Assembly (NCBI GenBank): GCA_021789975.1
Contig: JAJYIT010000003.1
Location: 124,001-188,000, forward strand
Source of the DNA: Bacteroidota bacterium
GTDB lineage: Bacteria > Bacteroidota > Ignavibacteria > Kryptoniales > JAKASW01
Reading direction: 5' to 3'
Length of the DNA: 64,000 nt
The notes below the pieces were generated by a model. It searched no databases. It was not told the DNA's origin and saw only the letters and a list, made by a program, of their open reading frames with translations. Positions 1 through 64,000 of the stretch are shown here, one piece after another; position 1 is the stretch's first letter, and each line of letters starts with the position of its first letter. Made by a program: the position numbers and the translations under genes.

Positions 1-54
1 ATCAGCTCCACTCTCAATTCATCTCGCGGCACAGCACGCCTGGGCTCTGAGCCG

Positions 55-3000
55 CTAATTCTTCCTTTGAATAAATTTGTTCACTTCCCTGAGTATTATC
101 TCGCGGGTGAGTCCTTCCTTCCGAACTATGTTCTTGATCTTGGAATTAAGAGCCGTGCGATCTTGCTCGGTCACTTCTTTCGCGGTCAGAACAACTATCG
201 GCACTCCTCTCAACCGCTCGTCTTCGTACATCAGACTTGCGACTTCGAATCCGTCCATTTCCGGCATCAGGAGATCCAGGAATACCAGTGAAGGGACCGT
301 TTTGCTGAGAATGTCCATGGCTTCAATACCGTTGCGCGCGGTATGGATGGTGAAGCTGCTCTTCTCGAGCAGACTCCGCAGGAAATTTGTAAAATCTTCA
401 TTGTCGTCTATCACGAGAATTTCGCCGCCAACTGTTCCAGTATAGGAGCGAATCACCGAAACAATCTGCTTGGAATCTACAGGCTTCACCAGGTAAGATT
501 CGGCACCAAGAGACACAGCAAGCGCTTTGTTATCGACGACCGAATGGATGATGACCGGTATTTCTTTCAGTTGAGGATCCGACTTGAGCTCCTGGAGAAT
601 TACCCAGCCGTCCTTGTTCGGCATCATGATGTCAAGTGTAATCAGTATCGGTTTTGATTGTCGCACCGTGTCGATGGCGGTTCGAGAATCGCTGATCCCG
701 AGGAACTCGAAGCCTTCGGACTCCAGATGGTTCTTAAGAAGCACGAGGACATCGGGGTCGTCATCGATACAGATCACGAGATTATTCATCTGGGAAGACG
801 GTGTCGGCGGCGGTGGAGGTGCCACCTCCTCATCGACGTTAGACTTTTCCCGGCGAAACTGTAATGGAACAGTCAAAGTGAAAGTCGATCCCTTTCTCAT
901 CTCGCTCTGCACAGTAAGATCGCCACCCAGCATTCTTGCGAGCTTCCTGGAGATTGCCAGACCAAGCCCTGTCCCGCCGTGCTTCCTGGTGTTAGAACCG
1001 TCTACCTGTCGAAACTCCTCGAATACAAGGTCCAGATAGTCCACAGGAATGCCGGAACCAGTGTCCTCAACGGATAAGGATAGAAAATTCTCTTCGACAA
1101 GTTTTGTAGCAACTTTGATGTGGCCCTGTTCGGTAAACTTGGCAGCGTTGCTCAGCAGGTTAAGGATTATTTGTTTAATTCTTGCCGAGTCCGAATAGAT
1201 CACAGGTATTTGCGGATCGCCTTCACTTAGCAACTTCACCGGTTTACTGCCGACAAGCGGTTCCACAGTTATGAGCGCGTCCTTGACGACCTCATCGATT
1301 GCAAATTCTTCCGGAGATATGGTCAGTTTGCCCGCTTCAATCTTTGAGAGGTCGAGAATGTCGTTAATAAGGGCTAAAAGGTTCTTTGCGTTTCTAAGAA
1401 CTATCTCCAGACCTTCTTTCTGCTCACCTGTCGGCGGCTGCAGATCATCGGTGAGGATTAGGTTCGTGAATCCGATTATGGAGTTTAACGGCGTCCTTAA
1501 CTCGTGGCTCATGTTAGCAAGGAACTGACTCTTAAGCCTGCTTGCTTCTTCGAGCTGCTGGTTTGCCCGTACCAGCTGGGCGTTTGCCTCCTCAACCCAG
1601 AGCTTGGACATCGTTAATTGTTCATTCGAGTCTTCAAGTTCTTTAGACTTCTCAAGAACATCTGAATAGAGGAGCGCATTTTCTACGGCCGCACCTATGA
1701 CGCGCGATATCATCGTAACGAACTCTTCATCTGTCTTTCCAAAATCCTTCTCAGATTCTGATGTCAAAAGGAGTACGCCGTGAAGCTTCCGTGTACCTAT
1801 GATCGGCACAAATGCGGCCGAAATGACGAGTTCACTCTCCAAAACTTCAAACAACACATCTGTTCTTTCTTCCACAGAAACTTCGGGTATCAGCACCGCT
1901 TCACCGGCATCGATGACCTCGGACATAATTCCACTTTTCGCCGGGATATGATTGATCCTATCGTCCGATTCAAATGACGTTGTAAAACCGAGAGAGGCTG
2001 CCAAATTCATGGTGCTTGTCTCTTCGTCAAGCAGATAAACCGCCGCACCTGATATGTCCTCCGATTCAAGAACGCGCGACAGCCCTTTGTTGAATATCTC
2101 GTCGACATCCAAAGCGTCTTTCACACCCAGAGCAGTCCGGTTTATGACGGAGAGCCTCCGGTTCTGTCTGTTAATTTCGATTTCATTCTTCTTTTGCTCA
2201 GTGACGTCACTGAAGATTGCGACCGCACCGATTGCATCCTGGCTTGCACCTATCAGAGGTGCAGCGCTAATGGATAAGACCCTTTCTCCCCCTTCAGTAA
2301 CCGCAATAAACTGGTAATTGCGAACATTTTTTCCTTGTACTGCCGCTTGTCTTATGGGATTTTCGTTTTCACTCAGGAGAATCCCGTTGAGTTTTCGCAT
2401 TCCGAACGCCGAAGCATATTCGTGGAACTCGGCAGCCGGAATGTCCTTCAATCCGAGAATCTCCTTGCCGGCTTCGTTCATCAGTACTATTTTCCCGCGG
2501 CCATCGACGACTGCAATACCTTCTGACGCACTTGCAAAGATCTTCTCAAGCTGTTCAGCCTGCTCGGCGATCTTCGTGGCAAGTTTGAGTTTTTGAATCC
2601 CGGTTGCCAGTTCGACACCTGCGACCTCAGCCAGGCTGGTCTCGTACTCCATGCTGCCGGATTTCTTAGCAGTGATGAATTGGAGCACACCGACCATATC
2701 GCCGGAACTGACCAGAGGAAGACTAACCAGCCCCGCCCCGCGATAGAGGGGCTCCGATTCAAACGCTGCGAATTCCGTACGCGACAGAGCCGGCGAGAAG
2801 ACTGTTTTGCAAGTCTTCGCCGCCTTAACTGCCTCGCCATCGTTAGAGGGATTCTGCGGTGAGTCGAGATCCATAATCTGAGGCGGCGAAAAGTTTAGCC
2901 GTCGCCCGATAGAACTGCTCACGGCTGCAAGCTCAAGTTTCGCATTCGCTTCGTCGTACATGTACAGTACAGCAATCGGAGTGCTGAGGATACCGAGGAG

Positions 3001-4632
3001 AAGATCTGATGCGGACTTTACAAAATCTGAGGTTCTCCTGCTGGAAACTGAAAGCTGGGCTATATGATACGCAGCCTCCTTGCGCCTCTCTTCCCATTTT
3101 TTTTCCGTGATATCTTCGCAAATTCCGACTGCCGCCGTCAGTCTCCCTTCCGCATTTTTTATCAGGCCCATGTTAAGCGAGACAAAATATTCGCTCCCAT
3201 CTCTATGCCTGTTTATCACCTCACCCGTCCACCCGCCTGACTCGACGGTCTGCCTGAAGATATCTGAAGGCTTCCCAAACGAAGCAGCCGGTGAAGTGAT
3301 AATACCCGACAGAGTTCCACCGGGTATTTCTTTCATTGCATACCCGAAGAGTTTTTCCGCCGCAGAATTCATGAATGTTATCTTAGCTTGATGGTCGGTG
3401 ACGATGACTGCCTGGGTCGTATTCTCGACCGCCGCACTCAGCACCTGGTCGCGGTACTCCAGCTCCTTTCGCTTCGTTATATCACGATAAACGGTTATTC
3501 GACCAAGTCTCTTCCCTTCAATTATGATGGGCACCGAATTCAGCAAGGATGATATCGACCTTCCGTCCTTCGTCACGACTGTCAACTCAAATTCTCTTTG
3601 AGTACCGTTATCAACTAACTGCTCGTACTCTTCAACGGTCTCCCTCTCATCCGGTTGATAGAGTTCAAAGACTTCTTTTCTCATCATCTCGGAAATTGAA
3701 AAGCCGAAGTCCCTTTCGAAAGACGGGTTAACATAAACGGTGGACCCGTGTTCATCAACTATTCGTACCGGGTCGGGTAACTGCTCAAGGTAAAACTGGT
3801 ATTTGAGCAACTCCTGGTTGGCGGCTTTCAATCCTTCGGAGTTTCGAACGTATTCCCCGAATATCTGACCCACATCCACGAGACTCCCGACAGCTCCAAT
3901 TGTAAAGGCGGACAATGACAGCGCGATATGTGCAGCGGAGGCCGTATCGGTAAATGAGTGAGAAAAAGATCCGACGAGTGCGGCTATCATAAGAAGAAAG
4001 AGTGTTATGCTGATCGAGTAGTTGAAAAGAGTCGGGTATTTAAGGTAATTCCTTGAAACCCCTATGAACGAAACGAGAAAAAAGCCGGATACAGTGAAGG
4101 CGAGGACACGGGAGTTTTGTGCCGAGATGAAATTGCCTTTTACCCCAAAAGTGTGTAAGACGAAGATTGAGACTGAGAGTAGAATTATGATTACTGCAAC
4201 CTCGACCAGGATGTCCAACACCGACGATTTCAGTTCGGGATAGACCCAAACGAGCAGCGTCCCCACACACAACATCAGCGCAAATAAGAATCTTCCCCCC
4301 TGCCACGCAGCGATTTGAAAGTAGAATGCCATCTGATGATCGCTGAGGATACCGAGGTCCGAGATCGTTATCCCCACTACGCGTATGAAGCCGCCGACAA
4401 GAAAAGCAAACGCGATAAACTGAAGGAGCCTGTCCTTCATGACGACGTACCTTGAGAAAGCGAAAAGCGAGATCGCAGCAGAAATCATGTTTGCGATCAG
4501 GATGGTATCGACAAGAAGTTCCCGGGTAATCGCTACATGAGTCGTTTCGGCAAGGAACACTACGAGTACGGCAAATATCCATGCCCCGACTATACCCACG
4601 CTTAGCGAGAGGAGTCCTCTATTGCCGGTCAC
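55..4632 (-). CDS. Hybrid sensor histidine kinase with PAS/GAF sensors and two receiver domains
   Basis: Membrane-bound hybrid kinase of 1525 residues. The first ~255 residues hold about eight hydrophobic segments (a MASE-like sensor). Then follow a PAS domain (~275-390), PAS (~395-515), GAF (~525-680), PAS (~685-815), GAF (~830-985), a Gln/Glu-rich coiled coil and HisKA. The phospho-acceptor is His1043 (SHELRTPLNS). The HATPase_c domain shows the N box (NLLSNAAKFT), G1 (DTGSGIP) and G2 (GGTGLGLAIS). Two receivers follow, with likely phospho-Asp at 1334 (LDIMMP) and 1453 (LDLLMPEMDG). The gene starts with GTG, and its first bases overlap the stop of the upstream receiver gene (GTGA), so the two are translationally coupled. 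It is the last gene of the operon. The two GAF domains suggest a cytoplasmic ligand or redox input, which is inference; the signal is unknown. Confidence 0.95.
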   Translation of the reverse strand: MTGNRGLLSLSVGIVGAWIFAVLVVFLAETTHVAITRELLVDTILIANMISAAISLFAFSRYVVMKDRLLQFIAFAFLVGGFIRVVGITISDLGILSDHQMAFYFQIAAWQGGRFLFALMLCVGTLLVWVYPELKSSVLDILVEVAVIIILLSVSIFVLHTFGVKGNFISAQNSRVLAFTVSGFFLVSFIGVSRNYLKYPTLFNYSISITLFLLMIAALVGSFSHSFTDTASAAHIALSLSAFTIGAVGSLVDVGQIFGEYVRNSEGLKAANQELLKYQFYLEQLPDPVRIVDEHGSTVYVNPSFERDFGFSISEMMRKEVFELYQPDERETVEEYEQLVDNGTQREFELTVVTKDGRSISSLLNSVPIIIEGKRLGRITVYRDITKRKELEYRDQVLSAAVENTTQAVIVTDHQAKITFMNSAAEKLFGYAMKEIPGGTLSGIITSPAASFGKPSDIFRQTVESGGWTGEVINRHRDGSEYFVSLNMGLIKNAEGRLTAAVGICEDITEKKWEERRKEAAYHIAQLSVSSRRTSDFVKSASDLLLGILSTPIAVLYMYDEANAKLELAAVSSSIGRRLNFSPPQIMDLDSPQNPSNDGEAVKAAKTCKTVFSPALSRTEFAAFESEPLYRGAGLVSLPLVSSGDMVGVLQFITAKKSGSMEYETSLAEVAGVELATGIQKLKLATKIAEQAEQLEKIFASASEGIAVVDGRGKIVLMNEAGKEILGLKDIPAAEFHEYASAFGMRKLNGILLSENENPIRQAAVQGKNVRNYQFIAVTEGGERVLSISAAPLIGASQDAIGAVAIFSDVTEQKKNEIEINRQNRRLSVINRTALGVKDALDVDEIFNKGLSRVLESEDISGAAVYLLDEETSTMNLAASLGFTTSFESDDRINHIPAKSGIMSEVIDAGEAVLIPEVSVEERTDVLFEVLESELVISAAFVPIIGTRKLHGVLLLTSESEKDFGKTDEEFVTMISRVIGAAVENALLYSDVLEKSKELEDSNEQLTMSKLWVEEANAQLVRANQQLEEASRLKSQFLANMSHELRTPLNSIIGFTNLILTDDLQPPTGEQKEGLEIVLRNAKNLLALINDILDLSKIEAGKLTISPEEFAIDEVVKDALITVEPLVGSKPVKLLSEGDPQIPVIYSDSARIKQIILNLLSNAAKFTEQGHIKVATKLVEENFLSLSVEDTGSGIPVDYLDLVFEEFRQVDGSNTRKHGGTGLGLAISRKLARMLGGDLTVQSEMRKGSTFTLTVPLQFRREKSNVDEEVAPPPPPTPSSQMNNLVICIDDDPDVLVLLKNHLESEGFEFLGISDSRTAIDTVRQSKPILITLDIMMPNKDGWVILQELKSDPQLKEIPVIIHSVVDNKALAVSLGAESYLVKPVDSKQIVSVIRSYTGTVGGEILVIDDNEDFTNFLRSLLEKSSFTIHTARNGIEAMDILSKTVPSLVFLDLLMPEMDGFEVASLMYEDERLRGVPIVVLTAKEVTEQDRTALNSKIKNIVRKEGLTREIILREVNKFIQRKN

Positions 4633-5006
4633 TTATCTGCCAGATACTTTTTCACGGTTGCCATGAGCTGCAGAGGGTCGATTGGTTTAGCCAGATATTC
4701 ATCACATCCCGCTTCAATGGCCTTCTCGCGGTCGCCTATCATGGCCTGGGCCGTAACCGCAACCAGGGGTATATGTTTCGTCGCATCACTTGCCCGAAGC
4801 GCAGCCGCCGCCTGGTAACCGTCCATGTCAGGCATTTTCATATCGAGTAAAATTAGCTCCGGCATCCTATCGGTTGCAAGTTTAACAGCCTCTTCCCCGC
4901 CGTGTGCCTCGAGATATTCCAAATCTAAGCCGGACCTCCTGAGTATTCTTTTTATTAACAAGATGTTGTCCGAGTTATCATCGGCTACAAGAACCAGCCT
5001 CGCCAT
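4629..5006 (-). CDS. Stand-alone CheY/DivK-like response regulator
   Basis: Single receiver domain of 125 residues with no output domain. It shows the acidic pair near the N-terminus (ADDNSDN), phospho-acceptor Asp55 (LILLDMKMPDMDG), the conserved Thr in AVTAQAM and the Lys in LAKPID. Its ATG shares one base with the stop of the upstream phosphohexomutase gene (TGATG), and its stop overlaps the GTG of the hybrid kinase. It is probably a phosphorelay partner of that kinase (inference from the coupling). DivK-type regulators act through protein contact, not DNA binding. Confidence 0.93.
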   Translation of the reverse strand: MARLVLVADDNSDNILLIKRILRRSGLDLEYLEAHGGEEAVKLATDRMPELILLDMKMPDMDGYQAAAALRASDATKHIPLVAVTAQAMIGDREKAIEAGCDEYLAKPIDPLQLMATVKKYLADK

Positions 5007-6361
5007 CAGATCCCCTTCACGAAATCAACGACTTCAGATGCACGCCTCTCGGCTTCTACACGAGATGGCGCTTCGGCTATAACACGGATAATCGGTTCCG
5101 TGTTCGATTTGCGGAGATGAATCCAATAATCGGGAGCATCAATCTTCAAACCGTCTTTGGTGTTTGTCTTAAACTTGGAGTACTTCCGCTTTACAGCATT
5201 TATGATCCTGCCGGGATCCTTCTTCCCGAGATCAATTCTTTTCTTGACGATCTCGAATTTCGGGAGGCTCTCCTTCAACTCCGACAATGTTCCTCCGAAT
5301 TCCAGCAGGTGCTGCAAAACGATACCTATGCCGACAAGTGCGTCACGCCCGTAATGGATTTCCGGCAGAATAACGCCACCGCTCCCCTCACCCCCGACAA
5401 CGGCACCGATCTTTTTCATCTTCTTAACTACGTTGATTTCGCCGACCGGGGAACGGAAGACTCTGCCTTCGAGGCGCTCGCCTATAACATCCACTGCACG
5501 CGTGGTAGACAGATTGACCGCCGCGATCCTTTTATCAACCGGTGTCTTTTCAAAAACGAATTTTACGGCCTGCGCGACGGTATACTCTTCGCTGAACGGT
5601 TCACCTTTCTCTGTAATCAGGACCAGCCTATCCACATCAGGGTCGACAACGATCCCCAGATCCGCCTTTTCAGTTTTGACACGCGCCATTACAGCGGAAA
5701 GATTTTCGGGAATCGGCTCGGGTTTCCGCGGAAATATCCCCGTGCCTTCGCAGTTCATCTTTATGATAGTGCAACCCAGTTCGTGAAGCAGCTCCGGGAC
5801 GACAAATGATCCTGCCGCGTTAACGCAATCGACGACAACCTTGAAATGCCTTTTGCGAACAGCCTCAACGTCCAAAGATCTTATCGCAAGAACTCTCCTG
5901 ATATGATCTTTAATGAAGAAATCGCTGTGATCTATCCTGCCTGTCGACTCATAGTCAGCGTATTTCGGTTTTAGGTCTGCGAGTTTCCAGAGCTTAGTGT
6001 TTTCTTGCGCATCCAGAAAAACGCCCTCCCCATTTATGAATTTCATGCCGTTCCATTCCATAGGATTATGACTTGCAGTGACGGCAACTCCTCCGGCAGC
6101 ATCGGAGTGTTCTGCGGCGAGCTGTACGGTGGGCGTGGGGCAAATACCGATATCGACGACATCACAACCGTTCGCGGCCAGGACACCGATCAACATCTCC
6201 GCCAGCATCGCCCCATGATATCTTCCGTCTCTTCCGACAACGATCTTCTTCCTGTTCGTGAACGAGGAAAACGCATTCGCGTATTTCAGAACCGTCTCTG
6301 GAGTAAGAGTATCACCGACTACTCCGCGCAACCCCGATATACTCACAATCAACCTGTTCAT
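5006..6361 (-). CDS. Phosphoglucomutase/phosphomannomutase family protein (GlmM-like)
   Basis: Cytoplasmic alpha-D-phosphohexomutase of 451 residues, the usual length. Catalytic phosphoserine Ser97 lies in TASHNPMEWNG. The metal-binding loop is DPDVDRL, the sugar-binding loop GGEGSGG, and the C-terminal phosphate-binding loop RKSNTEPIIRV. Family members interconvert the 1- and 6-phosphates of glucose, mannose or glucosamine for cell-wall and polysaccharide precursors. The sugar cannot be told from sequence alone. The GEGSGG loop and overall length fit GlmM-like or archaeal-type PGM/PMM. The start overlaps the end of the GNAT gene by 4 nt. Confidence 0.92.
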   Translation of the reverse strand: MNRLIVSISGLRGVVGDTLTPETVLKYANAFSSFTNRKKIVVGRDGRYHGAMLAEMLIGVLAANGCDVVDIGICPTPTVQLAAEHSDAAGGVAVTASHNPMEWNGMKFINGEGVFLDAQENTKLWKLADLKPKYADYESTGRIDHSDFFIKDHIRRVLAIRSLDVEAVRKRHFKVVVDCVNAAGSFVVPELLHELGCTIIKMNCEGTGIFPRKPEPIPENLSAVMARVKTEKADLGIVVDPDVDRLVLITEKGEPFSEEYTVAQAVKFVFEKTPVDKRIAAVNLSTTRAVDVIGERLEGRVFRSPVGEINVVKKMKKIGAVVGGEGSGGVILPEIHYGRDALVGIGIVLQHLLEFGGTLSELKESLPKFEIVKKRIDLGKKDPGRIINAVKRKYSKFKTNTKDGLKIDAPDYWIHLRKSNTEPIIRVIAEAPSRVEAERRASEVVDFVKGI

Positions 6362-6870
6362 CTTTTACCTCTCCCGCTTATGATCTTCGAGTACTGAACC
6401 AGTTTTTTGCTGGCGACATAACCGCGTGCCTTCAGAAATTTGTGAACGGAAGAGTTATACGCGTATACACTCATGAGAATATAGTCGACATTCCGCCCGC
6501 TCGCCAGTCTCTCGACTTCTCTCAATAACGCAGACCCAACACCGCGGCTACGCCATTGCTTCTTTGTGACGGCATAGGGCAAATAAAAGTAGTTCTCTGA
6601 TTCATATATCGTGACATAGCCTATCGTTTCACCCGCTGCGACAGCGACGAGCATGGTGGAACCGTGTCCTCTTACAAAATGGACGAAATCTTCCTTCTTC
6701 ATCTTTTGTCCGGGATAATTTTCAATCTCCGAGACTGCGGAACTCATACCGACCACCGCCTTCAGATCGGTCATCCTCGCACGTCTAATACGGAACTCGT
6801 CTCGCTTCGAAGCGGCTGATTTGTTCACCTTACTTCTTCTCTTCGTTGACGCTTTTTCTGTTTGCTTCAT
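6358..6870 (-). CDS. GNAT family N-acetyltransferase
   Basis: Protein of 170 residues from the chosen ATG at 6870. The frame is open further upstream (to 6909), but that part lies inside the pantothenate kinase gene and gives an unconvincing N-terminus. The first ~30 residues are Lys/Ser-rich. The GNAT fold follows, with the acetyl-CoA pyrophosphate loop RSRGVGSALL (Q/R-x-x-G-x-G/A pattern) and a C-terminal YNSSVHKFLKARGY motif typical of motif B. The substrate is unknown. The gene overlaps coaX by 41 nt and the next gene by 4 nt, so it is clearly part of the operon. Confidence 0.85.
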   Translation of the reverse strand: MKQTEKASTKRRSKVNKSAASKRDEFRIRRARMTDLKAVVGMSSAVSEIENYPGQKMKKEDFVHFVRGHGSTMLVAVAAGETIGYVTIYESENYFYLPYAVTKKQWRSRGVGSALLREVERLASGRNVDYILMSVYAYNSSVHKFLKARGYVASKKLVQYSKIISGRGKR

Positions 6871-7618
6871 AAATAATGCGTACTCCTTCGAGAACGAGAG
6901 TCGGCTCAATTTTATCGATTAATTTCGTGTGAGAAGATATGATGCCGGCATAACCGCCGGTAGCGATCACCTTGGCATCGGTTCCAATTGACGCTCTGAT
7001 TCGGCGGACGATGCCTTCCATAGCATCGACCGCACCGAACATAATTCCGCTTTGCATGCTTGCCACTGTTGTCTTGCCGATAACCTCAACGGGAAAACGG
7101 AGGTCTATTCGTGGAAGTCTTGCAGCCCGCCTTTGTAAGTCAGCGGCACCCGTTTCGAGACCGGGAGCAATAGCCCCTCCGAGATAAACACCGGTCGCTG
7201 ACACCACATCGAATGTTGTGGCGGTTCCAAAATCGAGGATGATTAAAGGTCCGCCGAATTTTTGGTAGGCAGCAACAGAGCCGCAAATTCTATCGCTCCC
7301 GACGGTCGCGGGCTCATCGTACCCGATCTTAATCCCAAGATCGAGGTCGGGATTTATGATGAGAGGGCTGCAATTGAAGTACTTTTTCGACATTCTCTCA
7401 ATTATGCCGGTCAAATTCGGGACTACCGACGAAATCCCAACCCCTTCAATACTCTGGAGGTTTATGTTATGATGTTTCAATAGTGAAAGGACGACGATCC
7501 CGATCTCATCTTCAGTCCGGACGACTTCACTCGCCACCCTATAATCTCTCACCATACGGTCTTTTTCATACACACCGAATTGCGTGTGCGTATTCCCGAC
7601 ATCGACACAGAGGAGCAT
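6830..7618 (-). CDS. coaX: Type III pantothenate kinase
   Basis: Catalyses ATP-dependent phosphorylation of pantothenate, the first step of coenzyme A synthesis, in the cytoplasm. The 262-residue length is normal. It has the N-terminal phosphate-binding CVDVGNTHTQFG motif, the TEDE segment, the GSDRICGSVAAY motif with its catalytic Asp, and the second phosphate motif LDFGTATTFDVV followed by GGAIAPGL, all hallmarks of the CoaX (ASKHA) fold. It starts 4 nt after the biotin ligase stop, with a purine-rich ribosome site (GGAAGG) inside the end of birA. The birA-coaX pairing is a common arrangement in bacteria. Confidence 0.96.
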   Translation of the reverse strand: MLLCVDVGNTHTQFGVYEKDRMVRDYRVASEVVRTEDEIGIVVLSLLKHHNINLQSIEGVGISSVVPNLTGIIERMSKKYFNCSPLIINPDLDLGIKIGYDEPATVGSDRICGSVAAYQKFGGPLIILDFGTATTFDVVSATGVYLGGAIAPGLETGAADLQRRAARLPRIDLRFPVEVIGKTTVASMQSGIMFGAVDAMEGIVRRIRASIGTDAKVIATGGYAGIISSHTKLIDKIEPTLVLEGVRIIYEANRKSVNEEKK

Positions 7619-7622
7619 GAGA

Positions 7623-8384
7623 TCAACCTTCCATCAAAGTTATTTCACCTGCTGTAAATTCCTTCAGCCCTTCAACTGTCTTTATCACTATAGCGCCATA
7701 GTCTGTAACATCGTCACAGATCCCGTCGAAAATTCTGCCCGCCATATCAACTCTTACGTTTCTTCCGATCATCGCGGTCTTCTCCCGCCACCTCTTCATT
7801 ATCTCATAGAAATTCCGCTGGCGAAGGGAATCATATATTTTTCCGAATCTGTTGAGAATAGCAGATAATATCTCGTCACGATCGAACTCTTTCCCCTTTA
7901 CTGCCGCGATGGAAGTTGCTTTCGTATTTAGTTCAGGCGGAAAGACTTTCTGATTTACATTCAGCCCAATTCCAAGGACGACGTACCGAAGAGTATCGTT
8001 CTCGAAATTTGTTTCCAGCAGGGTTCCGCAAATCTTCTTCCCTCCGATAAGAACGTCATTTGGCCACTTCAGTTCCGGCTTGACATGTGCGACTTCTTCC
8101 AACGCTTCCGCCACCGCCACTGCTGCCGAAAAAGTCAGAATGAATATCTCGTCTCTTTCCAAAAAGACCGGCCTGAGCAGTAATGAAAACAGAAGATTAG
8201 ACAACGGTTCTGACTCCCACCGTCGCCCAAACCTGCCTCGACCCGCGAACTGCTCGTCCGCAACCACCACCGTACCTTCGGGGAATCCCTGGTCGGCGAG
8301 CTTCATCAAATGCCCGTTAGTCGAGTCAATCTTCGCGAATCGATATAAGTCGTAATTCAAACTTGTACTAAAATTAAAACTCAT
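7623..8384 (-). CDS. birA: Biotin--[acetyl-CoA-carboxylase] ligase, monofunctional
   Basis: Attaches biotin to the carrier lysine of biotin-dependent carboxylases through biotinyl-5'-AMP. It has the biotin/ATP loop GRGRFGRRW, the LKWPNDVLIGGKKICG motif with the catalytic Lys, and the C-terminal SH3-like domain. There is no N-terminal helix-turn-helix, so it is the monofunctional class rather than a repressor. I place the start at ATG 8384 (253 residues); the frame is open to a TTG at 8399, without a ribosome site. A TATACT hexamer lies on this strand at 8405-8400, only about 15 nt upstream of the ATG. It could be a -10 box for a very short leader, but I see no convincing -35. This is the first gene of the six-gene operon. 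Confidence 0.94.
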   Translation of the reverse strand: MSFNFSTSLNYDLYRFAKIDSTNGHLMKLADQGFPEGTVVVADEQFAGRGRFGRRWESEPLSNLLFSLLLRPVFLERDEIFILTFSAAVAVAEALEEVAHVKPELKWPNDVLIGGKKICGTLLETNFENDTLRYVVLGIGLNVNQKVFPPELNTKATSIAAVKGKEFDRDEILSAILNRFGKIYDSLRQRNFYEIMKRWREKTAMIGRNVRVDMAGRIFDGICDDVTDYGAIVIKTVEGLKEFTAGEITLMEG

Positions 8385-8414
8385 CGGTTCACAAAGCAAA
8401 GTATAAAGACAATA

Positions 8415-8565
8415 GGTAGTGTCCTAATTTGAATCTCACTTCAAAGAAGAAAAGCAGATGAACCGCAATGATCGCAGGGATCGCAAAGTTCTGTATCGGT
8501 AAAGTATCCTTAGCGTACATTAGCTATCTCCGCGGTTTGAGCAAAACATAAATTAGGACACCATC
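8415..8565. repeat. MITE-like inverted-repeat element, copy 1
   Basis: About 150 bp bounded by the inverted arms GTGTCCTAATTT (8419-8430) and AAATTAGGACAC (8550-8561). The left end reads GGTAGTGTC, as in the copy at 46727-46894. Inside are an AACCGC...CGCAAAG stretch (8461-8488) and a GCGGTTT complement near 8532-8538, so the element can fold. It has no coding capacity and lies directly upstream of the biotin ligase operon. Confidence 0.6.
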
Positions 8566-8931
8566 AGACAATACCGTGCGGTTGTCGCTCAACGATTCGA
8601 TTTCATGGGAATAGCGAATCGCAACCGGGCAGGATCAACTTCTCTCGTTCACTTCCGAGCTGGCCGCATGGATCTTGCGTGCCCGCCTAACAGAGTCCCG
8701 GCTGGAGCAACCAGTGTGTCGGGAGACACAGGATTCTCGTATGTCCTCATCTTTCGGCACAAAAAGGCCAAAAGCTGTGTTAGTCAAAGCAGAGTGTGGC
8801 CGAAGTCAGCCTCGAAAGGCGAATGCGGAGCAATTCCGAGAAATTCAGTTTCAATCGATACCGAGGTGTGTCCTCGTACCAATTACCCACTCGAATAGTC
8901 AACCAGCACACAAACCAAAGAGGAGTAAGTC
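8566..8931. other. Intergenic region, no gene recognised
   Basis: About 365 bp upstream of the small outer-membrane protein gene. Several short open frames occur but have no ribosome sites or family resemblance. The last ~15 bases hold the GAGGAG ribosome site of the next gene. Confidence 0.5.
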
Positions 8932-9471
8932 ATGCTTCGAAACCTTTTTACCGTCATTCTGGCACTAGCATCGGTGGCATTCTTTGCGCCCAGGGCCAAT
9001 GCACAATTTGATAATCGGATGGATGTCGGGGGGGTGCATATCGGCCTGAGCGGAGTCGGAAGTGCACTGGCTCTGGGCCTCGACTATGAGCACGGAATCA
9101 CAAGTCCAGGCGAAGTCGGACCTGGGATAATAGGCATCGGCGGATTGTTTGATTACTATTCATACAATGACAGCTATTTCGGTTACTATGACGGCTCATG
9201 GACCTTCATTGATCTTGGCGTCAGCGGGATGTACCACTTTGTCCTGCAAAATAGAAAGTGGGATCCTTTTGTGGGTCTGGTTCTCGGATATGAAGCGGCA
9301 AGTTGGAAGTGGAACAATCCTTACATCGGGAATTACACACCATCGAATGGCGGCTTCACACTAGGGGCAAGTGCCGGCGTCCGATATTTTTTCAACAGCC
9401 ATTGGGCAGCTCAGGCAAGAGTAGGTTTCGGATTCTATATCCTCGCGCTGGGAGTAGATTATAGATTCTAG
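8932..9471 (+). CDS. Small outer-membrane beta-barrel protein
   Basis: 179 residues with a clear signal peptide (hydrophobic core ~5-20, cleavage after Ala at NAQ, ~24-25). The rest is Gly/Tyr/aromatic-rich alternating sequence typical of an 8-stranded barrel (OmpA/OmpW-like or porin-family beta-barrel). It ends in VDYRF, a C-terminal aromatic signature recognised by the BAM machinery. A strong GAGGAG lies just before the ATG. The gene is monocistronic, flanked by long gaps. Its specific function is unknown. Confidence 0.8.
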   Translation: MLRNLFTVILALASVAFFAPRANAQFDNRMDVGGVHIGLSGVGSALALGLDYEHGITSPGEVGPGIIGIGGLFDYYSYNDSYFGYYDGSWTFIDLGVSGMYHFVLQNRKWDPFVGLVLGYEAASWKWNNPYIGNYTPSNGGFTLGASAGVRYFFNSHWAAQARVGFGFYILALGVDYRF

Positions 9472-9779
9472 CTTCCATGCCCGACAGACAGATAACCCGA
9501 ACGATCGGACCCTCGAATATCTGATCGACTTCCAGCATACAGAGTTGAGGTAACTTTACGGGCTGCGCGGGTGTTTCGCAGGAAACTTTTCGGCACAGAT
9601 GGATATACATTGATCGGCACGAAGTGATCGTCTGAGTGTCAGCCACAGGCCGTGTGTATTCGGCACGCGGCCTTCCGTTCCTCTTCCTTCCCACATTTTT
9701 TCAAATAATCATTTAACCTTTTTCGTTTCCATTCATACATCTATTTTATGAGGTGATCGCAAAAAAAAGCGGAGAAATC
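9472..9779. other. Intergenic region, nothing recognised
   Basis: About 300 bp between the barrel gene and the beta-lactamase-fold gene. No gene, promoter or strong hairpin was recognised. The only clear element is the GGAGA ribosome site at 9771-9775 for the gene starting at 9780. Confidence 0.4.
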
Positions 9780-10658
9780 ATGAAAATTACCGGCTGGTTC
9801 GTCATAGCCCTCTTCTTTGTTACAAGCGCAGCTGCACAATCCCTTCAGGACTCTGTCACCACCATGGCAAAGGCCTTCAAGGGAGACGTTGGAATTTATG
9901 CAATCAACCTTGATAACGGAGACACCATTTCGTACAACGGGGAGAAAATGTTTCCTACGGCAAGCGTGATAAAGATATATGTTCTTGCAAAATTGTATCA
10001 GGAAATAAAGGAAGGGAAACTCTCGATGAATCAGAGAGTCACTTTGGAAGATTCCGACAAGGTTCGTGGAAGCGGAATTTTGCTCTTCATGCACAAAGGG
10101 CTTAAGCCAACTCTCGGAGATCTCGCATGGCTTATGATCAATATGAGCGATAACGTGGCTGCCAATCTATTGACAGACGAAGTCGGCGGTGTGATGAAAG
10201 TGACCCGCTTCATACGCTCACTCGGTCTTGAACATACGCTGGAGCTCGCAAGAATTTTCGACAAAAGCGTTTATCCCGATTCGGCGCTGAGAAAAATTTA
10301 CGGCATAGGCGTCACAACCCCTCGCGAGACGGCAACTTTCATGAAGGAACTGTATGAAGAGAAAATCGTGGATAAGAACAGCTCGAGGAAGATGATCGAT
10401 CTTATGAAGTATCAGTTTTACAATACAAGCATACCGCGGTTCCTTCCCACGTGGCGCGACACTATTCAGATTGCGCATAAGACCGGCGCTCTAGATGCGA
10501 CGAGAAACGACTGTGCGATCATCTATACTCCAAGAGTTAATTATATACTCTGCGTCTTCACAAATCACAACGCCGATCGCCGCTGGATCACCGACAACGG
10601 CGCCGAGGTGTTTATAGCAAAAGTCTCACTCCTCATCTATAATCATTTTGTCAGATGA
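9780..10658 (+). CDS. Exported serine hydrolase of the class A beta-lactamase fold
   Basis: 292 residues from ATG 9780, preceded by GGAGA; the frame is open to 9753 but without a ribosome site. Signal peptide ~1-20 (cleavage after AAAQ). It has the active-site motifs of the penicillin-binding/beta-lactamase superfamily: Ser62-x-x-Lys65 (SVIK), Ser123-Asp124-Asn125 (SDN) and Lys234-Thr-Gly (KTG). The omega-loop motif E-x-x-L-N, which carries the deacylating Glu166 of true class A enzymes, is not visible between residues ~150 and 182. Hydrolysis of beta-lactams is therefore doubtful, and a periplasmic esterase or peptidase role is equally possible. Its stop overlaps the start of the alpha/beta hydrolase (ATGA). 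Confidence 0.85.
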   Translation: MKITGWFVIALFFVTSAAAQSLQDSVTTMAKAFKGDVGIYAINLDNGDTISYNGEKMFPTASVIKIYVLAKLYQEIKEGKLSMNQRVTLEDSDKVRGSGILLFMHKGLKPTLGDLAWLMINMSDNVAANLLTDEVGGVMKVTRFIRSLGLEHTLELARIFDKSVYPDSALRKIYGIGVTTPRETATFMKELYEEKIVDKNSSRKMIDLMKYQFYNTSIPRFLPTWRDTIQIAHKTGALDATRNDCAIIYTPRVNYILCVFTNHNADRRWITDNGAEVFIAKVSLLIYNHFVR

Positions 10659-11542
10659 TTGCTGTACTAGTCGCGCTATCGATTGTGTTGCTCGCTGGAA
10701 TTGTGATCGTCGGATACATCGGTCCGAGAATCCTTTTGATGCCGCAGAGGCGGGGGCCGGATTTTTACCGAAAGCGCTACGGCTTCGCGCACCCTTCTGA
10801 TCTGGGATTAAAATTCGAGGACGGCTCAGTTACGACCGAGGACGGATTGAGGCTTAGTTATTGGGCGATTGAGCCTCAGGACTGCGACCACAGAAACGGA
10901 TATGTTATCTACCTTCACGGAATCACCGATTCGAAATCGAGCGGGCTCAATTATGCGAAAGAGCTTATAGAGTTCTGTCAGAAGGTATTTTTGCTCGACA
11001 TGCGGAGCCACGGAGAGAGCGACGGGAAGTATTGCACTTACGGCTACTATGAAAAGAGGGATGTGTCAAAGCTCATCGATAAAATAAGGGACGACGACCC
11101 GGAGGCTGTAATTTCATTACTTGGAGTTTCGATGGGAGCGGCGATCGCACTGCAGACCGCCGCCGCCGATGATCGAGTGTCCCGGGTGATAGCGGTCGCA
11201 CCTTTCTACGATCTTTTTTCCATTGCGCTCGACCACCAGGTGAAAAAGATCGGGATCAGAAGCAGGATTCTCCTTCGACTGGTTCTACACCAGGCAGAAA
11301 GGATGGCGCGTTTCAAGGCAGACGAGGTCTCTCCCGCGCTGGATATTGGCAAGATCCAAGTGCCCGTATTGATAGTTCACGGTGAAGAGGACAAGACTGT
11401 AAAGAAGGAGTACTCTAAAATCCTCCAGGGATTAAATCACGGTGCGCAGCTGCTTGCTATTCCAGGTGCCGGACATATCGATGTGCTGGAGAAGGGCGGC
11501 AAAAATTACCTTGAAGAGCTCGAAAAATTCTTGAGGTCTTGA
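10655..11542 (+). CDS. Membrane-anchored alpha/beta hydrolase (COG1073-like)
   Basis: 295 residues. An N-terminal hydrophobic anchor (~3-28) is followed by an alpha/beta hydrolase domain with the oxyanion region YLHGITDSK, nucleophile Ser159 in GVSMGAA, acid Asp in VHGEEDKTV and His in GAGHIDVL. The family contains esterases and peptidases with unknown natural substrates. It is translationally coupled by a 4-nt overlap to the preceding serine hydrolase, so the two probably act on related cell-envelope substrates (inference). A hairpin lies just after the stop. Confidence 0.88.
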   Translation: MIAVLVALSIVLLAGIVIVGYIGPRILLMPQRRGPDFYRKRYGFAHPSDLGLKFEDGSVTTEDGLRLSYWAIEPQDCDHRNGYVIYLHGITDSKSSGLNYAKELIEFCQKVFLLDMRSHGESDGKYCTYGYYEKRDVSKLIDKIRDDDPEAVISLLGVSMGAAIALQTAAADDRVSRVIAVAPFYDLFSIALDHQVKKIGIRSRILLRLVLHQAERMARFKADEVSPALDIGKIQVPVLIVHGEEDKTVKKEYSKILQGLNHGAQLLAIPGAGHIDVLEKGGKNYLEELEKFLRS

Positions 11543-11550
11543 TAAAAAGA

Positions 11551-11604
11551 ACCCGCCCTGGGCAAAGGGCGGGTAGAAGGAGGCATTATAGGTAGGTCCT
11601 TCTT
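11551..11604 (+). terminator. Double hairpin after the hydrolase operon, probable terminator
   Basis: A perfect 8-bp GC stem (ACCCGCCC 11551-11558 with GGGCGGGT 11567-11574) is followed directly by a second stem (AGAAGGA 11575-11581 with TCCTTCT 11598-11604) ending in TTT. The first hairpin has no U-tract on this strand but has a T-rich stretch on the other side, so it may work bidirectionally. The rest of the gap to 11845 shows nothing else. Confidence 0.5.
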
Positions 11605-11845
11605 TGAGTGCTGGCTACGTATTTAGACGGATCGTCAGGAGGTTTGTTACAGGATACATAAGAATTTTTTCCGTTCGTGATAGATTGATTTACAGTCTTT
11701 GAATTGGCAGAAGGCGTGGAGTTCCTTAAACCAGCAGTGGTTCGCGTCAATCAAAATGGAGGCTCTGGAAATGGCGGAACGATATCACCCGATTTTTCAT
11801 TTATTTAGTTGAGCCTTAAATTTGGAAGGATAAAATTCAATCAAG

Positions 11846-12940
11846 ATGCGATGGTCATTCCCGGTCGGCAGGCTTTTCGGCATTCCAATAAGGATTCACT
11901 ATACCTTTATATTGCTGCTTCTGTTTATATGGTATGTTGAATCGACGATGCTTGGCCCGCGAGCGGGTTTTCAAGCGGTCTCGTTCTGGGTGCTGATTTT
12001 CCTCTGTGTCCTCCTTCATGAGTTCGGGCATAGCCTTGTGGCGAAATCATACGGACTCACCATCGCATCAATCCTCCTCCTCCCCATTGGCGGGGTTTCA
12101 CAAATAGTCGAATTGCCACGTGAGCCGGCAAGAGAAGTCGCCATAACTATTGCCGGTCCAATCGTCAATTTTTTGCTGGCAGGTTTGCTCCTCATCGTAG
12201 GAGAAATAATCGACCCATCGCTGAGGTTTTCGACAATTTCACTGGAAGGTGGAAATCTTATCGTGAATCTTTTCTGGGCGAATGCCCTGCTCGGTTTGTT
12301 CAACATAGTTCCGGCGTATCCAATGGACGGCGGCAGAATTCTCCGTGGGATGATCGCGATGCGGAAGGACTACTCGGAGGCTACCCGGCTAGCCGCGGAT
12401 GTGGGCAAACTTCTCGCGATCGGGTTCATCGTGATCGGTTTCTTCTACAATTGGTGGCTGATCCTGATCGGCATTTTTGTCTTCAGCGGGGCGAGCAGTG
12501 AAGCAGAGGCCGCAGCTCTGTCATCGTCGCTTTCTGAAATCCCCGTTCGCAATTTGATGATCACCGATTACAGGACCATTTCACCGAACGAGCCGTTCAC
12601 GGCCGTCGTCGAAAAGTCCCTCCACACATTCCAAAATGATTTCCCGGTTGTTAGTGACGGGCGGTTTGTCGGCATACTAACTCGGTCCTCAGTAATTGAA
12701 GCTCTCCACCATCGCATGCATGAATCTAAAGTCGGGGATATAGCAAGAAGCAGCTTTCCGACAATTCAACCGGATGAGATGGCTGCGGATGCCCTGTCCA
12801 GAATGCGAACAAGTCGCGTAACCGTCGCTCCAGTGGAAAAGGACGGGACTCTTCTTGGGATTATTACGATAGAAAAATTGTTAGAAGCATCAGACATATT
12901 CCCGAAAGGAAAATCTTTGAAAGATGGATCACAAAAGTAG
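11846..12940 (+). CDS. Site-2 protease family zinc metalloprotease (M50B) with CBS pair
   Basis: Intramembrane metalloprotease of 364 residues. Zinc motif HEFGH (His58, Glu59, His62) lies in a hydrophobic segment, and the third ligand is Asp161 in NIVPAYPMDGGR. About six membrane segments span residues ~18-215. The C-terminal half (~235-355) is a CBS domain pair, which in this subfamily (Rip3/archaeal S2P-like) probably binds an adenine nucleotide and regulates cleavage. Such proteases release membrane-tethered regulators or degrade membrane proteins. No anti-sigma substrate is visible nearby. It overlaps the GWxTD lipoprotein gene by 17 nt. Confidence 0.92.
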   Translation: MRWSFPVGRLFGIPIRIHYTFILLLLFIWYVESTMLGPRAGFQAVSFWVLIFLCVLLHEFGHSLVAKSYGLTIASILLLPIGGVSQIVELPREPAREVAITIAGPIVNFLLAGLLLIVGEIIDPSLRFSTISLEGGNLIVNLFWANALLGLFNIVPAYPMDGGRILRGMIAMRKDYSEATRLAADVGKLLAIGFIVIGFFYNWWLILIGIFVFSGASSEAEAAALSSSLSEIPVRNLMITDYRTISPNEPFTAVVEKSLHTFQNDFPVVSDGRFVGILTRSSVIEALHHRMHESKVGDIARSSFPTIQPDEMAADALSRMRTSRVTVAPVEKDGTLLGIITIEKLLEASDIFPKGKSLKDGSQK

Positions 12941-14210
12941 TTTTAGCTTAACCGCCAAATCCCTGGGCCTTTCGGCTTTATTATTGGGATTGGCGCTCTT
13001 TTCCTCGGGTTGCGGTCCGGGGCTGAGAACTTTTCCTCCAAGTCTGAAAAACACTCTGTTTCCGCCGCGATTCGGCTTCTTCATCGTCAATTATCCGTCG
13101 CCTCTTTCTGACTCATCGGTTGCAGATTTCTATTCACGCCTCAGGTATGACGACCTGGTGTTTGAGAAAAACGATTCCGGATTTGCAGCACACTATCAGT
13201 TTTCGGTCAGCGTATTCTCCGACAAGGATCTTACGGAGCTACAGTATTCGAAGATCTTCGACAGACACATTATAGTACGGAGTTATGCAGAGACCAACTC
13301 GACAACACAATTCGATACTCTCAGGGATATGCTTGCTTTGCCGGCCGGCAAGTACTATCTGGTACTGAAGCTTCTCGATTTCAACACCAGTCAGACGTCA
13401 TCGAGAGAGTTTACACACGTCTTTAAGAATTTCCGGGAAGACCCAATCGGCATTAGCGACGTACTCATCTATGACAGTGCCGACACCAGCGGCATCCCCG
13501 TTACTTACGTCAAGAGCAGAGAGGATACTCTTTCCGCGGAGTTCTACGTAACCACTAAACACCTTCCATCAGACATTGCGTTGCGCATTCTGGCCAAATC
13601 GGTTGAAGTCCCGACCCAAATCGACACGACCTTCCACCTCGCTATGTCGGCTAAAGTGGTACACTACCGCGTCCCGATCGAGATAGCATCGCTTGAACCC
13701 GGCAGTTATGTCCTAAAAGTGTCGGTTGAGAAAGACAAGGACCAGAGTTCCTCGGAGACCTATTTCTCGATCACGAGAAGCCAGCTTCCAAAACTCCCGA
13801 TCGAGCTCGACCAGGACATCGATCCGCTTATATATATCGCCTCTCCCAATATCGTGGACCAAATGAAAAAGGGAACGTTCGCTGAGCGGAAGGAAAAGTT
13901 CCTTCAGTTCTGGCTGACACGGGCGCACGGTGATTCTGCTCTCGCGGTTGCAATGCGTGATGAGTTCTACAAACGAGTCGATTACGCCAACAATCGCATG
14001 AGAGGTGGAATTGAAAAGGGATGGCGAAGCGACCAGGGAAGGGTTTACATTATCTACGGGCCGCCGGACCAGGTCGATAATCATGAACAAGGTTTCAATT
14101 CACCGGCCTACCAGATTTGGTACTATTATTCCCTCCACCTGGAATTTGTTTTCGTAGATGAGTTCGGAACGGGTGACTACAGACTGGTACAGGAGAGCCA
14201 AACCGGTTGA
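12924..14210 (+). CDS. GWxTD domain-containing lipoprotein
   Basis: 428 residues. The N-terminal hydrophobic segment ends in a lipobox-like FSSGC (Cys30), so it is probably a lipoprotein. The middle (~60-320) is beta-rich. The C-terminal ~100 residues form the GWxTD domain, with KGWRSDQGRVYIIYGPPDQV near residue 365 and the following WYYYSLHLEFVFVDEFGTGDY. This domain is widespread in Bacteroidota, Ignavibacteria and relatives, and its function is unknown. The gene starts within the end of the site-2 protease gene, so they are one transcription unit. A structured hairpin follows 32 nt after the stop. Confidence 0.9.
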   Translation: MDHKSSFSLTAKSLGLSALLLGLALFSSGCGPGLRTFPPSLKNTLFPPRFGFFIVNYPSPLSDSSVADFYSRLRYDDLVFEKNDSGFAAHYQFSVSVFSDKDLTELQYSKIFDRHIIVRSYAETNSTTQFDTLRDMLALPAGKYYLVLKLLDFNTSQTSSREFTHVFKNFREDPIGISDVLIYDSADTSGIPVTYVKSREDTLSAEFYVTTKHLPSDIALRILAKSVEVPTQIDTTFHLAMSAKVVHYRVPIEIASLEPGSYVLKVSVEKDKDQSSSETYFSITRSQLPKLPIELDQDIDPLIYIASPNIVDQMKKGTFAERKEKFLQFWLTRAHGDSALAVAMRDEFYKRVDYANNRMRGGIEKGWRSDQGRVYIIYGPPDQVDNHEQGFNSPAYQIWYYYSLHLEFVFVDEFGTGDYRLVQESQTG

Positions 14211-14241
14211 GGCTGAGCTTGAGCTGCTGAATTTAATCCGG

Positions 14242-14290
14242 CTCCCGGGTTTGTATGCTCGGCATGTCATCGAGCGAAGCAACCCGGGAG
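14242..14290. repeat. Nested perfect inverted repeat (hairpin) after the GWxTD gene
   Basis: CTCCCGGGTT (14242-14251) pairs perfectly with AACCCGGGAG (14281-14290). Inside, GCTCG (14257-14261) pairs with CGAGC (14271-14275). No T-tract follows on either strand. It may be an unusual terminator or mRNA-stabilising structure. Confidence 0.6.
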
Positions 14291-14658
14291 TATCACGAAA
14301 TCTTCTTGCTGCACGTGTCTGTTTCGTCACTGAGTTCTGTGCGTACCGATTTGTCGCTGCAACAGATGACATTCGAAAAACATCCTCCTGTACTCTCTTC
14401 AATTGTTGATATTCCTAAGTGGTGTCCCTATATTCGTCTAAGACTCCGAAGTCAAATTCGTGGGTCCATTGAGTCGTGTTGAAAAAATTACTTGAGTTCA
14501 GGTCAGCGGGCTGACCCGTAACGACGATCTACAATTGACTGGAAGAGAGCCTTTCCAGATTAGTGCGATCCGGAGAGAGATCTCCCTCATTCCTGCAAAC
14601 CAAATGCTTGAGATTATGATCACCCGCGGATACTGAACCGGTGAGAAAGGATTTGGAG
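14291..14658. other. Intergenic region with a short inverted repeat
   Basis: No gene recognised. GGTCAGC (14501-14507) and GCTGACC (14510-14516) form a 7-bp inverted repeat around two bases, a possible operator or small hairpin about 140 bp before the TPR gene. AAGGA at 14646-14650 is the ribosome site of the next gene. Confidence 0.4.
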
Positions 14659-15723
14659 ATGGGATTTCCTGGATTCATATCTTTAGTTATTCTATTGATC
14701 GCATCGGTCGCTACGGCACAATCTAAACTAGACAGGGCCGTCCAATTCGTCAAAGAGGGCCAGTACGACATCGCAGCTCCTATGCTTGAACAGATCGCAA
14801 AGGAGCCCCCGGGAAATGCTTCCGCCTGCTATTATCTCGGCATAATCAACATGGCTTCGGACTACGATCGATCAATCCAATATCTTGAGAAGGCGATCGA
14901 GCTGAATTACGGTGATGCCGAGTACCATCTTACACTGGGAAACGCTTACGGTATTAAGGCCGCAGGTGGCAGTATATTCGGCAAGATCGGGGCCGCCGGT
15001 AATTGCCTGAAACAGTTTAAGTTGGCCACCCAACTCGATCCAAAATATGCCGATGCACGGGCAGCACTTATTGAATACTATCTCCAGGCTCCGGGCATCA
15101 TAGGAGGGAGTGTTGAAAAGGCCCTGGCGGAGGCTGACACGATCAAGATGATGGATCCCTGTAGAGGATATCTGGAAGAAGGCAGGATCTACGAAAACCG
15201 AAAGGATGCGGCAAAGCAATTGCAGTCCTACGAAAAAGCTCTTTCGGTTGACCCGAAGAGCCTTGTCGCCTACCGGGCGCTCCTTTGGTTTTATTCAGGA
15301 AGGAAAGATGAAAAGAAGGCGAAGGAGATTTTCACTGAAGGACTGAAAGCCGTCTCTGAAAAATCTGAATTGTACTACTCGGTCGGTCTATACTTCTCCC
15401 AAAAGGGGGATTTCACCAGGGCCGAGGATATGTTTCGCTCGGCAATCAAGATGGATTCGACCAACGCGGGGAGCTACTATCATCTCGGTTTATGCGCGCT
15501 CCTGTCGGGCAAAAACCTGGAAGGGGGGCTTGCAGATTTTCAGAAGTGTCTACAAATAGATCCGGCAAAACACTCACCAACCTGGCCATACGTACATTGG
15601 AGGATGGGAATGATTCACGAGAAGCTTGGGAACAAGAGTGCGGCTAAATCTGAATACGAGATTGCTTACAAGATGAATTCCCACATAGAAGTGATCAAGA
15701 AAGCACTTGAGGCAATGAAGTGA
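14659..15723 (+). CDS. Exported tetratricopeptide-repeat protein
   Basis: 354 residues from ATG 14659 (AAGGA 8 nt upstream); an in-frame GTG at 14641 is less likely. Signal peptide ~1-21 with cleavage after TAQ. The remainder is built of TPR-like helical pairs (for example residues ~20-110 and ~190-350, with repeated A-x-x-Y and L-x-x-D-P patterns such as LSVDPKSLVAYRAL and LQIDPAKHSPTWPYV). It is probably a periplasmic scaffold; the partner is unknown. Its stop overlaps the GTG start of a now-broken membrane protein gene, which was probably its operon partner. Confidence 0.88.
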   Translation: MGFPGFISLVILLIASVATAQSKLDRAVQFVKEGQYDIAAPMLEQIAKEPPGNASACYYLGIINMASDYDRSIQYLEKAIELNYGDAEYHLTLGNAYGIKAAGGSIFGKIGAAGNCLKQFKLATQLDPKYADARAALIEYYLQAPGIIGGSVEKALAEADTIKMMDPCRGYLEEGRIYENRKDAAKQLQSYEKALSVDPKSLVAYRALLWFYSGRKDEKKAKEIFTEGLKAVSEKSELYYSVGLYFSQKGDFTRAEDMFRSAIKMDSTNAGSYYHLGLCALLSGKNLEGGLADFQKCLQIDPAKHSPTWPYVHWRMGMIHEKLGNKSAAKSEYEIAYKMNSHIEVIKKALEAMK

Positions 15724-16104
15724 GAAGTGGCAAGACTCTGCGATACGGTTTTGGAATTCTCCTGGCATTCGTTGTATTGAACGCCTTCGCAGGCGGCTAT
15801 TATGGCATGTCCGGCGCGGAGGGGATCCCCAAAAAATGATCTACCGGGAGTCTGTTCCAGGACTACTTTGTCCGGGTGGCATCCTCTTTCTTGTGGTCGG
15901 CGGATCTTTTCTCTTTGCCGCAATTGCTGTCTTTGAGAAGTGCGACACGCAAGGGCCGCCGGACTTCCGGCAGGCACAGTCGTATTGATCTGGTTAGGCG
16001 TTGAATCAACGATCATCGGCTAAGCTTTCCGAATGCAGCCGGCAACCGCTGTCGCCGGCCTGCTTGCCATCGGATTGTCCTTCCTGCTTCCTAAATATAC
16101 ATGA
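15720..16104 (+). pseudogene. Decayed small membrane-protein gene
   Basis: Starting at GTG 15720, which overlaps the TPR stop as GTGA, the frame reads a hydrophobic protein (LLAFVVLNAFAGGYYG) up to a TGA at 15837-15839. Coding sense continues past it (STGSLFQDYFV), then after a frame change reads GGILFLVVGGSFLFAAIAVF, then after another frame change AGTVVLIWLGVESTIIG, a TAA, and PATAVAGLLAIGLSFLLPKY before a final TGA at about 16104. This gives one small protein of about 130 residues with roughly four membrane segments, broken by at least two stops and two frameshifts. The family was not identified. Sequencing error is unlikely with this many lesions. Confidence 0.75.
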
Positions 16105-16142
16105 AGAGAGCTTGGTACTATTTCATAAGGCAGTGGGATGAT

Positions 16143-16160
16143 CCGCCAACAGGCGGTTTT
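16143..16160 (+). terminator. Rho-independent terminator
   Basis: The stem CCGCC-AACA-GGCGG (16143-16156) is followed by TTTT and further T-rich sequence. It is enclosed in a wider inverted repeat, GTGGGATG (16133-16140) and CATCCCAC (16179-16186). It probably ends the TPR/membrane-protein unit. Confidence 0.65.
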
Positions 16161-16254
16161 AACTTTTATTGAGATAACCATCCCACTACTCTTTTGTGAC
16201 GTGGACAAGAAATAAAAGACGAAGCTGCATTATCTTGTTTGATAAGAAATAATT

Positions 16255-16707
16255 ATGCCGACGAAGTATTCTCACACCAACGTAATCAGTGAAGACTGGC
16301 AGAAGCTGGCAAAGTTCTATATCGAGGTCTTCGACTGCAAGCCTGTACCACCGGAACGAGATGAGTCGGGTGAGTGGTTGGAAAAAGGGACAGCAGTGAA
16401 GAACGCGCATCTTAAAGGTGTTCACCTCAGGCTTCCCGGCTGGGGCGACGATGGTCCGACACTTGAGATTTACTCGTACCATGAAATGCTTGACAAACCG
16501 TCACAACCCCGGGCAAACCGAAAGGGATTTGGCCACCTCGCATTTCATGTGGACGACGTGAAGACAAAACTGGAAGATGTAGTAAGCAGCGGCGGACATC
16601 GGCTTGGTGAAATCGCTACGAGTAAAATAGAAGGAGCCGGCACTATCACTTTCACATATGTCACAGATCCGGAAGGAAACATAATTGAAATACAAAATTG
16701 GGAATAA
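16255..16707 (+). CDS. VOC family (glyoxalase/dioxygenase-like) protein
   Basis: 150 residues covering two beta-alpha-beta-beta-beta modules. The probable metal ligands are visible: His in YSHTNVI at the N-terminus, Glu in TLEIYSY, His in GHLAFHVDD and Glu in NIIEIQNWE near the end. Family members include glyoxalase I, ring-cleaving dioxygenases and resistance proteins, and the substrate cannot be assigned. The following gene starts 14 nt downstream. Confidence 0.88.
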   Translation: MPTKYSHTNVISEDWQKLAKFYIEVFDCKPVPPERDESGEWLEKGTAVKNAHLKGVHLRLPGWGDDGPTLEIYSYHEMLDKPSQPRANRKGFGHLAFHVDDVKTKLEDVVSSGGHRLGEIATSKIEGAGTITFTYVTDPEGNIIEIQNWE

Positions 16708-16721
16708 AGGAGGCAGAAACG

Positions 16722-17345
16722 ATGGGAGTTCTAAGACGGATGTTCGGACCTAGCAAGAAGGAGATATGGGGAAAACTCAGCAAGGAAATCAACGGGGAGT
16801 ACGTTGACGGGGGTGTTTGGAAGGGAGATAAGGTGGTCGCCAGGACAGGCGAGTGGATTGTCACGTTAGATACCTACACGGTTTCGAACGGAAAAACTTC
16901 GACTACTTACACGAGAATAAGAGCTCCTTTCATTAATAAAGACGGATTCAAGTTTACGATTTATCGCAAAAGCATATTTAGCGGGATTGGCAAATTGTTC
17001 GGCATGCAAGACATTGAGATCGGCATTCCGACGTTCGATAATGCTTTCATCATCAAGGGCAACAATAAACTCAAAGTGATGCAGTTGTTATCCGATACCA
17101 GGATCAGAGAACTTATGGAAGCGCAACCGGCATTGTACGTCTCAGTTAAAGACGATGAAGGGTGGTTCGGCGCTGAGTTTCCGAAAGGGGTGGACGAATT
17201 GTATTTCCAGGCAATCGGCGTAATCAAGGATCCTGAGAGACTGAAAAACCTATTCGACATTTTTTCGGAAGTCCTGAACCAGTTGTGTCGCATCGGCTCT
17301 GCATACGAGAACGATCCAAATGCAAGCCCGGATCGGTCTCACTAA
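16722..17345 (+). CDS. Uncharacterised cytoplasmic protein
   Basis: 207 residues from ATG 16722, chosen because a strong AGGAGG lies 7 nt upstream; the frame is open to 16698. No signal peptide or strong membrane segment. It is a mixed alpha/beta protein with a basic N-terminus (RRMFGPSKKEIW) and central strands (WIVTLDTYTVSNGKTSTTYTR). It resembles conserved hypothetical proteins that may bind membranes peripherally. I do not recognise the family. It probably lies in one operon with the VOC gene upstream and the small membrane protein downstream (14-nt spacings). Confidence 0.75.
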   Translation: MGVLRRMFGPSKKEIWGKLSKEINGEYVDGGVWKGDKVVARTGEWIVTLDTYTVSNGKTSTTYTRIRAPFINKDGFKFTIYRKSIFSGIGKLFGMQDIEIGIPTFDNAFIIKGNNKLKVMQLLSDTRIRELMEAQPALYVSVKDDEGWFGAEFPKGVDELYFQAIGVIKDPERLKNLFDIFSEVLNQLCRIGSAYENDPNASPDRSH

Positions 17346-17359
17346 TCAATAAGGGCGTC

Positions 17360-17737
17360 ATGAGCGGAACGGTGGTTATTTACGCTGGCGCATCCATCAT
17401 CCTCGCTTGGGGGATCGCTCACCTGTTCCCTACGCGCAGCGTGGTGCGCGGGTTTGGAGAAATTTCGTCTGACAATAGTCACATCATCGTAATGGAATGG
17501 ATAACTGAAGGAGTCAGCCTTGTCTTTATCGGCCTGCTGACAGGCGTAGTTAACTACATCGATCGTGGTAGTCCGGTGTCGAGCGTTGTTTTCTGGTCGG
17601 CGTTTATCATGCTGAACACACTTTCGGGGATTTCTCTTTTCACCGGTTTCAGGCATTCATTTATCGCGTTCAAGCTCTGCCCTTTCATTTTCACTGGCTC
17701 GTCCTTGCTGATTATCGTTGGCAGCTACATCGATTGA
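17360..17737 (+). CDS. Small integral membrane protein, four predicted segments
   Basis: 125 residues from ATG 17360; the frame is open upstream into the previous gene, but the hydrophobic protein begins here (MSGTVVIYAG). Hydrophobic segments lie around residues 3-22, 48-67, 75-95 and 103-123. The HLFPT and EWITEG motifs and the overall size resemble small uncharacterised DoxX/DUF-type membrane proteins. The function is unknown. It follows the previous gene by 14 nt. Confidence 0.65.
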   Translation: MSGTVVIYAGASIILAWGIAHLFPTRSVVRGFGEISSDNSHIIVMEWITEGVSLVFIGLLTGVVNYIDRGSPVSSVVFWSAFIMLNTLSGISLFTGFRHSFIAFKLCPFIFTGSSLLIIVGSYID

Positions 17738-18135
17738 ATAGGGGTTCACAGCCAAGAAAAAGAGTCGCGGAGATTCCGGGAATCATCGGATGGGGAGGCG
17801 CTGCTCATTGCCGCCGGGGAGATCCAAGCATTCGAGAGGCAGGATGCAGATTTCTCCGCTCTTCGAATCCCTCCGGTTCTCTTGCCGAATAATCAGATCG
17901 GTGAAAGCACCCGGCATTAGAATCGATGCTCCCGGTGTTTGCTGCCCATGGCCGCTCCAGACTTCACGAGAGTGCGATGCCTTCACATTGAAATTCCAGT
18001 TATTGCGTCTTAATATCAAAATAGATGACCACACTGTGTCAGGGGTCATTCGGTAAGTTTGAGATCATTGAAGTTGGACCATGGGAAGCCGATTAACTAA
18101 CTCCAGATAAATTGCCATGAAAGGAAACAACAGAG
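17738..18135. other. Intergenic region with a doubtful open frame
   Basis: About 400 bp. The minus strand has an open frame of 88 codons (18049-17783). Its sequence (for example SGEICILPLECLDLPGG) looks slightly protein-like but has no recognised family or ribosome site, and an equally long frame lies opposite it. It may be a gene remnant, and I do not call a gene. Confidence 0.3.
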
Positions 18136-18888
18136 ATGATTACAAGGAAAGCCATTCTTGTCTCTAATCCGGGCGAAAAGGGATCTAATAATTACTGCGG
18201 AGAAGTTGTTCTTGATATGGAGAACTACGAGCAATTCCTCAAGTCGCCGTTTGGTGGAACATGGTACGACGACGAGATAATCCAGCTCACGAGGCCGACA
18301 CGCAGCGAGCTCACATGGACTCTTCGGAATGCGGCACAGCACGACTATACACTAATTGTTTTCAGCGGACACGGATGGTATTCAAAGACGCACAGCTCGA
18401 CGATACTCGAACTTAGAACGAAAGAAGATATCGACTCCATGGATCTGCGGATGGGATGCGGCAAGCGAACGGTCATACTGGATTGTGGAAGAAGGAGATC
18501 TGAAGGAATTACTCCGCCCATCGAGGAGCGTGAAGAGAGTCCAATAAACTATCCGCCTCCGGATCCGACAAAATGCAGAAGATATTACGACGAGTGGATT
18601 GAGAAATGCTCTCTGGGACTGATAGTAACTCATGCGTGTAAGGCCCAAGAGATTGCGGGAGACCAGAGATTAAACGGCGGCTATTACTCATACAACCTGA
18701 TCAGGGCTGCAAAAGAATGGGCTCAATACAAAATGAGGTCCCACACGGCCGCATATGAAATTCTGTCGGTTCCCGATCTACACGAGAAGACAGCCCTCGC
18801 AGTGGAGGCGATGAGTGATGGCCATCAGGTTCCGGAGATCGAGGCACCTCATTGCGGGAATTCATTCCCGTTCGTCGTTGCCGCGTGA
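18136..18888 (+). CDS. Caspase-fold (C14-like) peptidase domain protein
   Basis: 250 residues with no signal peptide or membrane segment. The fold order of bacterial caspases is visible. A strand and catalytic His79 lie in LIVFSGHGWY. Next comes a strand ending in Cys117 (RTVILDCGRR), which aligns with the nucleophile region of QACRG/DxCHSG motifs. A later strand with THACKAQEIAGD and GGYYSYNLIRAA corresponds to the terminal A-C/G-x-FT-x-L element. The Cys neighbourhood is atypical (DCG rather than CR/CH), so activity is uncertain. Bacterial caspases often act as effectors in immune or regulated-death systems. This one is convergent with a restriction-modification operon 188 bp away and has no fused sensor domain. 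Confidence 0.72.
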   Translation: MITRKAILVSNPGEKGSNNYCGEVVLDMENYEQFLKSPFGGTWYDDEIIQLTRPTRSELTWTLRNAAQHDYTLIVFSGHGWYSKTHSSTILELRTKEDIDSMDLRMGCGKRTVILDCGRRRSEGITPPIEEREESPINYPPPDPTKCRRYYDEWIEKCSLGLIVTHACKAQEIAGDQRLNGGYYSYNLIRAAKEWAQYKMRSHTAAYEILSVPDLHEKTALAVEAMSDGHQVPEIEAPHCGNSFPFVVAA

Positions 18889-19076
18889 TAAAAGGTACGA
18901 GCCGGGGAAAAAGACAATCGCGATCTGGCCAGGCGTTGACCGATGCTGACAGCTTGTATGTACCAGCGATTGCACCGAAGGAATCGCGAACCGGCTGAAG
19001 CGACCGGGAGTGAAAAGCGATGTGGCCATTCTTAAAGAGGGAGAGAGCTGGAGTCGCTAAACCGGCAGTGTTATGA

Positions 19077-19934
19077 TTAAATCGCCAGATCGAACGGCAG
19101 GTCAGCGATGTCCCGCAGCTTCCGGCCGTTTGTCATCATCTCAAGCTGCTCTTGCTCAGTCTCGTTGCCGACTTCTTTCACCGCCATCTGCAGCTCAGGT
19201 AATGCAAAGTGGTACACACAATCGATGTCCCCAGTTCCCAGGGCAACTGAAGCTATCCTACTGGGAAGCGGCTCGGCAGTCACAACGGATATGTGAGGTG
19301 TATTCCCTTTTCGGTTCCGTATCAGGTTGAGAGCTTCTGTCCTCGCGTTTTGGGCTCTGTCACTTCTGATCGTCCACTTGCAGGAAATGCTTGCATGCAA
19401 AAATTCACTCTGGCTGTTCTTCTTTCTGAGTGGTGTGTGATGAGGGTAAGTTCCGCCGCCAATAAAGTCTCCCTTCCCGTCAAGTTCACTGTCATCAAGG
19501 GGCCTGCGCAGTACCACGATATCTGGAGTAACGAGATAATCGCCGAGTAGACTTTTCAAGTTTGTCCGCGTGTCTTTCGATAGCCCACTTTTTAATATCG
19601 CAGTGAGGTCGGCGAGATGCTTGTACGGCGTGAAGGCAGAAATATCTTCATGAACAGAGAATCTCCACCCACCGGGCCGCACATGCTGCAGATACTTAAA
19701 AACCTCTTGCAAAAAGTCGCGTGTCAGATCTTCGAATCCTTTTCCCGTTGTCTGACCTTCAGATGGCTTCTTCCTGACTTTGAAGCCAAGTGTCTTAACC
19801 AGGTGCCTGGAGATATTTGTGCTTCCCTTGCTGCTCACGTCGGCCATGCTCGGTATCTTGCCCTTCTTCATGAAGATGAGCGACGTAGCTACCTTCCGAT
19901 GGTATCCTTGCCGCATGTCCTCGATCTTGCTCAT
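19077..19934 (-). CDS. Type II restriction endonuclease, NgoMIV family
   Basis: 285 residues, almost the same length as NgoMIV (286). The permuted PD-(D/E)xK active site of the CCGG-recognising group is readable: Glu68 (FEDLTRDFL), Asp138 (TPDIVVL), Ser184-x-Lys186 (SISCKW) and Glu200 (ARTEALNLIRN). These lie one or two positions from the known NgoMIV residues (Glu70, Asp140, Ser185, Lys187, Glu201). The segment ending in DCVYHFALPEL is also characteristic. The expected target is GCCGGC, by family. The ATG shares a base with the methyltransferase stop (TGATG), so the nuclease is made only after its methyltransferase. Confidence 0.9.
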   Translation of the reverse strand: MSKIEDMRQGYHRKVATSLIFMKKGKIPSMADVSSKGSTNISRHLVKTLGFKVRKKPSEGQTTGKGFEDLTRDFLQEVFKYLQHVRPGGWRFSVHEDISAFTPYKHLADLTAILKSGLSKDTRTNLKSLLGDYLVTPDIVVLRRPLDDSELDGKGDFIGGGTYPHHTPLRKKNSQSEFLHASISCKWTIRSDRAQNARTEALNLIRNRKGNTPHISVVTAEPLPSRIASVALGTGDIDCVYHFALPELQMAVKEVGNETEQEQLEMMTNGRKLRDIADLPFDLAI

Positions 19935-21322
19935 CAGCCCTCCGATCGGTTTGGTTTCAGGAAGCCAAGAACGAATTCCTGATGCATCCGTTTTTCTATT
20001 TGTGAGTCGATGCGAGCTTCTGTGCTCGTGGGCATCATCCGCCTGTCGCGGTCAAGTGATCTCACTCCGATCCCGACGCACGGCAATTCCAGCGATTCTC
20101 CTATTTCCGCAAGACATCTATCCGTTTGAGTATCAATTCCTCGCATCACCGACGAACCGACTACCAGGACAGCTGCTTTCGCGGGTTTCAACACCCTCTG
20201 TATCTCGCCTAGCACCCGCTTCATTTCAGAATAATATCTCCTGAGCACCATCCCTTTTCTTTCGTCGGACCTTGAAAGCTGCGAGATCACTTTTTCCGGC
20301 AGAGGGGGGAGTGGTTCGAATTTGAAGTCAGTCACTTTATCGCTTCCTATGTAAGTACTGCGAAGCTCGGTGAGATGGTCTACCGGCATTCCTAACCAGA
20401 CGAGCGAAAATTTGTGCGCTCGCATATAATCGATTGCATTGGAGGCATACGGAGGAGAAGTTACAATGAGATCGACGCTTTCGTTCTCCAATGGCAAGCT
20501 CTCTGCGTTTCCCCACTGAATAGATTTCTTTCTGCCCGCTACCGGGTTCTGCCGGATAACCGCAACATTCTTTAGAACTCGTTTCTCGAATTCGGGAATC
20601 GCGGGCTTGTATTTCTTTTCCTTGCCCTGTTTGAGTTTATGTGGCCGTGTATGGCCCAGGTCCCAGGCAAGCGAGACGCCTCCTGACTTCGTCACGATGA
20701 TTGAAGAGAAAGCGAGTTTCAAGAAATCCTTTACATCGGTATTTTCCACCTTTTCAATGCTCAGGAGCAATGCCATCAGCTCAACCTGAGTTTCGTAGCC
20801 GAACCAATAGTCGACGAATTCCTTCGTTCCCTCATCAAACTTGTTTTCCAATGCCTTCTCAATTTTCGATCGGCGCATTAGCGATACTTCGGCGTCCTCC
20901 ACGACCCGGCGAACTTCACGCTCAAGTTTGAGCAGGTCGAGTGGAGTCACTTTGACCTTACCCATGAGGAGTGCGAGCGGGTCGATGTCGAATCCGATCC
21001 CGGTTCTTCCCGCTGAAATAGCTTCTACGACCGTGGTCGCCGAGCCGGCCAACGGATCCAGAACTATTTCGCCGGGAGATGTCAGGTTTTCGATGAACAC
21101 TCTGGCAAGTTCCGGAGGAAACTTCGCGGGAAAGGAATGGAAGTTATGCTTGCCGTTATTGACGGGCGCAATGTGGAAACCCAGGTCCTCGGAGAGCAGC
21201 GCTTTGAGTTTCCTCGCGACGGGATTGACTGCATCATGCGTCCGACCCGGCGCGCTTACGAAATCGATCTTAAGCTCCGAGACTTTCGAATGCTTGCTCT
21301 GCCTGACCTGACGTTTTTGCAT
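19934..21322 (-). CDS. Amino-methyltransferase of the R-M system (N4-cytosine type likely)
   Basis: 462 residues. SAM-binding motif I is DPLAGSATTVVEA (~89-101), followed by GFDIDP (motif II). The catalytic motif IV is TSPPY (288-292), typical of exocyclic amino methyltransferases, and the Ser favours N4-cytosine over N6-adenine. A FPAKFPPELA segment before motif I corresponds to motif X, giving the order X-I-(long insert)-IV, with the ~185-residue insert as probable target-recognition region. It should protect the partner nuclease target (expected GCCGGC). It is the first gene of the two-gene operon and has a good promoter (21342-21370). No controller protein gene is present. Confidence 0.9.
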   Translation of the reverse strand: MQKRQVRQSKHSKVSELKIDFVSAPGRTHDAVNPVARKLKALLSEDLGFHIAPVNNGKHNFHSFPAKFPPELARVFIENLTSPGEIVLDPLAGSATTVVEAISAGRTGIGFDIDPLALLMGKVKVTPLDLLKLEREVRRVVEDAEVSLMRRSKIEKALENKFDEGTKEFVDYWFGYETQVELMALLLSIEKVENTDVKDFLKLAFSSIIVTKSGGVSLAWDLGHTRPHKLKQGKEKKYKPAIPEFEKRVLKNVAVIRQNPVAGRKKSIQWGNAESLPLENESVDLIVTSPPYASNAIDYMRAHKFSLVWLGMPVDHLTELRSTYIGSDKVTDFKFEPLPPLPEKVISQLSRSDERKGMVLRRYYSEMKRVLGEIQRVLKPAKAAVLVVGSSVMRGIDTQTDRCLAEIGESLELPCVGIGVRSLDRDRRMMPTSTEARIDSQIEKRMHQEFVLGFLKPNRSEG

Positions 21323-21341
21323 GTAGAAGTTTTTGTATCAT

Positions 21342-21370
21342 AGTATAGTCAACCGAGCGTAGGTTTTCAA
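21342..21370 (-). promoter_or_regulatory. Sigma-70-type promoter of the R-M operon
   Basis: On the minus strand, -35 TTGAAA (21370-21365), a 17-bp spacer and -10 TATACT (21347-21342). The ATG of the methyltransferase follows 19 nt after the -10 box, giving a very short leader. A near-palindrome, GGAATTAAGTTCC, about 15 bp further upstream could be an operator. Confidence 0.65.
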
Positions 21371-21563
21371 CCATACCATATCGTGGAATTAAGTTCCAAC
21401 TAAATTTTGTTATAATAAGTAAAGACAGTGTCGCGCCAAGCGAGCCGCGCAGCGCTTCACGCGGATGCCTTATCTTGATTTTTGTGATCCGTGAAAATCA
21501 GTTGCATCGGTGTTTATCTGCGTTCAAATCTTTTCTTTTTCAAATCTATGAAACGAGACTCTA

Positions 21564-22415
21564 ATGAAATCAAATTCCAATTCGAAAGATACTTTTCTCT
21601 TAGGAGGGCAGATCGAAGTTAACCGCATGGGCTACGGCGCCATGCAGCTCACAGGCAAAGGCGTCTGGGGAGATGCCCCGGACAGAGATTCCGCCAAACA
21701 AATTTTGAATGCGGCGGTCGACGCAGGCGTCAACTTCATCGACACCGCCGACTCCTACGGCCCGCATACGTGCGAAGTGCTGATACAGGAGGCACTCGGC
21801 TCTCGCTACGACGGCATCGTCATCGCGACGAAGGGCGGTCTCACCAGACCCGGGCCCGGTCAGTGGACGCCAAACGGTCGGCCCGAATATATCATGGACT
21901 GTATCGAAGGAAGCTTGCGGCGATTGAAGAGAGACCGGATCGATCTCTGGCAGCTTCACAGGATCGACCCAAACGTGCCGGTTGAAGAGACGCTCGGCCC
22001 CGTGGTGGACGCGGTCAATGCCGGGAAGATCAGGTTCGTTGGACTGTCTGAAGTGTCCGTCGCGGACATCGAGCGCGCGCAGAAAGTTGTCCCCATCGCA
22101 TCGGTGCAGAATAAGTACAACCTGACTGACAGGAAGTGGGAGGAAGTGGTCGACTACACGGCGAAGAGGAACATTGCGTTCATTCCATGGTTCCCGCTCG
22201 CTTCCGCCCCCGACAAAATGAAAAACATGGTTGAGTCGATCGCAAAGAAGCATGACGCCACGATTGCACAAATCGCACTTGCATGGCTTCTCAAGCGATC
22301 GTCTAACATGGTGGCAATTCCCGGGACCGGCTCGCTGCAGCATTTGCGCGAAAACCTTGTCGCGGCTGAGATCGATTTACCCAAAGAAGATTTCGCGGCG
22401 CTATCTGCCTCCTGA
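21564..22415 (+). CDS. Aldo/keto reductase
   Basis: 283-residue NADPH-dependent oxidoreductase of the AKR (TIM-barrel) superfamily. The catalytic tetrad is complete: Asp60 and Tyr65 (FIDTADSYG), Lys90 (IATKGG) and His132 (LWQLHRID). The C-terminal cofactor region AIPGTGSLQHLRENL is present. The subgroup resembles the YdbC/AKR11-like bacterial oxidoreductases with unknown carbonyl substrates. It is preceded by a ~240-bp divergent region shared with the R-M promoter. Confidence 0.93.
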   Translation: MKSNSNSKDTFLLGGQIEVNRMGYGAMQLTGKGVWGDAPDRDSAKQILNAAVDAGVNFIDTADSYGPHTCEVLIQEALGSRYDGIVIATKGGLTRPGPGQWTPNGRPEYIMDCIEGSLRRLKRDRIDLWQLHRIDPNVPVEETLGPVVDAVNAGKIRFVGLSEVSVADIERAQKVVPIASVQNKYNLTDRKWEEVVDYTAKRNIAFIPWFPLASAPDKMKNMVESIAKKHDATIAQIALAWLLKRSSNMVAIPGTGSLQHLRENLVAAEIDLPKEDFAALSAS

Positions 22416-22472
22416 AGTCACAATGTCGATACCCTGCCGTTAACACGACAGCGCAGTAATCGCTGTGAACGC

Positions 22473-22838
22473 GTGAACATCTCACATCTCTTGCCCGGCG
22501 TAGGAGCCGTCATAGTGAGAACGGGATATGACAAATGGATCGACATGAGGAAACCTCGTCGCTATGACTTGATACCTTATCTGTCCGCCGACGCGAGCTG
22601 GTTCCTGGCGAGATTCAAGACTCTCAAGGTGGTCGGCCTCGACTCAATAACAATCGATCCACGGGGAAGTCACTCGTCGCATCAGCGGCTCAGGAATAGA
22701 ATGATCTTGGAGTCGCTGGTTCATTTGGACGAGATCCCGGCGAAGAATCGCTCAGGGTTCGACTTGCAAACAGTGCCAATAAGAATAGTCGGCGCGACAG
22801 AAGGACGCGTGGCCGCATACGCTTTTATCCAGATGTAG
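22473..22838 (+). pseudogene. Truncated cyclase/kynurenine formamidase-like gene (3' half)
   Basis: 121 codons matching the C-terminal half of the cyclase family (PF04199): VIVRTGYDKW, then FKTLKVVGLDSITIDP, then HQRLRNRMILESLVHLDEIP. Full members have about 200 residues or more and begin with the metal-binding H-x-G-T-H-x-D-x-x-x-H region, which is missing here. Only a GTG starts the frame, and the 57 bp before it are non-coding. It is probably a 5'-deleted remnant, although expression of a short protein cannot be excluded. Confidence 0.7.
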
Positions 22839-22979
22839 CCAAACCGTTTTACTTCTTTTGGTCCCGCTCACCTTGTCTTTTACAGCCATATTGACTAAAT
22901 ACGAAAGCGGAGTATGAGAAATATATGAGTAGTTGCCAGGAAATTTGACAGATGCTACACGATCATAAGGAGAATTAAG

Positions 22980-23417
22980 ATGAAATGTCCCGAATGTGGA
23001 ATGGAACTAACAAACCAGACTCGCCATGGAATTGGAGTGCAGTCATGTTCGATGGACCATGGCATGTGGTTCACGATGCAGGAGCTCGATGAGCTTGAGA
23101 ACGAAGCGTTCAATGACGAGGAAGAAAAAGGGTCCCTGATGTTGTCAAGCGAACCCGCTAGCTATAAGTGCCCGGTCTGCGATTCGATGTTGAGAAAATT
23201 TGATTACAGGATGTACGATCTTCAGTTGGAGTACTGCGAGAACAAGCACGGCTTCTGGCTCGATGCCGGAGAAGATGATCGGATCCTGGAGCTCATGAAA
23301 GAACGGAAGAGGGACGAGCAACGTAAGTTCAATGCCGAGGCGCACTGGCAATCAACCGTCAAGCATCTGCAATCGCACTCGCTGTTTCAGAAATTGAAAG
23401 ACATGATGAGAGGATAG
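22980..23417 (+). CDS. TFIIB-type zinc-ribbon protein
   Basis: 145 residues with two zinc-ribbon units. The first is CPECGMEL with a Cys in VQSCSMDHGMWF (residues ~3-30). The second is CPVCDSML with Cys in EYCENKHGFWLDAGE (~61-95). The pattern C-P-x-C...C-x2-H/C-G-x-W is that of the zf-TFIIB family (PF13453). The C-terminus is basic and helical (ELMKERKRDEQRK). Molecular role unknown. A good AAGGAG lies just upstream. Confidence 0.88.
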   Translation: MKCPECGMELTNQTRHGIGVQSCSMDHGMWFTMQELDELENEAFNDEEEKGSLMLSSEPASYKCPVCDSMLRKFDYRMYDLQLEYCENKHGFWLDAGEDDRILELMKERKRDEQRKFNAEAHWQSTVKHLQSHSLFQKLKDMMRG

Positions 23418-23430
23418 CAACTGAAGAAAG

Positions 23431-23643
23431 ATGCCAGTTTATAAGTTCAAGACTTTTCAGGAAGCCAAGGATGCTCTCCTCGTGAAAAAACCTGACGCGA
23501 ACTACTATAAGATGCTATCAGATTTCTACGAGACATTTGGAAGACTCTTCACCCGGCGCTTTCCGCACGGAGTGTGGAAATTCAAAACAATTGAGGAAGC
23601 TCAGAAGCAAAAAGAAGATTGGATACTGGGGCGCTGGCCTTGA
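23431..23643 (+). CDS. Small conserved-looking protein of unknown function
   Basis: 70 residues starting 13 nt after the zinc-ribbon gene, probably co-transcribed. It is rich in aromatic and basic residues and carries two similar units, YKFKTFQEAKD near the start and WKFKTIEEAQKQ near the end. That pattern is typical of small proteins with a duplicated beta-alpha unit. Similar short K-F-K-T/S-x-E-E-A proteins are often encoded beside nucleotidyltransferase or toxin-antitoxin genes, but none is present here. Function not assigned. Confidence 0.65.
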   Translation: MPVYKFKTFQEAKDALLVKKPDANYYKMLSDFYETFGRLFTRRFPHGVWKFKTIEEAQKQKEDWILGRWP

Positions 23644-23693
23644 GCTGACCCATTTCTCTGTAATCAACTCCCACGGTTAGTTATCTTTTCACC

Positions 23694-23846
23694 ATGGCGT
23701 TCGAGTCTGTCGTGCTTCTTATTGCCGCGGCACAGGCATTCCTCCTTGCAATTCCGGTATTCCAGAAACACCCGGCAGTTTATGCGAACAAGTTTCTTTC
23801 CCTCTGTCATCTAGAGCCTTCATTTCCGATAGGGAGGCGGCGGTGA
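23694..23846 (+). pseudogene. 5' remnant of a membrane-anchored AraC-type regulator
   Basis: 50 codons: a hydrophobic segment with an AAAQAFLLAIPVF stretch followed by a Tyr-Ala-Asn-Lys-Phe-Leu-Ser-Leu motif. This resembles the start of multi-TM AraC/HTH regulators (the I-A-A-x-Q-G-x-L-L-A-x-x-L...N-K-x-L-x-L pattern). The frame loses sense and stops at 23844-23846, directly before the hairpin repeat, so an insertion or deletion probably removed the rest. The identification rests on one short segment. Confidence 0.45.
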
Positions 23847-23875
23847 TCGCTTTTTTTTGGCACTCCCTGGAGGTC

Positions 23876-23983
23876 AGCCATCCGTTGAAACGGATGGCTA
23901 GTTAAATACTAAACCTCCTGCGGCGGTTTTTGAACTGCCAACGGCAGTTTCAGTAGATGGAGGCGTCCATTTCAATGGATGCC
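23876..23983. repeat. Three-hairpin structured repeat
   Basis: Three consecutive stem-loops: AGCCATCCG/CGGATGGCT (23876-23884, 23891-23899); AACTGCC/GGCAGTT with a 3-base loop (23933-23939, 23943-23949); GGCGTCCAT/ATGGATGCC (23962-23970, 23975-23983, one G-T pair). Stems 1 and 3 share the core CCAT...ATGG with the same kind of TTGAAA/TTCA loop, in opposite sense. It lies between convergent genes and may be a non-autonomous mobile repeat or a bidirectional terminator. The rest of the gap to 24055 holds nothing recognised. Confidence 0.6.
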
Positions 23984-24055
23984 GTGGGAAATGGTCCCCA
24001 CAGGTAAGCCATTACAGTCGAATCCCTCCGCGGCTTAGACTCTAGGTTCATTCAA

Positions 24056-25306
24056 TCAGTATCTTTCGCGTCTCCGTCTGTGCCACCGGGTTTTCTCCGA
24101 TCCATGTTCCGGTCTGTGCGGTTTCTTATTCGAGTGAGCGGCTACCTGCGCATGAACCTGATCGGCAGCCGGTCTGGCGGGAGCCGGCCTCGTCGCCCCC
24201 TCCGGCACCTCGCCGCTCTCCCTAAGAGTTATCTCGCCTCGATATCTGAAAAGGATCTGCTTAAAGAATTTCTTTTCCTCTGCGGTCGCGACAAGCGAGA
24301 TCGCTTCGCCTTTTTGTCCCGCGCGTGCCGTTCTTCCAACCCGGTGAGTGTATGAGTCCACGTCCTTCGGAATTTCATAATTGTAAACATGGGAGACATC
24401 ATCTATGTGAAGTCCGCGGGCTGCAACGTCAGTCGCAACGAGGACGGTGAACTTCCCTCTTCGGAAATCCTCCGTGACCTTCTCTCTTTGCGACTGAGAC
24501 ATGTTGCCGTTCAATGCACGCGCCTGAGTTCCCATCGCTGCAAGTTTCTTGGAGACTTTGACTGTAATATGTTTTCGGTTGCAGAACACGATGGCAAGAT
24601 TGCGCTCGCGTCCCAACAGGTCCGCAAGTAGATCCAGCTTGGTTTCAGGAGACGTGTGGTAGTATGTCTGGCGAAGAAAGATCGGCTTCACAGTAGATTC
24701 CAGGCGGACGTTCTTCGGGTTATGGAGATACCTCGACGCGAGTCTCTCGATTTCCTCCGATACCGTCGCGCTGAAGAGCATTGTCTGATGCTCCCGCGGA
24801 AGTCTTGACGCAATTCGTTCGACGTCCTTGATAAATCCCATGTCGAGCATGCGGTCTGCCTCGTCGCAGACGAAGTATTTGATCGAATCCAGCTTGAGTG
24901 CATTCCTGTTCAGCAGATCGATAAGCCGGCCCGGAGTTGCAACGATGACATTTGCCTGACGAAGTTTCGATGCCTGATTGCTGATAGAGACTCCGCCGTA
25001 AACGGGCACTATGCCGAGGTGTTTTCCGACCGAGTATTTGATGAATTCGCCCGACACCTGGACCGCCAGCTCCCTCGTGGGTACGAGAACGAGAGCCCTG
25101 AGACCGTCGCGTCTCTGAAGCTGTTCAATGATTGGGATCGCGAAACTCAATGTCTTCCCCGATCCTGTTTCGGACTGTGCCAGGACGTCCTGACCTTTGG
25201 TGATGGCGGGAATAATCTGTTCCTGTACGGGCGTCGCCACCGTGATTCCCTGAGCTTCAAGCAGTTCGACTATTTGATCGCTCAGGATAAAAGATTGTGA
25301 TTTCAT
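24056..25306 (-). CDS. DEAD-box ATP-dependent RNA helicase (RhlE-like)
   Basis: 416 residues. Motifs in order: Q motif (TPVQEQIIP), I (SETGSGKT, 45-52), Ia (PTREL), Ib (TPGRL), II (DEAD, 148-151), III (SAT, 179-181), then ARGLHIDDV and HRVGRTARAG in the second RecA domain. A basic His/Arg/Pro-rich tail (~370-416) probably binds RNA. Enzymes of this type remodel ribosome precursors or structured mRNA, often in the cold. It is monocistronic, with a hairpin-rich repeat downstream and a ~600-bp gap upstream. Confidence 0.96.
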   Translation of the reverse strand: MKSQSFILSDQIVELLEAQGITVATPVQEQIIPAITKGQDVLAQSETGSGKTLSFAIPIIEQLQRRDGLRALVLVPTRELAVQVSGEFIKYSVGKHLGIVPVYGGVSISNQASKLRQANVIVATPGRLIDLLNRNALKLDSIKYFVCDEADRMLDMGFIKDVERIASRLPREHQTMLFSATVSEEIERLASRYLHNPKNVRLESTVKPIFLRQTYYHTSPETKLDLLADLLGRERNLAIVFCNRKHITVKVSKKLAAMGTQARALNGNMSQSQREKVTEDFRRGKFTVLVATDVAARGLHIDDVSHVYNYEIPKDVDSYTHRVGRTARAGQKGEAISLVATAEEKKFFKQILFRYRGEITLRESGEVPEGATRPAPARPAADQVHAQVAAHSNKKPHRPEHGSEKTRWHRRRRERY

Positions 25307-25914
25307 AAAACCTTTATGATAAATGAATGATAATAATGCTGGGAAGTTGAACCGCTATGGAGGAATATGAGATTTCTACTATCCTGATTATCCTATGAAG
25401 AAGACCAAGTCCCGGCTTCTGAACACCGTCGCCCGTTCTTCTATTTTGGAGGGGAGAAGATGTTTCTTTAACTGTTCCAATATAACTAAAGGGAGGGAAT
25501 AGTTCCGAAGGTTATTTTTAAATTCCTGCGATCCATCGATTGCCACTACTTTCGACCGGACTCGACTCGCATTTACACGCTTCCCCTTCTTTCATAGAAG
25601 GAGAGGTCGGCTGAATCGCTTCGCAGGCGAGGACCCGTGAAATCTCATCAAGAATCGATCCTACTCACTTGTCCAAATTCAGAGTGTTCGTTCGTCATCC
25701 AATTGAAACAACTAGAAGCGCGGCCGAAAAGCCCTTATGCAACCACAAAGTCACCAGGGCACAAAGCATAACAATGTGACTATGTTCGGATTTGACGATT
25801 CCCTATGTGTCTTTGAGCATTCTTGGTCAATTATCTGCCGGATATTTAGAAGCCGGCACCAATATTCAGGGAACCAGGCCGTAATGCCTAACATAGACTG
25901 CAAAGGAGTTCAAG
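25307..25914. other. Divergent intergenic region between the helicase and the ECF42 cluster
   Basis: About 600 bp with no gene recognised. It must hold the helicase promoter (minus) and the first promoter of the DGPF cluster (plus). I looked for an ECF42-like TGTCGA -35 element upstream of 25915 and did not find one. A repeat occupies 25741-25827. AAAGGAG just before 25915 is a ribosome site. Confidence 0.45.
25741..25827. repeat. Imperfect inverted repeat of the ACCACAAAG type
   Basis: The left arm (from 25741) starts AACCACAAAGTCACC and contains GCACAAAGCATA. The right arm (25804-25827) reads TATGTGTCTTTGAGC...TTGGT, roughly its complement. Related AACCGC/CGCAAAG motifs occur at 8461-8488, 31608-31658 and 46774-46802. 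Confidence 0.5.
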
Positions 25915-26253
25915 ATGAAAGATTATTTATTGCTGTTCAGAGGCAGCCTCGATTCTGCAGATGTCTCACCGGAACAGATGCAGAAGTCAATGATGAAATG
26001 GAAGAACTGGATGGACGGGCTTGCGGTGGAGAATAGGGTGAATGTCGGACAGAGGCTAACCGTTACACGCGCAACAATCAGTGGAACAGTGAAAAGAGTC
26101 GTTGACGGGCCTTACATCGAGGGTAAGGAAATAGTCGGCGGATATATGATGTCAAAAGCCGACACTCTAGAAGAAGCCGTTGAGCTTGCAAAAGGATGTC
26201 CGATCTTCGAATCCGGCGGAAGCACCGAAGTCATAGAAATCGCCGCCAGCTAA
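25915..26253 (+). CDS. YCII-related DGPF-domain protein (1)
   Basis: 112 residues of the YCII/DGPF family (dimeric ferredoxin-like fold). The signature DGPYIEGKEIVGGY is at ~60-75, and the YLLLFRGS start and A-K-G-C-P-x-x-x-x-G-G-S-x-E-V end are standard. Proteins of this family are the typical genomic partners and targets of ECF42 sigma factors, and one is encoded at 31695-32999. Biochemical function is unknown. It is the first gene of the long plus-strand cluster. Confidence 0.9.
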   Translation: MKDYLLLFRGSLDSADVSPEQMQKSMMKWKNWMDGLAVENRVNVGQRLTVTRATISGTVKRVVDGPYIEGKEIVGGYMMSKADTLEEAVELAKGCPIFESGGSTEVIEIAAS

Positions 26254-26366
26254 CCTCCCCAAGGGCGCTGATGTGACATGGCGGCTATCTTATGGTAACA
26301 GAGTACTTCCAATCAAATCTTGCCTAGGTCGAAGGCAAGGTGAGCGAAAAAAATCAAAGGTGACAC

Positions 26367-26981
26367 ATGAGCACACAATTAGCATATACAATTTCCGCAG
26401 CAGTGGACGCAACGGGTCCGTTCCTTCCACCGGTAGAAAAGCCGAAGACACTCTTGATGAAATTTGTTTACTATTTCATGAAGAAGCAGTTTGGCAAAGT
26501 AATGTCTCCCCTTGCGGTTCATTCGGCAAGACTGCCAAATGCGTTCGGCCTCTTTTATACAAAGGTCGGGAGATTAGACAAGAAGCTGACATTACCTGAA
26601 GAAACCGCCGTTCTTATCCGCCAGCAAGTGGCGCGAATCAACGTCTGTCTCTTCTGCATGGACTCGAGCCGGTACTTTGCGATCAGCAAGTCAATGAACA
26701 TGGCAAAGTTCGATGCGCTCGACGAATACAAGACGAGTCCGCTCTTTAGCGAAGGTGAAAGAGCCGCCTTGAATTACGTGACGAAGCTGACGAAGGAGAA
26801 GAAAGCCGATCCTGGACTTTTCGCCGACATGGCAAAATATTTTTCAGACCGGGAGATATGCGAGATAATCTGGCTGGTCGCAAGCGAGCATCTTTATAAC
26901 ATGACCAACGTCGGATTGAATATACATTCAGACATGCTGTGCGACATTACGAAAAAGAAGAAGGCACAGCAAGATAGATAA
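26367..26981 (+). CDS. Carboxymuconolactone decarboxylase/AhpD-like protein
   Basis: 204 residues, all-alpha. The AhpD-like redox motif region is NVCLFCMDSSRYFA (C-x-x-C, ~91-94). It is preceded by LPEETAVLIRQQVARI and followed by a helical C-terminus (EICEIIWLVASEHLYNMTNVGL). The family includes alkylhydroperoxidase AhpD and gamma-carboxymuconolactone decarboxylase, and the CxxC pair favours a peroxidase-like thiol chemistry here. CMD proteins are the classic partners of ECF41 sigma factors. The SnoaL-like gene follows after 12 nt with an AAGGAGA ribosome site. Confidence 0.88.
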   Translation: MSTQLAYTISAAVDATGPFLPPVEKPKTLLMKFVYYFMKKQFGKVMSPLAVHSARLPNAFGLFYTKVGRLDKKLTLPEETAVLIRQQVARINVCLFCMDSSRYFAISKSMNMAKFDALDEYKTSPLFSEGERAALNYVTKLTKEKKADPGLFADMAKYFSDREICEIIWLVASEHLYNMTNVGLNIHSDMLCDITKKKKAQQDR

Positions 26982-26993
26982 AGGAGAAAGAAA

Positions 26994-27359
26994 ATGGCAG
27001 ACTCACCAACGAAAGAGGTCATTACAAAGTACTTCGATGCAATCGAAAAGAAGGCCGACTGGCAATCGTTGATCTCGGACGAAATGGCATTCACGATGCC
27101 CGCCCAGACCACCCACGGCAAGGCATCTTATGTTGAAATTACCGGAAGATTCCTCCGCGCCGTTACAGGCGTAAAGGTGAAGGAGCTGATCGTCGAAAGG
27201 AACAAGGCGTGTGCCATCGCGGCGTACGATCTGCGCTCCCCCAAGGGGAACACCTCGACGAAAGAGGTTGTTGAGATTTTATCGGTAAGGGGCGACAAGC
27301 TCGCCTCGTCGTCCATATATTTCGATACCGAGGATTTCAAAGCTTTCATGGCTCAATAA
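26994..27359 (+). CDS. SnoaL-like/NTF2-fold protein
   Basis: 121 residues with the cone-shaped SnoaL/NTF2 pattern: helix at the N-terminus (EVITKYFDAIEKKADWQSLISDEMAF), then strands (KELIVERNKACAIAAYDLRSPKG) and EVVEILSVRGDKLASSSIYFDTEDF. The family holds cyclases, isomerases and ligand sensors. A SnoaL-like domain is also the C-terminal regulatory domain of ECF41 sigma factors, so its free-standing form beside a CMD gene and an ECF42 factor is suggestive. Co-transcribed with its neighbours (12-13 nt spacing). Confidence 0.85.
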   Translation: MADSPTKEVITKYFDAIEKKADWQSLISDEMAFTMPAQTTHGKASYVEITGRFLRAVTGVKVKELIVERNKACAIAAYDLRSPKGNTSTKEVVEILSVRGDKLASSSIYFDTEDFKAFMAQ

Positions 27360-27372
27360 AGGTGGATAGAGC

Positions 27373-27753
27373 ATGACATACGATGTGGAACTAGCTAACC
27401 GTATCAGAGGAGAGTTGGTCAATTACAGGAAAGTCGAAGAGAAGAAGATGTTCGGTTTTCTTGTGTTCATGGTGAACGGAAGGATGTGCCTTGGAGTTCG
27501 CGGCGGCGAGATGATGCTTCGGCTCTCTCCTGACCTTGCCGCGGAAGCGGTCCAACGACATGGATGCAGTCCGCTGATCATGAAAGGAAGAGTGTCAAAA
27601 AGAATGGTCATGATCGACGAATCAGTGATGACATCACAGAAAAATTTTGAAAACTGGATAATGCTAGCATTAAACTTCATCAAACCTACCGGTCCAGCAA
27701 AACCAGGTAACACCGCGAGTCAGCAGCGGAACAAATCTGCGAGTAGAATATGA
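27373..27753 (+). CDS. TfoX N-terminal domain protein
   Basis: 126 residues with the TfoX/Sxy N-terminal fold: KKMFGFLVFMVNGRMCLGVRGGEMMLRL (residues ~24-51, split strands), then a helical part ending in NFENWIMLALNF. Only this domain is present, without the C-terminal TfoX domain of competence regulators. Single-domain forms commonly sit in stress or YCII-type clusters. The tail after ~105 is Lys/Pro/Ser-rich. Its stop overlaps the next gene (ATGA). Confidence 0.88.
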   Translation: MTYDVELANRIRGELVNYRKVEEKKMFGFLVFMVNGRMCLGVRGGEMMLRLSPDLAAEAVQRHGCSPLIMKGRVSKRMVMIDESVMTSQKNFENWIMLALNFIKPTGPAKPGNTASQQRNKSASRI

Positions 27754-28133
27754 AAGAGTATCTCTTGCTTTTCCGGGGCGGATATGACAGGGTCACCGCG
27801 CGACCCGAGCAGGATTTCCTGAGCCACATGGACAAATGGAAAAAGTGGATGGACGATCTGCAGATGCAAAAGGTCTTTATCGCGGCACAGCCGCTCGGCC
27901 CCACGGGGAAACAGGTCGTCGGAAAGAGTAAGGCCGTAACGGATGGACCGTTTGTGGAAGGAAAGGAAATAGTCGGCGGCTATCTGATTTGCAAGGCCCT
28001 GTCCTACGAAGAAGCAATAACGATAGCAGAGGGTTGTCCCGTCTTGGAAGCCGGCGGCATGGTTGAGGTCAGAGAAATCACCGAGATGGACGACATAACC
28101 GATTCATACCTTAAAGGGAGAAAAGCAGAATGA
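27750..28133 (+). CDS. YCII-related DGPF-domain protein (2)
   Basis: 127 residues. DGPFVEGKEIVGGYL carries the family signature in its most canonical form, and the EAITIAEGCPVLEAGGMVEVREI end is standard. It is coupled to the TfoX-like gene and the third DGPF gene by 4-nt ATGA overlaps on both sides. Role as for the first copy: a probable ECF42 target of unknown activity. The three copies are clearly diverged paralogues rather than recent tandem duplicates. Confidence 0.91.
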   Translation: MKEYLLLFRGGYDRVTARPEQDFLSHMDKWKKWMDDLQMQKVFIAAQPLGPTGKQVVGKSKAVTDGPFVEGKEIVGGYLICKALSYEEAITIAEGCPVLEAGGMVEVREITEMDDITDSYLKGRKAE

Positions 28134-28483
28134 AAGATTTTATGCTCCTGTTCAGATTTCCGGTCGGAAACAAATTCTACAATAATTCAGCTTCGCCGGA
28201 GGAATTCCAGACGGAAGCGCTGAATTGGCAGAAGTGGATGGAAGGTCTTGTGAAAGACGGAAGGATTACGCCCGGTCAGCAGCTCTCAACGTCTGTCGCC
28301 AAAGTTATATCGGGATCGAAGAAGGTGGTACAGGATGGACCTTTTGCCGAAGGGAAAGAAATCGTGGGGAATCACTGTACCATCAAAGCACGTGACTTGA
28401 GCGAGGCACTCGAAATTGCAAAAGGCTGCCCTGTCCTCGATCAGGATGGAAGTGTCGAAGTAAGAGGGATGACGACATTTTAG
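28130..28483 (+). CDS. YCII-related DGPF-domain protein (3)
   Basis: 117 residues with DGPFAEGKEIVGNH as the family signature and the terminal EIAKGCPVLDQDGSVEVRGM. It has the longer N-terminal loop (FPVGNKFYNNSASPEEF) found in one DGPF subgroup. The start overlaps the stop of DGPF copy 2 by 4 nt. After it comes a ~100-bp gap before the GC-rich methyltransferase gene, so the first transcription unit may end here. Confidence 0.91.
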   Translation: MKDFMLLFRFPVGNKFYNNSASPEEFQTEALNWQKWMEGLVKDGRITPGQQLSTSVAKVISGSKKVVQDGPFAEGKEIVGNHCTIKARDLSEALEIAKGCPVLDQDGSVEVRGMTTF

Positions 28484-28586
28484 TTAATCGCGAAATCCAT
28501 ATGCCAAATTTCAAACAGGCTCCAATATTCAAAATCGCAAAGCCAAAGAGGGACCTCTTGAACAAACGAGGGAGGAGGTAGTATCC

Positions 28587-29204
28587 ATGCCCCACCCAGA
28601 CTGGAACGGGCATTACGCGGAAGGGTTCTTACCATGGGACACCGGCAGGCCCGATCCGCTCCTGGCAGAGTTCGTCGAGTCCAGGCGCATCAAACCCGGT
28701 CGGGCGCTCGAAGTCGGGTGCGGAACCGGGACCAACTCATTATGGCTGGCACAACGCGGTTTCGACGTACTCGGCATCGACATTGCACCGCTGGCAGTGG
28801 AGAAGGCTCGCGCCAAGCAGGCGGGGGTGAAGGGCTGCCGGTTCGAAAACGTGGACTTTCTCAATGCGCCACCTCCAGGTCCTTTCGATTTCATTTTCGA
28901 CCGCGGCTGCTTCCACATCTTCGACGAACCCAGGCAGCGTGAACGCTTTGCCGCGCAGGTCGCCGGCCTCCTGGGGCCAGATGGACAGTGGCTAAGTCTC
29001 GTCGGGAGCACCGAGGGTCCGGCCCGCGAAGTGGGCCCGCCCCGACGGAGTGCACGCGATGTACTGGCGGCAATCGAGCCGGTGCTGGAGATCACCGACC
29101 TGCGGTCTGTCGTCTTCGATGTGCAAGATGAATCTCCCATGGCGTGGTTTTGCCTCTCACGCCGCCGCAAAGCGCCTGCACAGCCGTCGACCGGTCACGG
29201 ATGA
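28587..29204 (+). CDS. Class I SAM-dependent methyltransferase (TPMT-like)
   Basis: 205 residues. The SAM motif EVGCGTGTNSLWLA (~42-55) is followed by GIDIAPLAVEKA, and a FDFIFDRGCFH motif follows. The N-terminal WNGHYAEGFLPWDTGRP resembles thiopurine/thiocyanate S-methyltransferase-like enzymes, which methylate small thiol or halide substrates. It has a very strong GGAGGAGGT ribosome site. The gene is visibly richer in G and C, especially at third positions, than the genes around it, which suggests recent transfer. It is in the cluster but may be an insertion. Confidence 0.88.
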   Translation: MPHPDWNGHYAEGFLPWDTGRPDPLLAEFVESRRIKPGRALEVGCGTGTNSLWLAQRGFDVLGIDIAPLAVEKARAKQAGVKGCRFENVDFLNAPPPGPFDFIFDRGCFHIFDEPRQRERFAAQVAGLLGPDGQWLSLVGSTEGPAREVGPPRRSARDVLAAIEPVLEITDLRSVVFDVQDESPMAWFCLSRRRKAPAQPSTGHG

Positions 29205-29283
29205 AGAGCAAATCAGACTTGACTTATTATCAAATCTGTTCTATGATATTCGATCTTTGACCAATCACAAAAAGGAGATTGTC

Positions 29284-29736
29284 ATGAACCAGGGCAAGAG
29301 CACCACCTCAAGCAGAAAGAAGTCGCAGCAATTCACCGCTGATGAAAAAGCTGCGATGAGGGCCCGCGCCAAAGAATTGAAGGCGGAAGCAGGCAAGGCA
29401 GCAGAGGAGAAGGCCGCGCTCGAAGCAATCGCCAAGATGAAGGAGCCGGACCGTAGCATGGCCAAGCGGCTGCATGCAATCATCAAAGCCAGCGGCCTGT
29501 CTGCGAAAACATGGTACGGGATGCCTGCGTACGCCAACGAGGAGGGCAGTGTCATCTGTTACTTCCGCGACCGACTGAAGTTCAAAGAGAGGTACGCGAT
29601 GTTCGGATTCAATGACTCCGCGAAGCTCGATGACGGTGCAATGTGGCCCGTCGCCTATGCACTGCCGGAGTTGACTCCCGCCCACGAGGCGAAGATCGCC
29701 GCGCTCGTGAAGAAAGCGGTGGGAGAAAAAGCATGA
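29284..29736 (+). CDS. DUF1801 (YdhG-like) protein with Lys/Ala-rich N-terminus
   Basis: 150 residues from ATG 29284, which has AAAAGGAGA upstream; the frame runs open to 29050 inside the methyltransferase gene but in a different sense. Residues ~1-60 are a charged Lys/Glu/Ala-rich helix. The rest is the DUF1801 fold (AKTWYGMPAYANEEGSVICYF, then FKERYAMFGF, then ALPELTPAHEAKIAALVKKAV). Function unknown; the fold is frataxin-like. The next gene overlaps its stop (ATGA). Confidence 0.85.
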   Translation: MNQGKSTTSSRKKSQQFTADEKAAMRARAKELKAEAGKAAEEKAALEAIAKMKEPDRSMAKRLHAIIKASGLSAKTWYGMPAYANEEGSVICYFRDRLKFKERYAMFGFNDSAKLDDGAMWPVAYALPELTPAHEAKIAALVKKAVGEKA

Positions 29737-30119
29737 ACATTTTGCTATGGATTCTTCAAGTCCTGTTGGCATTGTGGGAAGCGGTAGGCGGAGTCTATGT
29801 GGTAAACAATTACGATAAAATCGCTAATGGGTGGGCACTGAACGCTTTGCCGAAGTCTTTTTGGATAGCCATCGGCGTGCTACAGGTTTTGTTCGCATTA
29901 GGTTTGATCCTGCCCGGCGCGAAGTTGCGAAAACAAAATTCCATCGCGGCGGTCGGCCTGGCATTACTGTCGTTGTTGGGTATTGCGCTGTACTTTCAGT
30001 ATTCCGGTTTTCCGGGCATCCTGTGGGGCTTGATACCTGCGATCCTGGCCGGGTTCGTGGCGTACAAGAGGTGGCCAAGACTATCGCCGTTGACGAAGGA
30101 AGGAGCTTTGCTATCGTGA
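29733..30119 (+). CDS. DoxX-like small membrane protein
   Basis: 128 residues, four membrane helices (~4-24, 45-66, 72-92, 97-115). The pattern LQVLLALWEAVGGVY...SFWIAIGVLQVLFALGLILPG is that of the DoxX-like family (PF13564). The start at ATG 29733 overlaps the DUF1801 stop by 4 nt. DoxX-like proteins occur in many sigma-factor and stress clusters, and their activity is unknown. Confidence 0.8.
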   Translation: MNILLWILQVLLALWEAVGGVYVVNNYDKIANGWALNALPKSFWIAIGVLQVLFALGLILPGAKLRKQNSIAAVGLALLSLLGIALYFQYSGFPGILWGLIPAILAGFVAYKRWPRLSPLTKEGALLS

Positions 30120-30195
30120 GAAGCTGCCTCGCCCTAAGGCTGATTACCACCGCTGGCACCGTCCCGGTGTGTCGTGTCAGCAAAAGAGGTGATAT

Positions 30196-30570
30196 GTGAC
30201 CAAGCGACTACAAATTCTTCTTTACGTTATTGCCGGTTACCTTGCAGTCTTCGGGATAATGTTTTTGCTCTTTCCCGGTCTCGCTGAGAAGTTCACAGAA
30301 AGTAACCATGATCCCTCGCTCGATATGCTGTATGGATTATACGCGCTGGTTTTTGCATTTGTCTCGTTCCTCGCTGCAAAGGAAAAACGGGCTGCGAGCA
30401 GGTTGTCTCTGATCATATTGATACTCATGACAGGGCATGTGCTGGTATTTGGATATCAGCTCGTTACGAGCATGAAGGCATTTGCTCAGTCCGGTCCGCC
30501 GTTCATTGTGAACGCGATCCTGGCTGTCGTTCTGTTTTGGTTTAGGAAGAAAGGTAAGCAAACAACTTAG
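30196..30570 (+). CDS. Small four-helix membrane protein
   Basis: 124 residues from GTG 30196, with an AGAGGT ribosome site. Hydrophobic stretches are ~9-27, 45-60, 69-88 and 97-115, with a Lys-rich C-terminus. The layout YVIAGYLAVFGIMFLLFPG...LYGLYALVFAFVSFLAAKE fits uncharacterised DUF4345/DoxX-like membrane proteins. Nothing indicates a specific role beyond its position in the sigma-factor cluster. Confidence 0.7.
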   Translation: MTKRLQILLYVIAGYLAVFGIMFLLFPGLAEKFTESNHDPSLDMLYGLYALVFAFVSFLAAKEKRAASRLSLIILILMTGHVLVFGYQLVTSMKAFAQSGPPFIVNAILAVVLFWFRKKGKQTT

Positions 30571-30592
30571 TGCTGCTGAGAGGATTAGGGAA

Positions 30593-31175
30593 TTGTCAAT
30601 GATCCATTTTGAAACAAGACTGTTAAACATCGGATCATGGACCATTCTAAGATTGCCTGAGGAGGCGAGCGCAAGACTTCCGTCACGAGGCCAGACCATG
30701 GTCGAACGTACCATCAACGGTTTCCCTTTCCAAACGTGGCTCGAACCGGACGGTAAGTGGAGCCACTGGTTTAGAGTGGACGACTCGCTGCTTGGTAGTT
30801 CCCATGCTGGTACAGGCGACAAGGTGAAGATGGCGATTGAACCCATGAAGGAATGGCCGGACCCAGACGTGCCGGCGGATTTGAAGCGTGCCCTCTCAGT
30901 CTCGCCACAAGCGCGCGCTCTACAAGTCCGTTACGCCGATGGCGCGCCGGGAATGGATTCGCTGGATACGCGCAACCAGTTCAGATGAGATTCGTAAACG
31001 ACGAATCGAAGTAGCGATCTCGAAACTTGAAAGCGGAGAGCGAAGACCGTGCTGCCGGAATCGTAACCTATGCACCGAACCGTCAGTTTCAAAGAACGGA
31101 GTGCTGCTCAATCCCACGCAAGGCACTCCTGGTGGAAGAAAGAAAGTTGCAACAAGGACGATGAGCCGAGTATGA
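30593..31175 (+). pseudogene. Frameshifted DUF1905-OmdA (YdeI-like) gene
   Basis: The first frame (30593 to ~30930) encodes a DUF1905 domain (TINGFPFQTWLEPDGKWSHWF ... DVPADLKRALSVSP). Past residue ~112 it loses sense. From about 30915 the next frame continues with the bacteriocin-protection YdeI/OmdA domain (SVTPMARREWIRWIRAT, then RRIEVAISKLESGERRPCC) to the stop at 31173-31175. In intact relatives both lie in one protein, so one base has been gained or lost near 30920-30935. The downstream DUF1801 gene overlaps the stop of the second frame as ATGA, which supports that frame as the true 3' end. A sequencing error is possible. Confidence 0.85.
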
Positions 31176-31594
31176 AAACAAGTACCAATCCATCCACGAA
31201 TGAGAAGTCCGCATCTCAACAGATAGATGACATCATCAAAGAGCCGGGTGACTGGCGGGGGAAGAAATTGGCACAGTTGCGAGCCATTATTAAGAAGGCC
31301 GATCCGAATTTGGTCGAAGAGGTGAAGTGGAAGAAGCCATCAAAGCCATCAGGAGTCCCCGTTTGGTCTCACAATGGAATTGTCTGCGTGGCAGACACAC
31401 TCAAAAACGCCGTGAGGCTGACATTCCCGAAGGGCGCTCAGGTGAAAGATCCGAAAAAACTGTTCAACACGCGATTAGACAGCAAGACTGTTCGTGCCAT
31501 CGACTTCTTTGAAGATGATATTGTGGACGAGGCAGCGCTGAAGGCACTCATCATCAATGCGGTGAAGTTGAACAAAAGAAAATTGCCCGAGTGA
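31172..31594 (+). CDS. DUF1801 protein (second copy)
   Basis: 140 residues from ATG 31172, whose first bases overlap the stop of the YdeI-like gene. It has the DUF1801 pattern: DWRGKKLAQLRAIIKKADPNLVEEVKWKKPS, then WSHNGIVCVADTLKNAVRLTF, then a Lys-rich end. It is much diverged from the copy at 29284-29736. Likely part of the sigma-factor regulon by position; function unknown. Confidence 0.86.
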   Translation: MKTSTNPSTNEKSASQQIDDIIKEPGDWRGKKLAQLRAIIKKADPNLVEEVKWKKPSKPSGVPVWSHNGIVCVADTLKNAVRLTFPKGAQVKDPKKLFNTRLDSKTVRAIDFFEDDIVDEAALKALIINAVKLNKRKLPE

Positions 31595-31607
31595 TAAGAT
31601 GAATCTC

Positions 31608-31658
31608 ACCGCAAACCTGCTTGCCGGCAGGCAGGGACGCAACGACGCAAAGACTAGG
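31608..31658. repeat. CGCAAAG-type repeat with GCCGGC palindrome
   Basis: Starts ACCGCAAAC, has the imperfect palindrome CCTGCTTGCCGGCAGGCAGG in its middle and ends ACGCAACGACGCAAAG. It lies directly before the sigma-factor gene. It shares the ACCGC/CGCAAAG words with the elements at 8415, 25741 and 46727. Confidence 0.45.
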
Positions 31659-31694
31659 ATTATTTAGCTCGGCGCCTCAAGGGTATTCTTTATT

Positions 31695-32999
31695 ATGGAC
31701 CAGGATAACGTCGATAAACTTGTCGATCATCTTTTCCGCCACGAAGCCGGTAAGATGGTCTCCGTTTTGACCAGGACATTCGGAGCGGAGAACCTCGCGC
31801 TCGTTGAGGACGTGGTACAGGACACTCTCCTGCAAGCCGTGCAGGTCTGGCCCGTCAAAGGAATACCGGATAATCCGTCTGCATGGTTTCACAGAGCTGC
31901 AAGGAACAAAGCAATCGATGTCCTCAGGCGCAACTCGCACTCGGTGCGCATCAGTCCCGACGGCGAAGAGGAATCGTTGCCGGACACGGGGCCTCCCGTC
32001 CAGGACTTACTCGACGACGACTGGCAGGAAGACAGCATCAAAGACGACATGCTGCGGATGATGTTCGTTTGCTGCCATCCGGGAATCCCGGAGGAAGGCC
32101 AGGTCACTCTGATACTAAAGACTCTTTGCGGCTTCAGCACTTCAGAAATCGCGCGGGCGTTCCTGACCTCCGAAGACACGATCTCAAAGCGCCTGTACAG
32201 GACAAAGGAATTCTTCCGACAGAACAAGATTCCTTTTGTCGTTCCACCGCATGAGGATCTCAAATCGAGAACCGAAGCAGTCCTTAATTCCATCTATCTT
32301 CTCTTCAACGAAGGTTACAGTTCAACAGACTCCGAGAAATTGATCAGAGAAGACCTCATGAGTGAAGCGATGCTTCTCTGTAAGATGTTGACGGAGGACC
32401 CGAACACTCAGCGACCGGAGACTTTCGCATTGATGGCGCTCATGTGCTTTCATTCATCCAGAAATGAAAGCCGGCTTACGCCGGCCGGAGAAATAATTCT
32501 TCTACCTCTCCAGGATAGGAGCAAGTGGAATCAGGATCTGATTGTGCTCGGCAACGAGTATATGGATAAGGCCGCATTCGGAGAATCTGTAAGCAAGTAT
32601 CACCTGGAAGCAGCGATCGCATTCGAGCACTGTGCCGCTAAGACTTACGAGACCACGAACTGGAAAAGAATCCTCGAGCTTTATGAATGGCTGTGCAGGA
32701 TTTCTCCATCGCCGGTAACGGAGCTGAACCGGGTGGTAGCAGTGATGCGGGTGCACGGACCTCATGAGGCGTTGAAAGCTGTCGAATCTATCTCAGGTAA
32801 AAAGAGAATCGAAAACTACTGCCTGTACCATAGCCTTATTGGACAAATCTACCTGCGGCTCAATCGGGCGACCGAAGCTAAGGCAGAATTCGAAGCGGCA
32901 ATAAAGCTTACAAAATCGACTACAGAAAAGAAGCTACTTGAAAGAAAGATCGCCGAACTCACGCTGACGTCTGATGAATCTTCTGCCCGAAGCTATTAA
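31695..32999 (+). CDS. ECF RNA polymerase sigma factor, ECF42-like (DUF6596 C-terminal domain)
   Basis: 434 residues, much longer than ordinary ECF factors. Sigma region 2 covers ~10-75 (EDVVQDTLLQAVQVWP, AARNKAIDVLRR), and region 4 covers ~120-170 (LILKTLCGFSTSEIARAFLTSEDTISKRLYRTK). The long helical C-terminal domain (~190-430) carries the ECF42 landmarks LLPLQDRSKWNQ and YHLEAAIAFEHC and TPR-like repeats. ECF42 factors lack a classical anti-sigma factor; the C-terminal extension is needed for activity, and they are linked to DGPF proteins, three of which are encoded upstream. It ends in a TTAA overlap with the convergent DUF3795 gene. Confidence 0.92.
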   Translation: MDQDNVDKLVDHLFRHEAGKMVSVLTRTFGAENLALVEDVVQDTLLQAVQVWPVKGIPDNPSAWFHRAARNKAIDVLRRNSHSVRISPDGEEESLPDTGPPVQDLLDDDWQEDSIKDDMLRMMFVCCHPGIPEEGQVTLILKTLCGFSTSEIARAFLTSEDTISKRLYRTKEFFRQNKIPFVVPPHEDLKSRTEAVLNSIYLLFNEGYSSTDSEKLIREDLMSEAMLLCKMLTEDPNTQRPETFALMALMCFHSSRNESRLTPAGEIILLPLQDRSKWNQDLIVLGNEYMDKAAFGESVSKYHLEAAIAFEHCAAKTYETTNWKRILELYEWLCRISPSPVTELNRVVAVMRVHGPHEALKAVESISGKKRIENYCLYHSLIGQIYLRLNRATEAKAEFEAAIKLTKSTTEKKLLERKIAELTLTSDESSARSY

Positions 33000-33418
33000 T
33001 CTACTCTGTCAACTCGCCTGTCCCTAAGTTCCTGTAGTATTTTTCTGCCGGCATAAGGCGCGATGAAAGAATGGAATTCTTCCTCCGAGATTTTTCCCCT
33101 GAACTTTGCAATCGCCTCATCAGCAAATCTCAGCCTGCTCTCCAATTTCTCACATGAAAAATCGAAACAGTCCGCGCACGTGTTCATCTCCTTCTCGATT
33201 ACACATGGGCGCACGGGACATTCACGGTCAGGAAGGTCTTCGCTTTTCGCCGTGCTCAAACAGCCGGGGCACTTTACCTTGTCGGCGGAGATCTCTATGC
33301 CGAAGTAATTTGACCACGCCTCGGCAACCTTCACCTGATCGCCATAGGAATTAATGTTACCGGCATATGCCATGCACATGTCGCACCTGAACCCACACCT
33401 GGCAATAATCTGTTCCAT
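32996..33418 (-). CDS. DUF3795 cysteine-rich protein
   Basis: 140 residues from ATG 33418; four extra codons are possible upstream. It has about ten cysteines in pairs: CGFRCDMC at the N-terminus, CPGC, CPVRPC and CADCFDFSC. This arrangement is typical of DUF3795 and probably binds zinc or an iron-sulfur cluster. Function unknown. It is convergent with the sigma-factor gene, their stop codons overlapping, so it is probably outside that regulon. Confidence 0.85.
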   Translation of the reverse strand: MEQIIARCGFRCDMCMAYAGNINSYGDQVKVAEAWSNYFGIEISADKVKCPGCLSTAKSEDLPDRECPVRPCVIEKEMNTCADCFDFSCEKLESRLRFADEAIAKFRGKISEEEFHSFIAPYAGRKILQELRDRRVDRVD

Positions 33419-33451
33419 GATTAGCCTCACTGTTTGCAGAATGAAAGTCTC

Positions 33452-34069
33452 TTATCTCAATATATCCTGATTCTTCTCACGATCCACGACGCAGTTGGCT
33501 TGCCCGGATTGTTCAACGTAGAATCCGCACATTCCCTCTCGACAACATTCACAGTATTGTACATAGAAGCTTAAAGTATCCTTCCGTTGGCCAGACTGGC
33601 ACTCAATCGCACGTCGAATTTCTCTTCGCCGACTCCAGCCAGTTGTTCGGAGAATTCCGCACCGGTTTGTGCATCCAGGCTGCCTGTAAATCAATTCTTG
33701 AGTGAGCTGCGGAACGCGGCGAACGATAACGACAGCAATCTGATCCAGAACATCTGCGGTATCGATACTGATGTCGAAGTCGATCGCGTCATGACCTATC
33801 AGCACGTTGCGGCCGTCGGCCCAACTGTTTGGCCTTGCATCCTTAACGAAGACATGGTCGCCTGCGCGAACAAGACCGTGTTGACGCACTGCAAGATTAA
33901 GATCAATATAGAACTTTAGGAAATCGAGAACCGGGCCGATCAAATTCGGCTGCACCAGAGCAAGGTTCAGGATCGATAGTTTGTATCCGGCAGAAAGAGA
34001 AACGTGTTCCCGGAATGATTTGCTCGCAAGTGTGAGCGGGGCCGCATTTCCGTTGACTCTCAAGTCCAT
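33452..34069 (-). CDS. Uncharacterised protein
   Basis: 205 codons. The ATG follows directly on the stop of the upstream gene (TGA-ATG), with GAGGAG as ribosome site, which supports it as real. It has no signal peptide or obvious membrane segment. The centre (~60-130) reads like an alpha/beta domain (GRNVLIGHDAIDFDISIDTADVL). The last ~60 residues are Cys-rich (YCECCREGMCGF). I recognise no family, and a frameshift altering the C-terminal part cannot be excluded. Confidence 0.5.
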   Translation of the reverse strand: MDLRVNGNAAPLTLASKSFREHVSLSAGYKLSILNLALVQPNLIGPVLDFLKFYIDLNLAVRQHGLVRAGDHVFVKDARPNSWADGRNVLIGHDAIDFDISIDTADVLDQIAVVIVRRVPQLTQELIYRQPGCTNRCGILRTTGWSRRREIRRAIECQSGQRKDTLSFYVQYCECCREGMCGFYVEQSGQANCVVDREKNQDILR

Positions 34070-34405
34070 TCACCTATGCTCCTCACAGTAAATACTCGCC
34101 GAGTCCTTCTTTACTTTTCCGATTGCTTCTACCTGGCATCTCCTTATGCCGTCTCCGGATTCGTTCGCACCGTCCATCTGGTAACGGAGAGCTCCACCAG
34201 CCTTGTAATATCGTGCAAGGATATTCGAAACTGGTGATGGGGTTTTCAGTCCCAGCCCCATCGTACCGACACTTTGCATTGTGAAACCAACAAGAACGAA
34301 TCCGAACGCCAGAAATGCCGTATTTGCGACGATCATCAACCGGATTGCCCTGCGCATGAAAAGCCGGACGGGTGAGTTCATCTTCTCATCCCCCAGTATA
34401 TCCAT
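34070..34405 (-). CDS. Uncharacterised protein with one membrane segment
   Basis: 111 residues (a second ATG at 34381 after GGGGGATGAG is also plausible). A basic N-terminus (RLFMRRAIRLM) is followed by one hydrophobic helix (~24-46) and a polar C-terminal part with two cysteines (RRCQVEAIG, SIYCEEH). It may be a single-pass inner-membrane protein with the tail outside. It begins 12 nt after the alpha-galactosidase-like gene and is coupled to the gene downstream. No family recognised. Confidence 0.55.
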   Translation of the reverse strand: MDILGDEKMNSPVRLFMRRAIRLMIVANTAFLAFGFVLVGFTMQSVGTMGLGLKTPSPVSNILARYYKAGGALRYQMDGANESGDGIRRCQVEAIGKVKKDSASIYCEEHR

Positions 34406-34417
34406 GCTCGTTCTTAC

Positions 34418-36643
34418 CTAAAATATGATCCGAATTACAGGCCGCTCCAATTTCCCTTTCATCTCGACGGATATCATTCCATTCGAGTAGTCAAACGGAA
34501 CATTAAAGCCGTTCACTTTTATTTCCTTTGGCTGATTTGTAGAGTACGCGAGGAACGTACCGGACTGCCCAATTCTAATCGTAACCTGGTTGCCACTCCG
34601 CCGGCAGCCCTCGATTGTGCCCGGCGCATCATAAAAACCACTCAAGCCGATTGGAGCAAAGCCGTTTTCGATCGGGGATATGTAGTATAACATGTATCCA
34701 AGCCTACCGAGTCTTACAGGGATGGGTTGGTTTCTTTCGGCTATGAAATGTGACTTTGAAAAATACTCATAGACGAGGAAGCGGTTGCCGCGGATACCAT
34801 GGACGTCGGAAGGCTCAAATGTTCCCGTGACAATATTTGTATCGGCCAGGTTCCAAATCGCCAAAAGTCCGATATGCCCCGACCTACTGAAAGCTTTGAA
34901 AGGCTTAGGGTCCTGCACTTGGAACAGACAATCTTCCGTAGGGCGAGCTGGCACATCCGTGCGGACTATCATTCCGTTTCGGCAAACGAGCGGCCGAAGA
35001 ACGCCGAAGTCCTCTTTGCCCGGCTTGTCCGTGACGTATACCGGGCCGTCGCTGATTGCACGCGCGATCGCCTCAAATGTCGCGTTGGGACCGTAACTCT
35101 CAAACTCGTCATAATCTGGATAAACCATCTCCCCGAACCAAAGAGAATTGGTGACGGCACCCAAAACATGCACGGCCGCATTTCCCCTCATGATATCATA
35201 GTTCAGACCGGGTTCATAGGGGAAAAAATCTTCCTCACTGCGCGCGACGGCAGTCGTCCCGAAATTCAAGTACGCATCGTTTCCCATGTCCATGCAGTTT
35301 ATCACCGTGTTGCCGAAGTATTTATCGACGGCATGGTTCAACTGCTCGTGGATTTTTCTCGCAAAATCAAAAACCGGATATTTGCCTCTCGCCATGCCCG
35401 CAATCGATAACTGGTTGTCCACCTTCACGAAATCGACCCCCTGGGATTTCAGATATCCATACCAATCATCATAAAACAAGGAAAGCGAATCAGAGTACGG
35501 AGAAACAAAATAGAACCTCGAGACTTTTCCACCGGGGTCTTTTTCCGTCCACGAGAACATGGCTCTTTTAAAGCGACGCCCGATCGCCGAATTCGAATCG
35601 ATACCGTTCCAATAGCCGTTTATCGTATGCCATACCCCGACGTACTTAACTCCGTAGTCCTTCTTCAGCCTCCGGATCACGGGTTTGAACCCGCCGGGAA
35701 ACTTCGACGGAATCGGTTGATAGCTCTCCAACGCCCCATCTCTATTCTGCAGCCAACCATCGTCAACGATGATCCATGATAGGGGAAACCGGTGAGTGCG
35801 AAATGACTGTGCCGCATCGATGAGCAGTGTATCGCTCAGGTCTTTGCCGTTGTTTGAGGCGTTCCACGAACACCATCCGAAGTAATCAAGAATCTTCGGG
35901 TACTTCTTATTAGCCCTAAGATCGCTCGACCTCCCGATCATCGAAAGGCCATCATGGTACAGATCGGATATGAGCCTGTAAGGATCCGATCCAAATCCGA
36001 CTGCGAGCATCGGTACCAGAGCAGATCTCGCGCCGTCGTATCCGCTCACGGCCTTTGCTCCGATTCCGTCACCGCTCCTGCCGAGCGATGATTCGTAGCC
36101 CTCTCCACTCAGCGGCATTGCTGCGCCGTATGCGCCATCCTTGTATTGCCAGAGAAAGAACTGGACGCCGTGGTCAGGAAAGCGATCAATGGCCTCCACC
36201 TTCATCGGCTTTGTCCATGGATTCCAATCATTCATGAACCAGTAGCATATCCCCTGTTTATAACCTGCAAAGTATTTGAAGAAGAGACCGATGTAGTCTG
36301 CTCCTGACGGCGGTCTGTTGCCGTGCGTAATCAGAAAGAGCCCGACAACGCTCTTATGAGATAATTGTCTAGCAATCACTCCGAGTCGCGAGCCGTTTCC
36401 GAATTGAAACAGAAACGAGGAATCGTCTACCATGCTGCACTCAGGGCTGCCCCAGTTCTTCATACCTTGAATTGCCGGGATGCCGCCGGAAAGGCGCGCC
36501 TTGTTTCCCCAGCTTAAGACAAGATGGCTGTTTGAGACTGCGAGTCTTACACTGTTCTGACGAATGCCCCGAGTCATAGCTCCGCATGCGGTCACACAAA
36601 CCAGCGATACGAAAATCAAGTAGAGGGCTCTTCTCATTGACAA
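34418..36643 (-). CDS. GH36-like alpha-galactosidase (Sip1/raffinose synthase-type), exported
   Basis: 741 residues. The N-terminal hydrophobic segment ends in VTAC, a lipobox-like motif, so it is probably exported and perhaps lipid-anchored. The catalytic barrel carries YFGWCSWNAS, the WIIVDDGW motif, the probable nucleophile region FVKVDNQ and ARSEEDFFP, the pattern of the raffinose synthase/Sip1-type branch of glycoside hydrolase family 36. A beta-sandwich C-terminus follows (~620-741). It probably removes alpha-galactosyl residues from oligosaccharides; the substrate is uncertain because members of this branch vary. It lies 43 nt downstream of the SDR gene and probably shares its operon. 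Confidence 0.88.
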   Translation of the reverse strand: MSMRRALYLIFVSLVCVTACGAMTRGIRQNSVRLAVSNSHLVLSWGNKARLSGGIPAIQGMKNWGSPECSMVDDSSFLFQFGNGSRLGVIARQLSHKSVVGLFLITHGNRPPSGADYIGLFFKYFAGYKQGICYWFMNDWNPWTKPMKVEAIDRFPDHGVQFFLWQYKDGAYGAAMPLSGEGYESSLGRSGDGIGAKAVSGYDGARSALVPMLAVGFGSDPYRLISDLYHDGLSMIGRSSDLRANKKYPKILDYFGWCSWNASNNGKDLSDTLLIDAAQSFRTHRFPLSWIIVDDGWLQNRDGALESYQPIPSKFPGGFKPVIRRLKKDYGVKYVGVWHTINGYWNGIDSNSAIGRRFKRAMFSWTEKDPGGKVSRFYFVSPYSDSLSLFYDDWYGYLKSQGVDFVKVDNQLSIAGMARGKYPVFDFARKIHEQLNHAVDKYFGNTVINCMDMGNDAYLNFGTTAVARSEEDFFPYEPGLNYDIMRGNAAVHVLGAVTNSLWFGEMVYPDYDEFESYGPNATFEAIARAISDGPVYVTDKPGKEDFGVLRPLVCRNGMIVRTDVPARPTEDCLFQVQDPKPFKAFSRSGHIGLLAIWNLADTNIVTGTFEPSDVHGIRGNRFLVYEYFSKSHFIAERNQPIPVRLGRLGYMLYYISPIENGFAPIGLSGFYDAPGTIEGCRRSGNQVTIRIGQSGTFLAYSTNQPKEIKVNGFNVPFDYSNGMISVEMKGKLERPVIRIIF

Positions 36644-36686
36644 ACTCCATTCATTTGAGATCCCTAGGCGGGACTGCCGTTGTCCT

Positions 36687-37436
36687 TCAATGGTTCATTC
36701 GGTTGAACTGCTCATCGAAGCTGCTCACCGATGCCGCCTTGATGTTTTGCGCCGGACCGACGGCGCACTCATACTCGTTTTGCAGAAGTGCTTTCATCGT
36801 CGCGACAGCCACCTCTGCCGGCGGTATGCCGCGATATGTCATGTTCCGTTGAGTCCGCGTTCCCTTGTCAAGCTCTGTGTCCACGGTCGGTGGAATCACC
36901 TCGAAAACCCTGACCGAAGTGTCTTTCAACTGGTGCCTCAGGGAAATACTGAACGAATGAATCGCCGCTTTGGTGGCACAGTAGATCGGCATGATCGCGA
37001 TCGGGACGAAAGCCAATCCGGATGAGACATTGATAATCGCCGCCTCCTCACGCCGCATAAATGTGGGAATGAAATATGCCGAGAGTTGAATCGTAGAAGT
37101 GAAATTGATATCGACCTCGTTCTCGTATCTGGCAAGCTCCGGGATTCCCTTTTTCAAATCGATCATTCTCTGGATGCCGGCATTGTTCACCAGAATGTTG
37201 ATGTCTTTGAAATTCTTGGCCGTCCAGTTGAACAGTTCTTCCCGGTCGCGCGGATTAGAGACGTCACACTTCTTCGTAATCAATTGTGGTAGCTTCGATT
37301 TCGCTTGCCTCAATTTTTCCTCTCTTCGACCGCAAATGATTACCTCATTCCCGGCCCTCGCGAATTCCTCTGCAAGGCAGAACCCGATTCCTGTTCCGCC
37401 GCCGGTGATCAAGACGCTGTTGTTGGAAACCTTCAT
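36687..37436 (-). CDS. Short-chain dehydrogenase/reductase (DltE-like)
   Basis: 249 residues, classical SDR. NAD(P)-binding TGGGTGIG is at 11-18, the NNAG motif at ~84-87, and the catalytic Ser138/139, Tyr152 and Lys156 (YCATK) are all present. Arg residues after the second strand (CGRREEK) favour NADP. The length and the VFEVIPPTVDTELDKG segment fit the DltE-like COG3967 group. Substrate unknown. It lies upstream of the glycoside hydrolase on the same strand. Confidence 0.93.
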   Translation of the reverse strand: MKVSNNSVLITGGGTGIGFCLAEEFARAGNEVIICGRREEKLRQAKSKLPQLITKKCDVSNPRDREELFNWTAKNFKDINILVNNAGIQRMIDLKKGIPELARYENEVDINFTSTIQLSAYFIPTFMRREEAAIINVSSGLAFVPIAIMPIYCATKAAIHSFSISLRHQLKDTSVRVFEVIPPTVDTELDKGTRTQRNMTYRGIPPAEVAVATMKALLQNEYECAVGPAQNIKAASVSSFDEQFNRMNH

Positions 37437-37451
37437 GACGATGCTCCATCA

Positions 37452-37622
37452 TCAAAATAATTGTGCAGTAAGTATTTCTGGCTCGATTCTGTCGATAGGG
37501 AATTTTTCCATCCCAACAACCCACCTCCATAGCCACTCCTCCGGCCCGGCCGCAAGACCATATTTCAAAGAGTCGTTGTAACGGTATCTCCTGTCGAACT
37601 TCAGTTTCAACTCGGGAATCAC
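37452..37622 (-). CDS. Short open frame, protein-like, uncertain
   Basis: 56 codons from GTG 37622 to TGA 37452-37454, ending 15 nt before the SDR gene. The sequence reads like a genuine polypeptide (FDRRYRYNDSLKYGLAAG, then GPEEWLWRWVVGMEKFP), with no low-complexity bias. An in-frame TAG lies two codons upstream of the GTG, and no clear ribosome site is spaced for it. It may be a small protein coupled to the SDR gene or the 3' remnant of a larger gene. Family not recognised. Confidence 0.35.
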   Translation of the reverse strand: MIPELKLKFDRRYRYNDSLKYGLAAGPEEWLWRWVVGMEKFPIDRIEPEILTAQLF

Positions 37623-37732
37623 CCTCTACCAATAATCTTCAGAAGTCTCTTTTGGTCGAGATGTTAAGCCTGTAGGCGTGGTCACCGCCGTCTTAGTAGG
37701 TGAGGGCATGTGACTTCGCCTACGCGTTCTTC

Positions 37733-38518
37733 TTACAGCCATGACAGTTTCTTCTCTGCTCCCTGTCCACCGTCCTGGCTTACAACTTCGACAAATATCT
37801 CTTCGAGAGACGAGTACGCATCCTGCCCAAGTTCGCTCTGCAACCTTGACCTGATGTCCTCCATTCTGCTTCTGAAGACAATTCTTCCCTTTTTTATTAT
37901 CGCAATTTCATCGCAGAGCTTTTCAACTGTATCGAGCACGTGAGAACTCAGCAGAACGGTGGTCCCGTTCTGAACCATTAACTTGAGATTGTCTTTGATC
38001 GCCTTGGCTGAAACCGGATCGATAGCTTCGAGCGGTTCATCGAGAATGAGGATGCGCGGCCTGTGAATTAAAGCCGCTGCCAGTGAAACCTTCTTCTTCA
38101 TCCCGGCTGAGAAAGTCTCGATTCTGGCTTTCTTCTTCACTTCCAGGTCGAGAAAGTCGAGGAGCTCATCTATCCTGGCACCAGCCTCTCTTGTATCGAT
38201 GTCATACATCCCGGCTACAAACCTCAAATATTCGCGGGCGGTCAGCTTGTCGATATAACGCGGCTTCTCTAGAACAAACCCGACGTTCCTTTTATACTCG
38301 AAATCCGTCTCGTGAATTTCTTCTCCCAATAGGCGCACCGTCCCGGCATCTTTCCTGAGGAGACCTGCGACGATGTTAATCGTGGTTGATTTGCCAGCCC
38401 CGTTTGGGCCGACGAAGCCGAGAAGCGCTCCCTCTTCCACGTCAAGATCGAGCCCGTTCAGTGCTTTGACGTCTTTAGTATAAGCCTTTTGCAGATCGTT
38501 GAGCTCGATAGCTTTCAT
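37733..38518 (-). CDS. ABC transporter ATP-binding protein
   Basis: 261 residues. Walker A GPNGAGKS (37-44), signature FSAGMKKKVSLAAAL (LSGG-type, with SAGM), Walker B ILILDEP and the switch His in VLLSSHVL are all present. The subfamily is the ABC-2 exporter type (CcmA/NatA-like). It begins within the last 4 nt of the permease gene (ATGA), so the two form one exporter. Substrate unknown. Confidence 0.94.
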   Translation of the reverse strand: MKAIELNDLQKAYTKDVKALNGLDLDVEEGALLGFVGPNGAGKSTTINIVAGLLRKDAGTVRLLGEEIHETDFEYKRNVGFVLEKPRYIDKLTAREYLRFVAGMYDIDTREAGARIDELLDFLDLEVKKKARIETFSAGMKKKVSLAAALIHRPRILILDEPLEAIDPVSAKAIKDNLKLMVQNGTTVLLSSHVLDTVEKLCDEIAIIKKGRIVFRSRMEDIRSRLQSELGQDAYSSLEEIFVEVVSQDGGQGAEKKLSWL

Positions 38519-40089
38519 TTTGATTCCTCAAGAAGAGTCTGAAATTCCGATGCGAGTTTCGCCCCCCAAAGAGGTATCCAGAGAAAATATGTGAGGAGGA
38601 ATAGCGATACCACCACTGAAGCGGCAATAAAGAAGCTGAGTACCATCAACATAGCATAAACGAACGTTGCAATTAGTCCGGCCGCAAGTATTATCAAAAG
38701 CGCAATCAGCGCATGCCGCGAAAGAGAATTGAAGTAGAGAGTAAGCGTGTTAACAGACAGCACAAACACGAGAGGAATGTAGACGGCGTAAATTGCGCCC
38801 TGCAACACCTGGAACGCGCCTGCTTTCAACCAGAAACCGAGGAGCGCGACGGCCAGCAAGTTCACGGCAGAGATAAGCGACCAAACCGAAAGCGATTTGA
38901 CAAGCATGTATTTTTTCCGATCGAGAGGGAAAATCGAAACATTTTTCAGCCGTATCCCGCGTTGAGTCAGGTGATTCTCAGTAACAGCAACACCGAGGAG
39001 AATCGCGATGAAAAATATCAGGAGCATTATCGAGTCGATCGGCTTGTGGATCTTGTGAGACATCATTCCTCCCATCCACGCTGCCATGACGGGGTACATA
39101 ATAAGGGTATAAACAACCCGCTCTTCCTTCTGACGGATCTTCCAATCCAGCAGGATGCAGCGTCGCAAAGACATCCCGACCGAAAAGCTCTCTTTATCCT
39201 CTGACCGAACGAGCCGTGAAAACTCGCCCGAACTTTCGCGCGGCAATGCAGCAACCCCAACAAGCGATGCACTTTTGATTCTCTCCCGACCTGTCAATTT
39301 TGCCCGGACTGCCCTCAAAACTTCGTCCGACCTCAATGCGACTTTGTCGGCTGACAGCAGGAAAACTGCCAGGACAGCCACAATCAGTAATAGCTGTGCC
39401 AACTGCGATACGGCCCCCGATGAGTTTGCTGTGACGATGTCTGCAAACCCAGCTACAAATTCCGAAACCACCGGAACATGGAGAAAAAAGTCCTCTTTGA
39501 AATGGAATATTGTCGGCAAGAGAAAAACGATCAAGAATGGTATGGCTGCGACCTGAGTCACCGTCTTTGCGCTGTAACGGCTCGCCAACTTCCTGAGGAG
39601 GACGAAAATCGGAAAAACGATCTCGGAAGCTATAAGATATACCAGGGCGAAAAGGAAAGACATTTCGGCGAGCTGAGCGATGCCAACTTTTCCGACAAGC
39701 ATGGAGAGAACTGCAATTGCCGGAAGCAGGTAGAACAACATCCTCTTGTCGAGCAGCATTAATAGAAACCGTATCCTTAACGAACGAAACCGGGAGATCG
39801 GGAAAAGGGCAAGAGAGGAATTGTCAGTAAGAGTTGTGACTTCAAGCTTGGATTGAAGACTAAAGTAGTCGAACATGAAACCAAACAACAGGAACATCGG
39901 AACGAACAGCTCAGTTTCATTTAAACCCGGACTGATCAGGCGCACTATGGCGGTTCCCGATAGGAAAAGACCGCCAACCGCGCAAGCCAGATACGAAAGG
40001 AAAGCATTAGCGGCTTCTCTGTTGGATACCCGGAGATTAGTAGTTAGCAATATTCTGAACTTGCCGACGTCCCGACTCTTGGTGTGCAT
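38515..40089 (-). CDS. ABC-2-type transporter permease
   Basis: 524 residues with roughly eleven hydrophobic segments in two groups (about 30-260 and 330-515) separated by a ~70-residue polar stretch. It looks like the large permeases that pair with NatA-type ATPases in Bacteroidota and Ignavibacteria. It overlaps the ATPase gene by 4 nt, which supports its role as membrane partner. The start may be at 40089 (ATG, MHTKSRD); no better internal start is evident. Confidence 0.88.
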   Translation of the reverse strand: MHTKSRDVGKFRILLTTNLRVSNREAANAFLSYLACAVGGLFLSGTAIVRLISPGLNETELFVPMFLLFGFMFDYFSLQSKLEVTTLTDNSSLALFPISRFRSLRIRFLLMLLDKRMLFYLLPAIAVLSMLVGKVGIAQLAEMSFLFALVYLIASEIVFPIFVLLRKLASRYSAKTVTQVAAIPFLIVFLLPTIFHFKEDFFLHVPVVSEFVAGFADIVTANSSGAVSQLAQLLLIVAVLAVFLLSADKVALRSDEVLRAVRAKLTGRERIKSASLVGVAALPRESSGEFSRLVRSEDKESFSVGMSLRRCILLDWKIRQKEERVVYTLIMYPVMAAWMGGMMSHKIHKPIDSIMLLIFFIAILLGVAVTENHLTQRGIRLKNVSIFPLDRKKYMLVKSLSVWSLISAVNLLAVALLGFWLKAGAFQVLQGAIYAVYIPLVFVLSVNTLTLYFNSLSRHALIALLIILAAGLIATFVYAMLMVLSFFIAASVVVSLFLLTYFLWIPLWGAKLASEFQTLLEESK

Positions 40090-40539
40090 ACTGGCGGCTT
40101 TAGGTTACACCTTGCACCGGAATCGTGATTATGTGCTGCACCGGTCACTCCCCTTCATTAGGATTCGACTCTGGTGAATCTAATCGACTTCCGAAGAAAG
40201 AGCAATGACGGGGAGTGTATCACCTTAAGACTTGCTCAAGACTTTTCGGCTTTTTTCTACACGCCAGGTCCACAATTAGCGACAACGGATTTTGATCGTC
40301 GACTCAAAATTGTTCGGCCATTTGGCAATCCTGCGGACATTTCTTGTCGTAAAAGAGATTCGAACAAATCCATCGTCGAACGATGACACAGCAAATGCCG
40401 GCGACCAAGGCTCTGACCCTAGACATTAGACCGAACATTTCGCCGAAGGCATCCATCGCAAAAATTGACCGTCAAACTCCGGGCGACCTACCAAGGGAGG
40501 TCCAGTGGCGCACCCCGGCGGGGCACTTGCATCGGGACT
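40090..40539. other. Intergenic region, nothing recognised
   Basis: About 450 bp between the permease and DinB-like genes. Two short plus-strand frames are open but lack ribosome sites and protein-like composition. It must contain the exporter promoter on the minus strand, but no clear box was seen. Confidence 0.4.
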
Positions 40540-41043
40540 TCAGAAGGTTCTCTCGTCTGCAGATGGACCGTAGATGGACGGTACCGGTATGTTATTAAGC
40601 CGCATATACACAGTCAGCTGACCTCGATGATGAACGAGATGGTTGATCGACGATCCGATGGTCCCTCCTCTGGTCGAACTCATCAGAACCTGACCACCGT
40701 CTTTGAGGTAGAACATTTCCGAGAAGGTTTTGTCGGAGGTGTTCTGCAATGCCTTCCCCGCCGCCTTCATGTTCTCATCGAAGTAGTTCACGAGCTCCGT
40801 GGTGGTCTTCATCTCCGGCTGCTTCCAGGTAGCAAAATCAACCTCTCCGATTTCTGCCGCAGCCCGTATCCATCTCGGAATATCTGCTACCAGAAGCGCC
40901 AGATAGCCAAGTTGCATCGATTTCTCGTGCGGTTTCCAGCTCGACAAATCCATCGGAATCCTCTCCAGACATTTGCGACTGGCCGGGGCTTCCGCCTCAA
41001 GTTCTTTCAAAAATATTTTTCCCAACATACCATTTGAATCCAT
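40540..41043 (-). CDS. DinB family (YfiT-like four-helix) protein
   Basis: 167 residues, all-alpha, with the three-histidine metal-binding pattern of the DinB superfamily: a His in WKPHEKSM near residue 38, and HLVHHRGQL near 135-142. Members include thiol-transferases such as bacillithiol S-transferases, and many are damage-inducible proteins of unknown activity. A strong AAGGAG precedes the ATG (41043). The upstream gap holds its promoter. Confidence 0.88.
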   Translation of the reverse strand: MDSNGMLGKIFLKELEAEAPASRKCLERIPMDLSSWKPHEKSMQLGYLALLVADIPRWIRAAAEIGEVDFATWKQPEMKTTTELVNYFDENMKAAGKALQNTSDKTFSEMFYLKDGGQVLMSSTRGGTIGSSINHLVHHRGQLTVYMRLNNIPVPSIYGPSADERTF

Positions 41044-41390
41044 GGTGCACTCCTTTAAGTTCGTTTTGATTGAATGGCAGGTAATTAAGAATGCTAATGG
41101 ATTCCGTCAAGGTTAAGTTCCAGCGTTCGCTCGTTGAAGCCGAGTGGATGTTGCGCCAATTCTCTAGCGTGTTCGGTTGACGGTCTCTTGATCTTCTATT
41201 ACCGATTTCACGAGCAGATGATGCGGGATCTTGCCAGGTCGCCACACTCATCAAAGAGGGCCGCCGATGACGTAGTTATCCTTAAGAATATCCGTGATGC
41301 GAATTGAGGTCGCACGGTCGCTGACGTACCAAAGAAATAAAGCCGAGAAAAGTCAGTCTCGCCAGGCAACTTCCGGTGGCGTATTTCGCC
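41044..41390. other. Intergenic region with a possible gene remnant
   Basis: About 350 bp. On the minus strand near 41340-41270 a short stretch reads like the end of a protein (SIRITDILKDNYVIGG, then stop), but it is too short to identify. It is perhaps the decayed tail of a ferredoxin-like gene. Nothing else was recognised. Confidence 0.3.
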
Positions 41391-41939
41391 CTACTTTTTC
41401 AACCTCTCTGCGTAATGCTTTCTAAACTTTTCTACCTTTGGCGATATCACGAGACGGCAGTATCCCTGGGTTGGATTGTTTGCGAAATATTCCTGGTGAT
41501 AATCTTCCGCTTTATAGAATGCTGCAAATGGAGATACCTCTGTAACTATTCGACCATTCCAAATATGCTTCTCGTCGATTTCCCTAATTATCTTCTCCGC
41601 TGTTCTCCTCTGATCTTGGTCATGATAGAATACCGCAGATCGATATTGAGTTCCGATGTCATTTCCCTGTCGGTTCAACGTTGTTGGATCGTGGACGGTG
41701 AAGAATACTCTCAGAATATCTTCATACGAAATGGCTGCTGGATCGAATCTGACTTGAACCACTTCGGCGTGTCCGGTGGTGCCGGTGCACACCTGTTCGT
41801 AAGATGGGTTTGGAACCTTGCCCCCCGAATATCCGGATTCGACACTAATCACTCCTTTGAGTTCGTCGTACACGGCTTCGGTACACCAAAAGCAACCGCC
41901 GCCGAGAGTCGCAACTCCTTCTTTATTAGACTGTTCCAT
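41391..41939 (-). CDS. msrA: Peptide-methionine (S)-S-oxide reductase
   Basis: 182 residues from ATG 41939, chosen for the AAGGG ribosome site upstream and the usual length; the frame is open to 42050. Catalytic Cys lies in GGGCFWCTEAVY, and the substrate-pocket motifs GYSGGKVPNPSYEQVCTGTTGHAE and TQYRSAVFYHD are present. It repairs oxidised methionine in proteins using thioredoxin. The end (ISPKVEKFRKHYAERLKK) has no further Cys pair, so resolution may use an internal cysteine (CRLVIS). Confidence 0.95.
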   Translation of the reverse strand: MEQSNKEGVATLGGGCFWCTEAVYDELKGVISVESGYSGGKVPNPSYEQVCTGTTGHAEVVQVRFDPAAISYEDILRVFFTVHDPTTLNRQGNDIGTQYRSAVFYHDQDQRRTAEKIIREIDEKHIWNGRIVTEVSPFAAFYKAEDYHQEYFANNPTQGYCRLVISPKVEKFRKHYAERLKK

Positions 41940-42207
41940 CTTGAACCCTTTCTCAAACCACCGTAAGCTCCACTGCTGGAAACCGGGAGATCGATTGAAT
42001 GACATAGCAAGTCGATTTGTAGAATTACACAAATGCAAACATTGATCCATTGAAAAAGATTCGTCTCTGAAATAAACTATTCGACGTCTTCGGAATATGT
42101 TGTAATTACATCGAAATCAAACGATTTTCGGCGTCGAATCAGACGCAAGATTCCTGCATCCAATTTAGTGATACAAGATTTAGCACCATACGAGGTTAAC
42201 ATATCCA

Positions 42208-44631
42208 ATGAGTTTCCAAATCAGAGCAACTTCTGACTTCAAGAGGCAGTCCCTTCAAGACACTTACGCAGCTGTTCAATCCACAGAAAAGGGTCTTTCC
42301 GATTCAGCGGTTGGCGAGCGTCTCTCTTTCTTTGGTAGAAACGAGATAACTGAAAAGAAGAAGAACCCCATCCTCGAGTTTGTCGGTCGGTATTGGGGGC
42401 CGATGCCGTGGCTTTTGGAACTAGCCATGGCGCTCTCGTTCGTACTTAAACATGAGCTCGAAGGGATAATTATACTCTTACTCCTTACAGTAAACGCAGT
42501 CATCGGGTTTCTACACTCACGTGGTTCCCAGAAGGCGGTTGAGCTACTTAAGCAGCGGCTGGCCATCAAAGCCAAGGTGTTGCGCAACGGGAACTGGATG
42601 ATGGAAGAAGCAGGCGGACTTGTTCCCGGCGATGTCCTTGTCGTCAAGCTGGGAGACATAATACCTGCCGATGCTAAAATCATAAGCGGAGACGTTTCGA
42701 TAGACGAATCTGCACTGACAGGCGAATCACTCCCAGTGGAAAAGCATGGAGAAGATGTGATCTATTCGGGTTCGGTGGTTCGCCGCGGTGAAGCCCGCTG
42801 CCTGGTAGTCAACACAGGCGGAAATACTTACTTCGGCAAAACGGCGGAACTGGTGAAGATTGCCAAGCCAAAATCACACCAGGAAGAAATCATGATGGCG
42901 ATCGTGAAGTACATGATGTACCTCGGCATAGCAGCTTCAATTATCGTTGCTATTTACGCGTTTACCATGCACACGAATATCCTGCTCATACTTACTTTCA
43001 TCGTAGTCTTCCTTATGGGGGCAGTGCCGGTCGCTCTTCCGGCCGTCATGACGATTGTCCAGGCAGCTACCGGGATGAAGCTCGCTGAAGAGGGAGTGCT
43101 TGTTACGCGGCTTGATTCAATCGAAGATGCAGCTTCCATCAGTGTTTTATGCCTTGACAAAACGGGAACTATAACCCAGAACAAGCTGGCGGTCAGCGGG
43201 AGCGTTCCGTTTTCCGGATTCAGTAAAGACGATGTAATACGCAGCGCGGCACTCGCTTCACGCACCGAGGGAATGGATCTGATAGACCTGGCGATAATTG
43301 ATTATGCGAATAACACCGGTGTCAATCTCAACACGGATAAGCAGCTTTCCTACACACCTTTCAACCCTTCCATCAAGCGCACCGAGGCAACAGTCGAGTC
43401 GAACGGAAAACGATACAAGGTTGTGAAGGGAGCCGCTCAAGTCATACTCTCTCTGTGTAAGGACGTGAACCCGGAGACGTTGGCAAATGTGGACAAGGAG
43501 GTTACGGCGTTCTCGCAGAAAGGTTATAGAACCCTTGCGGTCGCCAGATCGGTTGATGGCAACGATGAACATTTGGCGCTTGCCGGACTTATTTCACTGG
43601 CAGATCCACCCAGACCCGACTCTCAAAAGATGATAGAGGAAATTCGAAGTCTCGGCGTCAAGCCCTTGATGCTGACCGGCGACAGCCTGGCGATAGCTCG
43701 CGAGATTGCAGGCCAGGTGGGAATCGGGACCAATATCATCAAGCTTTCGGATATCGAAAAGCTGAACGAGGACGATCAGGCAAAAGCAGCAGCCTCCAGC
43801 GACGGCTTCGCCGAAATATATCCCGAAGACAAATATAGAATCGTGAAGCTGCTCCAGTCAAAAGGATATATGGTGGGAATGACCGGAGACGGCGTTAATG
43901 ATGCACCGGCACTGAAGCAGGCGGAGATGGGAATTGCGGTTAGCAATTCCACTGACGTCGCCAAGGCTTCTGCAAGTGTAGTCCTCACACAGCCTGGCGT
44001 GAGTGTCATAGTCGAGGCAGTCAAGAGAAGCCGGGAAACGTATCAGCGAATGTTGACCTGGGTAATAAACAAGGTGACCAAAGTCATTCAGGTTGTCGGA
44101 CTGCTAACTATAGGATTCTTCTTGAGAGACAAAATGGTCCTGACGCTGCTGGGTATGGCGCTTCTGGTATTCGCAAACGACTTTGTGACCATGTCGCTAG
44201 CCACCGACAACGTGAAGCACACTGTCGCACCGAACAATTGGAATGTACGGGACATCACGTTCGCATCGCTGGTAGTGGGAGCGTTGCTGGTGATCGAAGG
44301 GATAATCGCAGTAGTCTTCGGGGTCAACTACTTCCATCTAGACCTGATACAGCTCCAGACTTTCATAATGTTGATGCTTGTGTTCACGAGCCAGTTCAGA
44401 GTGCTCATAGTAAGGGAGAGAAAATTGTTCTGGAATTCAGTACCGGGCAAAGCACTCCTCGCTTCATCGGTTGCTGCAATAATAGCATTTGCATTCCTCG
44501 GGGTGTACGGTGTTATAATTCCGGCACTGACCACGAGCGAGGTGGTTGCGGTCCTTGTGTTCTCCGGACTCTTCACTCTTCTAATGGATTTCCCAAAATA
44601 CTATGCGTTCAAACGATTCGGCGTGGAGTAG
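42208..44631 (+). CDS. P3A-type plasma-membrane proton ATPase
   Basis: 807 residues. A cation-ATPase N-terminal domain is followed by an actuator domain with ALTGESLPVEK, the phosphorylation site Asp317 in CLDKTGTITQNKL, nucleotide-binding KGAAQ, the hinge MTGDGVNDAPALKQAEMGIAV and about ten membrane helices. The length, PMPWLLELAMALS segment and domain order fit plasma-membrane H+-ATPases of plants, fungi and some bacteria and archaea (P3A). It should pump protons outward at the expense of ATP. Monocistronic, followed 13 nt after the stop by a perfect 44-bp palindrome. Confidence 0.93.
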   Translation: MSFQIRATSDFKRQSLQDTYAAVQSTEKGLSDSAVGERLSFFGRNEITEKKKNPILEFVGRYWGPMPWLLELAMALSFVLKHELEGIIILLLLTVNAVIGFLHSRGSQKAVELLKQRLAIKAKVLRNGNWMMEEAGGLVPGDVLVVKLGDIIPADAKIISGDVSIDESALTGESLPVEKHGEDVIYSGSVVRRGEARCLVVNTGGNTYFGKTAELVKIAKPKSHQEEIMMAIVKYMMYLGIAASIIVAIYAFTMHTNILLILTFIVVFLMGAVPVALPAVMTIVQAATGMKLAEEGVLVTRLDSIEDAASISVLCLDKTGTITQNKLAVSGSVPFSGFSKDDVIRSAALASRTEGMDLIDLAIIDYANNTGVNLNTDKQLSYTPFNPSIKRTEATVESNGKRYKVVKGAAQVILSLCKDVNPETLANVDKEVTAFSQKGYRTLAVARSVDGNDEHLALAGLISLADPPRPDSQKMIEEIRSLGVKPLMLTGDSLAIAREIAGQVGIGTNIIKLSDIEKLNEDDQAKAAASSDGFAEIYPEDKYRIVKLLQSKGYMVGMTGDGVNDAPALKQAEMGIAVSNSTDVAKASASVVLTQPGVSVIVEAVKRSRETYQRMLTWVINKVTKVIQVVGLLTIGFFLRDKMVLTLLGMALLVFANDFVTMSLATDNVKHTVAPNNWNVRDITFASLVVGALLVIEGIIAVVFGVNYFHLDLIQLQTFIMLMLVFTSQFRVLIVRERKLFWNSVPGKALLASSVAAIIAFAFLGVYGVIIPALTTSEVVAVLVFSGLFTLLMDFPKYYAFKRFGVE

Positions 44632-44643
44632 GGCTGTTTCTTT

Positions 44644-44687
44644 CTATATCCATAGAAAATTGTCATGACAATTTTCTATGGATATAG
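44644..44687. repeat. Perfect 44-bp palindrome after the proton ATPase gene
   Basis: Two 22-base arms, meeting at TCATGA, are exact reverse complements with no spacer. The left arm begins CTATATCCATAG and the right arm ends CTATGGATATAG. It is AT-rich and followed by no T-run. It may terminate transcription in RNA form or serve as a binding site. Confidence 0.8.
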
Positions 44688-45499
44688 TGAAGCCGAAGTA
44701 CTCGATTCAAATTGTTAGGGAATCGACAGACTTCAAAGATGCCTTTATGTCAAAAGGAATATTGGTGGCAAGCGCGGCGCAGGCACTTGCAGTGATATGA
44801 GTGCTGGTAATTTGTCAAGAGCTTGCCGCTGAAAAGGTCGCTTCCAGCCACGAGCTAAGACGCGAGAGATCACAATTGATATACCTCTCCGTCGTGCTGA
44901 ATGAGCCGTGCCCAGGTGCATGAGAGACGAGCAATGGCGTTATGACCCGTTTGAATCATGTACTTTAAGCATGAGCCACTCCTCCTTATTCATACCTTCG
45001 AAAGTGTTTTTAGGATAACCTATGGTTGCCGCTTGGGAAAATCCATCCGATAGTTGTGCTGTGCGCATCGTAACGTGTGGCAAAAGGGTGGCTCACGCGC
45101 TGTCGGCGAGCGGCCGCCTCCGCATCTTCGAAAATAGATTTTCGAGAGGTGGGCTGCCCAGCTTAAGTCATGGTAATTACATGGCTTAGGAAAGCAAGCG
45201 TAAAATCATCGGTTGTAAGTTCTTTAGATTGGACTATTTCCTATAGTATCCATCATGAGAAGTCGTCCTGCAAAGTCGCACTGAATTGGGATCGGGGGTG
45301 AAGCCGGGAGGTTCTAAAGGAGAATCACGATACAATAAGTCTCGATGTCCATCGAATAGCAGACCGGTGAGATGCCAACTGTGCCTTCAGACATGGACGA
45401 TTACATTCCCTATATATTACAAACCAACTTAAGAGTCAATCTTTGCGACTGTATTTTCTTCTATGGGGTACCGACGTTCTCGGCGCGGGCCGGATGGAT
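44688..45499. other. Long intergenic region with small palindromes
   Basis: About 800 bp without a convincing gene. Short inverted repeats are TCGAAAAT/ATTTTCGA (45128-45145) and TAAGTCATG/CATGGCTTA (45164-45188, one G-T pair), about 20 bp apart. A structured RNA is possible but no known family was recognised. The part before 45500 may contain the lost 3' end of the subtilase pseudogene. Confidence 0.4.
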
Positions 45500-46579
45500 T
45501 CACAGACTTTCCACCTTCGCTGACCGAATTGTTATTGGCTTGTTCGGCAGAAGGTTCCGTCCGGATATCAACAAGGAAGGATTGCTGAAATCGGCAAGCA
45601 AGGGAACAAGCGAGACGTTCGGTGCGACGCCACAGATTCCGATCTCATTGTTGCCTTAGGCTGCTAATATGCCGGCACAATGTGTACCATGGCCGTTGTA
45701 ATCGTTCGGAAGAGAATCCATTTGCTTATAATCCTCTCCGTTTATCAAAGTGTAGTGCGCAGATTTGTATGCGCTCATGTCGATGTCAACGAAGTCGTAA
45801 CCTAACGCGGTATCTATGTTATTCACGAGGTCGGGATGGTCCGGATCTACACAAGTGTCGACAAGCCCGACTTTGATAGCATGTGATCCCTTCTCAATAT
45901 CCCAGCCTAATTCCGCCTGAGATCTCGGATATGCCCACTGCCATCCATAATATGGATCGTTTGGAGCAACACTTATGTAATAGATATAGGTGGGTTCAAC
46001 CGTAGTCAGTGTAAATCCATCGTTCGCAATCTGCTGTTTGGCGCTCGCGATCCTTTCAATCAATCCGCTGATGTCGCTCCTGTTCCGGTCTTTAACCTGC
46101 AGCGACATCATGCGTGCCGAAGAATAGCCGGTGTAGTTGCCAGTTGAAGTAGTCGTCTCGCGGTTGTTCTTTATGCCGCGATATGCTTCCGCGCAGACCT
46201 CGGCCTCGCTCACATTGCCTGAAACCATCTTGTCCACAATGTATGAGCACACGGGTCGATGCCCGAGAATTTCTATACCAGTCAAACGATTAATGAGAGA
46301 GCTCAGTCCTTCCGGTTCCGAAAGGACTTCTTTGCCGCGAGGCGGCAAGTTTCCTTGGACCTGGCAACTGACTATGATTTCTCCAGGAACCCTGTCAGGC
46401 TCTTGGTTAAAATTGTTCCAATTCTTCTCCTCAGGGGCCGGGATCCCCGATAGGAACTCACCCGCGAATCACTGACGCCCCTGCGCCGGCTGCCGCGCAT
46501 CGTTCCGTAGAAACCCGTTCCGGCAGTGACCTGACAGCAACAGCGTCGTCAAAACGAAGAGAACTTTCATATTGAGCAT
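45500..46579 (-). pseudogene. Subtilisin-family (S8) protease pseudogene
   Basis: From ATG 46579 (preceded by AGAGGAG) the frame encodes a signal peptide (MKVLFVLTTLLLSG), then a TGA at 46471-46469. The same frame resumes with EFLSGIPAPEEKNW and a propeptide-like region. Next come the catalytic Asp (VGLVDTCVDPDHPDL, with Cys where Gly is usual) and His (NGHGTHCAGILAA). A second in-frame stop (TAA, 45658-45656) follows, after which GNNEIGICGVAPN still matches the family. Sense fades soon after, and the catalytic Ser region (GTSMA) is absent. The gene is dead, with two nonsense mutations and a missing 3' third. Confidence 0.82.
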
Positions 46580-46726
46580 ACCCAAAATCTCCTCTTTGCA
46601 TCCTCGCGACAAATCTTGGGGACGTTGGCCCGGTTCCTTCGTCAGGAATTCTTGATCGCTCTGAATTCAGCCCAATTGACTTCTGATGGTAAAGTGATCT
46701 TGCGACCCAGCAAAGACAAGACCAAT

Positions 46727-46894
46727 GGTAGTGTCTCAGCTTAAGGCTACTCGATCTTCTTTAGCCATCTTCGAACCGCGAAGTTCGCAAGGAACGCCAA
46801 GGAATCTCAATTTTCGATAATAATATCTTTGCGCACTTGGCGATCCTGGCAGTTAGTTTCAGTCTCGCAACGTGATTCAAACTGAGACACTACC
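46727..46894. repeat. MITE-like inverted-repeat element, copy 2
   Basis: 168 bp with perfect 13-bp terminal inverted repeats: GGTAGTGTCTCAG (46727-46739) and CTGAGACACTACC (46882-46894), extending to 16 bp with one mismatch. Inside, an AACCGCGAAG...CGCCAAGG stretch (46774-46802) is mirrored by a complementary stretch at 46828-46854, so the whole element can fold into a long hairpin. No coding capacity. The rest of the gap (46580-47138) shows no gene. Confidence 0.7.
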
Positions 46895-47138
46895 GGACAA
46901 ATGTATCTCCGGTTTGATTTCAGTTGCACGTCGGTCGAGGTTCGTTCTCGATCACATTATCTAAACCTCTGGTTGCATACTTCTGCTAAGGTGTACCGAT
47001 ACGCCGGTCGAGCCGAATCTTCTCCAACAAAAGCGGTTTGAACTTAACCGGTATGCCTTGTGTTGTGTTGTGATACGCCGGACGGACGAAGTTAGGTGTG
47101 TTACAAGAAGCGCGATGTGATAATTCCGTCCGGCATTT

Positions 47139-47648
47139 TTATTTCCACTCAGCATCGAGTGCCCTCACCTCAATTCCTATCCTTCGTCGCAACAGGATCG
47201 CATTCATGATCGTGAAAACCGCCGCTGTTATGCAGCACGAAAAGAGGAGCGGTGCAACTACAAACTCAGTCGCCACTGCAGCATAGTTCGGGTGCCTGAA
47301 GAACCTGTACGGTCCTTTCCTGATGGGCGGATGGCGGGTTGCGACGAGGATCTTCGTGTTCCAGTATGCACCAAGTGAGAAGATCGCCCAGTAGCGAAGG
47401 AATTGCGCAACAATGAAGATCGGAAGAAGTATTCTCCATGCGGGGTTCAATGGACGATTCAACAATAACTCTTCAGACAGGAAAGAGACGAAGAAGAGTA
47501 AATGCATCAGGACCAAATATTTGTAGCCTGCTTTGTCGACCTCTCTTGCACCTGAGGCCATCAGGATTCGTTCATGAGATCTTGCGACAGTCAGCTCGAC
47601 GAGCCGCTGAGCGATCATAAAGGAGAAGAAAATCCAGAAGTAGATCAA
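47139..47648 (-). CDS. ICMT-family methyltransferase (BpsB/YpbQ-like)
   Basis: 169 residues, integral membrane protein with about five hydrophobic segments. The C-terminal motif RKGPYRFFRHPNYAA is the SAM-binding signature of the isoprenylcysteine carboxyl methyltransferase family. Its start overlaps the end of the type III polyketide synthase gene by 4 nt. In Bacillus subtilis the same pair (bpsA-bpsB) makes alkylpyrones and methylates them, so the likely substrate is the polyketide made by the upstream enzyme rather than a protein. Confidence 0.88.
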   Translation of the reverse strand: MIYFWIFFSFMIAQRLVELTVARSHERILMASGAREVDKAGYKYLVLMHLLFFVSFLSEELLLNRPLNPAWRILLPIFIVAQFLRYWAIFSLGAYWNTKILVATRHPPIRKGPYRFFRHPNYAAVATEFVVAPLLFSCCITAAVFTIMNAILLRRRIGIEVRALDAEWK

Positions 47649-48709
47649 TCGGTCATAAACATAATCAGCTCGGAGCTAAAACCGGGACCCAAAGCCGAAA
47701 TTAGTCCGTAGTCGCCCGGTGCATAATGATGGTCCGACATGAATTCTTTGAGTACATATAGGACGGTTGGCGACGACATGTTTCCGTGTTCACGGAGTAC
47801 CTTTCGACTAAATCTCAACTCATTATTCTCAAGGCCTAGAGACTCCTCGTAGGCATCGAGCACCTTTTGTCCGCCGGGGTGGACGACGTAATGATTGATA
47901 TCGGTAAGCTTCAGTCCGTTCTGAGATGCAATCTCCTCGACGTTCTGACGGACACTATCGCGAACGATCGTCGGAATATCTTTACTGAATACAACCCTCA
48001 GCCCACTGTCCAGGACGTCCCATCCCATGACATCCAATGAGTCATCGTATATCGTCGAGAGAGAATTTAGAAGTTCCACCCCGCTATGAGAGTGCATCCC
48101 ATGGTCGTCGCCGACAACTATTGCGGCGGCGGCACCGTCCGAAAAAAGCGATGTCCCTACGAGATTACTTTTGCTCACATCATCTTTCTGAAAAGTGAGG
48201 CCGCAGAGCTCTATCGCGATTACAAGTGCCGAATCGTTCGGCTTCGCTGTGGTGTACTCGAGTGCTCTGCTGAGTCCGACCGCACCACCGGCACACCCGA
48301 TTCCCCAGATCGGAGTTCTTCGAACATGCTGGCTCAGTCCCAGAACGTTGTAAAGCCTGGCGTCGATACTCGGAGTAGAGATGCCGGTACTGGAAATAAA
48401 AAACACATGGTTTATGTCCGACGGCTTCATCCCGGTCATGTCGAGACATTTCTTTACAGACAGTTCCGACATCTCAACTGCCCGACTTATGTAGATCTCA
48501 TTCCTTTCGGCGAACCCATGTTCCTCACCGTACCATGATTTTGCCTCGGTGAAATGACGTGTCCGGACAGATGTATTGCCGAAAACATTAAGGAGGCGTT
48601 CTATGTCGCTGCGCCGACCCGAGAACATCTGGCGCACAAAGTCCTTCACCTCATCCTGGTCCACTTTCAAAGGCGCATCTTCAGTGGCAATGGCAATCAA
48701 TTTGGGCAT
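47645..48709 (-). CDS. Type III polyketide synthase (chalcone/stilbene synthase-like)
   Basis: 354 residues, normal length. The Cys-His-Asn triad is visible: Cys139 in GIGCAGGAVGLSRAL, His277 in YVVHPGGQKVL and Asn310 in HGNMSSPTVL. The C-terminal GPGFSSELIMF completes the family pattern. Such enzymes condense a (fatty) acyl-CoA with malonyl-CoA and cyclise the product to alkylpyrones or alkylresorcinols. It is coupled to an ICMT-family methyltransferase, which indicates a methylated lipid-like pyrone or phenol for the membrane. Confidence 0.93.
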   Translation of the reverse strand: MPKLIAIATEDAPLKVDQDEVKDFVRQMFSGRRSDIERLLNVFGNTSVRTRHFTEAKSWYGEEHGFAERNEIYISRAVEMSELSVKKCLDMTGMKPSDINHVFFISSTGISTPSIDARLYNVLGLSQHVRRTPIWGIGCAGGAVGLSRALEYTTAKPNDSALVIAIELCGLTFQKDDVSKSNLVGTSLFSDGAAAAIVVGDDHGMHSHSGVELLNSLSTIYDDSLDVMGWDVLDSGLRVVFSKDIPTIVRDSVRQNVEEIASQNGLKLTDINHYVVHPGGQKVLDAYEESLGLENNELRFSRKVLREHGNMSSPTVLYVLKEFMSDHHYAPGDYGLISALGPGFSSELIMFMTD

Positions 48710-48936
48710 AGTCTTCCTTCTTGCTTCTAAATTTCAAGTCCAACTGCTACGTCTTGATTCGACGAGGGTAGGCAGAGGACTGCCGCCTAAATAAATTTTG
48801 CATTAATGGTCGTTTTAATTATTTTCTAAGGATAAATTACGCGCCCATACTGTTCTTTTGAAGAATCGATATTCACGAAGAATTCATAGGCGTTTGTGTC
48901 ATACAGAATACCAAGTGATGCTTAAGAGTGGAATAC

Positions 48937-50304
48937 ATGAAGAACCATTTTTTGATCTGGACCGTGTTGGGTCTCCTTTTCCTGTCAGTCGATGCTTTTG
49001 CTCAAACGGCCGTCGAGGGAGCCGCCTCCGCAACCAAAGGACATTTTCAACGGCAAGAGACTCAAGTTGTAAAGGTAGACTCAGGCGATACGACATGGAT
49101 GCTTATCTCAACCGCTCTTGTCATGTTGATGACTCCCGGTCTTGCTCTCTTCTACGGAGGCATGGTGCGCCGGAAAAATGTGCTTGGCACCATAATGCAG
49201 AGCTTCATAGCAATCGGTCTGATTACAGTGCAGTGGATTCTGTTCGGCTATTCTCTCGCTTTCGGACCCGACATCGGGCATGTGATCGGGAGTTTGAAGT
49301 GGATCGGCCTGAACGGGGTGGGATTAGCTCCTAATCCTGAGTATGCGCCGAGAATTCCACACGAGGCGTTCATGCTATTCCAGATGATGTTTGCCATAAT
49401 AACTCCTGCATTAATAACAGGCGCCATCGCCGAGAGGTTCAAGTTCAAAACCTATGTTGTCTTTATTCTCCTCTGGGCGACGCTTGTCTATGATCCTCTG
49501 GCCCATTGGGTATGGGGAGTCGGCGGCTGGATACGAGAACTAGGCGCTCTCGATTTTGCCGGCGGACTCGTGGTCCATGTCAGTTCCGGTGTATCTGCAC
49601 TTGTTGCTGCGATCCTGATCGGCAGGCGTCGCGGGTACGGTCAGGAGCCAATGCCGCCGCACAATCTTACAATGACACTGATCGGAGCCGCTCTTCTTTG
49701 GTTCGGCTGGTTCGGATTCAACGCAGGCAGCGCGCTGGGATCCGGAGGACTTGCAACTTCTGCTTTTCTGGCGACACAGGTCGCGGCATCCTCGGCGGCA
49801 CTGTCCTGGACGATGGCAGAATGGCTCACACGGGGAAAGCCCACAGTTCTTGGCGCGGCGTCCGGTGCTGTCGCCGGGCTCGTTGCAATCACCCCTGCCT
49901 CCGGATTTGTCGGCCCCATGGCGGCTTTGATTATCGGGCTTGTTGGCGGCCTGGTCTGTTTCACAGGCATCAGGATGAAGGAGAGATTCGGTTACGATGA
50001 TTCGCTCGATACGGTCGGCGTGCATGGCGTAGGTGGTGCATGGGGCGCTATTGCTACCGGACTCTTTGCCTCTACACTTGTCAATCCGGCCGGCGCAAAT
50101 GGACTCTTCAATGGCAACATTTCGCTGCTCGGTGCACAGATAATTGCGTTGCTGGTAGCAGCGGGCTATGCGTTCGGGATGACTTTCGTTATCCTCAAAG
50201 TGCTGGACAAGCTGATGGGCCTCAGAGTTTCTCCCGAAGATGAAATCGACGGACTCGATCTGGCGCAGCACGGAGAGAGCGGATATGTATTTGAGGAATT
50301 GTAA
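48937..50304 (+). CDS. amt: Ammonium transporter (Amt family)
   Basis: 455 residues from ATG 48937; a GTG at 48928 is an alternative. Signal peptide ~1-20 ending FAQ, as in many Amt proteins, then eleven membrane helices. Conserved regions: MTPGLALFYGGMVRRKN, the first pore His in VVHVSSGVSAL, FGWFGFNAGSAL and the second pore His in GVHGVGGAWG. It takes up ammonium. No GlnK/PII gene adjoins it, which is unusual because amt and glnK are commonly linked. A short C-terminal tail is present for PII control. Confidence 0.95.
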   Translation: MKNHFLIWTVLGLLFLSVDAFAQTAVEGAASATKGHFQRQETQVVKVDSGDTTWMLISTALVMLMTPGLALFYGGMVRRKNVLGTIMQSFIAIGLITVQWILFGYSLAFGPDIGHVIGSLKWIGLNGVGLAPNPEYAPRIPHEAFMLFQMMFAIITPALITGAIAERFKFKTYVVFILLWATLVYDPLAHWVWGVGGWIRELGALDFAGGLVVHVSSGVSALVAAILIGRRRGYGQEPMPPHNLTMTLIGAALLWFGWFGFNAGSALGSGGLATSAFLATQVAASSAALSWTMAEWLTRGKPTVLGAASGAVAGLVAITPASGFVGPMAALIIGLVGGLVCFTGIRMKERFGYDDSLDTVGVHGVGGAWGAIATGLFASTLVNPAGANGLFNGNISLLGAQIIALLVAAGYAFGMTFVILKVLDKLMGLRVSPEDEIDGLDLAQHGESGYVFEEL

Positions 50305-50386
50305 TTGAGCGAAGCGCGATGGCAACGACGCATCATGCAAGACTGAGTAGTCTTTTAGTTTTGAAAACTATGGAAGGATAAACAAT

Positions 50387-50581
50387 ATGATGGAATCCAA
50401 CGGGTCATTTAGGAAAGAAACAGAATGGAAAACAGTGTGCAACGTCTGCAACGGCAGCCGCTATGTGGGAGTAATCCAGAACGGCGACGGATTCGACTTC
50501 ATCGAATGTGAGAAATGCCATGGCACAGGTTATATTATGACGATGCAATACGGTTTCTCGAAGGACGATGAAGACGAATGA
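50387..50581 (+). CDS. Small zinc-ribbon protein (DnaJ-type CxxCxGxG motifs)
   Basis: 64 residues. Two motifs, CNVCNGSRYVG and CEKCHGTGY, make one DnaJ-like zinc ribbon, followed by an acidic tail (SKDDEDE). There is a good GGAAGGA ribosome site. The end overlaps the start of the ArfB-like gene by 14 nt, which provides that gene's ribosome site (GAAGGA), so the two are translationally coupled. A role with the ribosome-rescue factor is a reasonable guess, nothing more. Confidence 0.78.
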   Translation: MMESNGSFRKETEWKTVCNVCNGSRYVGVIQNGDGFDFIECEKCHGTGYIMTMQYGFSKDDEDE

Positions 50582-50999
50582 AATAGAAATAGGCCGGGGT
50601 CTCTCGATTGCAGGTTCCGAGGTTAGGTTTCGCTCTTCCCGTTCCGGGGGACACGGTGGACAAAACGTAAACAAGGTGGAGTCGAAGGTTGAGCTGATTT
50701 TTGACGTTAAGAATTCGCCCTCGCTCTCCGATGACCAGAGATACCGTATTCTATCAACCTTGAAGAGCAGGATCGACTCGGACGGTGTGCTTCACTTGAT
50801 TTCTCAGACTTCCAGGAGCCAGTGGGAAAACAAACAAATTGCAGTAGCTGAATTTGTCCGTCTAGTTTCTATGGCAGTCAGGCCTAGGAAGAAACGGATC
50901 GCAACAGGCCCAACAAAGACAGCTATCGAAGAGAGGCTGAGGAAGAAGAAAATTACATCGCGTAAGAAAAGCATGCGGAGGAGCCGACCTGAGGAGTGA
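50568..50999 (+). CDS. arfB: ArfB/YaeJ-like peptidyl-tRNA hydrolase (release-factor GGQ domain)
   Basis: 143 residues. The catalytic GGQ is in RSGGHGGQNVNKVESKVEL (~25-43), as in class I release factors, but the codon-recognition domain is absent. The C-terminus is a basic tail (RKKRIATGPTK ... KKMTSRKK-like region). ArfB-type proteins hydrolyse peptidyl-tRNA on stalled ribosomes, the tail reading the empty mRNA channel. Coupled to the small zinc-ribbon gene upstream. Confidence 0.92.
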   Translation: MKTNEIEIGRGLSIAGSEVRFRSSRSGGHGGQNVNKVESKVELIFDVKNSPSLSDDQRYRILSTLKSRIDSDGVLHLISQTSRSQWENKQIAVAEFVRLVSMAVRPRKKRIATGPTKTAIEERLRKKKITSRKKSMRRSRPEE

Positions 51000-51005
51000 G
51001 CCGGG

Positions 51006-51980
51006 TCAGGTGTAATCCTCTCGCCTTTGCACATTAAGCAAGGCCCCGCCATTTAAATACCGAAGTATGTTCTCAAGGGCGTGCTCCAGAGCTCTTAGAT
51101 AAATCCCATCTACGAGATAAGAGTTGTGGGGCGAACCCAGAAAGTTTTCCAGCTCGAAGAACGGATAATGTACCTCAAATTTCGGTCGGCTGAACGGCTC
51201 GACCCACCATGCTTCGATCCCGGCTTTAAACTGCGGAAGTGATTTCAGGTGTTCGTATAGACTTCTCTCATCGATCAGGTCCCCCCGGGCTACATTCACA
51301 AGTACCGCATCGCGTTTCATTTTCCCCAATTCTTCACTGCCAATTAACGATTTGGTCTGCTTGTTAAGTGCGATGGACAGAAGAATGAAATCAGATTCTC
51401 GAAGTAGATAATCCATATCGGGGAGTTTCCCGATGAAATCGACCTGCCGGTCAGTCTTTCCGGTAGAGTTGATCGCAAGGATCTTCATTCGGAACCCTCG
51501 TGCCAGCTCAGCCGTAGCCTTTCCGATCCCGCCGAATCCTATGACCCCGAGTGTTGCCCCACTGAGCATCTTGTGACGGGTAACCTGGTCGAAGATCCCC
51601 CGTGTCAATTTCTGATGATTCGGCAGGAAGTTGCGTGAAAGAGCAAGCATCATCCCGATAGCATGTTCAGCAATCGGTTCGTTGTACGCGCCGCTGTTGC
51701 TGCAAATCGTTATTTCATGACGAAATCTCTCGAAGGGTATGCCGTCCGCCCCCGCGAGAGTGATTTGGATAAGTCGGACCTTCTTGAGATACTCATACTC
51801 ATCGTCATGGATATCTCGTCTAAGGTTCATTCCAAGCAGGATATCGGCTTCTGACAGAATGTGTTGCCGGTCTCCGGTATCGGCAGACGCCAGGTATTCA
51901 ATCTCGACTTTACCTCCGAGCTTTGACCTGACGAGATCACTCATCTCGGAAGTCACTTTTTGTGCTACCGCCAGCTTCAT
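51006..51980 (-). CDS. D-isomer-specific 2-hydroxyacid dehydrogenase
   Basis: 324 residues. The NAD-binding motif GVIGFGGIGKATAELA (~140-155) is followed by a short loop. Catalytic Arg is in NVARGDLIDE, and a His in LGSPHNSYL fills the general-acid position. The YNEPIAEHAIGMMLALSRN motif is typical. It reduces 2-oxoacids or oxidises D-2-hydroxyacids (glyoxylate, hydroxypyruvate or phosphoglycerate-like). It ends 6 nt from the convergent ArfB gene and lies before the heparinase-like gene on the same strand. Confidence 0.92.
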   Translation of the reverse strand: MKLAVAQKVTSEMSDLVRSKLGGKVEIEYLASADTGDRQHILSEADILLGMNLRRDIHDDEYEYLKKVRLIQITLAGADGIPFERFRHEITICSNSGAYNEPIAEHAIGMMLALSRNFLPNHQKLTRGIFDQVTRHKMLSGATLGVIGFGGIGKATAELARGFRMKILAINSTGKTDRQVDFIGKLPDMDYLLRESDFILLSIALNKQTKSLIGSEELGKMKRDAVLVNVARGDLIDERSLYEHLKSLPQFKAGIEAWWVEPFSRPKFEVHYPFFELENFLGSPHNSYLVDGIYLRALEHALENILRYLNGGALLNVQRREDYT

Positions 51981-52173
51981 CTAAGCGCAGCCCATTGAAC
52001 TGAACTGAGATAAAAGTCTGGATGATGTTCGGAATGAATTACAGCTCGGAAAATAAATACTTGAAGAAAGACGGCCGCTCTCGCAGTCCTCGGAATAGTT
52101 CCATGAAACTTACCGTCAGTTCGGAGTCCCCCACCTGTGGTTCGAAAGGTTTTTGGGTGGGTAAATTCACTCT

Positions 52174-54375
52174 TCATGTTTCGGCATCCCGGATTCTGTT
52201 GAGCAGTCTGTTCATTTCGTCGGCACTGCTGATAATAAAAATAAATGTCTGAATCTTGAACGGTAGCTGGGTCTCCAGTTCCACTCTGGCCGTCTTTGCT
52301 CTCTGGATAACGCCATAGCTCGGAGAATGTTCCCAGTTTTCGATCTTAAATGGCCGCTCGAATTTAAGTAGTGCAAACTCTTTCCCTTCAAGGACAATAA
52401 AGTTCCGCCCGAGGTCTACAACTTTCACCTCCGGAGCAAAATGGAACATCATCTCGATTTTGTGGTCGCCCTTTCCGAGCAGGTTATCCTCTATAATGAA
52501 TGTGCGTTGGCTCTTGTTGAAGGTGATTTTCCGCTTATGCGTAACGGGGTCAGCCAGCCGCGTATATGCATGATGAAGGGCTTCAATTACATCTTGATCC
52601 CTCGTGGAGGTCCATTCGACAAGTTCGGGTGAAGTCATGTCTTTCTTCACGGACCACAACCCGGCGAACTCGGCTTGCTCGGCTTCGTCCACAACGATCG
52701 TGTTATGAGAATAAGTCGAGCGCAATTTGTTTCGGAACGCGGCGTCGCTCGAGTAACAGAAGGTCCCGCGATCGACGAGAAAATGGTCGTTGCCGGAGAC
52801 GGTGAGACTCAACAAGTCGTTGTGACCATGGCCTCCTCTCCCCCGCTGTCCCAAATCTCCGAAATCAAATGAACAGAAATCTTTGCCGGTCCTCAGAAAC
52901 GCGAAACCGCCTTCCTTGAATAACCTACTGCTTGTTTCGGGTTTCGATTCAAGCGAGGTAAACTTTTCAAATCCCTCACTCCCGAGAAGAAGCAATGCAA
53001 TCTCGCTGAAACCGCCTGCGGCTGCTTTCAGATCAGACCTCCCGAATAGCGTTGCGCCTATGGAGGTCAAATCGCGATGGTCGTTAAAGTCTATCTTAGT
53101 TTTCATCCTGAAGATCCTGCCGTCGTCGCTATCGCCGATGGGTGGAATCCTGCCGTCTTGCATTGTGGACGATGAGAGAAATGTGTACATGCTTTCCAAC
53201 CTTCTTGAAAAAGTGTTGGTGACGCTGAAATTGTTCAGCTTCAGCAAGACATAAGCCGCGGTAAATAGCTCAATCACCAACCGCTGATAACTGGTCGATT
53301 TCTCGTAGTCTGTACCGTCCTCATATACCTGGCCGAGCATTTCGCGTTCCAGCTCTCTGTGAGCAAAAACAGTCCATCTTTTTCCAGAATCCGTATCGTG
53401 AAATAGAATCCCGAGATACAGCAACCCGACCAAATCAGATATCAGGTGATTATGGTTCCTCGGACTACGCTCAAGATTGTACCATATATAGACACCGTGT
53501 TCGTAGAGAGAGCATAATAGCTTCAAAAGGAACTCATCATCGAGTTTTGGTGATCCCATGAAGAAGAGAAGACCAACAATCAGATTCATCCCCCTGATTG
53601 CAACTTCCATCGAGGCGCGCCAGTTTATCCCGTACCCGGCTGGGTTTTCTTCGATCCAATCATTCACAAGCTGCATGAACTTCTCGGTGTGGCTCTCACT
53701 ATGACTGACCCAGTATGCTTTCCCGAGCCAGATTGCCTGGTGAAACCGGTTTACTTCCCATGGGACTTTCACGTCGGCATGTTCAAGGTTCCAAGTTCGA
53801 GGTTCAAGATTAGCGGTTCCGGGTTCGATGTTCCCGGTTCCCGATTCTTGTCCCTCACCTCCGTATCTGCTCTCGGTTTCCGCCGATTCCCCGATTCCCC
53901 GTCTCGCCCGCTCCTCCTGTTTCCTTTCTCCTTTCCCTAATACGTCGATATTCGTGTAATACGCCATTGGCCATCTCTTCCCCGATCTGAAGTCGAGGTG
54001 CCAATCGATCTTATCTCCGAAAGAGAAAACCTCAGACCCGAGTGTTTGGTATTTGTTTTCGTGCACCAGGTCCGCGTCGTCCAGTATGTTGTCAAACCCG
54101 CCAAGCGATGTTAGTAGATTGAGGTAAAAGTCCTTCCTGTTTGAGTCACTTAGGAAGAAACGCTGGCGGAGCGACTGTTTGAAGAGAGCAGAGAAGTCTC
54201 CCGGCTTCCGGAACGATCGGGGAAATTTACGCAGAAGCTTTTCAACCGTGATAGACTTGCGCAGATACTTCTTACCCAGGGTGTATAATTCAGGGGTCAC
54301 TATTCGTGAATAGATAAGTCTTGCGAAATCGGTTGCCGATACGCGGAGCAAGTGTTTCCTCGCGTTTATAGGCAA
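52174..54375 (-). CDS. Heparinase II/III family protein with in-frame insertion
   Basis: 733 residues. The alpha-helical domain (to ~420) shows WHLDFRSGKRWPMAYYTNIDVLGKG and DVKVPWEVNRFHQAIWLGKAYW, a pair of blocks that are contiguous in most relatives. Then come HGVYIWYNLERSPRNHNHLISD and a heparinase II/III C-terminal beta domain with GGHGHNDLLSLTVSGNDHFLVDRGT. This is an anaerobic-type polysaccharide lyase or a related exopolysaccharide-processing enzyme. The product is uncertain, and no signal peptide is visible. Residues 150-200 are a low-complexity insertion between the two blocks (53776-53928). Next to polysaccharide-synthesis genes, a role in exopolysaccharide processing is likely. 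Confidence 0.9.
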   Translation of the reverse strand: MPINARKHLLRVSATDFARLIYSRIVTPELYTLGKKYLRKSITVEKLLRKFPRSFRKPGDFSALFKQSLRQRFFLSDSNRKDFYLNLLTSLGGFDNILDDADLVHENKYQTLGSEVFSFGDKIDWHLDFRSGKRWPMAYYTNIDVLGKGERKQEERARRGIGESAETESRYGGEGQESGTGNIEPGTANLEPRTWNLEHADVKVPWEVNRFHQAIWLGKAYWVSHSESHTEKFMQLVNDWIEENPAGYGINWRASMEVAIRGMNLIVGLLFFMGSPKLDDEFLLKLLCSLYEHGVYIWYNLERSPRNHNHLISDLVGLLYLGILFHDTDSGKRWTVFAHRELEREMLGQVYEDGTDYEKSTSYQRLVIELFTAAYVLLKLNNFSVTNTFSRRLESMYTFLSSSTMQDGRIPPIGDSDDGRIFRMKTKIDFNDHRDLTSIGATLFGRSDLKAAAGGFSEIALLLLGSEGFEKFTSLESKPETSSRLFKEGGFAFLRTGKDFCSFDFGDLGQRGRGGHGHNDLLSLTVSGNDHFLVDRGTFCYSSDAAFRNKLRSTYSHNTIVVDEAEQAEFAGLWSVKKDMTSPELVEWTSTRDQDVIEALHHAYTRLADPVTHKRKITFNKSQRTFIIEDNLLGKGDHKIEMMFHFAPEVKVVDLGRNFIVLEGKEFALLKFERPFKIENWEHSPSYGVIQRAKTARVELETQLPFKIQTFIFIISSADEMNRLLNRIRDAET
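53776..53928. repeat. GGTTC-type repeat inserted in the heparinase gene
   Basis: 153 bp (51 codons, in frame). The right part is made of imperfect repeats of GGTTCxAxGTTC/GGTTCCGGGTTC on the plus strand, giving EPGTANLEPRTWNLE in the protein. The left part is Arg/Glu/Ser-rich. It keeps the frame between conserved blocks, so the protein may still work. Confidence 0.75.
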
Positions 54376-54418
54376 GTTGCCAAAGTGACAGATTCCGACC
54401 GGGACAAGCCGCTTTCAG

Positions 54419-54673
54419 TCATCGAACGAAGTGGTCGTACTCTGCATGTGTACCGATCAGGAACCACACGAGTCCTCCGTCTATTTCCACAGCCAAAGCC
54501 CCGTGATGTAGGCCTACCCTGACAGACCAATACCCATCAACCATCTTGAGCTTAAGTGACGGGTCCTCTGGATCGTTCTTCAAAAGTTCAAACTTTTTTC
54601 GCGCCAGTTCCTGCGTTTCTTTTGATAGCTTGTTGAAACATTCCCAGAATGAAGGAACTGCGTTATGCTTCAC
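54419..54673 (-). CDS. RelE/ParE-superfamily toxin-like protein
   Basis: 84 residues with the compact RelE/ParE pattern: helices NKLSKETQELARKKFELLKNDP, then strands LKLKMVDGYWSVRVGLHHGALAV and VWFLIGTHAEYDHFV. The antitoxin gene overlaps its start by 4 nt upstream, the usual type II arrangement. Related members cleave ribosome-bound mRNA or poison gyrase; which applies here is unknown. It lies between the heparinase-like gene and the FkbM/GT block. Confidence 0.82.
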   Translation of the reverse strand: MKHNAVPSFWECFNKLSKETQELARKKFELLKNDPEDPSLKLKMVDGYWSVRVGLHHGALAVEIDGGLVWFLIGTHAEYDHFVR

Positions 54674-54870
54674 AGCCCTGTGTACTTGTCGCTCTTGTGC
54701 TCCGTCACCGCCTTTTCCGCAATCTTGTCAAGCTTTCCTGCCTTGACATCTTCCTCAAATTGTCGGTCCCACAGGTCGGCATCGAATTCCTCAAACCATT
54801 TGCGAAATTCGATCATTTCTTTTCCCTCTAAATCCGAGATGGCTTTCTCACGTTCTTGAATTGTGGGCAT
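54670..54870 (-). CDS. Antitoxin of the RelE/ParE pair
   Basis: 66 residues from ATG 54870 with GAGGAGGGA as ribosome site; seven extra codons are possible upstream. The sequence FRKWFEEFDADLWDRQFEEDVKAGKLDKIAEKA followed by a charged tail is a common antitoxin type that is encoded directly before RelE-like toxins. It has no obvious DNA-binding domain; the helical part probably wraps the toxin. Overlap with the toxin start is ATGA. Confidence 0.8.
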   Translation of the reverse strand: MPTIQEREKAISDLEGKEMIEFRKWFEEFDADLWDRQFEEDVKAGKLDKIAEKAVTEHKSDKYTGL

Positions 54871-55265
54871 AATTCCCTCCTCGAAGTTCAAATGACAAAT
54901 TAAAATGCTTTACCTTGACTTGCAATTACGGAGGAAATCGTTGACATGATCGGTGAGAACAACCTTGACTTTACACTTGTTTGAAATATGACTTGTTGAA
55001 TAAATTGACAATGGAGGTCTGCAAGATGCGACGAATGTCATTTGATATAGACGATACCACTTTGATCTCTTTGGTTCAATAACCGGTGAGACATTCGGTT
55101 CGCCTGACGCTCTCTCCTCTAAGAATGATAGCAAGAGAAAATGTCTTTGAGTTAATTACTTGACACAAACATCTGCATCTATTTCCTGAAAGGAATATAT
55201 CCTGGAATCCTTGTAACGAATAACCTCAAAGAATTTAAGATGGTAAGAAAACTGAAGAGTTAGAA
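54871..55265. other. Intergenic region, divergent, nothing recognised
   Basis: About 395 bp between the TA pair (minus) and the FkbM gene (plus). It holds both promoters, but I could not fix them. It is AT-rich toward 55150-55260. No repeat or remnant seen. Confidence 0.4.
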
Positions 55266-56150
55266 TTGGGCTACTTAAAAAAGCTGATCGATGATTTCTG
55301 GTTTTTGAGTTCTGTAATTTATTCGAAGATCAATCCCTTCATGATAAGGCAATTCGGGATGGACAAGATCGGGTTCTTCCTGGGCAGGATTAGGAGACCG
55401 AGAGTTCTCCGTGTCGGACCTTTATACTTTCAGATGAACCCGGAGGTTTCTTCGTGCTTCCCCCTCATAATAAGCGGTAGGTTCAATGAAGAGGAGACTC
55501 ACAAATTCCTGGAGAAGATACTGAGTCTTGTTGGGAATTTTGATTTATTCGTCGACGTAGGGTCGAATATTGGAGAGTTTATTATCGACATGGCGTCTTC
55601 GGGCAAAGTCACGGACGTGGTCGGCTTTGAGCCAAATTCGGCGTGTGTGAGATCTTCCACCAAGAGCGTAGAACTGAATCGTCTGAAAAATGTCAGGGTG
55701 GTTCAAACTTTGCTGAAGGAATCAGCAGAGCAGGTAAAATTCGATATGAGTGGAAACAACGCCTACATCCATTCAATTTTCTCCCCTCCAGTTGGGGCAG
55801 AGTCGATGCGAAGTTCAACTCTGGATAACGAAATTCAAGTTGAAAATGTGACGGCGGTGCTTCTAATCGATGTCGAGGGCGCTGAAGTGCTCGTAATGGC
55901 CGGCGGTAAGAACTTCATTAAGCGAAACCTGCCATTAATAATCTTCGAGTATAATCATGTGTCGAAACTTCATTTTACTTTGGAGGATGTTCGCGAAGTA
56001 CTTCCGGCTGGCTATGAAATTTTTCGGTTGAGGATGGGAGAGGGTTCGCTTGATGGATATCTCGATAGAAGACTTGAGCAAACATATAATTGCGTCGCGG
56101 TTCATAAGGACTCTCGCTTTTATCAATCCGCGAGGGAACTGGTCAAGTGA
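55266..56150 (+). CDS. FkbM family methyltransferase
   Basis: 294 residues if the TTG at 55266 is used (an ATG at 55341 is the next choice). SAM motif VDVGSNIGEFIIDMA (~97-111), GFEPNSACV, the acidic metal-binding-like LLIDVEGAEVLVMAGG and NLPLIIFEYN are standard FkbM features. Such enzymes O-methylate sugars or polyketides; in this setting, polysaccharide sugar methylation is likely. It is followed after 64 nt by a glycosyltransferase gene. Confidence 0.85.
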   Translation: MGYLKKLIDDFWFLSSVIYSKINPFMIRQFGMDKIGFFLGRIRRPRVLRVGPLYFQMNPEVSSCFPLIISGRFNEEETHKFLEKILSLVGNFDLFVDVGSNIGEFIIDMASSGKVTDVVGFEPNSACVRSSTKSVELNRLKNVRVVQTLLKESAEQVKFDMSGNNAYIHSIFSPPVGAESMRSSTLDNEIQVENVTAVLLIDVEGAEVLVMAGGKNFIKRNLPLIIFEYNHVSKLHFTLEDVREVLPAGYEIFRLRMGEGSLDGYLDRRLEQTYNCVAVHKDSRFYQSARELVK

Positions 56151-56214
56151 TTACTACCTTTGCCTGCCATCAAGTGTACGAGCATTGCTTCAGGGAAATT
56201 GCAGCGATTAGGAT

Positions 56215-57396
56215 ATGTTGAATCTTACCTTCTGGACAAGTGTACCATCTTTCTATCAATGTGAACTCTTCAGGGCCCTTGCCAGGCTTGAGGAGTTGAA
56301 ACTCCGGGTAATCTTTGAACACGATATCACCTCTGAAAGGACGAATCTCGGTTGGCAGAACGACCTGTGGGGATTCGATTACCAGTTTATCGACAATCAC
56401 AGACCGGTGATCGATGCTATCAGGAAGGTGCACAGCTATGCTGCGGCGACAAACGTGGTGAGCGGATTGTGGGCAGGTAAAGTCCAAGAGTCTGTGCTCG
56501 CGACGCTTTTTGTTTCTCGTGCCAAATATTTCATTTATTCCGAGGCCCCTGACCCGTCTTTACGGCTACCTTCACTGAAGAAGAAGCTTCTAACAGCAGC
56601 GGGAAAGAGGATCCTCAAGAGGGCATCCGGCGCACTGGCAATATCGCGGTTCGCAGTCGACTATTTTAGATCATACGATATGGACAGGAACAAGATATAT
56701 CCCTTCGGCTATTTTCGGTCAACGCCCTTAAACTTTAAATTGACTGGGTCTAATAAACAAAAAGAAACTGTCGATATAGTATTTGTCGGCCAGCTTGTCC
56801 ACCGGAAGGGTCTTGACATCCTCTTGAACGCTGCTGAGCCGCTCTTGTCCGCAAGGCAAGAATTGCGTCTTCATCTGATAGGAACGGGCGACCGTGAGCA
56901 GGAGTACCGCAGTTGGGTCTCAGAGCGCGGCCTTTCATCCGGTGTATTCTTCGAAGGAATTGTGGAGTCCGGCTCTGTGATAGACAATATATCAAAATTC
57001 GACCTGCTCGTGCTTCCTTCACGGTGGGACGGTTGGGGGATAGTCGTCAATGAAGCATTGATGGCGGGAGTGCCTGTGATAGTCTCCGACATGTGCGGGG
57101 CGGCCGATGTCGTGCGGGACGGAGTGAACGGCTATGTTTTCCACAGCGAAGCAGCCGGAGAACTAAGAATGAAACTCGAAACATTTTTAGGAGATCTCAG
57201 CCTGAGGAAGTCCTTAGCTGATGAAGCAAGAAAAACTGGTCGGGCGCTTGAAGCCGGACATGCATCTGAATATCTTTTTAAGGTTCTTACGAAGGGCTCT
57301 TTTGACGAAAGCTTGAGAGATGCTGAGATGTCCGCATCTCCGACTTACCCTTGGATACAGAACACTGCCGGCAAGGCTTTCGAGAGGGACACGTAA
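56215..57396 (+). CDS. Glycosyltransferase family 4 (GT-B)
   Basis: 393 residues. The N-terminal domain is divergent. The C-terminal Rossmann domain has IVFVGQLVHRKGLDILL, a LLVLPSRWDGWGIVVNEALMAGVPVIVSD donor-binding block with the E-x7-E pattern, and a VRDGVNGYVF end. It should transfer a sugar from a nucleotide donor to a lipid-linked or polysaccharide acceptor at the inner face of the membrane. It is flanked by the FkbM methyltransferase and the arylsulfotransferase-like gene. Confidence 0.9.
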   Translation: MLNLTFWTSVPSFYQCELFRALARLEELKLRVIFEHDITSERTNLGWQNDLWGFDYQFIDNHRPVIDAIRKVHSYAAATNVVSGLWAGKVQESVLATLFVSRAKYFIYSEAPDPSLRLPSLKKKLLTAAGKRILKRASGALAISRFAVDYFRSYDMDRNKIYPFGYFRSTPLNFKLTGSNKQKETVDIVFVGQLVHRKGLDILLNAAEPLLSARQELRLHLIGTGDREQEYRSWVSERGLSSGVFFEGIVESGSVIDNISKFDLLVLPSRWDGWGIVVNEALMAGVPVIVSDMCGAADVVRDGVNGYVFHSEAAGELRMKLETFLGDLSLRKSLADEARKTGRALEAGHASEYLFKVLTKGSFDESLRDAEMSASPTYPWIQNTAGKAFERDT

Positions 57397-57528
57397 TAAA
57401 TCCAATTTCAAAACACTAAACCATTAGCTACCCGCAACGTCTAATTGCTTGAGTGTTTATCAAGCAGTGATGGACTCTCCCCGGGTGATTAATTTATGCC
57501 GTTTCCAATCAATTTCGGAGTAACAACT

Positions 57529-59733
57529 ATGATCTCTTTTTACAGAAAACATTTCATAGAAGTATCATTCCTATTAATCACAGTCTTTATCGGCTCAGTT
57601 TTCGGCGCTCAGACGGCGCGGCGTATAAACGGGATGGAAGAGGAAACCAATCTGGGAAGACACATAATCTACGTCTCTCCGAACCCGGGGAGTTCATATC
57701 TTACACCGCAATCTAAAGTCATCATTCGTTCCGATGAGAATCTGAGTCCGGCTGTAATCGGGAATAATCTTCTTTTTGTCATCGGGACATCAAGCGGGAA
57801 ACATGAGGGGTTGGTGACATTGGCGAAAGACAACCGAACGATTTTGTTCCAGCCGCAGATACCTTTCTCTCCCGGTGAGACGGTAGATGTTTCAATGGCC
57901 AATCCCATATTGGCATCGAACGGGGATACGGTCGAGATGAATCCATTTTCTTTTTCCATCTCGGCAACCAACTTGAACGACGACAGGGCTGCCGTTTCTG
58001 AAATTGGATATGGGAATCCTTCGATACCAGTAGCCACCATTCAGAGACATTCCCCACTTGCTGTGTTGAACACCCTCCCTGGAGAATTTCGAGCAAGTGC
58101 CCAAACCGATACACTCCCTTCCGATCTCCCTGTTCCCACTGTCACAAAGCTCGACAGTCCGAGCTCAGGCTACATCTTCATATCGACCAATATGAATCAC
58201 TCCTTCTACAAGAAGTACGGGAACTACCTGATGATCGTCAACAATCAGGGTCAGGTACTGTTTTACCGGAACACAGGTGTTGACCCGGCATGGGACTTTA
58301 ACATACAACCGACCGGACAGTTAACTTACTTTACACCATACGGCAAGGGATGGTTTTACATAATGAATTCCTCGCTACAAGTCGTTGACAGTCTGACCGC
58401 AGCAAACGGGTACTACGGCGACGGGCACGAGATGAGAATTCTGCCGAACGGCAACATCTTTATCCTTGCCGACGACTACGAGTATGTCGATATGAGCAAG
58501 ATCGTGCCCGGCGGGAATACAGACGCGAAGGTCGTGGATGTTGTGATCCAGGAATTTGATAAGAACGGAAATCTTATTTTTAACTGGAGGTGCATTGATC
58601 ATTTCAAGATCACGGACGCGCTCGGGCAAAACCTTGATTCAACTCTTGTAGATCCGTTTCACTGCAATGCCATAGCTGTCGATCCCGACGGAACGATCCT
58701 CCTCTCGTCCCGGCACCTCAGCGAGATAACCAAAATAGATCCTGAAACCGGGAACATAATCTGGCGGCTCGGAGGTAAGAACAATCAGTTCAATTTTGTG
58801 AACGACACCATAGGGTTCTCTTACCAGCACGACATACGAAGATTGACAAACGGCGATATCACACTCATGGACAATGGAAATATGCACACCCCCCCTTTCT
58901 CAAGAGGAGTTGAATACAGGGTGGATGAAGTGAGCAAGATCGCGACTCTTGTCTGGCAGTTCAGGCATGTACCTGACGCCTACAATCCCTTTATGGGAAA
59001 TGTGGAAAGGCTCTCGAACGGGAATACCTTTATCGGATGGGGCGGTGCTGCGACTCCCGCGATTACCGAAGTCAGGCCCGACGGATCAACTGCACTCGAA
59101 ATGACATTTCCTTATGATTCGGTCTGGACCTACAGAGCATACAAACACCCGTTTTTGTTTGTCAGCTCACCGACACTCGACGATACGGTCCAAGCAGGTG
59201 ACTCCACGAACCTTGTGTGGAGGTCCTCCGGCGTAAGGACCGTGGACGTTGACTATTCTCTCGATGGGGGAAAAACGTGGTCCAATATCGCCGCCAATTA
59301 TCCGGCACACGTAGGCTCGTTAACAGTCCCGGTGCCAATTCACTCCGGTTCTTCTCTGCAATTTCGAATAGTACAAATCGGATCGGCCAACGAAGGAATG
59401 ACTTACCTCAGCGATACTGTGAACGTAGTCGGGGAGACGAACGGCATAAAAACCAGGACGGCACCTTACTCCTTTGAGCTGTCGGACAATTATCCGAATC
59501 CTTTCAACCCGACCACGACAATAAGCTACCAGATCGCGACGGGATCCCATGTCACGCTTAGGGTGTACAACATTCTCGGTCAGCTGGTTACGACTCTAGT
59601 GGACGCAACGCTGGCACCCGGAAAATACTCGGTGAAATTCAACGGAAGCGGCCTCGCAAGCGGAGTCTACTTCTACCGACTGAAAACTTCGGCCGGTTTT
59701 GTACAAGTCAAGAAAATGGTTTTCGAAAAATAG
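57529..59733 (+). CDS. T9SS-exported arylsulfotransferase (ASST)-like protein
   Basis: 734 residues from ATG 57529 (GGAG upstream; an ATG at 57496 is possible). Signal peptide ~1-27 (cleavage after FGA). An N-terminal Big-like domain (~40-165) is followed by the ASST beta-propeller (~190-555; YFTPYGKGWFYIM, YGDGHEMRILPNGNIFI, DPFHCNAIAVD, YQHDIRRLTNG). A Fn3-like/Y-x-V-D linker and a C-terminal T9SS type A domain (~650-734) follow, with DNYPNPFNPTTTISY and VYFYRLKTSAGFVQVKKMVF. Family enzymes move sulfate between phenols, and the exact substrate here is open. Export to the surface by the type IX system is inferred from the sorting domain. Confidence 0.92.
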   Translation: MISFYRKHFIEVSFLLITVFIGSVFGAQTARRINGMEEETNLGRHIIYVSPNPGSSYLTPQSKVIIRSDENLSPAVIGNNLLFVIGTSSGKHEGLVTLAKDNRTILFQPQIPFSPGETVDVSMANPILASNGDTVEMNPFSFSISATNLNDDRAAVSEIGYGNPSIPVATIQRHSPLAVLNTLPGEFRASAQTDTLPSDLPVPTVTKLDSPSSGYIFISTNMNHSFYKKYGNYLMIVNNQGQVLFYRNTGVDPAWDFNIQPTGQLTYFTPYGKGWFYIMNSSLQVVDSLTAANGYYGDGHEMRILPNGNIFILADDYEYVDMSKIVPGGNTDAKVVDVVIQEFDKNGNLIFNWRCIDHFKITDALGQNLDSTLVDPFHCNAIAVDPDGTILLSSRHLSEITKIDPETGNIIWRLGGKNNQFNFVNDTIGFSYQHDIRRLTNGDITLMDNGNMHTPPFSRGVEYRVDEVSKIATLVWQFRHVPDAYNPFMGNVERLSNGNTFIGWGGAATPAITEVRPDGSTALEMTFPYDSVWTYRAYKHPFLFVSSPTLDDTVQAGDSTNLVWRSSGVRTVDVDYSLDGGKTWSNIAANYPAHVGSLTVPVPIHSGSSLQFRIVQIGSANEGMTYLSDTVNVVGETNGIKTRTAPYSFELSDNYPNPFNPTTTISYQIATGSHVTLRVYNILGQLVTTLVDATLAPGKYSVKFNGSGLASGVYFYRLKTSAGFVQVKKMVFEK

Positions 59734-60171
59734 GTATTAGACTTATGCGCTGCTAGTCGGCATCGTGTTGTTGCTCACGGAGCCGACTAGCTCTGCAAAA
59801 GGCAAATCGGCAGCCGGGAGTACGAACGCCACTTGTCATTCTCAAAGTCGCCCCCCAATTCATCCCATTGTACAGTGTATCGGTTTTGAGTATCTGGTCA
59901 TGCAAAACCCTGGAAAGACGCGCTCCTGGGCCGGCCTTTTTTAGAATCTGATTTTGGGACCTCGATACAAGCCCGTCTTCCCGCAGACAGGTTGGTGGCA
60001 ACGATCTAATTGAACCTGAGACAGTACCTTCCATTGAGAAAGAAGAATCCTTCCCCTAAATTGAATTACAGCGGTTCTCACACCATGGAATCCTGCTGTC
60101 TTCTCTCAGACCGCAGTAAAGCCGACTGAACAAAAATTCGTGTTTTTTACATTATGAAGGAACATCGTCAA
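59734..60171. other. Intergenic region with a 10-bp stem
   Basis: No gene recognised. GCTAGTCGGC (59752-59761) pairs perfectly with GCCGACTAGC (59782-59791) about 20 bp after the ASST stop, perhaps a terminator or processing site without a T-tract. GGCCGGCC followed by TTTTTT lies near 59932-59945. A run CCTGAGACAGTACC near 60015-60030 resembles the ends of the element at 46727 with one mismatch. Confidence 0.45.
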
Positions 60172-61224
60172 ATGAAAATACTTATAACGGGTGGAGCCGG
60201 TTACCTCGGATGCGTTCTGGTAGAGCGACTCCTTTTGAATAACCTCCTATCGACGAACGGAACACGCGAGCTTAAAGTCAACGGTTTCGGAATGCTCGAC
60301 GACCCACAGTTCCACCTGAAAGAGAAAGTCCAGGTCACTGTCATGGACAATTTGATGTACCGCCAGACCAACCTGACCGAGTTTGCCTGGAGAGACGACT
60401 TCAAATTTGTTTACGGTGACACGCGCGACAGGGAATTACTGAAGCGGCTGGTAAGCGAGTCCGATGTGATCATCCCGCTGGCAGCGATCGTCGGGATGCC
60501 AGCCTGCAGAAAGTATCCGACGGAAACGGTCGACATAAACCAGAAGGCGGTGGAGTTCATCTCCGACCTAACTTCGAAAGACCAGCGAATTATTTACCCC
60601 ACAACAAATTCAGGTTACGGTATAGGTCAGGTAAAAGACGGGGAACTAGTTGAATGCACCGAGACCACTCCTTTGAACCCGATCAGCCTGTACGGCAGCA
60701 CAAAGGTTAATGCCGAGAACTGTCTTTTGAACAACAACAAAGACAATGCGGTCACCTTGAGGCTCGCGACCGTGTTCGGAGTTTCTCCGCGAATGCGGCT
60801 CGATCTCCTGGTTAATGATTTCACATACCGAGCGTATAACGACAGGTACATTGTCCTCTTCGAATCCCACTTCAAGCGGAACTACATACATGTTAGGGAT
60901 GTCGCTAGGACTTTCATCTATACTCTCAACAAATGGGATAAGATGAAGGGTGAGCCGTACAACGCAGGACTTACGACAGCCAATTTGAGCAAGATGGAGC
61001 TCTGCGAGAAGATCAAGGAGCAAATTCCCGATTTCTACGTGACACAGTCGGAGTTCAACAAGGACCCGGACCGCCGAAACTATATAGTGTCCAACCACAA
61101 GATAGAAAGCGTCGATCCGAAGGAACCGTGGGCTGCAGTCCATTCTATCGAGAGCGGAATAAAGGAGTTGACAAATGCTTACTCGATAATTTCAAACAAC
61201 AACAAGATGTTTACGAATTTGTAG
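60172..61224 (+). CDS. NAD-dependent epimerase/dehydratase (extended SDR)
   Basis: 350 residues from ATG 60172 (AAGGA 10 nt upstream; an ATG at 60154 has no ribosome site). The Rossmann motif ITGGAGYLGCVL is at the N-terminus, followed by DNLMYRQ, the PLAAIVGM strand and the active site YPTTNSGYGIG ... SLYGSTKVNAE (Tyr-x3-Lys). It acts on nucleotide sugars (epimerase or 4,6-dehydratase type; which is not clear). It starts a three-gene epimerase cluster for activated sugars of surface polysaccharide. Confidence 0.9.
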   Translation: MKILITGGAGYLGCVLVERLLLNNLLSTNGTRELKVNGFGMLDDPQFHLKEKVQVTVMDNLMYRQTNLTEFAWRDDFKFVYGDTRDRELLKRLVSESDVIIPLAAIVGMPACRKYPTETVDINQKAVEFISDLTSKDQRIIYPTTNSGYGIGQVKDGELVECTETTPLNPISLYGSTKVNAENCLLNNNKDNAVTLRLATVFGVSPRMRLDLLVNDFTYRAYNDRYIVLFESHFKRNYIHVRDVARTFIYTLNKWDKMKGEPYNAGLTTANLSKMELCEKIKEQIPDFYVTQSEFNKDPDRRNYIVSNHKIESVDPKEPWAAVHSIESGIKELTNAYSIISNNNKMFTNL

Positions 61225-61230
61225 AGAACG

Positions 61231-62172
61231 ATGAGCGAGACCATACTTATTACCGGCTCCAACGGATTCGTCGGCAAACACACGATGGAAGTGTTTTCCG
61301 CGCTAAAGAATTTCAAGATCATCGGTGTGTCTTCAAAAGACTATGACCTCATGAAGGAGGACCAGGTCGATAAGATGTTCCGGGACATAAGGCCCGATTA
61401 TGTCGTCCATCTGGCGGCGAGGTCCGGCGGAATCTATTCGAACAGGATGGAGCCTGCAGACTATTACTACAAAAACATCACTTTGATCACGCAGACTTTC
61501 CATTATGCGCACCTGCACAAGGTGAAGAAGATAATAGTACCGATGGGTGGATGCAGTTATCCTTCCACTGCCCAGTCTCCCATCAAAGAAGAAGTGATGT
61601 GGGACGGATTCTCCCAAATACAGAGCGCCGGCTATTCGATGGCGAAGAAGATGTCGCTGGTCCAGTCCTGGGCTTACAAGAAGCAATATGGGTTCAACAG
61701 CGTCGTGGTCGTCCCCGGAAATCTGTACGGAGAGTACGACAATTATTCGTTGACCGAATCTCACGTCATCCCGGCCATGATCAGAAAATTCTACGAAGCA
61801 AAGAGAAGCGGCACAAACAAGCTGAGTTTCTGGGGGACGGGGAAACCTCAGCGTGATTTTGTTTACGCGCACGATGTTGCCTCTCTTTTCCCGTTCTTTC
61901 TCCTGGAATACGACGGTGACTCACCGATCAATATCTCGTCCGGAACAACCATATCCATGAAGGAACTCGCGGCCGTCATCGCACGGAAAGTCGGGTACAC
62001 CGGTGAAATAGACTGGGATACTACACAGCCCGACGGACAGATGGTGAGGATATTTTCCGTTGAAAGACTTAAGTCGCTGGGAAAGTCTTGCGAGACGCCG
62101 CTGGAAGTAGGATTGGAAAAGACAATCGCCTGGTTCGACGCAAACTACGACAAAGGTAGAATCAGGTTATGA
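61231..62172 (+). CDS. NAD-dependent epimerase, GDP-fucose synthase-like
   Basis: 313 residues starting 6 nt after the previous gene. It has ITGSNGFVGKH, DVV-type VVHLAARSGGI, the active-site segment PMGGCSYPS ... GYSMAKKMS (Tyr-x3-Lys) and the late motif WGTGKPQRDFVYAHDVA. The Cys in the GGCSYP motif and the WGTG-x-P-x-R-D-F motif resemble GDP-L-fucose synthase (Fcl/WcaG) and related reductases. It overlaps the next gene by 4 nt. Confidence 0.88.
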   Translation: MSETILITGSNGFVGKHTMEVFSALKNFKIIGVSSKDYDLMKEDQVDKMFRDIRPDYVVHLAARSGGIYSNRMEPADYYYKNITLITQTFHYAHLHKVKKIIVPMGGCSYPSTAQSPIKEEVMWDGFSQIQSAGYSMAKKMSLVQSWAYKKQYGFNSVVVVPGNLYGEYDNYSLTESHVIPAMIRKFYEAKRSGTNKLSFWGTGKPQRDFVYAHDVASLFPFFLLEYDGDSPINISSGTTISMKELAAVIARKVGYTGEIDWDTTQPDGQMVRIFSVERLKSLGKSCETPLEVGLEKTIAWFDANYDKGRIRL

Positions 62173-62957
62173 GGGTCGGGGTGATCGGCGGACGCGGATT
62201 CGTCGGATCAGCCTTCGTCAGGTACCTGGAGAAGAACTCCATAGACCACTCCGTAATCGGGAGAGACAACTATACCGAGTTCGCAGGCCAGAACTTCGAT
62301 GTGATCATAAACGCAAACGGCAACTCTAAAAAGTTTCTGGCCGCCCAAGAACCGCTTAGAGAGTTTTCCGAAACCGTCGTCAGTGTCCAGCGTAGCCTGC
62401 TGGATTTCAAGTACCGGACCTACGTTATTTGCTCGACCATAGACGTGTACAACGACGTCCGCAATCCGGAGTCGAACAGCGAAAACTCTCCGATTGACCC
62501 CATGAGAATTTCCAAATACGGGTTGCATAAGCTGCTTGCCGAAAATCTGGTAAGAAACTATGCAAATTCATGGCTAATCTTCAGGTGCGGCGGCTTTGTT
62601 GGACCGGGGTTGAAGAAGAACTCTATCTATGATCTACTCAACAACGTTCCACTTCGAGTGAACATTGATTCTGCCTACCAATATTTATCGACAGACTTCA
62701 CACCGGAAGCTATCTTTACAGTATTGTCGAAGAAGTACGAGAATCAGATCTTCAACCTTTGCGGCGACGGATTGGTAACGATTCGCGAGGTGATTTCAGC
62801 TGCGATGCCGGGCTACGTGGTAAAATACTTCGGGGACAATCCTGCGGTCGAGAGATACGAGATCAGCTTGGAAAAGATAAAACGAATAGTAAGAGTTCCG
62901 CCGACTAGAGACACAGTTCTCAAGTTTGTCAGGGAAGTGCGCTTAGCTTCTAAGTGA
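62169..62957 (+). CDS. NAD-dependent epimerase/dehydratase, third of the cluster
   Basis: 262 residues, coupled to the gene before it (ATGA). Short Rossmann GGRGFVGSAFV at the N-terminus, then VIINANGNSKKF (the usual A-A-G strand is altered), ICSTIDVYN and the MRISKYGLHKLLAENLV segment with Tyr-x3-Lys (YGLHK). It is shorter than the other two and divergent in its C-terminal substrate domain. It probably finishes a modified nucleotide sugar for the polysaccharide built by the nearby glycosyltransferases. Confidence 0.85.
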   Translation: MRVGVIGGRGFVGSAFVRYLEKNSIDHSVIGRDNYTEFAGQNFDVIINANGNSKKFLAAQEPLREFSETVVSVQRSLLDFKYRTYVICSTIDVYNDVRNPESNSENSPIDPMRISKYGLHKLLAENLVRNYANSWLIFRCGGFVGPGLKKNSIYDLLNNVPLRVNIDSAYQYLSTDFTPEAIFTVLSKKYENQIFNLCGDGLVTIREVISAAMPGYVVKYFGDNPAVERYEISLEKIKRIVRVPPTRDTVLKFVREVRLASK

Positions 62958-63028
62958 CCAAATGGGGGCGAAAACCAGTACGGCAGAATCTCCCCCACAA
63001 ATTAAGAGTCGGAATTGGTATGCGTACT

Positions 63029-63715
63029 TTACTGATGACTTGAGTAAAGGGGGACGATGTCCTTATACTTTTCGCGTACCTTTATGAACTGTTCAGTTTT
63101 CAATTCCGCGAACAGTTTGGATCCCATATTGGCGTGAACGAAATAGTATGCGAATATCTTCCTGAAGAACTTCGGCTCGAAATTCGTGGCAAGCCTCATC
63201 CAATACTCATGATCGGTTACATGGTCGATCGATTCATCGAAGAATCCAACCGTCTCAAAAGCTTTTCTTGTCCAGAAGACTGCAGGCTGGGGAAGGGTGC
63301 TGTGCGATTTCTCGACTTCAAAGTCAAAGGGCCTCCCCATTTTCCCCACTGGAATCCGATATTTGTTCATGATTAAGATAACGCCGTAGCACCACTGAGC
63401 ATCACCGATATTCTTCGCGACGAATTCCAGTGTCCTTCGTGCTATGAAGTCATCGTCGTTGTGCCAGTTCATGATGTCGCCCGTCGCCGCGCGGAGTGCA
63501 TCGTTCATGGCTGATCCGATTCCGCGCGAGTGGCGCCATATATACTTCACCCGGCTGTCCTTTGACGATAGTGAGACCATCTCCTCATTCGGCGACTCTC
63601 CGTCGTCAACTATGACGGCCTCAAAGTTCTCATAACTCTGGTTGAGGATATGCTTCATTGCCGTCCGGAGCATCTCAGGTCGGTTCTTTGTTGGGATCAG
63701 GAGAGAAAACTTCAT
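63029..63715 (-). CDS. Glycosyltransferase family 2 (GT-A)
   Basis: 228 residues from ATG 63715; a second ATG at 63751 gives 12 extra residues, and its ribosome site is not better. FSLLIPTKNRPEM starts the GT-A domain, VIVDDGESPN binds UDP, and the metal-binding block is NWHNDDDFI (D-x-D-like). VGFFDESIDHVTDHEYWMRL follows with the catalytic-region ED/D motif. It probably adds a sugar in surface polysaccharide synthesis. It is convergent with the epimerase cluster. Confidence 0.9.
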   Translation of the reverse strand: MKFSLLIPTKNRPEMLRTAMKHILNQSYENFEAVIVDDGESPNEEMVSLSSKDSRVKYIWRHSRGIGSAMNDALRAATGDIMNWHNDDDFIARRTLEFVAKNIGDAQWCYGVILIMNKYRIPVGKMGRPFDFEVEKSHSTLPQPAVFWTRKAFETVGFFDESIDHVTDHEYWMRLATNFEPKFFRKIFAYYFVHANMGSKLFAELKTEQFIKVREKYKDIVPLYSSHQ

Positions 63716-63808
63716 ATCCGAATTACTCTCTGCGTTAGTGTTGTTTATCATCCCGATGGTTAAAATTCACAGCACATTTGTCCAGTGAGCCGGGATCTCC
63801 CGTATCGC

Positions 63809-64000
63809 TCACATTGAGCTCGCCGGAACAAACTGGACGCCGCCTTCCAACGTTCCGTTGTCACCGTTGCCGGTCCTGTCGATAGCAACCCGGTCCGAAC
63901 TGTTCTGATTGAAGTCCCAATACCCAACCAATCCCGTTTCCCTTCCGGTCAGGTGTGCATTCATAGTCGAATCAATCTGGCTCTGACTCAATGCATAATT
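63809..64000 (-). CDS. LamG-domain protein, 3' end only (cut by window edge)
   Basis: Open from the window edge to TGA 63809-63811, about 63 codons. The C-terminal part of a LamG (concanavalin A-like) domain is readable: a LSQSQIDSTMNAHLTG helix-like turn, GLVGYWDFNQ and RTGNGDNGTLEGG. Most of the gene lies beyond the window. Proteins with such ends are usually large secreted carbohydrate-binding or adhesion proteins. Its termination immediately after this domain, without a T9SS sorting domain, is notable. Confidence 0.75.
   Translation of the reverse strand, partial: NYALSQSQIDSTMNAHLTGRETGLVGYWDFNQNSSDRVAIDRTGNGDNGTLEGGVQFVPASSM

Follow-up and report, generated by a model that had tools for sequence, protein, structure and literature searches.

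The ECF41 and ECF42 sigma factors constitute two widespread groups that lack classical anti-sigma factors and whose inputs and outputs are poorly known. The locus considered here raises the question of how the two groups are related at one site, because a gene array ending in an ECF42-like sigma factor also encodes a CMD/AhpD-like protein and a free SnoaL-like protein. ECF41 sigma factors have carboxymuconolactone decarboxylase (CMD) partners (Wecke et al. 2012, PMC3426412), and the earlier note on this DNA therefore proposed one module combining both regulatory types, with the SnoaL protein as a possible separate sensor. The answer that we favor, from sequence comparison and with a probability of roughly 70%, is that the locus would be a single ECF42-controlled stress operon, the CMD/AhpD protein in its cargo being a descendant of ECF41-controlled CMDs.

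Gene Content of the Array

In the window (the whole 64-kb stretch of DNA analyzed), positions 25915-32999 hold 13 genes on the same strand, the last of which encodes a complete ECF42 sigma factor. The features are as follows.

25670..25696, + strand: ECF42-type promoter TGTCCAAATTCAGAGTGTTCGTTCGTC, with −35 TGTCC, −10 CGTC and 19 bases between TGTC and CGTC
25915..26253, + strand: DGPF/YCII protein 1 (PF03795, 41.3 bits)
26367..26981, + strand: CMD/AhpD-like protein of the ECF41-partner clade with CxxC (NVCLFC), from profile, motif and tree
26994..27359, + strand: free SnoaL-like (NTF2-fold) protein (PF12680, 28.0 bits; model pLDDT 90.9; Foldseek)
27373..27753, + strand: TfoX_N-domain protein (PF04993, 54.8 bits)
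27750..28133, + strand: DGPF/YCII protein 2 (PF03795, 56.6 bits), 4-nt overlap with the TfoX gene
28130..28483, + strand: DGPF/YCII protein 3 (PF03795, 39.8 bits), 4-nt overlap with DGPF 2
28587..29204, + strand: TPMT-like SAM methyltransferase (PF05724, 76.4 bits), conserved in L016 and L096
29284..29736, + strand: DUF1801-like protein (PF08818, weak, E 0.004), orthologues in L016 and L096
29733..30119, + strand: DoxX_2 membrane protein (PF13564, 34.5 bits)
30196..30570, + strand: small membrane protein without a family match above the cut-off, conserved in L016
30593..30988, + strand: DUF1905 (YdeI/OmdA-type) protein (PF08922, 43.9 bits)
31070..31594, + strand: DUF1801 protein (PF08818, 71.7 bits), true start possibly ATG 31172
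31695..32999, + strand: ECF42 sigma factor with region 2, region 4 and a DUF6596/TPR C-terminal extension (DUF6596, 111.3 bits; sigma tree)

The coordinates, strand and gene identities given earlier for this ~7-kb array are all confirmed, including the three DGPF proteins and the TfoX-like, DoxX-like and YdeI/OmdA proteins. As to the two DUF1801 proteins claimed, the one at 31070 stands, while that at 29284 is a weaker relative below the Pfam cut-off. The TPMT-like methyltransferase, whose gene has a GC content of 63.6% versus 49.5% for the window, and the small membrane protein were absent from the earlier list.

The sigma factor shows the matches expected of ECF42, namely region 2 at 38.6 bits, DUF6596, TPR (E 2e-4) and region 4, the last falling slightly short of its cut-off with 24.3 bits, in line with its description as ECF42-like with a long C-terminal domain. 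The DGPF/YCII neighbor by which ECF42 is recognized is present in three copies; YCII occurs in 49/280 ECF42 neighbors and does not appear in the families listed for 135 controls.

The array is kept almost fully in L016, where the sigma factor is 98% identical and DGPF 3 is frameshifted. In L096, which represents another species of the genus, the order DGPF-CMD-SnoaL-TfoX-DGPF-MTase-DUF1801...ECF42 is preserved, with identities of 74% for CMD and 62% for SnoaL, and the 3' half of the array varies between species. The conservation in L016 and the persistence of the order in L096 indicate that the array is more than a chance assembly.

The Promoter

The earlier note had named an upstream promoter as a check, and an ECF42-type promoter does precede the array, at 25670. 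A position weight matrix trained without this site gives it a score of 31.6, compared to 11.5 for the next best site in the 64 kb, and it is both the only strong and the only exact TGTC-N19-CGTC site of the window. The spacing is that of ECF42 loci in general, for which 43 sites with N19 (three of them duplicate loci) are found before ECF42/DGPF genes versus 1-2 at other spacings, and that of the S. meliloti RpoE10 targets, where 19 bases likewise separate TGTC and CGTC (PMC6180224). The counterpart promoter in L096 is degenerate (score 16.1).

The genome (4.7 Mb) has two exact copies of the motif, one at the head of the array and the other at C9:131854, on another contig, 80 bp before the ATG of a second, unlinked AhpD/CMD gene. 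A control search of the genome with a 17-N spacing returned background matches only. G001 has the same pair of exact sites; as it is closely related to the genome of the window (G000), the two occurrences amount to roughly one independent observation. Since the sole other exact promoter also lies before a CMD gene, the arrangement looks like one regulator taking over the target of another rather than a two-regulator machine. No ECF42-type promoter was found in the 60 CMD upstream regions tested in other ECF42-bearing genomes, and the takeover therefore appears to be lineage-specific; a general rule that ECF42 controls CMDs is rejected by the same count (0/60).

The transcription start predicted for the 25670 promoter, at ~25703, implies a 5' untranslated region of about 210 nt, which together with the gaps of 76-183 bp that separate some of the array genes leaves room for internal promoters.

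The CMD Gene and Its Probable ECF41 Ancestry

The CMD protein of the window does not reach the Pfam CMD model at E ≤ 0.01, and its AlphaFold model (pLDDT 43.8) is too poor for use. Its assignment to the CMD/AhpD family is instead based on profile matches to solved AhpD-like structures (E 1.6e-18), on an invariant CxxC motif, and on close homologues linked to ECF41. Elsewhere in the phylum, the distance from these homologues to an ECF41 sigma gene is 0-88 bp, and most of them stand behind TGTCACA..CGTC promoters. Their neighbors are textbook ECF41 sigma factors of the NPDKL/LPEP type, as seen in other genomes, and one of them scores above the curated cut-offs for SigJ and SigX4.

In the tree, five CMDs from ECF42 arrays nest inside the ECF41-partner clade with a support of 100/100, and a grouping of the ECF41-linked CMDs alone is rejected (AU p = 5e-51). 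Among 68 ECF42-bearing genomes, all close copies of the CMD (5/5) lie no more than 6 kb from an ECF42 gene, and these copies come from at least two phyla. The enrichment of CMD near ECF42, which the earlier note had named as a check, is thus borne out by subfamily and by position (3 of about 80 versus 0.5 expected), and only in these two tests, as CMD is not in the top families near ECF42 by Pfam counts. The earlier view that an ECF41 hallmark sits in an ECF42 array is upheld by the clade membership and by its recurrence in other genomes.

The SnoaL Protein and Alternative Explanations

We have also considered that the array is under dual control, by its ECF42 sigma factor and by an ECF41 factor encoded elsewhere, the free SnoaL protein then being a detached ECF41-type sensor domain. 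The clade of the CMD would fit such control, and in Fulvivirga M361 (L050) an ECF41-CMD pair does adjoin an ECF42-DGPF unit. The protein is indeed SnoaL-like (its SnoaL_2 score is 28.0 bits, the cut-off being 27), its gene lies directly 3' of the CMD gene, the usual place of ECF41, and its best NCBIfam match is to the SnoaL portion of the sigma factor model PRK08241 (E 7e-8), although this is not the SigJ/ECF41 model. Its position after CMD is what suggested that it might be the severed C-terminus of an ECF41 factor with a lost sigma part, an idea rejected on three grounds: nothing in it corresponds to the DGGxK or NPDKL motif of ECF41, the profile comparison with ECF41 C-termini gives an unconvincing probability of 1.8%, and the predicted structure has the common NTF2 fold (TM about 0.8 to NTF2-fold structures), with TerC and limonene epoxide hydrolase as the nearest Foldseek matches. 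A sensor role of the SnoaL protein is accordingly unsupported. Furthermore, the array contains neither an ECF41-type promoter nor an ECF41 sigma factor, which would be known by NPDKL, an LPEP motif in the linker and a SnoaL-like domain fused to it; no TGTCACA..CGTC promoter was found before the CMD gene in the window, L016 or L096; and the ECF42 factor retains a TPR extension of its own. Dual control is on these grounds improbable. Of the earlier interpretation, what stands is the ECF41 hallmark in an ECF42 array, while the combination of regulators gives way to one ECF42-type promoter and the SnoaL sensor finds no support.

Somewhat less improbable, yet still unlikely, is that CMD and SnoaL are incidental cargo of a fast-changing neighborhood of small stress genes that share no regulation. 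Arrays of DGPF, VOC, DUF1801, DoxX, RibD-type and SRPBCC genes also occur in this genome with no sigma factor (L014), the 3' half of the array is the variable one, and the enrichment of SnoaL near ECF42, another check named in the earlier note, is at most weak and as a general trend unproven (5 among about 150 matches listed versus about 1 expected by position; by neighbor count, 3/140 in one batch and not in the top families listed for the other, versus 2/135 controls). Such a neighborhood is, however, difficult to reconcile with a gene order from DGPF to DGPF that is kept between species at 74% CMD identity, with the tight packing from CMD through DGPF 3 (gaps of ≤13 nt or 4-nt overlaps), or with the only two exact sites of the genome being the promoters of the array and of the second CMD. 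The many small, unrelated genes on one strand, from families common in cassettes and with some repeat-like spacers, could also recall integron-like gene cassettes instead of an operon. This is very improbable, as several genes overlap by 4 nt, the order is conserved across species, a promoter stands at the array head, and inverted repeats of ≥22 nt were not found in the array (attC structure was judged by eye).

Proposed Mechanism and Implications

In the single ECF42-controlled operon that we favor, the signal would be oxidative or electrophile stress, and the TPR extension of the ECF42 sigma factor, probably together with a DGPF partner, would gate its activity. The active factor is predicted to recognize TGTCC-N18-CGTC at 25670, from which the array, including the sigma gene itself, would be transcribed, and to act in trans on the second CMD gene. 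The CMD, a putative peroxidase of the thiol type, may remove peroxides via its CxxC, and the DGPF, SnoaL, DUF1801, TfoX and methyltransferase proteins would be co-induced as detoxification or repair cargo. Several points count against this explanation: the genome carries two more ECF42 sigma factors, so that any of the three might read the promoter, there is room for internal promoters, the L096 promoter is degenerate, and the CMD upstream regions tested in other ECF42-bearing genomes hold no promoter of this type.

A broader reading has in our estimate about even chances: CMD peroxidase genes would have been taken over by ECF42 from ECF41 control, once or more, when a few bases of the −35 element were altered (TGTCC for TGTCACA in an unchanged layout), the ECF42-linked CMD passing between phyla, and in this lineage little beyond the array and one further CMD would make up the ECF42 regulon, with CMD as its defining output. 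If true, it would document a switch of a target class between two self-regulated sigma groups. An ECF41-type enzyme under an ECF42-type promoter suggests that both groups answer overlapping stresses; the difference between the promoters is testable by two or three base changes, and a two-site regulon is small enough for complete testing.

Comparison with Known Systems

Relative to AhpD/CMD peroxidases (Atu0492, Bmp8 and the AhpD structures), the array CMD shares the profile match and the CxxC but not the Pfam CMD model, and its peroxidase role is predicted from sequence. With ECF41 systems such as B. licheniformis ydfG and R. sphaeroides RSP_0606, the likeness lies in the CMD, a CxxC protein with homologues among the CMDs linked to ECF41 in this phylum. 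The SnoaL domain of ECF41 is fused to the sigma factor, whereas that of the array is free and of another subfamily, and the ECF41 promoter (TGTCACA-N16-CGTC) has the same overall layout but a −35 of TGTCACA where the array has TGTCC. The ECF42 systems S. meliloti RpoE10, P. putida ECF-10 and Streptomyces venezuelae Sven_0747 have in common with the array the long TPR/DUF6596 extension and the DGPF neighbors. Those systems comprise two or a few genes, while the array comprises thirteen and, unlike them, contains a CMD of the ECF41 clade, another CMD gene elsewhere in the genome having the same promoter.

Organization and Conservation of the Array

The window (G000:C73:124001-188000, within a 4.7-Mb genome) carries a 13-gene array with all genes in one direction. 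Its relevant features are as follows:

25915-32999, + strand: the array, in the order DGPF, CMD, SnoaL, TfoX_N, DGPF, DGPF, TPMT-like methyltransferase, weak DUF1801 relative, DoxX_2, small membrane protein, DUF1905, DUF1801, and ECF42 sigma
25670, + strand: ECF42-type promoter site
26367-26981, + strand: CMD/AhpD-like gene
26994-27359, + strand: free SnoaL-like gene
28587-29204, + strand: methyltransferase gene
31695-32999, + strand: ECF42 sigma gene, with matches to DUF6596 and TPR

Several gene pairs overlap by 4 nt, and gaps of up to 183 bp are found elsewhere. Short repeat-like spacers lie near both array ends, at 25738-25765 (GCAACCACAAAGTCACCAGGGCACAAAG, within the long 5' UTR) and 31630-31655 (GGACGCAACGACGCAAAGACT). 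Further downstream, a raffinose-synthase/Sip1-family glycosidase (34418-36643, - strand; PF05691, 253 bits) is encoded, here in a bacterial genome.

The conservation of the array was assessed from one close relative and one congener. In the former, a near-identical Bacteroidota MAG (sigma identity 98%), the array is nearly entire, with the third DGPF gene frameshifted. In the latter (L096), the 5' end is still formed by DGPF-CMD-SnoaL-TfoX-DGPF-MTase-DUF1801 and the 3' end by the sigma, with different cargo in the middle. The identities between the two species, 74% for CMD and 62% for SnoaL, indicate that the core has been held together across real divergence. The GC content of the methyltransferase gene, 63.6% compared to 49.5% for the window (~14 points higher), suggests a later insertion into the array; the gene is nonetheless common to both relatives.

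Promoter Sites

In 94 ECF42-holding loci, TGTC and CGTC occur 19 bases apart upstream of DGPF or ECF42 genes 43 times (3 of these in duplicate loci), compared to 1-2 times for every other spacing. The same spacing is found at the RpoE10 targets of S. meliloti (PMC6180224). A promoter matrix trained without the window gives a single strong site in the 64 kb, at 25670 on the + strand (31.6; runner-up 11.5), such that the common motif anticipated in the earlier note is present upstream of the array as an ECF42-type site. ECF41 and ECF42 promoters share a layout and diverge immediately 3' of TGTC, an ECF41 promoter (L138) scoring 22.5 on the ECF42 matrix. No ECF41-type promoter was found upstream of CMD in the window or in either relative.

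Genome-wide, there are two exact copies of the motif TGTCCNNA-N14-TCGTCAT, compared to ~0.14 expected (9.4 million positions/4^13). One precedes the array; the other, at C9:131854 (- strand), lies 80 bp upstream of the ATG of another AhpD-type CMD. A close relative (G001) has the identical pair of sites, and the inspected sites of G000 and G068 with one mismatch are within ORFs or low-scoring. For other ECF42-bearing genomes, the top matrix score in 60 regions upstream of CMD genes is 8.0, and an ECF42-type promoter at CMD is thus a property of this lineage. The CMD gene on C9 adjoins a sigma-less array (L014 4057-13402) of VOC, methyltransferase, SRPBCC, RibD-type, three DGPF, DUF1801, and DoxX genes. 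Two more ECF42 sigmas with DGPF neighbors are present in the genome (L012 11056-13151 on C31 and L013 9404-11031 on C36), with no matrix site above 11 at either locus.

Origin of the CMD Gene

A profile built from the window CMD together with three relatives gave 14 matches among 395 genomes of the phylum. Eight CMD homologues adjoin (0-88 bp) a sigma of ~290 residues with the LPEP linker and C-terminal NPDKL-like motifs of ECF41; one of these sigmas is above the curated cut-offs of both SigJ and SigX4, which are also the top-scoring families for the others tested. Most ECF41-linked CMD genes are preceded by TGTCACA..CGTC, the ECF41 consensus (Wecke et al., PMC3426412). In the CMD tree, five ECF42-array CMDs and two ECF41-linked ones form a 100/100 clade nested in the ECF41-linked clade. 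The AU test rejects a tree with the ECF41-linked sequences as a group apart from the ECF42-array CMDs (p 5e-51), but not one in which the ECF42-linked CMDs originate only once (p 0.38). Judged by these sequence relationships, the array CMD is of the ECF41 type, in agreement with its earlier designation as an ECF41 hallmark partner.

CMD genes are also enriched beside ECF42, as had been proposed. All five members of the close subfamily (E below 1e-100) in 68 ECF42-bearing genomes lie <6 kb from an ECF42 gene, and 3 of ~80 matches to the broader Pfam family lie within 10 kb (0.5 expected; Poisson P 0.016). Two of the five belong to genomes with ECF42 sigmas that the sigma tree places with those of Verrucomicrobiota, distant from the window sigma. 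Either repeated capture of CMD or its movement between arrays is indicated. One Verrucomicrobiota-type array including CMD (L034) has strong ECF42-type promoters at 2380 and 2573, 193 bp apart, upstream of DGPF genes. In Fulvivirga sp. M361 (L050 7239-12588), an ECF41-CMD pair is next to an ECF42-DGPF unit, the ECF41 sigma, CMD, DinB, unknown, ECF42, and DGPF units being contiguous on one strand.

The SnoaL Protein

The SnoaL protein is just above the SnoaL_2 cut-off, and its predicted model (pLDDT 90.9, good) has TerC and limonene epoxide hydrolase as closest folds. In NCBIfam, the protein best matches the SnoaL half of the sigma model PRK08241 (E 7e-8); the ECF41 motifs are absent from it, and comparison with the ECF41 profile gives a probability of 1.8%. 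The suggested association of SnoaL with ECF42 holds in part: free genes are present in three other ECF42 operons (L023, L024, and L071), and the general enrichment is weak, compared to a clear one for YCII, VOC, and SRPBCC families. BNR/Vps10 sortilin-type repeat proteins and DUF899 are also recurrent ECF42-gene neighbors.

Proposed Mechanism

Taking the observed gene content, conservation, CMD ancestry, and two promoter sites together, the simplest account at the sequence level is that the ECF42 system took over ECF41-type CMD genes. A hybrid of two regulators, as put forward in the earlier note, is disfavored: its ECF41-type CMD is indeed in the ECF42 array, but the gene lacks an ECF41-type promoter. 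In the takeover scenario, the array sigma would read both promoter sites, as a putative two-site regulon, and the array would be transcribed as one transcript. The signal may be oxidative or electrophile stress, with CMD probably detoxifying peroxides. The sigma would be gated by its TPR extension with a DGPF partner, as has been proposed for ECF42 (PMC8999054).
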